From assembly GCA_964017185.1 (NCBI GenBank), contig OZ024875.1, positions 29,955,456 through 30,019,455 of the forward strand: a stretch of 64,000 nucleotides of DNA. Direction: 5' to 3'. Under the pieces are notes generated by a model. That model searched no databases, was not told where the DNA came from, and was given only the letters and a program-made list of their open reading frames with translations. Of the stretch, positions 1 to 64,000 are shown one piece after another. Origin of the DNA: Rugalucina vietnamica (Eukaryota > Mollusca > Bivalvia > Lucinida > Lucinidae). Every line of letters begins with the position of its first letter. The stretch's first letter is position 1. Position numbers and translations under genes: made by a program.

Positions 1-2437
1 ATAGTCTAGTTACAAAGCTTGGAGCATGGTATTATAACGACTAGACCTACACCGTGCTCAGCCTATTGTCATCGCCTAGTAACGATGCTTGGAGCATGGT
101 ATTATAACGACTAGACATACACCATGCTCAGTCTATTGTCATAGACTAGTTACAATGCTTGGAGCATGGTATTATAACGACTAGCCCAACACCATGCTCG
201 GCCTGTTGTCATCGTCTAGTAACAATGCTTGGAGCATGGTATTATAACGACTATAACATTAGCTCGGCCTGTTGTCATTGTCTAGTAACAATGCTTGGAG
301 CATGGTATTATAACGACTAGCCAAACACCATGCTCGGCCTGTTGTCATCGTCTAGTTACAATGCTTGGCGCATGGTATTATAACGACTAGATCATTACCA
401 TGCTCGACCTGTTGTCATCGTCTAGTAACAATGCTGGGAGCATGGTATTATAACGACTAGCCCAACACCATGCTCGGCCTGTTGTCATCGTCTAGTTACA
501 ATGCTTGGAGCATGGTATTATAACGACTAGACCATTGCCATGCTCGGCCTGTTGTCATCGTCTAGTAACAATGCTTGGAGCATGGTATTATAACGACTAG
601 CCTGACACCATGCTCGGCCTGTTGTCATCGTCTAGTAACAATGCTTGGAGCATGGTATTATAACGAGAAGACCTACACCATGCTCAGCCTTTTTGTATTG
701 TCTAGTTCTATTGCTTGGTGCATGTTACTATAACGACTAGAAATACGCCATGCTCAGCCTTTTTCAACGCCTAGTAACAATGCTTGGAGCATGGTATTAT
801 AAAGACTAGACCAACACCATGCTCAGCCTGTTGTCATCGTCTAGTTACAATGCTTGGAACATGGTATTATAAAGACTAGACCTACACCATGCTCAGCCTG
901 TTGTTATCGTCTAGTAACAATGCTTGGAGCTTGGTATTATAACGACTAGACCATTACTATGCTGGGCCTGTTGTCATCGTCTAGTAACAATGCTTGGAGC
1001 ATGGTATGATAACGACTAGACATACACCATGCTCAGCCTGTTGTCGTCGTCTAGTAACAATGCTTGGAGCATGGTATTATAACGACTAGACCATTACTAT
1101 GCTGGGCCTGTTGTCATCGTCTAGTAACAATGCTTGGAGCATGGTATTATAACGACTAGCCCAACACCATGCTCGGCCTGTTGTCATCGTGTAGTAACAA
1201 TGCTTGGAGCATGGTATTATAACGACTAGACCATTACCATGCTCGGCCTGTTGTCATCGTCTAGTAACAATGCTTGGAGCATGGTATTATAACGACTAGC
1301 CAAACACCATGCTCGGCCTGTTGTCATCGTCTGGTTACAATGCTTGGAGCATGGTATTATAACGACTAGATCATTACCATGCTCGACCTGTTGTCATCGT
1401 CTAGTAACAATGCTGGGAGCATGGTATTATAACGACTAGCCCAACACCATGCTCGGCCTGTTGTCATCGTCTAGTTACAATGCTTGGAGCATGGTATTAT
1501 AACGACTAGACCATTGCCATGCTCGGCCTGTTGTCATCGTCTAGTAACAATGCTTGGAGCATGGTATTATAACGACTAGCCTAACACCATGCTCGGCCTG
1601 TTGTCATCGTCTAGTAACAATGCTTGGAGCATGGTATTATAACGACTAGACCTACACCATGCTGGGCCTGTTGTCATTGTCTAGTAACAATGCTTTGAAC
1701 ATGGTATTGTAACGACTAGTCCTTACCGGCATGCTGGGCCTGTTGTCATGGTCTAGTTACAATGCTTGGAGCATGGTATTATAACGACTAGCCCAACACC
1801 ATGCTCAGCCTGTTGTCATGGTCTAGTTACAATGCTTGGAGCATGGTATTATAACGACTAGCCCAACACCATGCTGGGCCTGTTGTCATGGTCTAGTTAC
1901 AATGCTTGGATCATGGTATTATAACGACTAGCCCAACACCCTGCTCAGCCTGTTGCCATGGTCTAGTTACAATGCTTGGAACATGGTATTATAACGACTA
2001 GCCCAACACCATGCTCGGCATGTTGTCATCGCCTAGGTATAATGCTTGGAGTATGGTATTATAACGACTAGCCCAACACCATGCTCGGCCTGTTGTCATG
2101 GTCTAGTTACAATGCTTGGAGCATGGTATTGTAACGACTAGACCTTACCGGCATGCTAGGCCTGTTGTCATGGTCTAGTTACAACTAGCCCAACACCATG
2201 CTCAGCCTGTTGTCATCGTGTAGTAACAATGCTTGGAACATGGTATTATAACGACTAGAACATTACCATGCTGGGCCTGTTGTCATAGTATAGTAACAAT
2301 GCTTGGACGACTAGACCAACACCATGCTCAGCATGTTGTCATCGTCTAGTTACAATGCTTGGAGCATGGTATTATAACGACTAGCCCAACACCATGCACA
2401 GCCTGTTGTCTTGGTCTAGTTACAATGCTTGGAGCAT
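1..2437. repeat. 70-bp satellite array, truncated by the window start
   Basis: About 34 head-to-tail monomers of 70 bp; for example the GTTGTCATCG block recurs at 481 and 551. Each monomer carries inverted 9-bp arms, GAGCATGGT and ACCATGCTC, about 20 bp apart, so each could form a small hairpin. Variant monomers recur in the same order about 979 bp apart (GATCATTACC variant at 390 and 1369), which is a higher-order repeat of 14 monomers. After about 1740 a different local subfamily takes over, and a few monomers are truncated near 2180 and 2310. No coding potential was seen. The array may continue to the left. Confidence 0.97.
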
Positions 2438-2604
2438 GTTATATAATTTTTAACTCACCTGAGCCGAGGATCACAAGATAGAACAAAAGCTATTTAATAG
2501 AACTTCTTTGAACGTGTATTCCTCTGAGACTTCAATTAGATCTACGCAAGCATAGTAATTTGTGCGTCTCTAATGAGTTTATGTATAACTGTACTTTATT
2601 ATTT

Positions 2605-2850
2605 GAGCCGCCCCATGAGAAAACAAACAATGTGATTTCCACATTGGTCTGATACAAACTGAGCTGTACAAGCACAGAAGCAGGCGAGAAGCTTGAAAGT
2701 TAGGATTTAGAAAGTAGAGGAGTTGTAGGCCTACAATCCGTGAAGCGAAAATAAAAGCGCTCATCAGCTTAGTAGTTACTGCGAAGCTGATCTGCGCCTT
2801 TGGTTTCGCATATACAAATTGTTGATTGTTTGCTTTCTCATGAGGCGGCT
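2605..2850. mobile_element. GAGCCGC foldback MITE, copy 1
   Basis: Begins GAGCCGCC and ends GGCGGCT. The centre is an imperfect palindrome around AGCTT...GCGAAGCTGATC. Diverged from the later copies; the flanking duplication is no longer clear. Confidence 0.85.
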
Positions 2851-3912
2851 TATATTTCTGTCGAATTTGGTGTTTTAATGTTTACCATAAATTTAAATAG
2901 TTGAATTTCACATTTTCCTGCTGTTTTAGTTGTTTATTGGCTTACTATCATAAATAAGGCGTACATCTCGTTTATGATGACATTTTCGAGGAAAAGTCTC
3001 GTCTCCCGAATCCCCAATTGAGCGGTTGCTGACCAGGCCGAAAGGCAAGTTTATACTGAAGAGGTGTTTAGATCGGGTTTGCAAATGTTCATATCCATGT
3101 GGTAGCCCTTCATACACAAACACAATGTAACCGAAACCACGGGCGCAGATTGAGTATTTCACCATTAGATTTATAACCCACTGCTATGTCTCGTGTGGTT
3201 CGAGCCCAGCACGGGACTCGTGTGGGGCAAGAGAACTTCTGTTTGTGGGTATCCAGTTGTTTTAGAAGCTAGAAGCAAGCATAGAGGATCATAGAGCGAT
3301 GTTGAAATGATATCACAACCTAAGCCTTACAGGCACGATGTAACGGCGCCTAAGTTACAATCTTGTATTGTATCTGCAGCAGAATACGTTCCATGGTGTT
3401 AGGTAAACAAAACTCTTGTCCGTATCATCAGGTAACATGTACATTCATCAAGAATAGTGCGAACATGAATCATGTTATGGTAGGCATGCCATAGCATGCA
3501 CTATGTTATTTTTATCAATAAAGTGCAGAAAATAGAATTGGATTTACCAGTATCTATAAAAAGAACGAATTTGCACATGCGCAGTACAATACCATGCGCG
3601 GCCTGTTGTCGTTATCCCTCTCCCTTTAGGTACATTTGTTCAAAATTCGCACCGGATGTTAATTTTTTGACGTTTTTGTTTTACTTCAATTTGAGTAAGT
3701 CGTTGGTTTAAGGTGTCACGAGATACCGAATGTGTACTGGTCGATTTTGTAACCGCGTTTGATTTACGCCGTAAACGGGTATTGACACTTTATATATATA
3801 ATTAGTTTTCATGGCGTATTACCCTCATGGCCTATATTGTTTTCAGAATTTGATGACCATATCTTAATATATTGCGATTTTAATTTATGAGAGCATGTTG
3901 ATGTTTTCTTCC
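2851..3912. other. Intergenic, no gene seen
   Basis: No open frame with recognisable similarity. A short stretch near 3590-3620 resembles part of the satellite monomer (ACCATGCGCGGCCTGTTGTC). Nothing else can be supported. Confidence 0.6.
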
Positions 3913-5818
3913 TCACGGGGACCCAACTGTTAATCGTGATTATTGATGCGACGTGGAATGTTAATGCATGCTATTATGAAGTTTCGTATTCACCATTTTT
4001 GCATTATCGGCTGGTTTCCTGCTGACAAAAATCAATATTGGAAAAACAGGTAACCAGAAACCCCCCTCAGGGGGGTTCTGGTTACCTGTATTTCCAATAT
4101 TGATTTTTTTAAAGCTGGGAACCAGCCGATAGTGCAAAAATGGTGAATGCGTCAGCGAGTTCGTTACGAATGCGACGCTCCACATCCTCTGTCCTTGGAC
4201 GGTAAGTACCACATGTTTTGCTCTCGTGAAAATAAACAAAGCCGAATTTACAAAATCGGCGTCCACTATGATCTGCAAAAATCTTCTATGTTCCCACTTG
4301 AAGTCAATTGGAATACTTACGGCACTTGTGTTTTTCAGCTAATGGTTTATAAAGCTGACAGGTAGATACAAGATTGCCACGAAAACTCATTACATTCTTA
4401 AAGTCCTTTTGTTTTTCTAATTCTTGACCGTAAACTAAGAAGTATAACACAGTCTTGTGGTGTCTTTTTTGAAACATGTATCAAAATGGCTTTGTAAATG
4501 CACACTTATTTACCGAGCGTGAAAAATAGTAAGATAAGCATCTTTCGTATGCATCGTAGATTTTGTTAAAATTTAATATGCGACACAGAAATGCATCGTG
4601 GAAGATTGAGACCGATGAAGCAGTAAAATAAGATAGCAAATGTTACGATATGGAGACAGTGATGCATTTTCTTCAATTAATATTTTCTAGATACATGTTA
4701 AAGGGGTCAACCATGTTTTTATACTGTATTAACATTTGCAAAGGCTGGAGAAAGTTGTTTTAGCCTGAGGCCGAGGGCTCAAAGGGCTCACGAAAGACTC
4801 TTCTAGTTGCAATAAAATAACCATAGTTGATCGCTGTTCTTGTACATCACACCATTCCCATGGAAAACTGATTGACAACCGCACCTAAAACTCGCACAAA
4901 TCCCTTTAATTCTTTTTTCTCTCCCCCTCCCCCCCCCCCCCCACCTCGCTTATCAAAATGCATGGAGCCACCGATATTAAATGATCAAATAATACTTGGT
5001 TTAGCCTTAGTGGTCATTTAATGTTAGAAAACATATTACCTATGTCACTGATATGCCCGAAAATGATTTGCTGTTTCGAGGCAAGAAGTCACTCGAATGT
5101 TGACAAAGCTATATCAGAAAACCACTCTGTGACCTCATTCAAAATAAAAGTGGCACATGCTTTGAAGCTCGCTCAACGAAGTACATGTAGTACAAGGAAA
5201 AAAATACGCCATGCAATATTGCGCTTGATAAAGGCGTAAGTTATGCTACTGCATTGACGTAAATAACTTTTGTAAGAGCACAACAAAATGCTAATTCTTC
5301 CATGACTCATTCTAGTAGTACGTATCTTCATCTTCGATGCATACAAAAGATACTTATCTTACTGTTTTTCACGCTCAGTAGATAAATGTGCATTTACAAC
5401 GCCATTTTGATACATATTTCAATAAAGACACCGATAGGACTGTGTTATACTTCTTAGTTTACGACCAAGAATTAGAAAAACAAAAGGACTTTAAGAATGT
5501 AATGTGTATTCGTGGCAATCTTGTATCTACCTGTCAACTTTATAAACCATTAGCTCAAAAACACAAGTGCCGTAAGTATTCCACTTGACTTCAAGTGGGA
5601 ATATAGAAGAATTTTGAAGATCATAGTGGACGCCGATTTTGTAAACCGGGCTTTGTTTATTTTCACGCGAGCAAAACATGTGGTACTTACCGTCCAAGGA
5701 CAGAGGATGTGGAACGTCGCATTCGTAACGAACTCGCCGACGCATACGAAACTTCATAATGGCATGCATTAACATTCCACGTCGCATCAATAATTACGAT
5801 TAACAGTTGGGTCCCCGT
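3913..5818. mobile_element. 1.9-kb long terminal-inverted-repeat element
   Basis: The left arm (3913-4560) is the reverse complement of the right arm (5336-5818). Net arm length is about 480-490 bp after removing a MITE nested in the left arm. Outer ends read GGGGACCCAACTG and CAGTTGGGTCCCC. The roughly 780-bp core has no recognisable transposase, so this is probably a non-autonomous DNA element. Small open frames in the arms are mirror images of each other. A third copy of the outer 110 bp lies at 7628-7736. Confidence 0.88.
3990..4146. mobile_element. 157-bp hairpin MITE nested in the long-TIR arm
   Basis: Ends TCACCATTTTTGC...GCAAAAATGGTGA; the two halves pair over most of their length around CCCCCCTCAGGGGGG. 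The opposite arm (around 5745) has the uninterrupted sequence, so the insertion is exact and flanked by AT on both sides. A second copy is at 52114-52264. Confidence 0.92.
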
Positions 5819-7256
5819 GTTCCTTCAAGTAAACTATTTGTGCAGTCAGACAGTGTACATCTATATGGTATACTAAACGAAGTCAGCATCTAGTTTATGT
5901 CATTGTAATGTGACTAAATGCAATGGTTGCTCACTAGAATGTGCTTTTGATATTATATTGATACGTTGGAACAGTATTTTGATGTATTTTTTCTATCCTG
6001 CGGTATTCAGAGCTATCTTGTGGTATCCCACAATATCCTACGGTCATAAGACTGACCGCATTTTATTATTTTTTTTTTTTTTTGGGGGGGGGGGAGGTCA
6101 GACAATCATAAAACAGTTCTGGAGACACGACGTCCAAGCGCGCGTCGTGACGAGTCGCGCGCCGTGACGTCATGGTCAAGTTTGAATGCACTCACCACGT
6201 GTCAACCATGTGTAATCTTTATTTATTCAATCGGAAATTATTTTGATCAAGTCAAACCATCAAGGTCCGCAACAGAACGTAGTGGAGTAAGGTTTCGCAA
6301 AGTTCTAGGTCTAGTTGCGAAATCTCACTACGATATACAACATGTTGTATTACACATATGTTCCATATCCCTCCGTTGCGATCCCAGTTGGTTGATAAAA
6401 GGTGAAAATAACCGTCAATAATTGCAACTTTTTCAAGATAAATCAAGAGGAATACACTCCATCGATGCGTTACTAGCATGTTTACTGTGTTTTAGAAAAA
6501 AAAAATCAACCTATTTTGTCCGTTTTAGTGGGTTTATTCTCGTTTAAAAACTTCTGGCTGTCATTCTTTCAGTGCACTGAATCGTCTGCATATGTTCGTA
6601 GGTTTACGCCGAGAAATGACTTCCGACCATTTCCATATATGGAAAGTTAATTGATCGATTGGTATTTAATTGATCAATCTATATAATGCAGCGCGTGTTG
6701 CAACGTCACGATGACGTCAAACGTAATCACAATAGCTGACCTGATTGACGTCATTTGTAGAAATACGTGCATATCATTGGACAATGCCAAATCATGACCT
6801 TTCAACTGGAAAAAAAAATTAATGCTCGACGTCAGTTTCCGTAACGTCGGCAAATGTGTTCGGCTCGTTCCCGAAACGGCCCCACACGAGTGAACACGAT
6901 TGACAAACAGCTGAAAAATGAATCTGTTAAAAAGAAGACACAGACTTTTGTGGAGAAAACTTGATTGTTAGAAAGTTAAATGTGTGTTTCATCAAATATC
7001 GAAGCGTCGGTGAGCATTTCTTTGTATTAATTATGGAATTCTAGGTGAAGCAATCGATGTGTAAAAACGACTTATTTTCGCCATCGTTGTTGTTGTTGTA
7101 TCGTAGAGCTCCCCCGCTTATTTCTTCGAGGCACAAGTCTATTGACTTTACAGTATTGGGCTCGGTGTTTATCAATTTTACGTTCAAAGCTGGTGAATGT
7201 TTGTATTTACATGTGCTCTTTAACTTATTTACACAAGCTGTTGTTGTATACCGAAT
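5819..7256. other. Intergenic, no gene seen
   Basis: Contains an oligo-T/oligo-G run near 6066-6096 and AT-rich sequence. Short open frames here have no recognisable domain and no splice or codon support. Confidence 0.6.
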
Positions 7257-7627
7257 TTAGGAAATCCTTTTCAGTGCTACAATGCGTCTCACATGAATTT
7301 TATGAATATACTCCCTAGTACACAGTTCGAGCGACCCCAACCTTTCTGAATAACATTCCTCTAAGTCTTGTATCACTGTCGCATCTAATGTTAGCTCTGT
7401 CAGAAATTCTGGGTTTCGTAGATTCGGGATATGCTGTTCCGAAAGAATCGCCTCCAATTTCTCTAGTAGATCTTCCTCTCTTCATTAAAGCATTAAAGAA
7501 AGCACACTCCCCCACAAAATGCTGTCTTGTTTCTGGAGCTGTGTTACACAGTTTACAGGTTGGATTTACAGCGTATTTGTTGAAGGCTGCCCTGTTTGCT
7601 TGGAGTATATATGTGCCGTCAACATTA
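7257..7627 (-). pseudogene. 5'-truncated LINE 3' fragment (reverse transcriptase C-terminus)
   Basis: On the minus strand the translation contains a CxxC...H...C zinc-knuckle-like motif (CKLCNTAPETRQHFVGEC) typical of the C-terminus of animal non-LTR retrotransposon reverse transcriptases. A second frame with LCTREYIHKIHVRR follows, so the coding sequence is frameshifted. The same peptide block recurs in the LINE at 11.3 kb. The 5' end abuts the terminal 110 bp of the long-TIR element, consistent with target-primed insertion of a truncated copy into another copy of that element. Confidence 0.85.
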
Positions 7628-7736
7628 GGATGTGGAACGTCGCATTCGTAACAATATCGCCGACGCATACGAAACTTCATATTAGCATGCAGTAACATTC
7701 CACGTCGCATCCACTATCAACAGTTGGGTCCCCGAG
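7628..7736. repeat. Partial third copy of the long-TIR arm
   Basis: Matches the outer 110 bp of the right arm of the 3913-5818 element, including the CAGTTGGGTCCCC end. Interrupted on its left by the LINE fragment. Confidence 0.85.
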
Positions 7737-7767
7737 TTGATCAGCCCTTATCTGCACTATACAGTAG

Positions 7768-7955
7768 ATAAAATTAAAACTGAGATCCTTTAAGAGCAGT
7801 GAACACATTAATGAGAAGGGGGATGGGCCATACCGCAGTTTCGACTATTAAAGTCTCGTCAGTGACCCTTTAGATTTGGCAACATGGAGCCAAAAAGAAT
7901 TATTGAAATTTTGCAACTTTCAACAGGGTAGTCGATACAAAGACTAGTATTATAT
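7768..7955. repeat. Dispersed repeat, AAGAGCAGTGAACACATTAA family
   Basis: About 190 bp shared with 60822-61010 (ATTTGGCAACATGGAGC and CAACTTTCAACAGGGTAGTC blocks) and partly with 10884-10947. Family unknown. Confidence 0.8.
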
Positions 7956-7984
7956 AAATGCAGTCAAATATATTAAACATTGGT

Positions 7985-8107
7985 TATAGGAATGAATTAT
8001 ATTTTTGTTGATTTTATCGATGTGTAAACTCAGGCGAATCACTCACAAACTAAATAAAGCCTGAGTTTACACATCGATAAAATCAACAAAAATAATAATT
8101 CATTCCT
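7985..8107. mobile_element. Hairpin MITE
   Basis: About 45-bp inverted arms (GATGTGTAAACTCAGGC and GCCTGAGTTTACACATC) around a spacer of about 20 bp. Confidence 0.8.
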
Positions 8108-8656
8108 TATAATTCCAACTTTGTCTCATTACACTGCATTTGTCTACAATGATTGAAATTTTCTAGCCAGCGGAAGGAAAATAGAGCAAAATGGATCTTC
8201 ATGAGGCAGCCATCTTGAAAATTTCCAAAGCATAGACCTCAATTCTCGCGATTAATAGAAGCTATAACTGACAACCTATAGGCAGGCTATAAAAGCGGGA
8301 GCTTTAAAACATCTCCCCTTCTTTCATAATTGTTCTTTTGGGAGAATATATCGCCGTCTGGACCGATAGAAAGACATAACGATTTTGGACTGAGGCTCGG
8401 AACATTAGAAATTCAAACGTCAAAGGACCTCTGACGGTGGTAATGGGAGCCATAATGTATAGCTGCCTCAGATTTTGATAAAAATAAATGTTGGTCAAAT
8501 GTTTCTGTTTTTGTATGCATGTTTGCTGGTAGTCCATAGTTTATGATATTGGATTGAGGTTCTTGTTTCTAAAGAAGTACTGCTTTATTTTTGAGTTAAA
8601 ATGGACATATTTTGTATTAAACATATAGAAAAATAAAAAAGTATTTATTTAACATT

Positions 8657-8756
8657 GTTCCCCCCCGAGTCCCAAGAAATCCCTTTGCATATGAATGTAT
8701 TGTCATATTATACATAATATATGTGAATGGCGTTCTGGGACTCGGGGGGGGGGAAC
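8657..8756. mobile_element. 100-bp MITE with G/C-run termini
   Basis: Ends GTTCCCCCCCGAGTCCCA and TGGGACTCGGGGGGGGGGAAC are inverted repeats around an AT-rich centre. Similar in style to the element at 12646-13071. Confidence 0.75.
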
Positions 8757-10883
8757 AGTACCCTACAGCCCAAAGTGTTATCTCAGTACTAGAGCCCAAG
8801 TATGTGAAAGTGTTTTTAACTTAAAATTAAAAAGAAAACAAAACATCAGTTAAGTTGTATGCCATATATAAAGTACAAAAATGGATATATACATTTGTTT
8901 CCAAAATTAACCCCAATCTGTTTGATTTATAACCACTTTTTATGTTCCATTCCCCAGAATATGAGGGTACTGTACATTCTGTAGAACAAACTTTTGTAAT
9001 CATTCTATACTAATATTGTCCACTTGTTTACACGGCCAATAACCTCTTGCACCACAAACAGTAACATTGTTGGACTGTTTTCCTATTTTTTTTTAAATGT
9101 ATTAACTTCCAAATCAACAACTTTTCAGTCAGGTCGGTACGATGCCACCACTGTCTAGGTATTAGCCAGTACCATGGGAACGTAAAATGTCTTTGCCATT
9201 GGTACAATACAGTGACGTTAAGTTTCAAATCACCAACTTTAAGGGTGTTTACTCAATTTTCCATTCATTTTCAAAAAACTACATTTGCTTATTATATCAC
9301 GTTAGGCATCAAAACAAGAATCTTTCAGTTCTTTAATGAAAGTGAATCTAAATAGAGGCCCTGGGTTTGATCCAATCGTGGGGAGCCGTGCTGTGCCTGA
9401 GACACACTATACCCCCCCCCCCCTCTTGAGTACTTGGTACAAGAAGTAATACGTTGCTCAATCCCAAAATGATTGAAAAAACTGTTCCTATTAAAGGATG
9501 CTCGGCCATAATCTAATCGAATCAAAAATAACTTTTATGATCATAATCACTTCGACACAACCATTATACTGAAACGAGACACATGTAAGACAAGCCAAGT
9601 TCTGTTTGCGGGTGTGCCTGGAGTTTTTTTCTCTGGGTTCTCATGTTTTCGTCCATTTACTGATTGGTCAATCTCATGCGAGCTGAAATAATCTTGAAAG
9701 GGACATTAAAGCGAATCAGAAAAATAAATACATTGAAGGCCGTGTTGTAACAGGTTTATACAGGTAAATAAATATTCATGCAAGGTTGCTCAGTGTGACC
9801 AATTTTGTCACAATGGGCCGAGTCTTGAGAAAATGATTTTGGTTAAGATCGAACTCTAATCAAGTTGTGCAAGACATAGAAGATGGATTGAAGTTTTGTT
9901 CATTAATGACACAATTCTAAGTAGCTGGCTGGTCATCGCTGATCTGGGTATATGGTCTTGCATATAACAGATAGCAGGTTTTCTCATGAGGTAACAGTAG
10001 CTTGTACAATGTTTGGTAGTACTTAGACAATAATATTATACAGGTAACTGCTAAAGGTTTGTACCCAAAATGTTGACGTCGTAAAATTTAAATTTTATTT
10101 CAATGGCATTATGCATGTTTATCGCACTTTACACAGTGTTGCATGCACAAAATATGATACAATAGTGGAATTAAAGGACTACAAGCAAGGAAAAGCGAAA
10201 AATTAAATTTTTCTCACATATAAAATTTTGACCCCCACCCCCACTAAAATCGCCTTTTTTACACTATTTGGAGGAAACAGTCAAAACTTTTAATAGTTAT
10301 AGGTTCAGAATACATTGGGCTTTTGCCCTAATCATGAAATACCACCACCAGAGCCTTTGAGACATTGTTATGGTATTTTGAAAACGAGGCATAAAACCCC
10401 CAAGAATGTCACAGATTCTTTCAACACACAACAAGAGGATTAAAAGACTTACCGTTCGATGTTCTGTTGAAAGAAAAAGCGTCCATGTTCATAGAAATTC
10501 CAGATGTTCATTTCGATGCCTTCATAACGCGTTCATCCATTGTTTTTATGACGTTTAGATTTTGTGACGTCAACGTTTCTTTGAAGAAACGTCACGTAAT
10601 CACGTAACGTCGCGCCGTTTTAAGGTGAAAACAGAGTATTCTTACGCATTGCTTTTATCGAAGTATAAATCTTCCAAACAACCAGTCAGAATGTAGGAAA
10701 TTAGTAAAGTTGGAATTATTAGAAAATGAATCTTAACCTATAATAAATTTCTGATTTCTAAGAATATCCTCGCTGATCTCAAAGGACCAAAAAAGAAAAT
10801 ATAACCTGCACTATGGATGATGTACGGGGAGACTTTTTAGGGCCGCCACACGACACAACACCAGCTGCAGTAATATCAAATGA
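8757..10883. other. Intergenic, no gene seen
   Basis: AT-rich, with a C run near 9412-9423. No coding exon, RNA gene or repeat family present elsewhere in the window was recognised. Confidence 0.55.
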
Positions 10884-10951
10884 AAATTAAAGCTGAGCTC
10901 CTTTAAGAGCAGTGAACACATTAATGAGAAAGGGGATGGGCCATACCAAGT

Positions 10952-10997
<46 letters not shown>
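10884..10997. repeat. Truncated dispersed repeat followed by a 43-A run
   Basis: 10884-10947 is a fragment of the family at 7768 and 60822. It is followed by an uninterrupted A run at 10955-10997. Phenylalanine-rich or lysine-rich open frames across the run are artefacts. Confidence 0.85.
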
Positions 10998-10999
<2 letters not shown>

Positions 11000-11286
11000 C
11001 AAAAAATTGTCCAAATTGTCCAAGTTCACAAAGCTGACATTTTGTGACTTTTTCTTCACATTAAAAATTCTTCATCCAAGCGTCTAATGTGATTTTTTTC
11101 TCTTCACTTTTTATATATGTTTGACATTTTTGACAGTGCTCCCTAAATCCCCAAAAGTTTTTGCTTGCTCCCCAGATCCCTTAAAATATTTGTTAGTGCT
11201 CCCCAGCTCCCTGAAAATAAATGGCCCTTCTCCCTGAATCCCCAAAACCCCTGGTAGGGCCTCATTAAAGAAAGCACATTCCCCCA

Positions 11287-13445
11287 CAAAATGCAATGCT
11301 GTCTTGTTTCTGGAGCTGTGTTACACAGTTTACAGGTTGGATTTACAGCGTATTGGTTGAAGGCTGCCCTGTTTACTTGGAGTATATATGTGCCGTCAAC
11401 AATTTACATTTAATTTGTGCTCTTCTACTGTCATGAATATTACTCCTTATAGTTGACCATATATGGTGACTGCTGCCCACATTCAATACATTTGGGTTCA
11501 AGTATTTTGTGAAAGACTTGCTTTCAATATCAGACCTCCAGAACTTTTGTACCATATCATTTATTTTGTGGAACCTTAAGTGTACATTGCCAGGCCTCCT
11601 TGTTCGGTGGGCTATTTAAGAGTTCAAAAACCGAAGGTAAACCATACCTATCTAGAATGCTTTGAATATGAGTGAAAATACTCTCTCGGGGCGTATCTTT
11701 CATTGCCAGTTGCCTCTTGACTATTTCATATTCTACTGAGTTTTCATTTCTAATCATGTAAACTTACAAACATGTTTAGCAAATTCTTGTGTAACAATGC
11801 CTCAACAGGCAAAACGCCAAGGAGAGCTAAACAAGCTGTATTTGAGGTATTGTCGGGTAAACCTTGTATTTGTTTGAGACATTTTCTTTGAAATTTTTCC
11901 AAGCTTTCTATATCTGAACTTCTTAAAATTTGGACTTCAAGGCCATAGAGAAAACGTGGAATGACAAAGGTAGACCAGATGTGCCCATTCAAGGTGGCCT
12001 TTAACCCGCTACCCCCATGGGGGGGGGGGAGTTTTGGTCAACGACGTCAGACGCCTTCTGTGTATCCAGCGTTGTAACAAATAGGTCTCGCTTGTTGTTT
12101 TCCGCCTCCATATGCATTCAGAAAGTATCAGAGCAGCGTTGAGTGATGAGCAGCCAGCTGTAAAACCCTTTTGCAGTCTCGACTGTGATTCTTGAAATAT
12201 TAAATTATGGCGAGTATTGATTATGTGTTCTAAGATCTTGAGGTATACGGGTGTAACTGTAATGCCACTGTAGTTACTTGGGTTGCTATGATCACCTTTC
12301 TTGAAGATGGGAGTCAGGATACCCTCCTTCAGCACAACAGAAATGGATTTTGTCATGATAATGTAGTTCAATAGAGAAGTGAGATACTCCATTATTTCTC
12401 GCCCGGCTAGCTTGAAGTATTCACTGGTTAGACCCATTAATGTCCACAGCCTTGTTGTTAGTCGTTTCAGGGCCCTTGACACCTCTTCCTCCGATACGGG
12501 TTCGATCCGAGAGGATTCTTCTTTACATAGAACTTCAATTGCTTCTACATCAGCGTCCACCATCTGTTTGTATTCCTGGTCGAACTCGGGGTTTTCCATG
12601 GGTGTAGCAAGGTGTTGAAAATGGGTAGCCCAGCCCTCTCTGATACTCGGGGGGGGGGGGGGGTAACTCGGAGGTAATTTTGGTACGGACGTGCCTCCCG
12701 GTACTTTAAAACATACCCCATTCATATACCTGGTAATCGAAAAAAGGGACCTATTCATATATCATGCCTTCGAAAAAAGTGACCCATTCATATATTTGAT
12801 TGTACAAAATTTTGACCTATACACAATTATATACAAATATTTCGACTTTCTGAGCTGCGTATGTCAGCAAAAAAGTGCTCTTAAACATGGATGTCCGAAA
12901 AATTTGGTCATTCATAGACTAAATATGGAAAAATGGGGCCATTCATATATTTTGACTTGAAAAAGGTAACCCATTCATATATCTGGCGAGGCTGAAAAAG
13001 GGGGCTATTCGGGCGGCACACCCCCACTACGTCATATATAGTTAGTTACCCCCCCCCCCCCCCCCCCCGAGCTCTGATATGATCCTGTGTTTCACATTCT
13101 TTACCATCCACCACCAGCGAGTGAAGCTGAGAGTTAGAGGACTTGCGTTGATTTCCTATAATCTTGTAGAAAGTCTTTGGTTCATTCCGTGATCTCATTA
13201 TCTCTTCTATCTTGTCTTTTCTTCTCTTGGCAGCTTTCTGGAGTTGCTCTTTTATAACCCGTTTTCTTGCAATCTTCTTGCGTTGGACTGTAGCATGCCG
13301 CGATTAGGCGTGGGATCAGATGGGGATCCTGACTTCTGCCAGTCCCACCAGGCAAGGCGGCTCTCTTTAATCGCATCATGGATACTATCTGACCACGGTC
13401 TGGACTGTAATATATTGTTGTACTGTGACTTGTTTTACGGATGGA
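11287..13445 (-). pseudogene. Decayed non-LTR retrotransposon (LINE), antisense to METAP2
   Basis: Reading down the minus strand there is a linker region before the reverse transcriptase (PWSDSIHDAI and RRKDKIEEIMRSRNEPKTFY-type sequence). Next come RT fingers (GILTPIFKKGDHSNPSNY), the thumb region (PRFLYGLEV), and a zinc-knuckle-like block near 11290-11350. The RT core with the catalytic Asp pair is missing: an internal deletion joins sequence at about 12010-12060. Frameshifts separate the blocks, so the copy is dead. A MITE interrupts it at 12646-13071. The endonuclease domain is not present in this fragment. The 3' part near 11.1-11.25 kb is unrelated low-complexity sequence. Confidence 0.88.
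12646..13071. mobile_element. 426-bp hAT-like MITE inserted in the LINE
   Basis: TIRs are CTCGGGGG... and ...CCCCCGAG, extended by long G and C runs. The 8-bp sequence CTCTGATA flanks both sides (12638-12645 and 13072-13079). Removing the element and one flank restores the LINE frame (DHIREGWATHFQHL). An 8-bp target duplication is characteristic of hAT-type elements; no transposase is present. Confidence 0.93.
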
Positions 13446-13589
13446 CACGAGGATGAGAGTACATTCGGAATGGATGACGAGTCACTTCGGTCAATGGAGA
13501 ACTTTGTTTTCGGTATGTCGTAGGACCTCACACCAACTATCACCAAACAAGTGCATCCAAAAAAAAAAAATCAGAAAAAATCTGAAAGC

Positions 13590-25396
<11,807 letters not shown>

Positions 25397-25572
25397 TCTC
25401 ATGCTATACTGCATTTTGTGAAGACTTTTCACATAGATGTGCTAAAACAATTCTGGAGATCAACTGCACAGCTCATTATTGTCTTTATTTTTCCAAATTT
25501 AGACAGTACAATCCCTTTCCTACTTCTTGATATGAAATATTAAGGCCTCTAGCTATCATATATGCTGGCCAT

Positions 25573-26034
25573 GGTTATAAAAACATTTCATGCTCAATTC
25601 AGCTGAGCAGTTAATCTGCTCATAGGTACTGAAATAAATAATGTTGGTTGAAAGTTCATGTAAAAAATTACCAAAGCCAGTAATTTATCTTGCACATAAA
25701 TGTTAAATATCAACAATTGTTGGCATTTTCACATTTGAGCCGCGGCGCGAGAAAACCGCACTGCTTGGTTTCCGACCAGGTCTGACACAAACCAATCTGT
25801 ACAGTTTCAGAAAAAGGCTAGAAGCTTGATATTTTGGATATAGGAAGAAGACGAATTGTACTATCCGTGTAGCAAAAACAAAGGCGCTGATCAGCTACAG
25901 TTACTGCACAGCTGATCTGCGCCTTTGTTTTTGCATAGGCAGTAATCTCGTTTTCTCACATTCCGGCTCATTTATGAGCGGGCTTAATTTTATCTAAGTT
26001 GAGTTGAGCATGAAAAATAAGTTTTTATAAACTT
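25573..26034. mobile_element. Foldback element GGTTATAAAA/TTTTATAA, split by a MITE
   Basis: Inverted ends with a CAGCTGAGC-type sub-palindrome and a central CCAACAATTGTTGGC palindrome... interrupted by the MITE at 25737-25969. An uninterrupted copy is at 59669-59894. It starts 176 bp after the METAP2 stop codon, so it may lie in that gene's 3' UTR. Confidence 0.82.
25737..25969. mobile_element. GAGCCGC foldback MITE, copy 8, nested
   Basis: Inserted in the foldback element at 25573-26034. Comparison with the empty site near 59830 gives an exact 4-bp duplication ATTT. Centre AGCTACAG/CTGCACAGCT, with a small deletion in one arm. Confidence 0.93.
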
Positions 26035-26187
26035 GAGGCAGGAAAGCAGGATTCTTCAAGACGGTGATATCATATTATATTGCAATAGGTTTTGTAAACA
26101 TCTTCAGACTTTTGTAAGCGCACAATTTAGTATAAAATAAAAACAGATGATACATCTCCAGGTGATCTGAATATTAGAACAAGACAT

Positions 26188-26418
26188 GAGCTGCATCATG
26201 AGAAAACGAGGGTTTTGCATATGTGAAAAAGTGGCGCAGATCAGATATGCATTTACTGCACAGCCGATCAGTGCCTTTGTTTTGGCTAAATGGATAGTAC
26301 AATCTCTACTTCTAAAATCTGAAATTTCAAGCCTATAGTCCTCTGCTGTGACTGTACAGGCCGGTTTATGTCGGACCTTGTAGTAGACCTGAAGACTGGC
26401 TTTCTTGTATTGCGGCTC
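26188..26418. mobile_element. GAGCCGC foldback MITE, copy 9
   Basis: GAGCTGC...GCGGCTC. Diverged, with one arm of the centre mutated (ATATGCAT); no flanking duplication is recognisable. Confidence 0.85.
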
Positions 26419-26502
26419 AATTATTGGAATAGCATTTTTGAATAGAGAAGTGTTTGTGTATTTTCTTGTAAAATTTTTGTATTTGAAATCATGCTAATAA
26501 AT

Positions 26503-26736
26503 GAGCCGTCGCATGGGAAAACCAACAATCAGCATATGTGAAAACAAAGACGCAGATCAGCTTCGCAGTAACTGCGAAGCTGATCAGCAACTTTGTTTTC
26601 ACTACACGGATAGTACAATTCCTCTTCTACCTAAATCCAAAATTTCAAGCTTCTAACCTGCGTCTGTGACTGTACAGGCCGATTTGTGTCAGACCTGGTC
26701 GGAACCCAAATTGTTGGTTTTCTCATGCACAGACTC
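26503..26736. mobile_element. GAGCCGC foldback MITE, copy 10
   Basis: GAGCCGTC...AGACTC flanked by AAAT on both sides. Centre CTTCGCAG/CTGCGAAG. Confidence 0.92.
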
Positions 26737-26943
26737 AAATATAGATGGCTGTAATTTACAAATGTGATCTAATACAATAAATTATGAATTAGAACAAATT
26801 CTACAAGTTTAAGATAAATGTGTTAAAGCAATAAATAATCTTAGCAAAATTGTTTTGAAAAATGATATATAAATAAAATGTTCCAGCTATTAGTTTTCTG
26901 TTGGTCATCTGTTGAATCCTTGTTTAACCCACTAGTGACAAAT

Positions 26944-27182
26944 GAGCCGCGACGTGAGAAAACCAGTCTTCGGTGTTTCCGAAGGTCCGACATAAATCGG
27001 CCTGTACAGTTAATACAGACAAGGGCTAGCAGCTTGAAATTTCGGATTTAAGAAGAAGAGGAATTGTACTATCCGAGTGGCGAAAACAAAGGCGCTGATC
27101 AGCTTCGCAGTTACTGCGAAGCTGATCTGCACCGCCTTTGTTTTCGCATAGGCAAATTTCCGGTTTTCTCACGATGCGGCTC
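26944..27182. mobile_element. GAGCCGC foldback MITE, copy 11
   Basis: GAGCCGCG...GCGGCTC flanked by AAAT. Centre CTTCGCAG/CTGCGAAG. Confidence 0.93.
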
Positions 27183-27204
27183 AAATGGTCTTTCCTAGCA
27201 TTAT

Positions 27205-27330
27205 CAATTGGATGAGCCTACTTCCATTTTAGGGACATCAGGAGTGACTTTAAATTTTTATTTCATTTTTTTTTTTTAAGAAATTCCTCTGAGCAAATAG
27301 AATAGCCCCAGATGAGGTTAAACTGTTAGC
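27205..27330. repeat. Dispersed repeat ending in AGAATAGCCCCAGATG
   Basis: Shares GACTTTAAATTTTTATTTCA and AATAGCCCCAGATG with 48446-48520 and 55718-55845. A left part of the same family (GGACTTGCCCATCATTAT type) is at 48137 and at the right edge of the window. Family unknown. Confidence 0.7.
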
Positions 27331-27351
27331 TAAAATCCCATTGATTTGTTT

Positions 27352-28240
27352 GTTAGCTCGCCTGTACGAAAATACAGGAAGGGCTATTGCAGTCACCCCG
27401 GCGTCGGCGTTGCTCAAATGCTGAAGTTTTTGGTTAAAGTTTTATGAGTCTGTATCTCTTGAAGTTGTTGATGGATCAAGTTGATACACTACATGTTGGT
27501 AGATATTGGTCTGAAGTTTTATGCTGCACCATCACAACCCACGCGAGTGACCTTGAGGACTTAAAAATTTTGTGTTAAAGTTTTTATAAGTCTATACCTC
27601 TTGAACATGTTGATGGATTAAGTTGGTTCTTTGCGTATTGGTCTTAAGTTTTATGCTGTATCATCATGACCCACCAGGGTGACAGAGGTCAAGGTCAAGG
27701 CCTTAGAAATTTTGTGTTAAAGTTTTTGGTTATTATTTTTATATGTCTTTATCTCTTGAATATGTAGATGGACCAAGTTGATACTTTGCATGTTGGCAGA
27801 TATCGGTCTGAAGTTTTATGCTGTATAATCACGACCCACCTGAGTGACCTTGAGTTCAAGGTCAAAGACTTTGAAATTTTATGTTAAAGGTTTTGCTTCA
27901 AGTGTTTTAAACTGTATATTGCTGAAACAGGTGGATGGATCTAGTTGATACTTTGCTGTTGGATATTATTCTTAAGTTTTATGTTGTACCATCTTGAGTC
28001 ACCTGAAGTCAAGGTCACTAGACTTAGAAATTTTATAAGTCTATATCGAATATCTAGATGATACTTTGCGTGTTGGTAGATATTGGTCTGACGTTTTATG
28101 CTGTACCATCATGACCACCTGAGTGACCTTGAGGTCAATGTCATGTGTCATAGATTTTAATAGATTTAGTGGCAAAGCACAAGTCGGGCGAGCTACGCTG
28201 TCCTGTGACATCTCAAAAATTAAAAAATTCATTTGGTGAT
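27352..28240. repeat. Diverged tandem repeat, about 150-160 bp unit
   Basis: About five units sharing TATGCTGTACCATCA, GAGTGACCTTGAGGTCAA and AGTCTATACCTCTTGAA blocks. The left edge begins GTTAGCTCGCCTGTACGAAAAT. Units differ by many substitutions and indels. No coding frame. Confidence 0.85.
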
Positions 28241-28279
28241 CAGTTAAGCACAGATATTTGGATAATTGGCTCTGGTTCT

Positions 28280-28513
28280 ACTCACATTTATATAGTAAAA
28301 CTGGGGTTTGCAGGGGTGTACCAAATTTTCTTATTTTTGATCTAAAACGTACATTTGTGTGTAGTCGTTACAACCACCTCAGCGAGGCTGTTCTAACGTG
28401 CACCCACAATGTATGTTTTGAACAAAAATATTAAAAATATCAGAATTTTCCTACTGAATATTTTCCTTTTCTACAACTTCAAAAATACTCATTGCATGGA
28501 CAAGTTTTCGTAA
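28280..28513. mobile_element. ACATAGATTGTGGGTA palindromic MITE, copy 1
   Basis: Most diverged of six copies: ACTGGGGTTTGCAGGGGTGTACC left block, a CCACCTCAGCGAGGCTG centre and a CCCACAATGTATGTTTTGA right block (20-mers shown in part). Confidence 0.75.
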
Positions 28514-29106
28514 TAATAAGTACTGTATTTGTTCTAATTAGCGCACATGCTCCAATCAGCATGCACCTACATCCTTTTCAAACAACCTGTGTATAAGCAC
28601 GCAGTCAGCTGGCATTTTGGTATTGTACGACAGTTATGCAACTGGAACATCTTGCTAGGTGCACTTTTAATGCTAAAATATTTTGCCAAGTTTCGGCATA
28701 TGTTTGAATATGTGTATAATGTTAACAACATTAATTTGTTTGTGTTGTTTTGTATCTCATCCAGAAGTATATACATAAGTTTGATATGCATCAAAACTTT
28801 ATTTTTGTTCAGATGACATACTGGTAATCTAACACCCAAATTTTTGCTCTATATATGTAGCAGAACCATCATTATGCAAACATTCCATCTTTTTTTCGTG
28901 TGCCTGGGAGCACTTTTCGCAGACTTCCAGAAACGATAAAAAAAAAACAGAAATTCCAATTGCGAAACTGTTTTGATAATCAAAATATTGATACTTTTAT
29001 GCCTAAAATGCACTTTGGGAAAATTTCAGAAATGTGTGATTTTTGGTTAAAAACAATTTTTTACAAAAAGAATTTTTATTTTGCTTAAACTGTTGCCCTT
29101 TAAACT
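28514..29106. other. Intergenic, no gene seen
   Basis: Open frames on both strands here are short, AT-rich and overlap each other; no domain or splice support. Confidence 0.55.
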
Positions 29107-29311
29107 GCGAAATATGTGAAAATGACGCAGATCAGCTGTGCAGTAACTGCACAGTTGATCAGCGCCTTTGTTTTTGCTACACAGATAGTACAAGTCCTCT
29201 TCTTCAATTAGAAATTTCAATGTTCTAGCCTGTTTCTGTGACTTGTACACACCCGTTTTGCATGTGATGTGGTCAGATATCCTGAAGACAGGTCTTATCA
29301 CGTCGCAGCTC
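29107..29311. mobile_element. GAGCCGC foldback MITE, copy 12, 5'-truncated
   Basis: Starts inside the family consensus (GACGCAGATCAGCTGTGCAG) and ends CGCAGCTC. It lies 20 bp beyond the stop codon of the TRIM-like gene, so it would fall in or next to that gene's 3' UTR. Confidence 0.85.
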
Positions 29312-29331
29312 ATAGATGATTTTAACAGTAT

Positions 29332-30966
29332 TTATTCAAGTTTGAATAAGAGCAACTTTTCAGACTCCCAGCAACCTATTATGAGCGTATCCTCACTTTC
29401 TTTGTACAAAACAGTGTTAGGTTCTTTTAAACCTTCCTTCGATGTCAGGAGAGCGCTTATCTTCTTTCCGTCTGGGCTGATGATATGGACATTGCGGGTG
29501 TTGCAGCCACACACCAAGACGTTATCTCCAGAGTCACATATCAACCCTCTTGGGCCTGTTGTTTCTCGATGTTTGTATGTGTAGATAACCGTTCCACTGG
29601 ATGTGAGACAAGTAATGGTGTTCATGCTCCAGTCAGAGACGAAGACCCTCTCACCAGATGTGCTGACACTGATGTAGAAAGGACTGCCGATGAATAACTT
29701 TGAGCCATATTTGTCGGTTTGGAAACATCGTTTTATGTTATACTGCAAATCAAGGACCCTAACTTCTCCCTCCCCCGGACTGTCATGGCATGTTGTGTAG
29801 ATTTCATCACCATAAATAGCAACACCATAGCATCTCCTGTCCAACTGAATGGTCCTGCCAGACTTCATCTTTGGGAACACCTGTAGTTCTTGCAATTGCT
29901 GTGTGTCTGGTAAGGAGACAAGGACTTTACTCGCGTTAATGACGGCGACATCCCATGGACATTGTAACTTCAGTTGATCGGTAATGGTCCAGGAGTCGTC
30001 AAGAAGTTTGATTTTGTTATTGCTCTTGTCGCACAGCATAATATGACCAGTCGGCATCACTGCACAGCCTGTTATCCAATGACTCTTTTCATCATCATCT
30101 GTCCTAATATTCACCTCACTGCTTGATTCAATTTTTTTGTCTTTTAGTATTTTTGTTGACATGGTGGTAGAAGGCTTGTCTTGCAGTTCATTCTCCTGTC
30201 CACCAACTTTACGTTGTGTTTTTAAGGACCCCAAAGTGTTAATACCAGCCAATAAATCAGCAAGACATCCATTTTTTTCAAATGCTAATTTTGGTTTATT
30301 AGTATCGATATCTTTTTCTAGTTTTTCCAGTTTAAGTTTATAGTCCTGAATAGTTTTTGACAACTGAATTTCTGTCGTAAGCATTGTTTCCCTCTTGCCA
30401 TCGCTTTTGGCATCTTCTATGCGTCTACAGTCAACCTTTAGTACTTTAAGAGCTGCTTCAATATTCCAGTCATTTTGCTCCACATGACGATTTTCATCCT
30501 GTCTCCATTTCTCTACCTCCCTAAGACTGTTTCTCTCTAGATTATCAAATATAGTGTCAAGCTCCTTACGGAGCTGTTTGATCTCTTTCTTACATGTTTC
30601 TGCTAGTTTATATATCCTCTCTTTCCTTCCAGGGCTTTTTTGTTTCAAGCGTTCATAATTGACCACAATTGCTTTTATTTCAGCCAAAATTGAATTAAGC
30701 ATTGATGTATTGTTGTTTGAACTTTTTTCATTGGTGCTGCCTGTCGCACGACTGACAGGGGTTGAGATCTTGTTAACGGGTGCAATACTATGGTTCCTTG
30801 TTCCTTTAATATTGCCATGGTAATCTTTACAGTCACCACAAAGATAATCTGGGCAGTCCTTACAGTAGTGTTCAGCAGCCTTCATTTTCACCCTCCTTGA
30901 ACATGGACCACATTCAGGACCACGGTATTCGTCACATGTCATAGAATCACCATAACTCTCCATCAT
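29332..30966 (-). CDS. B-box / coiled-coil / NHL-like protein (TRIM-type, no RING)
   Basis: 544 residues in one open exon. A B-box zinc finger is seen at residues 19-59 (Cys19, Cys22, Cys35, Cys38, Cys43, Cys46, His50, His59). A charged coiled-coil region follows at about 85-250, then a C-terminal beta-propeller-like region at about 290-544 with repeated strand motifs such as GRTIQLDRRCYGVAIYGDE. There is no N-terminal RING, so ubiquitin ligase activity of its own is unlikely; related RING-less TRIM proteins act as scaffolds or partners. An acceptor (TTTTCCAG) lies about 15 bp upstream of the ATG, so a 5' UTR exon is expected further upstream. An AATAAA overlaps the TAA stop. Its biological role cannot be told from sequence. 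Confidence 0.88.
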   Translation of the reverse strand: MMESYGDSMTCDEYRGPECGPCSRRVKMKAAEHYCKDCPDYLCGDCKDYHGNIKGTRNHSIAPVNKISTPVSRATGSTNEKSSNNNTSMLNSILAEIKAIVVNYERLKQKSPGRKERIYKLAETCKKEIKQLRKELDTIFDNLERNSLREVEKWRQDENRHVEQNDWNIEAALKVLKVDCRRIEDAKSDGKRETMLTTEIQLSKTIQDYKLKLEKLEKDIDTNKPKLAFEKNGCLADLLAGINTLGSLKTQRKVGGQENELQDKPSTTMSTKILKDKKIESSSEVNIRTDDDEKSHWITGCAVMPTGHIMLCDKSNNKIKLLDDSWTITDQLKLQCPWDVAVINASKVLVSLPDTQQLQELQVFPKMKSGRTIQLDRRCYGVAIYGDEIYTTCHDSPGEGEVRVLDLQYNIKRCFQTDKYGSKLFIGSPFYISVSTSGERVFVSDWSMNTITCLTSSGTVIYTYKHRETTGPRGLICDSGDNVLVCGCNTRNVHIISPDGKKISALLTSKEGLKEPNTVLYKESEDTLIIGCWESEKLLLFKLE

Positions 30967-31051
30967 CGCCAGTGTTTTAGCCTGGAAAATACTGAAACAA
31001 TTTATTAACTCTTTATTGCATGTATGCCCTGGCAGAAGTAAAAGTTAAGCT

Positions 31052-31255
31052 TAAGTGCCGGTCCCACTAAATCGTAAGCAATCGTACGATTGTCTAGTCA
31101 TACGTTTACTGATAAGACTGCGTATGCAAAATTTATAAAATGTTTTCCAGTGTGTTTATGCTTTCTTAATTTGCATATTGGGGTCAAAGAAATGATCCCT
31201 AAATTAATATTAAGACAATCGTATAGCGATCTTAAGCGCAGTGGGACTGGGACTT
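31052..31255. mobile_element. 200-bp MITE with imperfect TIRs
   Basis: Ends AAGTGCCGGTCCCACT and AGTGGGACTGGGACTT, with further inverted matches (CAATCGTACGATTGTCT and AGACAATCGTATAGCG). Confidence 0.7.
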
Positions 31256-31450
31256 TACATGTTTAGATCCTTCATAATGTTTGCTTAAACCTGTCATCAC
31301 CGTCTCGAAAGATATCTTAGTCCATACGCAGTTTTTATCAATGAGGGTGCATTTAGGTGTTCTTAATCTAACATACAAACACATCAGCACTTGGTCGTCT
31401 TTGGCTTTACGGCGTTATTTGCGGCGATGCCAATGCGTGTTTTACGCGAC

Positions 31451-31919
31451 ATTCTAACACACCTCGCCTATATAGCCAATGGTAAGAAACGTGTTATATT
31501 GTGCAACAATTTCACTGGGCGAATAAGCGTGACGTTACTTTGCGGCATTTGTGACGTCAGCTATCCCACAAAGCAGCGTTAGACGGTGAAACGCCGTTTA
31601 AGCGCACAACAAACGTAATAAGTGTGTGTAAATACCAGCATTACAGTCAAATATTTGGCGGGATATCTGCAATGCAATGGCGGAAAGCTGAACGATATCG
31701 ACGGTTTCAGCAACATTTACTCCGTTTATTGTGTGTTAGAATCGAAATAGATCAGCTCAAGTGCGTGAATTGTTGAGTAATAATTCACTGTTTGTCGGTC
31801 AGTTGTAAGAAGATAAATCACTCGCGCTACGCGCTCGTGATTTGATCTTCTTTACAACTGACCTCCAAACCGTGAATTATTACTCAACAATTCACTGCTA
31901 GAGCTGATCTATTTCTTAA
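31451..31919. mobile_element. 469-bp composite MITE, copy 1
   Basis: Two joined TIR units. The left unit has ATTCTAACACAC...GTGTGTTAGAAT ends (to about 31742). The right hairpin unit has GAAATAGATCAGCTC...GAGCTGATCTATTTC ends. A copy of exactly the same length and about 98% identity is at 56186-56654. Confidence 0.92.
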
Positions 31920-32350
31920 GTAACACAGTGTGAATGTCGCATGAAAATGTTAGCAGAGACATTCGCCTAGACAAGAGCCGTCCGGGATATAAAAGACGTT
32001 GACGAAACGCATGTGCGTGATCCGCTTTTTGAGCAACTTGTGCTTAAACGGCCATTTCAAACGAAATGATTGGCATCCCCAGGCACAGATCTATCTCTCC
32101 AGATATGGGCGACTATTGAAAGCACTAATTATTATGTAGTCGGCGAACGCGAGTTTCAAACAGCGAAACAACTGACCACACCTTTAACGCAGATGGCGGA
32201 TCTGTTTTCTGTGGAACTCTAAATTCTTAGGACACTTACCATTTTTAAAGACTATCCGATATCATGAATATTAAAATTAAGTTCTTACAGTCTCAAAATA
32301 TCGAACAAATACCCAATAATGTACTAACCTTTGTGAAGCTAAAATACTAT

Positions 32351-34460
32351 TAAATTTAAGGCAGTGGCTAGGGATACGGTACCGTATCTTAATTTAGCCT
32401 GTGGGCTAGGGATACGGTACCGTATCCCTAGCCTGGCAGCTAGAGATACGGTACCGTATCTGTAGCCTATATATCGGACATGGCTAAAGGTACGGTATAG
32501 ATCAAAAATCAATAATATAATATTTTCATGTGAGCTTTAATTGAAGCATTGCAAGTTTCCTAATGAATCATAAAAATAAACATTTACGGGTGTCTTACTT
32601 TTCTCACAGTTTCATGGTTGGGCAAGCTCTACGCATACACAATAATCTTAACAGTAGTAGCGTTAATTGTTTTTTGTTTTTTTTTTTTTTTCTTTTTTTT
32701 TTTGTTTTTTTTTCTTTCCGCAAGCTTCTCCGAAGGATGAGGTGATATGACAGAGAGAAAAGCTATATAGATGATGAGGTAATGATGATATCAAATTGTG
32801 TTTTTATTTAACTTCATTTTCACACACATATATATATTTATTATAAACAAAATTATAACCATATTGTTTAATTAACATACTGACATATTATAGTTACTGT
32901 ATGATTTAGTACATTTTATATTATTTCTGAACTTTGAAACATGACATAGATATTTTGATGAGAAGTGGAAGACCCCAATCATCATTTGCTTCAAAAGACC
33001 ACTGTGGTCTCCCAATCCGCATAGATTTTTTAGACAAATGGATCTATCTTGATATTCTGATTGAAGCTGGAGTTACCTGCCTTGATATATATAAGTTTAA
33101 AGCTAGCACAAAGAGTCAGAAGGAAGTTAAGAATTTACGATGCAATGCCCTTACATAGACCGTTGATTCAGGAGAAGGTCTGAAGACTGAATCAAGGTCG
33201 TTTATGTTTGGGCATATACATTCATGGTGACAGCAGATGATAGATAGGTGTATAGATATCAGGTAAATGGTGTATTATGATCAATGATGCATAAGGAATG
33301 ATGATTCATAGTAAATGATTTCCAATTTAAAGTAAGCGCATAAAGAACAAGAAAGCGCAAGTCTTAGAAAATGTCAAATTACTTTGTTTCAAATTTTCAA
33401 GTAAATGCACTGACGTGGAGAGCCGCAATTCAAATTTACGCATTGTCTTTATCTGCAGCGCTTTGATAATGACGTATTTTACATAGATAGATAGATTCTC
33501 TCTCCTGTCCCTCGAGACTTGAAGTTCTTGCCGCCGTGAATACACCTGAATGTAACCTCACAGTATTTTAGTCTTTCGTTCGACTTATACGAAATACGCA
33601 CTTGCGCCTTTTCTACACTTCTATCTCTCTTATAGAACTGAACGCTTTCGGCATTCTGATAGTGCTCAATAGCACTTTCAAATGCTTGAAAGTTTTCAAC
33701 TTAATTTTTGCCCGATGTGAAGTATAAGAGCCATTCTGACGGTATGAATCAAGATTTACATGCATGTTTTAAAATTGTACGGCGATTGAATTGTTTTATA
33801 TTGCAGTTACTTAGCCTAATAACCATAACAAAAGTTAAAAGCATTCGCCGAATAATAATTGGCAAATTAAACAATGCCAAAGTCTTACTTCAGGGGTTTA
33901 GCAGTAGGACAAAATAAATCAACACTTCATTACTGTTTTGTTTGTTGTTCGCATATTGAGGCGCGGACATCGTTTTGATGGTTAAGCATCTAATTGAGGC
34001 TAATATTATCTTGTTATTATCTTCACGCATCATTAAAAACTGTGAGTTGGCCTTATATCCTTTGATGTGGGTCAATGGAGATATTGCACAAACACACACT
34101 CTAATATAACAGTTGAAAATTTAACACACTCAAATATGACAGTTGAAAATTTCGTTCCAAGGGGTTAGAAAAAAAAATGAAATCTCTCAACTTTATACAT
34201 TAACATTGTTTTCTTAAGTCTGTGTTTCTAGTCTTCCGTACCTTTAGCCATTTAGGATACTTGCAATGATTCAACTTAAAACTCACCTGAAAATATTTTA
34301 TTATCGATTTTTAATCTATACCGTACCTTTAGCCATTTCCAATATATAGGCTACAGATACGGTACCGTATCTCTAGCCGCCAGGCTAGGGATACGGTACC
34401 GTATCCCTAGCCCACAGGCTAAAGATACGGTACCGTATCCCTAGCCACTGCCTAAATTTA
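32351..34460. mobile_element. 2.1-kb TIR element with repeated 16-bp palindromes
   Basis: Arms of about 205 bp (32351-32559 and 34253-34460) are reverse complements, starting TAAATTTAAGGCAGTGGCTA. Each arm holds three copies of the perfect palindrome GATACGGTACCGTATC (starts 32373, 32411, 32445 and 34356, 34390, 34424), 34-38 bp apart. The interior is AT-rich, with a T run at 32682-32711 and only short open frames; no transposase was recognised, so it is probably non-autonomous. Confidence 0.88.
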
Positions 34461-34659
34461 AACTTTAAACCCTACTATAAACTTGTTTGTTGTCACAACG
34501 GAGAACTACACTAACACCAGTTAGCTCGTAAGCCTATAGTGATGAATTCATGGGACAGATTCAGCAACTGACCTTTATCTGAGAATGTGATGTAATAAAG
34601 CTACGGAGCTTGTTTTCATATTACGCTTGCGTAGAGTATTTACAAGCATTCCCTGCTTG

Positions 34660-34957
34660 TGCACCAGTCAGTTGTAACCACTGCCCCACCTCCCACCTAC
34701 GGGGGATACCCGGGCTAAAGTGCATGGTAATTACTTTTCGAGTGTCTTCTCAGTGCAGGGGAAATGATGGGGTTTTGACATTAGGATCTTTACCCCAGTG
34801 AGATTTTCTATTGCGAAGGGCGGGGCAAAGAGCAAAGTTTTGACCGCCAGTTTGCCGCCTGTGGGTGGGGCTTATAGCAGGGCACTGAAAGCTGAAAAGT
34901 CATAATACCTGCCCTTCCCCGTAGGTGGGGGAGCAGTGGTTACAGGTGACTGGTGCA
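34660..34957. mobile_element. 298-bp palindromic MITE TGCACCAGTCA, copy 1
   Basis: Ends TGCACCAGTCAGTTGTAACC and its near complement. The inner blocks CCCCACCTCCCACCTACGGG and CCCCGTAGGTGGGGGAGC also pair. Second copy in opposite orientation at 48171-48444. Confidence 0.85.
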
Positions 34958-35984
34958 TTACTGGATAGCATAGGTTAATCAAGAAAAGAAGACGCAGGGA
35001 TTGATTTAATTATGATAAAATCCTAAGGGCCCCGCCCATCGGGTGCTTGTGTCTCCAAGCAAATGGCCACTTGCTCGGCTATTCTAATCGGGCGATTAGC
35101 CATCGATAAAACTGACCAAACGGTCATTGACTTGCATACCGATCACTTTTCAAATACCGTTAGAAAGTTTGGTCAAGAGATGGTTTGGCTTGTGTAGTTG
35201 ATCCCTTGTATCGGTGATCCGTCGTTGAGCGCTCTCAGTCAAACCTGCTTAGTAGCAGGTTTATCGGTGTCTCAAGCATTAGGACCGCTTGCTCGTTAGA
35301 TCGGAGGATAATCCACTGATCATCCTTGACCGGGGGATCCGTTAATCCGTCGTTAATCCAGAGTTGATCTCCGGATCTCACGACTTTCGCACGTGCGATT
35401 CAACAGAGTTCAGCTGAGTAGAAGATGATCTTCGATCTTAAAGTGAATCATAACACCAGGCAAAAGAAATAGCTATCACATTTGTAAAGAACGAAGGTGC
35501 GAAAGGGTGCCATCTTCATGTCACATGAAAGGAAGATGCTGGCGGCCAATAATGAATTGTAGAAAAGGAGCAAAATAATGCCAAACATATTAAAGTATGA
35601 ACCTTGGAAAGATGTGACTGAGGGGTCCGCAAGCACTAATTCTGTTGCTATAACAAGGCATCAAAACACATATTTATGAAATTCCATAGGAATCGTCAAC
35701 AAGCTTAAAAATTACCCTGAACCTGAACACCTTAGGTCACGAATTCTCGCATAAGTGATAGGATTGCTGCTTCTTCATTTGTATGTTAGCCAGCTGACCG
35801 TCCATCATTTTGGTCATTTTGGTTCAAGCTTCAACGAAATTTCGCTCCGAAGTCCCAATCATCGCATACGGAAAGTAGATTTATCACTCCCTTATCGTTT
35901 GTTCCCCTTTTGTTTTGTCATCGTTCAAATGCATTTTCTTTCTTTTGATGGTAATGTGTTAGTTTGTCGGACTCTAACAGTTAG

Positions 35985-36050
35985 TTTGCCTAGGTGTTAG
36001 TTTGTCGGACTCTAGATAAAGAGGTCAAGGGTTCGATTCTTACAGACGCA
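35985..36050 (+). other. tRNA-like segment (Pol III B box) in arm B
   Basis: Contains CCTAGGTGTTAG followed by GGTTCGATTC, matching the better-preserved inverted copy at 36423-36487. The A-box region is altered here (TTTGCCTAGGTG). Confidence 0.5.
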
Positions 36051-36422
36051 GTGTTGTGTCCTTAAGCTCTAGACACATTTACCCCCAGTAGTACTGGTAA
36101 ATACACAAATAGCAGTGGCTCCGTCCCGGTATGACTTAAGAACTGTTGACTGGCAAGTTAAACAAACAAATAAAACTAAACAAATGACTTTACTTGTTCA
36201 AAAATCTGTTAAAATTAGTCTTGAGACACCGCCGAACCTGCTACTAACAGGTTTGAACGACGGATCACCGATACAAGGGCTCAACTACGCAAGCCAAACC
36301 ATCTCTTGACCAAGCTTTCTAACGGTATTTGAAAAGTGGTCGGTATGCACGTCGATGACCGTTCGGTCAGTTTTATCGATGGCTAATCGCCGGATTAGAA
36401 TAGCCGAGCAAGTGGCCATAAG

Positions 36423-36487
36423 AATCGAACCCTTGACCTCTTTATCTAGAGTCCGACAAACTAACACCTAGGCTACCGCCACATTAC
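36423..36487 (-). other. tRNA-derived segment with A and B boxes
   Basis: On the minus strand TAGCCTAGGTG fits the Pol III A-box consensus and GGTTCGATTC, 43 bp further on, fits the B box. That is normal tRNA spacing. The stems do not fold into a convincing functional tRNA, so it is called a SINE head or tRNA pseudogene. Confidence 0.6.
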
Positions 36488-37229
36488 CATCAAAAGAAAG
36501 AAAATGCATTTGAACGATGACAAAACAAAAGGGGAACAAACGATAAGGGCGATGATAAATCTACTTTCCGTATGCGATGATTGGGACTTCGGAGCGAAAT
36601 TTCGTTGTAGCTTGAACCAAAATGACCAAAATGATGGACGGTCAGCTGGCTAACATACAAATGAAGAAGCAGCAATCCTATCACTTATGCGAGAATTCGT
36701 GACCTAAGGTGTTCAGGTTCAGGGTAATTTTTAAGCTTGTTGACGATTCCTATGGAATTTCATAAATATGTGTTTTGATGCCTTGTTATAGCAACAGAAT
36801 TAGTGCTTGCGGACCCCTCAGTCACATCTTTCCAAGGTTCATACTTTAATATGTTTGGCATTATTTTGCTCCTTTTCTACAATTCATTATTGGCCGCCAG
36901 CATCTTCCTTTCATGTGACATGAAGATGGCACCCTTTCGCACCTTCGTTCTTTACAAATGTGATAGCTATTTCTTTTGCCTGGTGTTATGATTCACTTTA
37001 AGATCGAAGATCATCTTCTACTCAGCTGGAATCTGTTGAATCGCACGTGCGAAAGTCGTGAGATCCGGAGATCAACTCTGGATTAACGACGGATTAACGG
37101 ATCCCCCGGTCAGGTTAATGATGATGATGATGATGATGATGATGATTACGATGAAGATATGTACAACAACGGATATCTAGATAATCTGTCAATGAACAAA
37201 ATACATCTAACTTGTACTTTGTTTTCTCC

Positions 37230-40200
37230 TTAAATATAAGCAACATCTTCTGGCTTTACTGTAAACGTATATGGCCGTTGTCCGACACGCCAATCTGTAG
37301 ACTGCCACCTGTCTGGTGGTTTTCGTTTCCTCTGAGGTCTTGTTCGGGGCCTTCTCTGTATTTCTTGCCTCTGTGTCAATTGATCCGACTGAGGCCTTTC
37401 TCTTTCTTGGCCACTCCTCCTGGCTGGTATTATATATCTGGGTACTGCCTCTCTTTTCTCACTCACATCAGAACTAGAGTCTGTTGAATCGTCTGAACTT
37501 TCTTCTATTTCAGATTCTGGCTTCTCTGCTACTTCATCCTCTGGCTCGGATTCCTCTATAACTGGTAGACCGCAGAATGGTAATAGCATATTCCGGTGCA
37601 ATAACTTCTGCTTAGTGCTATTACCTTCTCTCTTTACTGAGAAAACCGGAATATCAGGTATCGGTTGGTCAACCACAGTGTAGGTGTACGGTTCCCATAT
37701 ATCTGACAACTTGTGTTTTCCTTTAATTCCTACTTTCTTAACCAGAACACGGTCTCCTATATCGAGAGAGGCATTTCTCACTTTCTGGTCGTAGTAATGC
37801 TTATACTTGACTCCTTTCTTCTTAGCTTCTTCTGTCGCCTTCTTGTAAGCTGTCCTGAGTCTGTCTCTAAGCTTGTCTGCATAGTCTTTCTGATTGCTGT
37901 TTTCTTTCAAACCTAGGAAGGCGTCTACTGCAAGACGTGGATGTCGTCCAAACATGAGGAAATAGGGGGAAAATCCTGTGCTTTCATGTATTGCCGCATT
38001 ATAAGCATGTGTAAGTGTTGGCACATATGCAGCCCAGTTTCCCTTCTTGTCCTCTGTAAGTGTTCCCATCATGTTTAGTAACGTCTTGTTAAACCTTTCT
38101 ACCATCCCGTTTCCCATGGGATGGTAGGGAGTCGTTCTTGTCTTTGTGATTCCGGCCAGTTGACAGAGCTTCTTAATAACCTTTGATTCAAAATTTGCCC
38201 CTTTATCACTATGGAGTTTCGCTGGAAATCCGTAATGCACAAAGTAGTTCTCGAAAAGGATCCTAGCTGTTGTATGGGCTGTCTGGTTCCTTGTCGGTAT
38301 GGCTTGTGCATAATGGCTGAAATGGTCTGTAATGACAAGGATGTTCTCAAATCCTCCCTTTGATCTTTCGAGGGAAAGGTAGTCAATACAGACCAACTCC
38401 ATAGGTGATGTCGATGTTATATTCACCAGTTCTGTAGCTTTCACGGGAGCAGTCTTCCTTCTTATACACCTGCCACATTGCTGAACTTTTTTCTTGATAT
38501 ATTTATTCATTCCAGGCCAAAAGAAACGCTGGCGAATAAGAGATATCGTCCTATCCCGGCCTTGATGCCCTAAATCATCATGATAGGCAGCGAAGATAGT
38601 CTCTCTCACAGAGGATGGAATAACGAGCTGATCAACTGATTCTCCATTGATTTCTGCTGTTCGATATAGCACATCCTCTTTCATCTTGAATTTCTCCCAT
38701 TCAAACAAATATCTTTTATCAACATCATTTCTTTCGACTTGTCTGACTGTCGGTCTCTGTCCTTGGTGTATCTGTTCCACAATAAAGTTGATGCTTCTGT
38801 CAGATGCCTGAGCCTCACGCCAATCATGCATTGATAGTGATGTCCCTTCTAACTGTTTCTCAGGTATTTCATCTTCTATACTACCGTTATCGTCTGGATG
38901 CATCAAGGTCTCTGAATATGGAGCTGTGTCCACTCTCATGCAATGACTAATGGCCTTTAGGACCTCTGGGAAGACGGTCGTTGTCTCGTTTTCCATCATT
39001 CTTGATAATCCATCCGCGTCGGCATTGTTCTTTCCACTACGATAACTAATGGAACAGTTGTAGTTCGACAACTCAGCTAGCCAACGTTGTCCAGTCGCAT
39101 CCAGTTTAGCAGTAGAGAAGACGTAGGTCAGCGGGTTATTATCCGTCACTACCTCAAAAGTGGCACCGTACAGATAGTCGTGAAACTTCTCCGTGACGGC
39201 CCACTTGAGAGCGAGAAATTCGAGTTTATGTGCCGGATAATTCCTCTCTGATGGCTTGAGGCTCCTACTTGCATACGCAACAACTCTTTCAGCACCATCA
39301 TGAATCTGGTAGAGAACAGCACCTATTCCTGTAGTCGATGCGTCAGTATGGACCTTGAAAGGTTTTCTGTAGTCCGCATATGCCAGGATAGGGGGACTGA
39401 TAAGCTTTTCCCTCAGTGTTTCAAAAGCATGTTGTTGCTGCTCTAACCAGGTAAATGGAGCCTTCTTAAGCTTTGTCTTTGGTTTGTTTCCTTTCTTGTT
39501 GTTGGTGCAGTGGCCTATGAGGAGATCATTTAGTGGTCTTGCAATCTTAGCGTAGTTCTTGATGAATTTCCGGTAGTATCCGGTGAACCCAAGAAAAGCA
39601 CGGACGTCTTTTACTGTTTTAGGTACAGGCCATGACTTGATGGCTTCCGTCTTTTCCGGATCAGTTTCAATTCCTTCCTCGGATACTACATGGCCTAAGT
39701 AGGTAACCTTTGACTTTAAGAACTCACACTTCGATGCTTTCAATTTCAGGTTGTGCTGGGAGAGACGTGAGAAGACTGCACCGAGTCGTTGTAGATGTTC
39801 TTCAACAGTTGACGAGAAGATAATGATGTCGTCTAAGTAAATCAAGCAGTCTCTCAAATTGAGGTCGCCCATGCAACGCTCCATCAAACGCTGAAAAGTT
39901 GCTGGAGCGTTACAGAGTCCAAAAGGCATTCTATTGAACTCGTAAAAACCCATTGTTCCAACCTGAAATGCTGTTTTCTCTTTGTCTTCCTCCTTGATCT
40001 CCACTTGCCAATAGCCACTCCGGAGATCCAGCTTAGTAAAATATTTTGCACCAGCAAGCAAGTGGAGCGTGTCATCAACACGTGGAATGGCGTAAGCATC
40101 TGTTTTTGTCCTGCTGTTAAGTTTGCGAAAATCTACGCAGAATCTAATCGTTCCATCTTTCTTCCTAACGATCACGACGTTGGACGAGTATGGGCTTGCA

Positions 40201-41318
40201 CTTGGTCTAATTGCTTCTGCCTCCAGCATCTCTTTAAGATGTTCTCTTACTTCCTGAAATATTGCTGGAGGGATTCTGCGATGTGGTTCTTTAAATGGTG
40301 TTTCATCTTTCAGGTGTATTTCGTGTTTGACTAGGTCACAATTTCCAAGGTCTGTTATCCCTGTTGAGAAAATGTGCTTCCATTTCAGGAGAAATTCTGA
40401 GACTTTGAGCTTCTGATCTTCTGTTATGTTTGCTGCGTCTATTCCTAACTTATTCAGAAACTCTTGATCATCTGTATAGTATTCTGCTTTATTGACCTGC
40501 TGCTGTTTGATGTTAACTGTCTCTTCTGTTCGTGGTACAGGGTCTACACTCCTCAAAACTTTCACCTCATGCAGTTCGCAAAGATCTGATTTTGGTCTGA
40601 CTTTCACTACTTTTGCAGACATGTTGAAGAGACGAACTTGGACTCTTTGATAGTTTCCTTTCTTTTCTAAAGAGACAACCCGGGGACAAACGCCAATTCT
40701 GTTTGAAGCTCCCTGAGTTTGTTCCGTAACTGCTGCTTCAACATTTTCTTTCTTTCGCACTAAGCCTGATATAGAAACCGTTTGCATAGGTTGGATGCTG
40801 AATTCAGTTCTGTTTGTTGATTTCACAATACCAACATGGCTTCTGTGTAAGGCAATAAATGCCTTTTCCCATTCATCTGGAATTTGGACTTGATCTTTCT
40901 GTTTACAAAGATCCTGGAAATCATCTATAGCGTTGGTTCCTACAATAACTGGTACTTCTAAACTGTACTCAGTCGTTGGGACTATAAGAGCTCCGGTTTG
41001 TATGGTATCTTCTCCTGTAAATGGTGCTCGAACATCGCACAAGATGCATCCAGAATATGGAATTGTATTTCCACCAGCTCCTTGAATTTTCAATCCAAAC
41101 TCTTCAAGCGAATGCAAGTCAGGCTTAGGGTTCATTTCCCGGTAAAAGTCTTCCGAAATCGTTGTGATCTGTGAACCACTGTCAATTAATGCCTTAGTTT
41201 TTACTCCGTTTATCTCTATTGTTGTTTCATTGCTTCTGCCGACTACTTTACTGAAGATATCAATTTTCTTGGGGCTTTTGTTGGCGTTTGTCCCCAGTCT
41301 GCCCCTCGACGGAGACGC
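37230..41318 (-). CDS. Ty3/gypsy Pol: protease, RT, RNase H, integrase
   Basis: The frame is open from the codon after the TAG at 41319-41321 to 37230; the first Met is at 41135 (1301 residues counted from it). An aspartic protease motif (LIDSGSQ) lies about 16 residues before that Met. Counting from Met1: RT about 290-470 with YLDD at 433-436, RNase H from about 590 (VHTDAS), integrase zinc finger HHCC at about 851-890, and DDE residues Asp918, Asp977 and Glu1013. All catalytic residues are present and no internal stop exists, which points to a young copy. It lies in the same frame as the preceding gag. Acts in cytoplasmic particles and then in nuclear integration. Confidence 0.95.
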   Translation of the reverse strand, partial: ASPSRGRLGTNANKSPKKIDIFSKVVGRSNETTIEINGVKTKALIDSGSQITTISEDFYREMNPKPDLHSLEEFGLKIQGAGGNTIPYSGCILCDVRAPFTGEDTIQTGALIVPTTEYSLEVPVIVGTNAIDDFQDLCKQKDQVQIPDEWEKAFIALHRSHVGIVKSTNRTEFSIQPMQTVSISGLVRKKENVEAAVTEQTQGASNRIGVCPRVVSLEKKGNYQRVQVRLFNMSAKVVKVRPKSDLCELHEVKVLRSVDPVPRTEETVNIKQQQVNKAEYYTDDQEFLNKLGIDAANITEDQKLKVSEFLLKWKHIFSTGITDLGNCDLVKHEIHLKDETPFKEPHRRIPPAIFQEVREHLKEMLEAEAIRPSASPYSSNVVIVRKKDGTIRFCVDFRKLNSRTKTDAYAIPRVDDTLHLLAGAKYFTKLDLRSGYWQVEIKEEDKEKTAFQVGTMGFYEFNRMPFGLCNAPATFQRLMERCMGDLNLRDCLIYLDDIIIFSSTVEEHLQRLGAVFSRLSQHNLKLKASKCEFLKSKVTYLGHVVSEEGIETDPEKTEAIKSWPVPKTVKDVRAFLGFTGYYRKFIKNYAKIARPLNDLLIGHCTNNKKGNKPKTKLKKAPFTWLEQQQHAFETLREKLISPPILAYADYRKPFKVHTDASTTGIGAVLYQIHDGAERVVAYASRSLKPSERNYPAHKLEFLALKWAVTEKFHDYLYGATFEVVTDNNPLTYVFSTAKLDATGQRWLAELSNYNCSISYRSGKNNADADGLSRMMENETTTVFPEVLKAISHCMRVDTAPYSETLMHPDDNGSIEDEIPEKQLEGTSLSMHDWREAQASDRSINFIVEQIHQGQRPTVRQVERNDVDKRYLFEWEKFKMKEDVLYRTAEINGESVDQLVIPSSVRETIFAAYHDDLGHQGRDRTISLIRQRFFWPGMNKYIKKKVQQCGRCIRRKTAPVKATELVNITSTSPMELVCIDYLSLERSKGGFENILVITDHFSHYAQAIPTRNQTAHTTARILFENYFVHYGFPAKLHSDKGANFESKVIKKLCQLAGITKTRTTPYHPMGNGMVERFNKTLLNMMGTLTEDKKGNWAAYVPTLTHAYNAAIHESTGFSPYFLMFGRHPRLAVDAFLGLKENSNQKDYADKLRDRLRTAYKKATEEAKKKGVKYKHYYDQKVRNASLDIGDRVLVKKVGIKGKHKLSDIWEPYTYTVVDQPIPDIPVFSVKREGNSTKQKLLHRNMLLPFCGLPVIEESEPEDEVAEKPESEIEESSDDSTDSSSDVSEKREAVPRYIIPARRSGQERERPQSDQLTQRQEIQRRPRTRPQRKRKPPDRWQSTDWRVGQRPYTFTVKPEDVAYI

Positions 41319-43208
41319 CTAGTAGTTTAACTCCTTCTTTTTCGTTTCATCTTCTGTGTTCCCATCTTTATTCCGTTTATGTATATCAAAAGGTCTTGGT
41401 TTTGGTTTCTCTTCGATTTTCTTATTCAACTCTTTCATGTTTTCTTCCATAACTGTTAACTTTTCATAAACTGTTTCTAAATTGACAGATTCTGGTGGTT
41501 CACTGTTTCCCGAAAATCCAATTTGAGTTTTAACTATTTGCTGTTGCACTCCAGGATTAAATTTCAGATCATTTTCCTCCTTTTTAACTTGACTCAGCAG
41601 TTCCTGGTAGTCACTTATATTAATAAAGTGAATCTGAGATCTATTCTTCAATTTTTCTGATCTCAGTCCCTTCCAAAACCTGTCTTTCAGCATGGTATTT
41701 GTATTTTCTTTCTTCAAGTAACCTATGTCTACAGCCTTATCTACTATACCCTGAAGTCTGAGTCCCCATGTTACCACGTCTTCGTTCTGCTTCTGGCTTG
41801 CTGTATAAAACTCCTGCATCATACTCTCTCCGCTTGCCACATTCCCGAATACCCGTTCCAACCTTTTCATAATCTCATGAATACTAGCTGTTGTTCCACA
41901 AGACATCAACACCTGCTTTGCTTGGCCTGTCAGGGATTTACGAATTGCTTGTGCAATAGCTTGATGAGTATGGACATTGTCATCTAAACAGCTTTGCACT
42001 TCAAACTTCCATACTTCAAAAGTACATTCTTTTCCCTGTCTTTGTTCGTTTCCTGAGAATGTTGAAAACTTCGGGAAAAACGGAGCCTTATCTTGAGCAT
42101 ATGCATCTGTTCCTCTGTCCACTCTTTTCAATCCACTTTGTTCAGAACATTTTCCTGTAGAAATAAGAATATTCGTTCCTGAAGCTATATTCTCTTTCCT
42201 CTCACATCCTATCTCAGCAGAGGTCAATATCTCCTTCTGTCTAGCTTCTGATATCTTTGACATATGATCAGTTTCCTGTTCGTCAGTACCTAACGATTTA
42301 GCAGCACTCAATTCCTTTTCTCTGACACTTTGATTCTCATCTATTACAGCTTCAGTTTCTACTATGCTATTTTCTCGTTTCTTTATGTTTAGAACTCTAT
42401 CTTCTAATTCTCTTTCCTTTGAAGCTAATGCTTCGTCATAAGCATCTGCTTTCTGTTTACTTTCCAACGCCTGTCTATGTTTCAGCTCCTTTTCTTTTCT
42501 GTCTAACTGTAGCTCTTTTTGTCTTATTGCCTCTTCTCTGGCTTGGATTGACAAAGCACGCCTTTTCTGCTGTTGTAGCCTATCTAACTGTTCTTGCATC
42601 ATTTTCCTATCAATTTCATTTCTCATTTCCTCTTCATAATCACTATATTCATCTATACTGTAAGTGCGATGTTCATTCATCCTTGAATCCATTGGGATAA
42701 ACTCTTCTGACTTTAAATCAGGTATCTGTTTTCTCGACACTGGTGCCCTCCGCTTAACATTCCCAGTATTTACATTTCTTTCTTCACACCTTTCAGTTGT
42801 CTCTATCCGATCCCTATCATAATATTTGGGTCTCGAATAATCGGTTTCTCTTTCTCTATACTTTGAATTTCTTGTTGAGGTTATTGGCACCTCACTTTGG
42901 CCAATAGTCCCTCTTCTTCTATCATCTCTCCTATATCTTTCTGTTCTTGCTTCCAATGGCGGATACGTTTCATTCCCAACAACATTCTCGTGTCCATATC
43001 GAGGAATATCATACTGGCTTACATGATGTCTATTCTCAACAGTCCTCGGCTCATAGCGTATGTCTGTTTCTACCACCGAACCTGGTTTCCTTCGACTTGT
43101 TTGTCCTTCATTTAAAGCCCCTCTTCTGTTTTTGGGTCGCTGATTCATTTCTATCACCATCTTGTCTATAACAATATCTAGGTGTATTTCCTCTTTCCCC
43201 AGTATCAC
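41319..43208 (-). CDS. Ty3/gypsy Gag, capsid-containing frame
   Basis: 629 codons as an open frame. The N-terminal half is Arg/Glu-rich and strongly coiled-coil (about residues 200-300). The C-terminal half matches the retrotransposon Gag/PNMA-like capsid pattern (FEVWKFEVQSCL, AIRKSLTGQAKQVL, FYTASQKQNEDVVTWGLRLQ). No CCHC zinc knuckle is visible. It ends in a single TAG, after which pol continues in the same frame, suggesting stop-codon readthrough. The true start is probably in the upstream frame (43108-44130), so a frameshift separates the two parts. Confidence 0.85.
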   Translation of the reverse strand: MILGKEEIHLDIVIDKMVIEMNQRPKNRRGALNEGQTSRRKPGSVVETDIRYEPRTVENRHHVSQYDIPRYGHENVVGNETYPPLEARTERYRRDDRRRGTIGQSEVPITSTRNSKYRERETDYSRPKYYDRDRIETTERCEERNVNTGNVKRRAPVSRKQIPDLKSEEFIPMDSRMNEHRTYSIDEYSDYEEEMRNEIDRKMMQEQLDRLQQQKRRALSIQAREEAIRQKELQLDRKEKELKHRQALESKQKADAYDEALASKERELEDRVLNIKKRENSIVETEAVIDENQSVREKELSAAKSLGTDEQETDHMSKISEARQKEILTSAEIGCERKENIASGTNILISTGKCSEQSGLKRVDRGTDAYAQDKAPFFPKFSTFSGNEQRQGKECTFEVWKFEVQSCLDDNVHTHQAIAQAIRKSLTGQAKQVLMSCGTTASIHEIMKRLERVFGNVASGESMMQEFYTASQKQNEDVVTWGLRLQGIVDKAVDIGYLKKENTNTMLKDRFWKGLRSEKLKNRSQIHFINISDYQELLSQVKKEENDLKFNPGVQQQIVKTQIGFSGNSEPPESVNLETVYEKLTVMEENMKELNKKIEEKPKPRPFDIHKRNKDGNTEDETKKKELNY

Positions 43209-44130
43209 GTGGCGTCGATTCTCTTTCGTTGTATTTTCTCTGATTATGTTTTATTTGTGTTTCAGACTCATAACTTGTATTCGGTTGATACATTGTGTCT
43301 TTCTGTATAGATGCTTTAACATTTTGCTCGCCGATCTGTAATTCCTGCTTTGCTCTTTCGCTATTTCGTCTTAACTCTGTCAATTTATCTTCCAGTATCC
43401 TTATCTCTCTGTCAATCTTTTCAAACATTTCGCAACTCTGCTTTCTTCTTCTACTCGTATCTGCTACTCCAGTGCCTCTATCATCTATTCTATTTGTCTT
43501 CACACCTGTAGAATCTCTAACTTTCTTATCTTGCTCAACCCTTCGAGGTTCTTGAACACAATAATCTGCATCAGAACGTAGACTATTTCTATCTTCTTGT
43601 CTCTCTTCCACAACTGTCTGTGAGTCAGGCGGTGGACCAACATAACTGTACAGGTAAGTATCCGTGTCTGATCTACGGTACTGTTGATCACCCATTTCTA
43701 TTTCTCGTTCAACTTTTGCTCTTTCTTTTAACACCCGCTGCACTTCACCATCACTAACAACTCTTCTATGTTCCTGATACATATTCAAATCTTCAATAGT
43801 ATCATAACTTTCTGACCTAGTAAATACACTATCCACTGTCCTACTATCACTTTCATATCCATCCATAATATCTGTGTATTCATTTGCATTCCTTGAATCC
43901 CTAAAATTCTGCTCAGTGTATTGTTCATCAACACTTTCTCCAGAAGAATAGTCTGGCCCTGTAAAACGTTGTTGAGCCGGTTGCTCCACAGTGTGTACAG
44001 TAAATGTTACAGAGCGTCTCTCACGAGCCTGTTGTTCACTAGGCTGTGGTGACACTGTTATAGAGCGTCTAACGTCTGGAGCAGTTTGTATTTGTGACGG
44101 TAGCTGTACTCGATCTCTTTTTGCATGTAT
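43108..44130 (-). pseudogene. Ty3/gypsy Gag, N-terminal part in a different frame, 5' truncated
   Basis: A charged, Glu/Arg/Ser-rich frame without recognised domains runs to a stop at 43108. It overlaps the next gag frame by about 100 bp and is shifted relative to it. Either a disabling frameshift or a programmed one; the sequence alone does not decide. Sequence above about 44130 belongs to the LINE, not to gag. Confidence 0.75.
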
Positions 44131-44825
44131 AAGAGAGGCTGCGTATACTACCTTGGTCCGGCCGCAGCTGGAATATGCAGCAGCCATATGGGACCCCAAC
44201 CATAAAGATAAGACCAAACAGATTGAGGCAGTCCAACGGCGGGCTGCACGTTGGACTGTTTGCAACTTTGACAGGACTTCTAGTGTTTCGGCCATGGTTG
44301 AAACTTTGGGTTGGCGAACTCTAGAGCAAAGACGTGCAGACGCACGGCTTTGCCTTTTCTACAAGATAATAAATAATCTTGTAGCTGTGCCCCTCCCCGA
44401 TTATGTCCAGCCAAACACTCGCCCATCCAGACGCGGTCATTCTATGACATTTTGCCAACTGTACACCCCAACAGACTACTATAAGTACTCTTTTTCCCCC
44501 CTCGTAATTGTGCAGTGGAATGCGCTTCCAGAAGAGGTTGTTAGCTCCCCAAGCCTTGACATATTCAAGGCAGCAGTTGGCAAGCTGCAACATTCCAAAC
44601 CTTAGATCCCAAGTATAGTTTGTTTTTAACCTGCTTTTAGCTATTCTTAACTATTTTAACCTATCATCTATCATCCCCTCACTATCACACTCTTTTCCCT
44701 CACTGTCACACTTTTTTAGCTTTTAGCCTCATCCTATTAACATACTTGGACTTTTTCGACAGCGCAACATGCCTAGAATGTCCGCGAGGGCGTATGGCAT
44801 TATGTAAAGAAAGAAAGAAAGAAAG
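44131..44825 (+). pseudogene. 5'-truncated LINE inserted at the gypsy 5' end
   Basis: From 44131 the plus strand reads as the C-terminal RT region of a non-LTR element (REAAYTTLVRPQLEYA, IEAVQRRAARWTV, WNALPEEVV), stopping at 44605. A 3' UTR of about 200 bp follows and ends in an AAAG repeat (44804-44825). Only the last 155 or so codons remain. The sequence just right of it (44826-44860) resembles the inverted complement of 35281-35313. Confidence 0.9.
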
Positions 44826-45200
44826 TGGATTATCCTCCGATCTAACGGGCAAGCGGCCATTTTAAAGCGTTTAACTTACTGATCGACCAACTGATTACTG
44901 GTTAACCTTAACCCGCTTAGAAGGTCCGAGCCTGCCCAGAAAATGTGGTTTAGTCAAATCATCCACAAATAAAAGCTTTAGTTCTTTGCAGTCTGGTGTC
45001 AGGGATGCGGGTTTAAAATTTAATTGTAGCAATTCTTGGTCCTTTAAATCTTTACATTTTGCAGCAGATATAGGGAAAATACAGAACATGGCCCCCGCCC
45101 ATTTGGGCCGTGAGAAAAAGATGGGCTGCTTGTTCCTCCTGGCAGAGCTTATAAACTACTGATTGACCACCTGAATACTGGTAGACCTGGGTCTGTATTA

Positions 45201-45425
45201 CGAAAACATGCCCATGCAATATACAGAGATTTTATTCATCTGTAACATTTGAAAATTTCATTGGAAAAAATTTGATATTTTTAACATTGCTGCTCAAAAC
45301 ATTGATTGTGGGTACACGTTAGATACGCCTCGCCTAGGCGGTTCTAACGAGTACCCACAGTCTATGTTTTGGAGCAAAGCTAAGAAAAGTAGGTATACCC
45401 CTGTATACCCCCAGTTTTCCTGATG
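45201..45425. mobile_element. ACATAGATTGTGGGTA palindromic MITE, copy 2
   Basis: Opposite orientation to copies 1, 3, 4 and 5. Centre GCCTCGCCTAGGCGG; flanks include AGGTATACCCCTGTATACCC. Confidence 0.85.
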
Positions 45426-46044
45426 TGCCCGGCCAAAGTTGACCAAGTCAAACCACCCATACATGGGCCCTAGTTGTTTACATGAGTGGTGATAAATATT
45501 TTCAAGCACAAATTGTGGGTGTCATGGCATCCTTATGTTGGGTAGAAGTCCCATAAAATGGAGGCAACGTTCCGGCATGGCTGAAAAAAAAATGGCGATA
45601 GGGACGTTAAACTTCAAAAACAAACATATTCAAGGTCATCTCTCTGTCAGAGGCATGACTTGTAAATCGAGCAAGATATTTTGATTTCATTGTATAATAA
45701 TCAGAAAATCTTTCATGGTTGATACCAAATACGATACCTTGACCAGGAACTTAAATCTTTGAAAAAGATTTGTAATACCTTGAATACGAATATTATGGTT
45801 TATTACATTTAATGGAGCTAATGAAAGTCATTTTAAGTATATGATATGCGGTAAAACGCAAAAAAGCAGTAAAATCACCCATTACCCATGTACTTAACAT
45901 AATTCGAATCTTCCGGGTTGTCGTGCCTTGCATGTTCGACAAACAGGTAAGAAACTTTCGTTTTTGGTGATTTTTAGATTAAATAAATACTAAATCATTA
46001 ACTTAGAAATGGATAGATGTCCTTTCATCCTCCTTTCATCAGCA
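45426..46044. other. Intergenic, no gene seen
   Basis: AT-rich; no recognisable exon or repeat. Confidence 0.5.
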
Positions 46045-46310
46045 AAACATGTCCGTGCAATGAATACCTGAAACCCCACTTTTATATAGTAAAACTGGGG
46101 TTAGCAGGGGTATATCTATTTTTTCTTATTTTTGCTGCAAAACATAGATTATGGGTACTCGTTAGAAACGCCTCGGCGAGGCGGTACTAATGTGTACCCA
46201 CAATCTATGTGTTGAGCAAAACTATCAAAAATTTTCTACTGAAAATTTTCATTTTTTTACAACTTAAAAAATCTCTGTATATTACATAGGCATGCTTTCA
46301 TGCCTATGTA
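46045..46310. mobile_element. ACATAGATTGTGGGTA palindromic MITE, copy 3
   Basis: ACTGGGGTTAGCAGGGGTAT left block, central CGCCTCGGCGAGGCG palindrome, then CCCACAATCTATG and GTATATTACATAGGCATG. Confidence 0.88.
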
Positions 46311-47086
46311 ATATACCACTGCAGAAGCTGAGGGTGAGGTTAGGATCCTGTAAAACCGGTTTAAGCCCGCCAGTAACTTTGTGTTACTGATCGTTCCAAG
46401 GCGATACTTCTGTGGTGGTTCTTTTTGTTTTATGTCTTGGTGTTTAATTTTTTTTTGTGCTGTTGGCGCCTTATGTATGTTTTCATATTTTTAATTAAGT
46501 TAAGGTAACTGAGTGGCCACCTATTGGGAAAATAGCTGCTCATTCGGCTTACGATATGTTTCATGGTATAAGTGCCTGATTGTTAGTTTGGTTTTTTCCC
46601 ACCTCGGTTTTTGGAGTGGGAATCTCTTTCTGATTGCGCCTTTTCCTGATCTTTGCCTACTTGTACCTTTTCATAATCGGAGACAGACGGACAATTAGAG
46701 AGAGAGAGAGAGAGCGAGAGAGCGAGGTTTATTTCGTTATTTGATCATTCAATTAATACTAAAATGAAATTGTTTAAAAATACTAAGTTCCTCTAATAAA
46801 ACCTTTCGTACGTTGCACCTATGTAAATCGCATGCTGCATCAACGAACTAGTGTCCATAACGCGCGTCGTCAGATTAACACCAAACTGGGTTGTTTAGAG
46901 ACGCATATTTTACAAAACCGGGTGCCGTTTTTTTTGGCATTTCAATTTGCTATATAGTGGACGTGGAAAAAAGCACATGGTCTGTAGAATAAGTTTATCT
47001 AGTAACTTTAATAAAAATATACTACATGTATTTACGAAAACGGCATACATTTTCATGAGTTTTGTCAACTTTTTGCAGCCATAACC
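46311..47086. other. Upstream region of the CRIB-CARD gene
   Basis: Contains a GA microsatellite at 46697-46727. A splice acceptor (TTTTTTGCAG) ends at 47080, seven bases before the first ATG of the next gene, so a 5' UTR exon probably lies further upstream but cannot be placed. Confidence 0.5.
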
Positions 47087-50000
47087 ATGAATCACTTTAA
47101 TAGAAAGAAACCACCAAAAACGAAGAAAGAAGACATATCAGGGCCACAAAACTTTGAGCATAGAAAACACATTGGGCTTGAAGATGTGAAACAAACTGAC
47201 AGTTTTGCCAGTGGAATGTCAACAGAATTTGGCAGCGATGTAAGTGTTGAATTTTCACCGGTCCTTTTTCATGCGCAGTTACCATTTTTTATGATCATAT
47301 TTCTCGTGAAAACATGGTTGAATGATCACTTTTAAGCTTTTTGCGCTGTGGATTTCGTATGACTGTCGTGCGCTGCCGCAAGGCTGTCGCGCAAAACCTG
47401 TAGATTAGTGCCGCAAACTGAAATGAAACGGATTTCCGCGTTTGTCCTGTGTTAAGTGAAAACATAAATGTAAGCCTGCATTCTTGGAATAAATGCCCTG
47501 CATTTCATTTTCAAACAATACATGTTCACTGAGAACAAGACCTGGATGTCTGCACCACCATCGTTATGTTGAATGTTTTCGTCGCTGTACATGCTGCAAG
47601 CAAGGTCCCAGGTCCCTTATCAGCATTATCCTTTCAAATATTTTGCTGCGTTCGTGGGTGAAATGTATTCGTGTGATTTTACATTTTTGCATCAATGAAT
47701 GAATTTTAGGACGGTAGGAAGGTAGAGAAACTTTCTGTATCCCTGAGTAAATAAAATTTGTTCCATATTCTGTGCGCCTTATTTTGTATAGCAAAAGATT
47801 TTCGATTTCTATTTTAATTTTGTTATCAACGGGGCCTTCAGTAAACATTGAACTCTATCTAGGAAAAAAAAAAAACACTCTTGATGCACTTGATCACCTG
47901 CAAAAAGTTATTGCGCTTACTGGTTTCACTTCCCCCTTCCTCAATTTTAAAAGGTGGAACCAGTTGCTAACACAAGCTTGAACAATGAACACATAAACGA
48001 TATACCCTTCTTTGTATCTGAAGAATAGTTTCAGTATACGGTCTAATTATATAATTACCTTTTCCACAAAAATATTGTCTCCTTTTATCTTGTCGTATGT
48101 TTCACCCTTTTCAGTTTTGAACTTTTACTCATTTATGACGAATGGACTTGCCCATCATTATCATTTTATGTACCAATCATTTGTAACCACTGCTCCCCCA
48201 TCTTCGGGGAAGGGCGGGGATTATGACTTTTCAGCTTTCAGTGCCCTGCTATGAGCCCCACCCCCAGGGGGCAAACCTTCGCAATAGAAAAGCTCCCTGG
48301 GGTAAGGATCTAATGTCAAAACCCCGTCATTTCCCCTGCACTGCGGGGTAACTTGAACAGTAATTGTCCCGCTCTTTAGCCCGGCTATCCCCCACCCTTC
48401 CCCGTAGGTGGGGGTGGGGACAGTGGTTACAAATGATTGGGGCATCAGGAATGATTGTTTATTTTTATTCCATTTTTCGATGAATTTTCTTTTAAACAAA
48501 CAGAATAGCCCCAGATGGGACGCTGCGTTCAGTGGCGCCTTAAATGAGTTAACCATCTGTACATTACGAGAAATGTTCTATTCAAATTGATTACAGGGAT
48601 GTCAGAAGTCCCCAATGTCTAGAAACGTTGAAGAACTTCTCGAAGTTGTCATAAAAGTACAGCAAGAAACGCTAGAAAGAATAACGATTCTAGAAGCCAA
48701 AACTGACCAAATAGTAACTGAAATAGGCAGAATAAACACAGCAAAACCAGTTGTTAGGGCTGGGTCGAGAGAACATGCTAGTTATGAAAATACCACTGAA
48801 GATCAATACCTCGCGTTTGTAAATAATGCAAATGCGATGGCTCGATATTCCAAAACCTTCAAAAGCATGCCAGATTTATCCAGTAGCGACGAACATAGGC
48901 AAGACAAACAAAGTTCTTTACCGAGGTATAAGAAAACTGCAGATGGTAGGAGGCCGCTCGAGCACCGGACCAGTAGTATAAAGAAGAAGGTTGCTGTGCA
49001 GAAGTCATATTCTAAGCCTGGCTTAGGTAAGAGTTATATTGGTTGGGGAGGGTGTGGGTGCGGTTAAAACGAATAGAATATAAATGTTACCGTAGATTTC
49101 CATCAAGAAAACATATCCGTGTAATGTATACCCCCTTGAACCCCACTTTTATATAGCAAAACTGGGGTATGCAGGGGTATACCTATTTTTCTTATTTTTG
49201 CTCCAAAACATAGATTGTGGGTACTCGTTAGAACCGCCTCGCCGAGGCGGTTCTAACGTGTACCCACAATCTATGTTTTGAGCATAAATAAGAAAAATAG
49301 CAAAAATTTTCCACTGAAAATTTTCATTTTTACAACTTTAAAAATTTCTGTATATTGCATGGGCATGTTTTCGTTATGTCTGTATAAAGTCTATGGGCGC
49401 CTGTGCACGGCATACCTTCTCTTTTCAATGTTTGCATCTTTGGTGTCATGAATCATCATTCTTGCATAGATATCTATGCGCATGGCTGTTTGAAGCCGTT
49501 TTCGATTGGTCGAAAGCCGTGTTCAAACTGCAAAACCCATGTTCAAATCATGAAATTCACGTGCCGTTTGAACATGGGTTTTGGCCGACGTCATTGGTCA
49601 AAGTGACGTGACGTCATATATTTCATAGAAACAAAATGGCCGACGTTGAAGAAGCTCCGCGGTTTTTGGTGCGTTTTTACGTTGTTAATGTTATTTTCAA
49701 GCGATTTTAAGTGGATTAGAGTGAAAATGCAAGAATAGCGATCAACCATGGTTTGTTTCAGTGTTCAAACATTCGCTGGATCACTCGGAAGGTGTTTGAA
49801 CACGCGGCCTGCGGCCTTGTGTTCAAACACCTTCCTCGTGATCCATCGAATGTTTGAACACTGAAAACCATGGTTGATCCCTATATTCATATGCTTTTTT
49901 ATTTTTCATATTCAGCTATTAGGAGAGAATGTATGTCACAAGCACTTCAAGCAAACATAGTGTTAATAGTTGAAGGTCTGGAGTTCACGCAAAGTACTTT

Positions 50001-51586
50001 ACCAGAACAACTTATACAGGCCGGACATATGACAGAGGAAGAATGCAATTCTGTCAGAACTGATAAAAGTAGGAAAGATCAAATACGTTACATTGTCAGC
50101 CGAACTAAAAGTCGCAGTTTGCAAGATATGGAACAATTTCTTGTAATGATAGGACAACAAATTCCGCAAGTCGTTAATAAAATATGGGACCAGTACGAAT
50201 CTAATCTTAAAAGAAATGACACAAGTGTAAAGTGCATGCTATGCTTGTGCTTCGAAAACATTGACGTTAAAGAAATTGTTGATGAACTCTGGAGTACTGG
50301 AGCAGTGCCCGATAGCTTCTACAGAGATGCCATAAATTGCTCAAAACCTCGGGGTTGCCAAGAAAATTTGTGGCAAGAGCTCATATACATTTGTAATAAC
50401 AAGCAAACAGCTGAGAAACAAAAAGCATTTAACATCTTGTTCGAGTATATTAAAAAAGTTGGTAAATCAGGTGGTTTTGATTTCATAGTAACAGGTCTGA
50501 AAAGTATGTTTGAGGCTGAGCGAAAACTCACATGTCACTGCCAGATGTCTGTTAATGTCAAATCTCAATTGTCGGAGAGAGAATCGAATGCCTCGAGTAA
50601 ATCGTATTCATCCTTATCTCCGCGAAGTTCAGCTTCAGATGAAAGAAGGTCGCTGAGATTAAGCGATGACTTGTATAAAGAAACAGACATTGACGAAGAT
50701 AATCAAAGGACTCATAGGAAAATAGTTAGACAATCTTCCATGGAAGATGATATGGCAGAGTCAACCATTCCTAAAGAGTTTGCAATCCCTAGAGCCAAGG
50801 TAAAACTTTTGATTTTCAGACCTTACTTCATGTTTTATTAAAAGAAGTATCAGATGTATCATACTTGTATTTTTAACAATTAATGCTACACGCCGGATTT
50901 TTTTCTTGAGATTAAATTGGTATATTTTCTCAAACGTAAATTGGTATATTTTTCTCAAATGTAAAGGTATAATAATTATTTTATAGTCATGAAATATCTA
51001 CCTGCACCAAACTTAGTTTAGTCTCCTTGATGAAATTATTATCTTTGTATAAGAAATAGATTACAAATGAATTGACTCGCTGGTCTACGGATAGGGAGAA
51101 GTTTTCTGTCCATTGATGTTTTGACAGGTCATGAATGAAGTTATAATAAAAGGCGTTTAGGGTATGCCCTTTGTTCGATTTGTAAACATAGTTTCACTTT
51201 TTCTGAATATTGTTTGCCATTGCTTTGGCTCATTCCATTAATAAGATAAGGAAAGGGAAAGATTATTGCACGATTTTTTTTTTAATTGTAATGAATAAAA
51301 TTTTCATTCAGTCTCTAATTTACAGATTTACCAGTCTAAAAGTTTAGAAATGCTAGATACCATAAGAGAAGACACAGACACGACATTCAAAAAGGTTCCT
51401 CATACATTAGAATTCCACCATCCTGTGCGTGTGCAAGTTGATTATGAAGGTGCAGTACCCGTAGAAAAACGAAGGACCAATAGCGCACGCACCGCAAATG
51501 AAAATCGCACAAGGCGATATGGAAGCGAGATAAGAATAGATGATACTGGTTTTTCTATTCCGTACCACCATGGCACATGTGTATAG
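47087..51586 (+). CDS. CRIB motif plus CARD domain protein (four coding exons)
   Basis: Exons 47087-47239, 48597-49026, 49916-50799 and 51326-51586 join in phase (0, 1, 0) and give 575 residues. Residues 17-30 (ISGPQNFEHRKHIG) match the Cdc42/Rac-binding CRIB consensus ISxPxxFxHxxHxG at every fixed position. A short amphipathic coiled coil follows at about 58-95, then a basic, Ser-rich linker. A CARD is predicted at about 200-285 (LPEQLIQAGHMTEEE, then FLVMIGQQIPQVV). A second helical segment at about 302-400 (ENIDVKEIVDELWSTGAVP) may be another death-fold. The C-terminus is Ser-rich and charged. Inference: an adaptor linking Rho-family GTPase state to CARD-mediated assembly. Introns carry a palindromic MITE, a second MITE and a dispersed repeat. 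No named orthologue recognised. Confidence 0.82.
48130..48530. repeat. Dispersed repeat split by a palindromic MITE (CRIB-CARD intron 1)
   Basis: The left part (to 48170, GACGAATGGACTTGCCCATC) and right part (from 48446, ending AGAATAGCCCCAGATG) belong to the family at 27205 and 55718. They are separated by the MITE at 48171-48444. Confidence 0.72.
48171..48444. mobile_element. Palindromic MITE, copy 2 (ACCAATCATTTGTAACC)
   Basis: Related to 34660-34957 in reverse orientation. Ends ACCAATCATTTGTAACCACT and AGTGGTTACAAATGATTGG. Shares AAAACCCCGTCATTTCCCCT with the complement of the first copy. Confidence 0.87.
49105..49375. mobile_element. ACATAGATTGTGGGTA palindromic MITE, copy 4 (CRIB-CARD intron 2)
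   Basis: Best-preserved copy: the palindrome AACCGCCTCGCCGAGGCGGT sits inside inverted CATAGATTGTGGGTA arms, with outer imperfect arms CGTGTAATGTATACCCCC. Confidence 0.92.
49461..49888. repeat. Dispersed 430-bp repeat, copy 2 (CRIB-CARD intron 2)
   Basis: Same family as 21892-22337, here with intact inverted blocks GTTCAAACACCTTCC/GGAAGGTGTTTGAACAC and a CAGTGTTCAAACATTCG pair. It ends about 25 bp before the acceptor of exon 3. Confidence 0.88.
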
Positions 51587-51716
51587 AAGCAATGGTAGTT
51601 CAGTGAATATTGAACTCAGTGTATTTATCATATGTTCACCATGAATTATAATGTAAAATGCAACCCTTATTTTGATACCCCATATGCAGTAACGTTTTTA
51701 AAGAAGAAAAATATTT

Positions 51717-51840
51717 GAGCCGCCGCATGAGAAAACCAACAATTTGCATATGTGAAAACAAAGGCACAGACCAGCCTCGTGGTCACCGCAAAGCTGATCT
51801 GTGCCTTTGTTTTCTCTGCACGGATAATACAATCACTGCA
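51717..51840. mobile_element. GAGCCGC foldback MITE, copy 13, right half missing
   Basis: GAGCCGCCGCATGAG start and a central palindrome of the CCTCGTGG/CCGCAAAG type. It breaks off after GATAATACAATC. Confidence 0.85.
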
Positions 51841-52113
51841 TTATAAGATCTTTGTGCTCTGGATTTTAAGGTTTTGCCATATACAAACATGGTAAATATG
51901 ATAAGAACTGAATGTATCTTTAATAGTGAGCTAGGTTTTGAACTTTGGAAAGCCTGTGTACAATGATACATGATCATTGTTCACAATATGATGTATATTG
52001 CTTTTTTATGATTATACAAAATACATGTACATTGTAGTTTCGTTAATTTTCATCCAACATTTACTTGGCGAATTTGCAGTTGGAGTTATCTCTATGTGCC
52101 GTTGGAACACAAT

Positions 52114-52264
52114 TCACCATTTTTGCATTATTGGCTGGTTACCAGCTTAGAAATAATCAATATTGGAAATACAGGTAACCAATACCACCCTGTTTTGGTT
52201 ACCTGTATTTCCAATATTGATTTTCTGTAAGCTGGAAACCAGTCAATAAATGCAAAAATGGTGA
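52114..52264. mobile_element. TCACCATTTTTGC hairpin MITE, second copy
   Basis: Same family as 3990-4146, with TCACCATTTTTGCATTAT...AATGCAAAAATGGTGA ends and AT on both sides. Confidence 0.92.
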
Positions 52265-52885
52265 ATATCAATACATTTCAACCTCATTATAACATGCCTC
52301 ACTATAGTGTGGTTTTCAGTATAACATGGCCAAGTCATCAGGCTCCCAAAATGATCATTTTGCTGTATGTTTATTGTAAATAGCCTCATTATAACATGGT
52401 TTCACTTGTAATACAGTCTGTTTCCATAGGCCCCATGGATAGCTTTATAACGAGGTTGATCTGTACCTCTTTTTGGAGTTTGTTTCTATGTTTACCACCG
52501 ATGAATTTGGTATTATCACAATGATACACTAAAAAGAGCAAAAGGTGTCAAAAAAGAAATGCAAATATTTGTTTCAAAGTTTATTATACATGTATAAACA
52601 AGCATGAACAGTATAAATATTAAACAATGACACATTACATCCGAGAGACAATATAAGCTGGAGTGCCATTTTAAGTGACATGATTTAACATGATTTATAG
52701 CAGAGCTATGATTCAAATACCATAAGTAAACTTGGTTTTGTCTGAACAATACACAGCTTAAGCGAATTGGTTGAGTGCTCCAGCATAAATGATTGAAACT
52801 GAAAGCATGATATGATACATTTAAATCAAATAGTGTAATACGAGTAATTGCTAAGAGAAAATTGAACAAAAAACAACAACAACAA

Positions 52886-52936
<51 letters not shown>

Positions 52937-52980
52937 TAGAATTTGTTTTCTATGTGAAAACTGATGTCTCCCCCTTTCTA
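52265..52980. other. Intergenic with a long A run
   Basis: An A run covers about 52887-52930, preceded by a CAA repeat. No gene seen; the antisense frame at 52516-52869 has no recognisable features. Confidence 0.55.
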
Positions 52981-52984
52981 CGTG

Positions 52985-54070
52985 CATGTCCAAATATGCA
53001 AGCAAGAGTTATACTTCTTGTGCATCAAATATCCTGTCATTCTGTTTTATAAGTGTACCAAGTTTCATTGAAATTATCTCTTACGGTTTTCAAGTTATAG
53101 AGCGGGCACGAAATTGTATGGAAAATAATCAAAGGGAAATAACTCCAAAGATATGAAAGCAAGAGTAATGATTCTTGTGCATGACACATTGTCTCATCAT
53201 GCTTTATAAGTGTACCATGTTTCATTGAAAAATCTCTAATGGTTTTTGAGTTATAGGGCAGACACAAAATTGTATGAAAAATAATCAAAGGGAAATAACT
53301 CCAAAGATATGCAAGCAAGAGTTATGGTTCTTTAGCATGACACATCATCTCATCGTGCTTTATAAGTGTACCAAGTTTCATTGAAATATTTCTTATGGTT
53401 TTCAAGTTATAGAGCGGACATGAAATTGAATGGAAAAATAATCAAAGGGAAATAACTCCAAAGATATGAAAGCAAGAGTTATAATTCTTGTGCATGACAC
53501 ATCGCCTCATCGTGCTTTATAAGTGTACCAAGTTTCACTGAAATTTCTCTTACGGTTTTCAAGTTATAGAGTGGACACGAAATTGTATGGAAAATAATCA
53601 ATGGGAAATTACTCCAAAGATATGCAAGCAAGAGTTATGGTTCTTTAGCACAAAACATCATCTCATCGTGCTTTATAAGTGTACCAAGTTTCATTGAAAT
53701 ATCTCTTCGAGTTATAGAGCGGACATGAAATTGTATGGAAAATAATCAAAGGGAAATAACTCATAAAATACTCAATCCAGAGTTATGGTTCTTGTGCATG
53801 ACACATTGTCTGATCATGCTTAATAAGTGTACCAAGTTTTATTGAAAAATCTTAAACGGTTTTCAAGTTATAGAGCGGACACGAAATTGTATCGAAAATA
53901 ATCAAAGGGAAATAACTCCAAAAAATACTCGAGCTAGAGTTATGGTTCTTAAGCATGACACATCGTCTCGTCGTGGTTTACAAGTGTACCAAGTTTCATT
54001 GAAAAATCTTTAATGGTTTTCAAGTTATAGAGCGGACACGATTTGTGACGGACAGACAGCCAGACGGACA
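52985..54070. repeat. 156-bp tandem repeat, about seven units
   Basis: Units share GCAAGAGTTATGGTTCTT, CTTTATAAGTGTACCAAGTT and AATCAAAGGGAAATAACTCC. Spacing is about 156 bp (for example 53153 to 53309). The array ends in GACGGACAGACAGCCAGACG simple sequence. Older, more diverged units lie to the right. Confidence 0.92.
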
Positions 54071-54244
54071 CACAGACGCAGGGGGAAAACCATGAAGGGG
54101 GAGACATAAAAAAAAGTTTTGCAATGGGTATTGGTTTTCATTTACGGTAAATCATTCTTTTCTTCAGATTTGGGATCAAGGCCTTTGAACCCCTTGGTAA
54201 ATGTAACCACAGCTGTGGCTTGTTTTAGATATTTTCTATTTCTG

Positions 54245-54509
54245 GACCCAGTTGTTCAAAATTGACAATATCGTTAGTTTATGAATCGTTAAAATTTCAA
54301 ACATGAATATTACAATGTTTTTTGTTTTTTGTTGTTTTTTTTTTGTGTGTTTTTTTTGGATAAAATGTGAAAATCCTTTGCATTGTAAAGGATTCCTTCA
54401 TTTTATCAACAAAAAACAACAGTGTATTTGCTTATGTAGACGGCATTAACTTAAAGAGTTGGGGTCTTAACAATGACGTTAAGCTAACAAAGTTTGAACA
54501 ACTGGCCCC
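54245..54509. mobile_element. GGGCCAGTTGTTCAAA foldback element, copy 3
   Basis: Ends GACCCAGTTGTTCAAAATT and TTTGAACAACTGGCCCC; central GAAAATCCTTTGC hairpin; T-rich insertion near 54320. Confidence 0.87.
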
Positions 54510-54691
54510 TGATTTATTAGTGATTTCTTGAATTCATGAATGACTACTCTTGCAGTCTTTTTATTAGCCAGAATTTTGTCTTTGTGAGACAAAAAAATTT
54601 GTGAATATTAGCAAGAATTAAGTTCTCACAACATTTCAAAATTTACAGTAATTGGTTTCAGCATGGTTGTCATGTTGTTCAGATTAAAATT

Positions 54692-54927
54692 GAGCCTGTG
54701 CATGAGAAAGACAACAATTTGGGATTCTGACCAGGTCCGACACAAACCAGGCAGTACAGTCACAGAAGATGGTTAGAAGCTGGAAATTGTGGATTTAGAA
54801 AGTGGAGGAATTGTATTATCCGTGTAGGAAAAACAAAGGCAGCTGATCAGCTTCGCAGTTACTGCGAATCTGATCTGCGCCTTTGTTTTCGCCTATGCAG
54901 ATTGTTGGTTTTCCCATGCAGCAGCTC
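54692..54927. mobile_element. GAGCCGC foldback MITE, copy 14
   Basis: GAGCCTGT...GCAGCTC flanked by AATT. Centre CTTCGCAG/CTGCGAAT. Confidence 0.92.
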
Positions 54928-55393
54928 AATTATTGATCATTGTCAATAAGAAATTGGTCTCACATGTCCTTTATAACAACCCAGGGCAATAACAACCAAG
55001 ACATGGGGTATTGGGGTGGGGGTACCAAGATAAACAATTTACAATATTTACATGATATAACTTTACTTAATTTTACAAACTTAACACAAATAAGCCAAGT
55101 TCATGAGAAAACTGATTTTTGTAAGATGTGAATGTGAATATTCATATGGCTGCATCTCAAGAAAACAGCTCTTAGAGTTTCCCATCACATGTGAAACAAA
55201 CTAGGATGATGGCCTAAAATTTCAGGTTTGGAAATCAGTTAGATGGCGATATTTATGCAGCAAAAAACCAGTTTGTTTTTTTGTTAATCATAGGGAGTTC
55301 ACATTTTGCTGCAAAGCCTGCAATGAGCCACTTCAGATGAATTGTGGTTACCCTGTTTTCAGTGTTTCTTATCAGGTCAGACACAAACCATAT

Positions 55394-55633
55394 GAGCAGC
55401 GTCGTGAGAAAAAAAGGATTTTTGCCTATACGAAAACAAAGGTGCAGATCAGCTTCGCAGTAACTGCAATGCAAAGCTGATCAGCGCTTTGTTTTCACTA
55501 CACAGATAGTACAATTTCTCTTCTTCTTAAATCTAAAATTTCAAGCTTCTAGCCTGCTTCCATGACTGTACAGACCGGTTTGTGCCAGACCTGGTTGGAA
55601 ACCCAGAAGACTGATTTTCTCTTGTCACGGCTC
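55394..55633. mobile_element. GAGCCGC foldback MITE, copy 15
   Basis: GAGCAGCG...ACGGCTC flanked by ATAT. Centre CTTCGCAG/CTGCAATGCAAAG, with a 4-bp insertion in one arm. Confidence 0.91.
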
Positions 55634-55717
55634 ATATGTGCCTTTGTCTTTTTTTTTTCAATATGAAAAAGCAAGTTTTCTTTAATATGAAATATCTAAA
55701 ATAAACCCATTTATGAA

Positions 55718-55865
55718 AAATGGACTTTCCAATCATTATCATTTGGAAAAGTCCATTGTCATTTTTAGGAACATAGGAGTGATTTTGAATTTTTATTTAA
55801 TTTTTCAATGAAAATCCTCTTAGCAAACAGAATAGCCCCAAATGGGAAGACCCGTTCTGCCCATG
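55718..55865. repeat. Dispersed repeat, AGAATAGCCCCAAATG family
   Basis: Contains GGACTTTCCAATCATTATCA, GTCATTTTTAGGAACATAGG and AATAGCCCCAAATGGGAAG; uninterrupted relative to 48130-48530. Confidence 0.72.
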
Positions 55866-56185
55866 TCCCATGAAAAGGAAGCCAAGCCTATATGAGTTAA
55901 TATGTATCATGGTATAAAAATAACTTGGTAATATCACAAACGACACGTCATAGCAATGATTAGACTTAAAACACAACATTAAATAAACATAGAATAAGCT
56001 TGAGGTTATCACATGGCATGATACACTAGAAAAAAGGCCTTATCACACATAAGCGAAAATATTGCAACGTAGACTTGCGTTTAATTGCAAAAAAAGTTTT
56101 TGTTCATTTGAAATATAACTTGATGTCCAAGTCAACAGCTATGGTCATGTTAAAACGTTAAGTGTTGAAAGAGGCGTTAAGCCAT

Positions 56186-56654
56186 ATTCTAACACACCTC
56201 GCCTATATAGCCAATGGTAAAAAACGTGTTATATTGTGCAACAATTTCACTGGGCGAATATGCGTGACGTTACTTTGCGGCATTTGTGACGTCAGCTATC
56301 CCACAAAGCAGCGTTAGACGGTGAAACGTCGTTTTAGCGCACAACAAACGTAATAAGTGTGTGTAAATACCAGCATTACAGTCAAATATTTGGCGGGATA
56401 TCTGCAATGCAATGGCGGAAAGCTGAACGATATCGACGGTTTCAGCAACATTTATTCCGTTTATTGTGTGTTAGAATCGAAATAGATCAGCTCAAGTGCG
56501 TGAATTGTTGAGTTATAATTCACTGTTTGTCGGTCAGTTGTAAGAAGATAAATCACTCGCGCTACGCGCTCGTGATTTGATCTTCTTTACAACTGACCTC
56601 CAAACAGTGAATTATTACTCAACAATTCACTGCTAGAGCTGATCTATTTCTTAA
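56186..56654. mobile_element. 469-bp composite MITE, copy 2
   Basis: Same structure and exact length as 31451-31919, differing at roughly eight positions. The near-identity implies recent spread or gene conversion. Confidence 0.92.
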
Positions 56655-57430
56655 ACTTAAACAACAAGAGTTCATTTTTGCAATAAAACACAAGTTTTTC
56701 GTTCATGTGTGACGAGGCCATAAATACATAAATATAATAAATCCCACAACAATATTAAGATAACCTAAGACCAGCTCAGATAATCATTCTCGGTGTAACA
56801 TTTTTAATTTTTATTCAATATTGTTTTGACTAGATTGAATCCATGTGGAATATTCAGATACACCTAGGCAAACAATCCAAATTCTGATATTACTGCACCA
56901 ATACAAGATCAGACACCAATACTTGAACCAATACAAGTGAGAACAAAGCAGTTTTAATCAATTAGCAACAAAAAATAGTAAATAACTATGGGAACAACTT
57001 GTTTTGCAGGGAACAGCTTGTTTGGCTAGTTGTTCCCAGACAAGTACGTGCCTCCTAAAGTATATTAGTATAATATTGATTTTATCCTCCTGACTTGGTT
57101 ATTCCCAGTCACGTTGGTTGTCTCTTAAAAACCAGTGTGTTTTATCGTGTCTTTTTTGTATTTTGTATCTATTGGAGCTACTGCTATGGTGGTAGTAACT
57201 GAAGTAAACTCAATTTTTAATAAACACAAATTTAAATCAGAATACAAATTTGGTAATTTGTCAAGTTGAGTCATTAAGTATAATTTTAACACAGACTTTC
57301 CTATTTGGTCAGTAACAAAAAGATGCTAATACCGGTAGTACACATGATCAGATATTACACTTTCACACTGTTTTTTTTTTTTTTGGGGGTGGGGGGGGTG
57401 GGGGGGGAGTCAAAATTCAGGGGTTTATAT
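56655..57430. other. Intergenic 3' of TPRA1
   Basis: Contains a T/G homopolymer stretch at 57371-57411 and a small GGGAACAACTTG/AGTTGTTCCC hairpin near 56990-57040. No gene seen. Confidence 0.5.
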
Positions 57431-57685
57431 GAGCCACGTCTAGAGAAAACAGGAATATTGCCTATGCAAAAACAAAGGCGCATATCAGCTTCACAGTAAC
57501 TGTGAAGCTGAGCAGCACTTTGTTTTCAGTACACGGATAGTACAATTCCTCTTCTTCTTAAATCCTGAATTTCAACATTCTAGTATGTTTCCGTGACTGT
57601 ACAGACCAATTTGTGTGGGACCTGGTCAGAACAATTTGTGTGGGACCTGGTCAGAAACCCTGCCGGTTTTCTCGCACCGCGGCTC
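57431..57685. mobile_element. GAGCCGC foldback MITE, copy 16
   Basis: GAGCCACG...GCGGCTC flanked by ATAT. Centre CTTCACAG/CTGTGAAG. Contains a direct duplication of about 27 bp (AATTTGTGTGGGACCTGGTC at 57609 and 57636). Ends 57 bp beyond the TPRA1 stop. Confidence 0.92.
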
Positions 57686-57741
57686 ATATGGTATCTGTAA
57701 CTTATTTCTCTTTTCACAATTTCACAAAAATGGTAAGAATA

Positions 57742-60700
57742 TCACACTTTGGGGTTTGGATTAAAATGTCTATTTATAGATCCTGGCATGTAGTCCGAGT
57801 TCAAACTTCCGGGAACAAAAGTGGGATTTTTTTCAAAGTGAGTGCTATCAAAACTGCCGCTATCACTAAAGTTGTCCATACTGTCACGGTGTTTGTCGGC
57901 GGAGGCCTGGTAAGGGAGACTGACTGTGTCCTCTTCAACCCCCTCGTCTTGTTGATATTTGTACGAGAGGATACTCGGCTGGGCTGTTCTGCAATGTAAA
58001 ATGATAATACACCACAACCTCTTTATAACACTATTGTTGAGGTCCAAGCCAATTTCCGTGTTAGCTATCCAATCCGTGTTATAATGAGAGTAAAATGTAC
58101 ACTGAAAAAAAGTTATAAGAGGCCACTTTTCAAACTCATTTTTTGTAACTAAGCCATGTTCAAAATTGCACGATCTTTAGTCTAAAAACGTGTCTTTCAA
58201 GTAAGTAAAGTTTCAAAGTGTTCAGAAATAATTTTCTTTCACTAAACGCGATTTTTGAGTAAAAATGCAAAAATCAATGTTTTTGAATAAAACATTTGAT
58301 AAAGCACAACATTAATTGAAATTATGAGCGGGTGTCATCAAAGGGGCCCTTCCGGCTTGGAAAAACATCAAACATTCGAATTTTCTCTACTGGTAGACTT
58401 TCTGCGCATTTTCAAAAATCGCTAATTTTGAGATTTTTTGAAAAATTCATCAATGTGCCTCTTAAACATGTTAATCGCAATTAAATTCACTTGATGAAGC
58501 CTGGAAATGAGAGATATAACCCGAGTGAGCTATTTTAGACTATTTTCGAGGACCAACAGGTCACGGCTGACGCACCCTTCCGGTTTCAATGCCAATTTTT
58601 AACGAACAAAATAGCGAAATTTATGGATGATTTTTCAAATTTTCAAAGTTTATCAGAGTTTATCAGAGTCTAGTATTATACCATAATACTCGCTGAAAAT
58701 TTCAATTCCATACTGCTGATAATAATGCAACCAGAGATGAACAAAGTTTGTATGCAAATTGCATACAAAAAGCTGAATTCATGTTATTCATGTTGCTATC
58801 TTCTTGCATGTACAAAACAGAAATGAAGATTCTTATTGCAGCAACACATCTGATTTAATTTTATCTTGCATCATGGTAGTCAGTAGCACTTTCAAATAAA
58901 TTAAAATGTAAAACACAATGTCATAATATGACATTTAATTTGATGATAATAAAGTGTGATTTTCGAAAAGAGGGTACCTTTACTCATGCTTCGACTGCGT
59001 GAGACATATCACGCATTTTGGAATGCAGACACTCTCAGAGCCACTGTTAGACATTGTTTTATTAATTTGATCATGAATTTTAATTGATCGTAATTTACTT
59101 TCTGAAATAGAAGAAAAAATATGAGGTGGCCTCTTATAACTTTTTTTCAGTGTATAGACATATAGCAAAAATAGTCTAAAATGACCCATTGGGGTCCAAC
59201 AATGATCAGTGTTATATCCAAAACTGTGTTGTAACGAAGCATGTTGTAAAGAGGTCCAGGTGTATTACCATCCTGTCATTCTAAAGACAGATTATGCTAA
59301 CCTTACTTAATTCTTGTATAAGAACCATTTTCAATTGCCCAAGTCTCTTTTTTATTTATTTTTTTTTTAGTCAACTAAATATTCAGTTTTCAAGATTACT
59401 TCAGCTCATATGAGATGAGTCAATCAGTAGGTGGGGTGAAAACAGGAGAATGCACAAGCAGAACTAAGCTTGTCTCACATGTGCCCAGTGTGGGGCTTGA
59501 ACCCACACCAGATACAGCGTTAAGATATTCAAATTATTAAGCTCATTAATAAAATCAGCGCTCTTAACCACTCCACCAAATTAAGATTTGGTAAATAAAA
59601 TAATTCAATAGAAAAAAGCAGCTGTTAGCTAATGGCTAGAGAAATGTGTTTCAAGTACTGGTCCTGAAGTTATAAAACTTTTTTCATGCTCAGCTCAGCT
59701 GAGCTTGAAATTTAAAATCCTCATAAATACTGAAATAGCCCAAATATATTGAAACTGAAGGTTTAGAACTCCAAAGCCTGTAATTTATCCTGCTTATAAA
59801 TGATAAAATGCCAACAATTGTTGGCATTTTAACATTTATGAGCAGTTTAAATTTTATGCTCAGCTGAGATGAGCATGAAAAAAGTTTTATAACCTTGAGG
59901 CCTGGTTAAACTGCCTCCCAGGATGCTTGCTCAGGAGCAGTTATGTTAGAATAAAGATATCAGCCATTTTGCCACGGACATATGAGCCGCATCCCGAGAA
60001 AACCGGTCTTACAGACTTCTGACCAGGTCTGACACAAACCGGTCTGTACAGTCACAGAAGATGGCTAGAAGCTTGAAATTTCGGATTTAGGAAGAAAAGG
60101 AATTGTATTACCCGAGTAGCGAAAACAAAGGCGCTGATGAGCTGTGCAGTTACTGCACAGCTGATCTACGCCTTTGTTTTCGCATAGGCAAATATCCGGA
60201 TTTCTCATGACGTGGCTCATATGGCATTAGATCAACCTTGTCGACAAAATTTAAAGTATTCAAACAACTTACTTGAAAAATTCTCTCAGGAAAGTGCCAT
60301 AGACCAGAGGATGAAAACACGTAAAATATAAATAGGTTGTGGCATCTACAACACTGGAAACAGAAATAAGGAAGAAATCAATATTATGCATTTAACAAAT
60401 AGGCCTTCACATGTGAAAACCCAGCAATCTGGGCCAAAACAAACCAGCCTGTAGTTTCAGAAGCAGGATAAGAACTTTCGGATTAAGTAAGATGAGGCAT
60501 CATAATACCTATGGAGTGAAGCTGATCTGCACCTTTGTTTTCGCATAGGCGAAAATCCAGTTTTCTCATGATGTGGCTCATATTGAACCTGCCCCTTTGT
60601 TGAAACAACAGCAAAAGCAGGCAATTGGCAAATGTTTGAACTGTGCCCACTCGAAAAATTACTATGTAAGGTAACATAGGTTTCACGCTCATTTCGTCAC

Positions 60701-62415
60701 ATTTCATTTGTTGCATCAATCTGCCATGTAAGAAATTCAGTTGCATCATGGGTATATAGGGTGAAGTAGTCAAAGCAAAAGTTGAAGTAGTCAATGCAAA
60801 CATTTGGTGAAGAAATCAAAATAAAACTTAGATCTCTTAAGAGCAGCGAACATATTAACCAGAAAGGGGATGGGCCATACCGCAGTTTCGGCCACCCAAG
60901 CCTCTTCAGTGACCCTATAGATTTGGCAACATGGAGCATAATAGGGGAATTACTGTAATTTTGCAACTTTCAACAGGGTAGTCGAAACAAAGACTAGTAT
61001 AATCCGAATGGAACCAAATATAATAAACGTTCAATAGAAAATGAATCTATTCCGATTTCTAGTAAGTCTACAATTCCATATCCACTTACCAGAGTCCATT
61101 GAGAGTCCCTGTGTATAACAAACTGCTTCCAATGGTTTGACATAAATTCAATATCGCAAGAAACAAGGCATAGTAGTAGAATGACTTTTTAGCTGAAATA
61201 CAGTATATGGAGAAAATGGAAGCTGTATTCTTTAATATTTCTTTATCAGCATTTAAGAAAAGCACAGCAACAGAATACATGATTTATAATGCCTACAAAA
61301 AAGCCTAACAAGCCATTTTTGTACAATCTTGTGTAGTGTGTACTGTTTGTAGCTTATCAAAATGATCAAGCTACTGCTTTTGGCAAATTGCTGGTCTGCG
61401 CCTTTGTTTTTGCATATACAGATTGTTGTTTTTCTGATGTCAGACTTTTTTGCAAGAACACACTTATAACCAAATTATTTTTCTCCTTATTCTCTGGTCA
61501 AAAACCTGTCCAGCAGACGCCCAAAGTAAGGCTTGTTTTAAACCAAACTGACCTAACTAATCATTTGTCAATTTTTAAGAGGCAACTCAAGCTTTTAAAG
61601 ACTTACATGGCAGATTCAGCCTCTCTCTGAGTTTTGTCCAAGGTAAAATGAAAACCAAAGTATATGTCTGAAAAAAATAAAAATAGAAACATTCAAAACT
61701 ATAAATCAGCTGACAATAACCTGCTATTAACTCTTTATTTTCCATCAGGATAACATTTCCGTGTAATATATACCCCCTTATACCCCACGTTTATATAGCA
61801 AGCCTGGGGTATGCAGGGGTATACCCATGTTTCTTATTTTTGCTCCAAAACATAGATTTTGGGTACCCACAATCTATGTTTTGAGCAAACATAAGAAAAA
61901 TATCAAACATTTTCCACTGAAAATTTTCATTTTCTACAACAATAAAAATCTATGTATATTGCACAGTTGTGTTTTTATAATGAATAACCTGCTATTAACT
62001 CCTTATTTTCACTTCAAATTATCTCTACTCATTAACAGCCTTGCTTAAGACCTCAAATACAGAAATGATCATGTCTGATACAGCTCAAAGCCTCTTGAAT
62101 AAAAATTTAAGACCTATCTTGTAGCTTATGCTTTTCATAAATAAATTACACCCTATCTATTTTTAGAGGCAGTAATTTTGGTATTTGCCCAATTTCTTCA
62201 AAATTAGCTTCAATTTGAACTTACAACAAAGAAAAATGCTGAAGTTGACATCCAGAACACCATACCACCATGCCCAAATACATCATAGTTTGAGTTGGGC
62301 ACTAACTGTTCATTGTTTACAAACTCCAGAGTGCCCTGTGTTCCCGAGTAGATGAGAGCCAATATAGCAGTGACCAGGAGTACTCTCTGTATACTCTTCT
62401 TACTATCAAGGTGAC
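57742..62415 (-). CDS. TPRA1: TPRA1-like seven-transmembrane protein, 3' five exons
   Basis: Exons read on the minus strand: 62415-62225, 61667-61607, 61192-61090, 60353-60273, 57988-57742. All phases agree and give the last 227 or so residues. Human TPRA1 is 373 residues, so the N-terminal third lies beyond the right edge. Four hydrophobic segments are seen: VLLVTAILALIYSG, VFWMSTSAFFFVTYTLVFIL, YYYALFLAILNLCQTIG and CVVDATTYLYFTCFHPLVYG. Family landmarks include YDVFGHGG, the FLREFF motif after the last helix and a cytoplasmic tail with GSIN near the end. The protein belongs to the Tmemb_40/GPR175 group, a poorly characterised seven-helix membrane protein; GPCR-like signalling has been proposed. 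The last intron carries at least six repeats. Confidence 0.93.
58015..59270. repeat. Dispersed repeat, AACCTCTTTATAACACTA family, split (TPRA1 intron)
   Basis: Left part 58015-58099, right part 59153-59270. Matches 20850-21050, where no insertion is present. Confidence 0.88.
58100..59152. mobile_element. 1053-bp TA-inserting TIR element
   Basis: TIRs CACTGAAAAAAAGTTATAAG and CTTATAACTTTTTTTCAGTG, extending through AGGCCAC. TA on both sides; the copy near 20940 shows the empty site with a single TA. The features fit a Tc1/mariner-type non-autonomous element. No transposase frame in the interior. Confidence 0.94.
59482..59586 (-). other. tRNA-like sequence with A and B boxes
   Basis: Minus strand: TGGTGGAGTGG fits the A box, GGTTCAAGCC the B box, and GTGTGGGTTCAAGCCCCACAC forms a T-arm-like hairpin (20 of 21 bases shown by position 59488-59508). 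The boxes are about 77 bp apart, longer than in a plain tRNA, so this is a tRNA pseudogene, a SINE head or, less likely, an intron-containing tRNA. Confidence 0.45.
59669..59894. mobile_element. Foldback element GTTATAAAAC/GTTTTATAAC, uninterrupted copy
   Basis: Outer arms GTTATAAAACTTTTTTCATG and CATGAAAAAAGTTTTATAAC. Internal CAGCTCAGCTGAGC and CCAACAATTGTTGG palindromes. Gives the empty site for the nested MITE at 25737. Confidence 0.9.
59984..60218. mobile_element. GAGCCGC foldback MITE, copy 17 (TPRA1 intron)
   Basis: GAGCCGCA...GTGGCTC flanked by ATAT. Centre CTGTGCAG/CTGCACAG. Confidence 0.93.
60405..60579. mobile_element. GAGCCGC foldback MITE, copy 18, degraded
   Basis: Left end and one arm of the centre are lost; the right half (GAAGCTGATCTGCACC...ATGTGGCTC) is clear. 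A further fragment of about 45 bp is at 61395-61437. Confidence 0.78.
60822..61010. repeat. Dispersed repeat, AAGAGCAGCGAACATATTAA family
   Basis: Matches 7768-7955 over its length. Confidence 0.82.
61748..61975. mobile_element. ACATAGATTGTGGGTA palindromic MITE, copy 5 (TPRA1 intron)
   Basis: Lacks the central GCCTCGCCGAGGC palindrome; the two CATAGATT arms are separated by only a few bases (61851-61883). Outer blocks are intact. Confidence 0.88.
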
Positions 62416-62462
62416 CTGAAAATAGATAACAAACGAAACCATAGACTTATTACAACAAGAAC

Positions 62463-63352
62463 TCCGCGGAGGTCGATATCGCACCTGCATCGGGCAAAGT
62501 CAATAGACCATGAAATATAGTTCAAGGGCACCGGGTCAAGGTGCGTGCTTGAAGGGCATGTCAAGGACAATTACTATGCAAGGTTTCAGACTCGCAGCTA
62601 TCTCTGATGTTGAGAAAACCAAACTTCGACGTAAAAAGTTTCAAAGTCAGTGGACCGTGAAATATAGGTCAAGAGCACCGGGTCAAGGTGTGTGCTTGAA
62701 GGGTATGTCAAGGACATTTACTATGCAAGGTTTCAGACTTGCAGCTATCTCTCATGTCGAGAAAACCAAACTTCGCCGTAAAAAGTTTCAAAGTCAGTGG
62801 ACCGTGAAATATAGGTCAAGTGCACCAGGTCAAGGTGCATGCTTGAAGGGTATGTCAAGGACATTTACTATGCAAGGTTTCAGACTTGCAGCTATCTCTG
62901 ATGTCGAGAAAACCAAACTTCGACGTAAAAATTTTCAAAGTCAGTGGACCGTGAAATATAGGTCAAGGGCACCAAGTTAAGGTGCGTGCTTGAAGGGTAT
63001 GTCAAGGACAATTACTATGCAAGGTTTCAGACTCGCAGCTATCTCTGATGTCGAGAAAACCAAACTTCGACGTAAATGTTGACAAAACTTCGACGTAAAA
63101 TTTTTTAAAGTCAGTGGACCGTGAAATATAGGTCAAGGGCACCAGGTTAAGGTGCGTGCTCGAAGGGTATGTCAGGGACAATTACTATGCAAGGTTTCAG
63201 ACTCGCAGCTATCTCTGATGTTGAGAAAACCAAACTTCGACGTAAATGTTGACGGACGAACGAACGAACGAACGAACGCACGGACGAACGAACGAACGGA
63301 CAGAAATTTGGACTCCTATATCGCACCCTGCTATAAGCAGGTGCGATAAAAA
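62463..63352. repeat. 147-bp tandem repeat inside short TIRs
   Basis: About five units of 147 bp (TGGACCGTGAAATATAGGTC at 62651 and 62798). 147 is a multiple of three, so a 156-codon frame runs through (62510-62980). The array ends in GAAC simple sequence (63253-63299). The outer sequences TATCGCACCTGC (62477) and GCAGGTGCGATA (63337) are inverted repeats, so the whole block looks like one mobile unit. Similar in organisation to the arrays at 27.3 and 53 kb. Confidence 0.88.
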
Positions 63353-63625
63353 CATTCCCGTGCAATGTGGAGATCTTTTTTTTCAGCTGTAAAAACTGAA
63401 AAATTTCATTGGAAAAAATTTGACACTTTTAATATTTTGCTCAAAACATTGATTGTGGGTGCACATTAAATCTGCCTCGCCGAGGCGATTCTAGTGAGTA
63501 CCCACAATCTATGTTTTGGATCAAAATTAAGAAATATAGGTATACCCCTGTATACCCCAGTTTTACCTTATAAAAGTGGGATATAAGGGGGTATTCATTA
63601 CACTGACATGTTTTCCTGATGTTAT
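63353..63625. mobile_element. ACATAGATTGTGGGTA palindromic MITE, copy 6
   Basis: Reverse orientation. Central TGCCTCGCCGAGGCGATT, then CCCACAATCTATGTTTTGG, AGGTATACCCCTGTATACCC and a terminal ATTACACTGACATGTTTTCC. Confidence 0.9.
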
Positions 63626-64000
63626 TTTCCTTCCTAACAATCAAAACATGATGCAGTTTTCCCACAAATTAATTACTGTGATCAAATGATGCTGAAGGTT
63701 GTTGAATTCCAATCATTTGACATAGCTGAGCTTATATTTTGGACTATTTTCTAAATTACTTTTGACACTTAAGATTTGCTACAATCATCCTTGCGGTCAA
63801 ACATGGGCAGAATAGACATTATGCACTGGCAAACTGCCTCTAGATGCCTTGTCAAGGAAGGGTTTTGTATATGTCAGGTTACTACCCAGTTTGAAATGAC
63901 CACGGTTGCTTGCTGACTGGCTATTTAACCCATATTAGACGAATGGATTTTCCCATCATTATAAATTGGGTGAGTCCACTTTCATTTTTAGGGGTGTTAG
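63626..64000. other. No gene seen; partial dispersed repeat at the right edge
   Basis: 63938-64000 starts a copy of the GACGAATGGA...TTTTAGGGG family (see 48130 and 55718), cut by the window. If TPRA1 exons continue to the right, this is intron. Confidence 0.5.

What the first reader, a model, noticed from the sequence alone, without database searches (positions are those of the whole stretch)
47087..51586. Predicted protein joining a CRIB motif to one or two CARD-type domains
Four exons with matching phases join an exact CRIB consensus (ISGPQNFEHRKHIG) to a coiled coil and a CARD, with a second helical death-fold-like segment after it. CRIB motifs read GTP-bound Cdc42/Rac; CARDs nucleate inflammatory and apoptotic assemblies. 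I do not know a named protein with this combination. Molluscs are known to have expanded CARD and TRIM families, so a lineage-specific innate sensor of Rho-GTPase activity is a reasonable hypothesis.
Basis: partly seen in the sequence, partly recalled or inferred. Interest (0 to 1): 0.82.

Follow-up and report, generated by a model that had tools for sequence, protein, structure and literature searches.

The report
CRIB protein with tandem CARD-like domains
This animal gene appears to fuse a short motif that recognises active Cdc42/Rac switches to one, probably two, cell-death/inflammation assembly domains, and two sister genes in the same genome keep the layout, so it may be a protein that reports Rho-switch activity directly to innate immune or cell-death signalling.

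Summary
Four GT-AG exons (phases 0-1-0) give a 575-residue protein: N-terminal CRIB, helical segment, CARD, second six-helix domain, Ser-rich tail. The strict CRIB pattern occurred 0 times in 160.8 Mb of simulated DNA. Domain 1 is a CARD: the isolated window copy lies 0.5 bit under Pfam's cut-off, both paralogs above it. Domain 2 is probably a CARD too, by homology to a Pfam-recognised domain in C6 relatives and by fold comparison of a modest-confidence model. It is bracketed by CxxC...CxC; three of the four cysteines are invariant in the 10 family members aligned, perhaps a metal site. No listed paper named this combination. GTPase binding, expression, CARD assembly and immune role are untested. 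Best reading: a Cdc42/Rac-GTP-recruited tandem-CARD adaptor; new variant of a known kind.

The parts
47087..47239 (+). Exon 1: start codon, basic stretch (NRKKPPKTKK) and CRIB motif ISGPQNFEHRKHIG (47135-47176); ends phase 0 at GTAAGT
   Evidence: translation, splice sites, only CRIB match in the window; PBD 23.6 bits, cut-off 21.3; PAK4 CRIB E 0.0033; C7 30.81 Mb paralog exon 1, E 6e-6
48597..49026 (+). Exon 2: about 41-residue amphipathic helix (SRNVEELLEVV...GRINT), then basic/Ser-rich linker; ends phase 1
   Evidence: exon in the same place in both paralogs, only 17-18% identical to the window's; coiled-coil character moderate here, weak in the paralogs
49916..50799 (+). Exon 3: CARD1, CARD2-like domain with CxxC...CxC, and a Ser-rich tail; ends phase 0
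49939..50190 (+). CARD1 (stretch matched by Pfam CARD)
   Evidence: Pfam CARD 23.4 bits, E 6.1e-5, cut-off 23.9; paralogs 28.9 and 27.4 bits; family-profile hits to NLRC4, caspase-9 and CARD8 CARDs, E 0.003-0.02
50227..50541 (+). Second domain, probably a CARD, bracketed by C-x2-C and C-x-C (possible zinc site)
   Evidence: six helices, mean pLDDT 63.7; CARD entries lead the VIA list; profile match to the C6 second CARD that Pfam recognises (weaker without the cysteine ends); cysteine conservation
51326..51586 (+). Exon 4: C-terminal tail with a (T)(L/V)EFHxP motif shared by the three genes, stop TAG
47070..47078 (+). Splice-acceptor-like TTTTTGCAG just upstream of the ATG (possible 5'UTR exon upstream, not located)
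   Evidence: sequence only

Best explanation
A four-exon gene of a three-member family encodes a Cdc42/Rac effector whose output is a tandem CARD. Shown by sequence: the exons, the CRIB motif, CARD1, a second conserved helical domain with a CxxC...CxC bracket, and two paralogs that fit the same exon order and phases. Inferred: the basic patch plus bare CRIB binds GTP-loaded Cdc42 or Rac at membranes (the Pfam match covers only the first 23-25 of 59 PBD positions, so a PAK/WASP-style autoinhibitory extension is not seen); recruitment crowds the protein, helped by the exon-2 helix; the tandem CARD, stiffened by a metal clasp around the second domain, then nucleates or joins a CARD assembly that engages a downstream CARD protein such as a caspase or BCL10-type adaptor. 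Excess Rho-GTPase activation, as caused by bacterial effectors or phagocytosis, would thereby raise an inflammatory or cell-death signal. My odds: gene architecture about 0.93; GTPase binding about 0.7; the whole chain to an immune or death output about 0.45. The confidence below is for the middle claim, a Cdc42/Rac-recruited tandem-CARD adaptor.
For: Splice structure, single open frame. Exon 1 alone over the PBD cut-off, best PDB hit PAK4 CRIB E 0.0033; 0 strict CRIB matches in 160.8 Mb simulated. C7 paralog exon 1 found by tblastn at E 6e-6 in the same script as, and independent of, the pattern scan; phases 0-1-0 fit in 3 of 3 genes. CARD1 over cut-off in both paralogs. Domain 2: C6 relative 34.4 bits to Pfam CARD, and both C6 genes over the cut-off there in the genome search (33.9 and 26.7 bits); hhalign E 2.2e-6 between that domain and a five-member second-domain profile; of the first 11 VIA rows ten are Apaf-1, Apaf-1/caspase-9, ARC, RIG-I or RIP2-CARD entries and one is a de novo design (that the matched ranges of the longer entries are CARDs is partly recalled). 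CARD stretches constrained between paralogs (pN/pS 0.27-0.43, pS saturated). In mammals SopE triggers NOD1/RIP2 by activating Rac1/Cdc42, and Rac2-PAK1/2 drives NLRP3 (PMC8084149, passages seen).
Confidence: 0.6

Rival explanations
1. A cytoskeletal or polarity scaffold rather than an immune sensor: GTP-Cdc42/Rac recruits it and the tandem CARDs act as an ordinary oligomerising interface in actin, adhesion or phagocytosis signalling.
For: Of the 10 other PBD loci in this genome, 7 show motifs that I recall as PAK, WASP, MRCK, BORG or SPEC types, mostly cytoskeletal; two paralogs carry PxPxPR in exon 2, recalled as a CIN85/CD2AP SH3-binding motif.
Against: CARDs in characterised animal proteins serve mainly apoptotic and inflammatory assemblies (general knowledge); the window gene lacks PxPxPR.
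Confidence: 0.25
2. A CARD-type decoy or inhibitor: the CRIB localises a CARD protein without enzyme that caps or sequesters CARD assemblies, as ICEBERG or ARC do.
Against: Tandem domains with long tails are unlike the single-CARD decoys (recalled); no direct test.
Confidence: 0.15
3. The CRIB exon is a separate gene or chance motif wrongly joined to the CARD gene.
For: No transcript evidence; an acceptor-like site upstream of the ATG could link exon 1 to other exons; exon 1 is short (51 codons open by chance, p 0.03).
Against: Both closest paralogs have a CRIB-like exon in the same place with a compatible phase; 0 strict CRIBs in 160.8 Mb simulated.
Confidence: 0.05

Closest known systems
NOD1 (CARD-NACHT-LRR) responding to Rac1/Cdc42 activation by SopE
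   Same: Links Rac/Cdc42 activation to a CARD protein (link from PMC8084149, passages seen; domain make-up recalled)
   Different: NOD1 has no CRIB (recalled); here the GTPase-reading motif and CARDs are in one chain, with no NACHT or LRR in the Pfam scan
PAK4-type p21-activated kinases
   Same: N-terminal Met + basic stretch + CRIB; a PAK4-like exon of this genome reads MFKKKKKPAISGPSNFEHRVHTG, 11 of 14 CRIB residues the same by my count; best PDB hit PAK4
   Different: No kinase domain and no PBD extension in the Pfam scan
SPEC (CDC42SE) and BORG (CDC42EP) small Cdc42 effectors
   Same: CRIB without a catalytic domain (recalled for these families)
   Different: No CARD in those families (recalled)
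RIG-I-like receptors and NOD2
   Different: No helicase, NACHT or LRR; cysteine bracket around the second domain
Wider tandem-CARD/CxxC-CxC family in the same genome (C3, C6, C7, C15 loci)
   Same: CARD1-like region plus cysteine-bracketed second domain
   Different: No CRIB found in the upstream stretches fetched; some carry a long helical or RHIM-like C-terminal part

Membership tests
CRIB/PBD Cdc42-Rac effectors | I-S-x-P-x(2-4)-F-x-H-x-x-H-V-G | tested here: met
   ISGPQNFEHRKHIG fits, with Ile for the last Val; consensus as quoted in PMC8847673 (passages). The C5 and C7 paralogs have Leu/Val for Phe
CRIB/PBD Cdc42-Rac effectors | Pfam PBD score over the curated cut-off | tested here: met
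   exon 1 alone 23.6 bits (cut-off 21.3); genome search 22.0 bits, over; but full-length protein 20.4, under
CRIB/PBD Cdc42-Rac effectors | GTP-dependent binding to Cdc42 or Rac | not testable with these tools
   needs pull-down or ITC
CARD (domain 1) | Pfam CARD score over the curated cut-off | tested here: inconclusive
   window copy 23.4 bits alone, 19.6 in the full protein, 22.9 in the genome search; cut-off 23.9; same exon in C5 28.9 and C7 paralog 27.4, both over
CARD (domain 1) | six-helix death fold | tested here: inconclusive
CARD (domain 2) | Pfam CARD score over the curated cut-off | tested here: inconclusive
   no CARD hit in the window, C5, C7 30.81, C7 64.67 or C3 copies; the corresponding domain of two C6 relatives is over the cut-off (34.4 bits alone; 33.9 and 26.7 in the genome)
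CARD (domain 2) | six-helix death fold | tested here: inconclusive
CARD (both) | homotypic CARD-CARD binding | not testable with these tools
   needs binding or filament assays
PAK kinases | C-terminal kinase domain | tested here: not met
   no kinase in the Pfam scan of the predicted protein
RIG-I-like receptors | DExD/H helicase after tandem CARDs | tested here: not met
   no helicase in the Pfam scan
NLRs | NACHT and LRR | tested here: not met
   neither in the Pfam scan

The most novel reading that the evidence does not exclude
A direct Rho-GTPase guard: one protein whose CRIB reads GTP-Cdc42/Rac and whose tandem CARD, with a metal-clasped second domain, nucleates the response, so that effector-triggered immunity to Rho activation needs no separate NLR, kinase or sensor. 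The three paralogs may tune GTPase choice or threshold through the CRIB Phe/Leu/Val change.
Probability: 0.33. Interest if true: 0.82.

Novelty: new variant of a known kind. Interest (0 to 1): 0.64.

Why it matters
In mammals Rho-GTPase activation is reported to NOD1 or NLRP3 signalling, in the NLRP3 case through the PAK1/2 kinases (PMC8084149, passages seen). A single protein that carries both the GTPase-reading motif and the CARD output would make this surveillance directly testable with two recombinant domains, and would suggest that CARD signalling has been wired to Rho switches by domain fusion. The cysteine-bracketed tandem CARD is a second testable claim.

Tried and rejected
Rejected: exon 1 as a chance motif or separate gene. 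Rejected: RLR, NLR or PAK membership. Set aside: PPR-protein hits of the second-domain profile, with E down to 1.7e-14 for the whole sequence; those rows have 0 stretches passing on their own and align about 30-40 residues, so I read them as summed weak matches to designed helical repeats. Set aside: weak Colicin_M, OmpH and similar Pfam hits far under cut-off.

Led nowhere: the viral contig scan found no relative. Foldseek gave no match at E <= 0.001 for either model; bromodomain, globin and other helical folds also appear in the lists. Direct profile comparison of CARD1 with the second domain, and of CARD1 with the C6 second CARD, is negative. The whole-genome search with exon 1 did not complete, so the CRIB-like exons of the paralogs rest on the loci fetched; the PBD family search (11 matches listed) shows the window exon and neither degenerate paralog exon. 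The loose CRIB pattern was widened after I had seen the C7 paralog sequence; its simulated rate is 11 in 160.8 Mb. Rows left out of the 10-row alignment, from 14 matches: two partial ones at C7 64.62 Mb (L007, L013), the second C6 gene and the weak C6:68.86 Mb match. Literature: only listings were looked at for searches (20 of 72 papers listed; 6; 3; none found; 10 of 581; 8); no listed title or abstract start names a CRIB-CARD protein; the library holds open-licence PMC texts only. Tree support for one origin of the CRIB trio is 74/68.
Full report
What is there. Exons 47087-47239, 48597-49026, 49916-50799 and 51326-51586 on the + strand splice at GT-AG sites with phases 0, 1 and 0 into one open frame of 575 residues. 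Residues 17-30 are a CRIB motif, the only match in six frames of the window. The strict pattern did not occur in 2512 simulated windows (160.8 Mb, first-order Markov). Exon 1 alone passes Pfam's PBD cut-off (23.6 against 21.3 bits); embedded in the full protein it does not (20.4). The match covers 23-25 of the 59 PBD positions, so this is a bare CRIB preceded by a basic stretch.

Is the CRIB exon really part of the CARD gene? Exon 3 finds 14 matches there at E <= 10, itself included. The two best others are C5:4,480,921 (50% identity) and C7:30,815,362 (44%), the latter about 0.81 Mb away on the same strand. In their upstream DNA, tblastn with exon 1 found MNQIRRKIKPKDVSAPIKVEHVSHVGLEDV (E 6e-6) at the C7 paralog, and a pattern scan found MSKFKKTKKSKDETFVSQPLNLRHVTHLGPLDV at the C5 paralog. 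These exons end 2.6 and 2.5 kb before the CARD exon (2.7 kb in the window gene), and in C5 an in-frame stop is the second codon upstream of the ATG. All three genes fit four exons with phases 0-1-0; I chose the paralog borders by eye with the window model as guide. Identity between genes is 45-66% in CARD1 and domain 2, 29-43% in exon 1 and 17-35% in exon 2. Synonymous change is at or near saturation; nonsynonymous change is held down most in the two domains (pN/pS 0.27-0.43), less in exon 1 (0.44-0.61), least in exon 2 (0.64-0.83). So this is an old family with constrained CARD stretches. In the paralogs the CRIB Phe is Val or Leu; PBD gives 18.6 bits and no hit. The loose pattern that covers them, widened after I saw one of them, hits only these two places in 19 fetched, partly overlapping loci, and 11 times in 160.8 Mb simulated.

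Cysteine bracket. In the 10 family members aligned, the only invariant columns are C106, C206 and C208; C109 is in the 90% class. They flank the second domain as C-x2-C and C-x-C. I infer a metal, probably zinc, clasp; nothing here tests this. One search listed nothing on it.

How it probably works. Inferred: GTP-loaded Cdc42 or Rac recruits the protein through the CRIB and basic patch; crowding, helped by the exon-2 helix, lets the tandem CARDs nucleate or join a CARD assembly. Because no PAK/WASP-type autoinhibitory extension is seen, recruitment rather than release of autoinhibition is the likelier switch. Mammalian precedent for the logic exists: SopE triggers NOD1 and RIP2 through Rac1/Cdc42, and Rac2-PAK1/2 drives NLRP3 (PMC8084149, passages seen). 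The alternatives are a cytoskeletal scaffold and a CARD decoy.

Comparison and novelty. Of the 10 other PBD loci listed for this genome, 7 show motifs I recall as PAK, WASP, MRCK, BORG or SPEC types; the rest showed none with my pattern. The window's CRIB is near a PAK4-like exon (ISGPSNFEHRVHTG, 11 of 14 the same). The CARD search lists 80 matches at E <= 1, 72 of them over the cut-off by my count, so CARD genes are many and the CRIB fusion is the unusual part. Literature searches (listings only) name no CRIB-CARD protein; one review of CRIB proteins (PMC8847673, 12 of 18 passages seen) sorts effectors into Ser/Thr kinases, tyrosine kinases, actin-associated proteins, adaptors and miscellaneous. 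I call it a new variant of a known kind.

Limits. No transcript, expression or binding evidence; no other eukaryote genome could be searched; the host's identity as a mollusc was not checked; a single origin of the CRIB trio is only moderately supported (74/68).

Noticed in passing
L008, L009 (C7 45.29 Mb) and L010 (C15 8.13 Mb): Tandem-CARD relatives carry a RHIM-like C-terminal stretch (for example KIFNFYNRGNVNFGTSVVQM, NINNHGKGPVNVGTKLIKVG); the RHIM comparison is recalled, not tested.
   Followed up: no
L012 (C6 30.810 Mb) and L044 2161-4293: A tandem gene pair with two Pfam-recognised CARDs, the second cysteine-bracketed, followed by a long C-terminal part; one weak TPR_2 hit in the L044 copy, under cut-off.
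   Followed up: partly
genome-wide, C14:1841374-1842066: An 832-aa open frame with two CARD matches; the CARD search lists 80 matches in the genome.
   Followed up: no
window 37230-43250, - strand: Ty3-like retroelement: PNMA-type gag frame and a frame with protease, reverse transcriptase, RNase H and integrase.
   Followed up: no
window 29332-31044, - strand: 570-aa open frame with a weak B-box-like match under cut-off, perhaps TRIM-like.
   Followed up: no
window 48168-48445, 49204-49280, 49756-49866: Inverted repeats inside introns 1 and 2, perhaps small non-autonomous transposons.
   Followed up: no
L014 8490-8507 and L016 8360-8377: Exon 2 of both paralogs has a PxPxPR stretch (PCPAPR, PVPAPR), recalled as a CIN85/CD2AP SH3-binding motif; the window gene lacks it.
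   Followed up: no
window 62507-62980, + strand: Open frame made of repeated units of about 50 residues.
   Followed up: no
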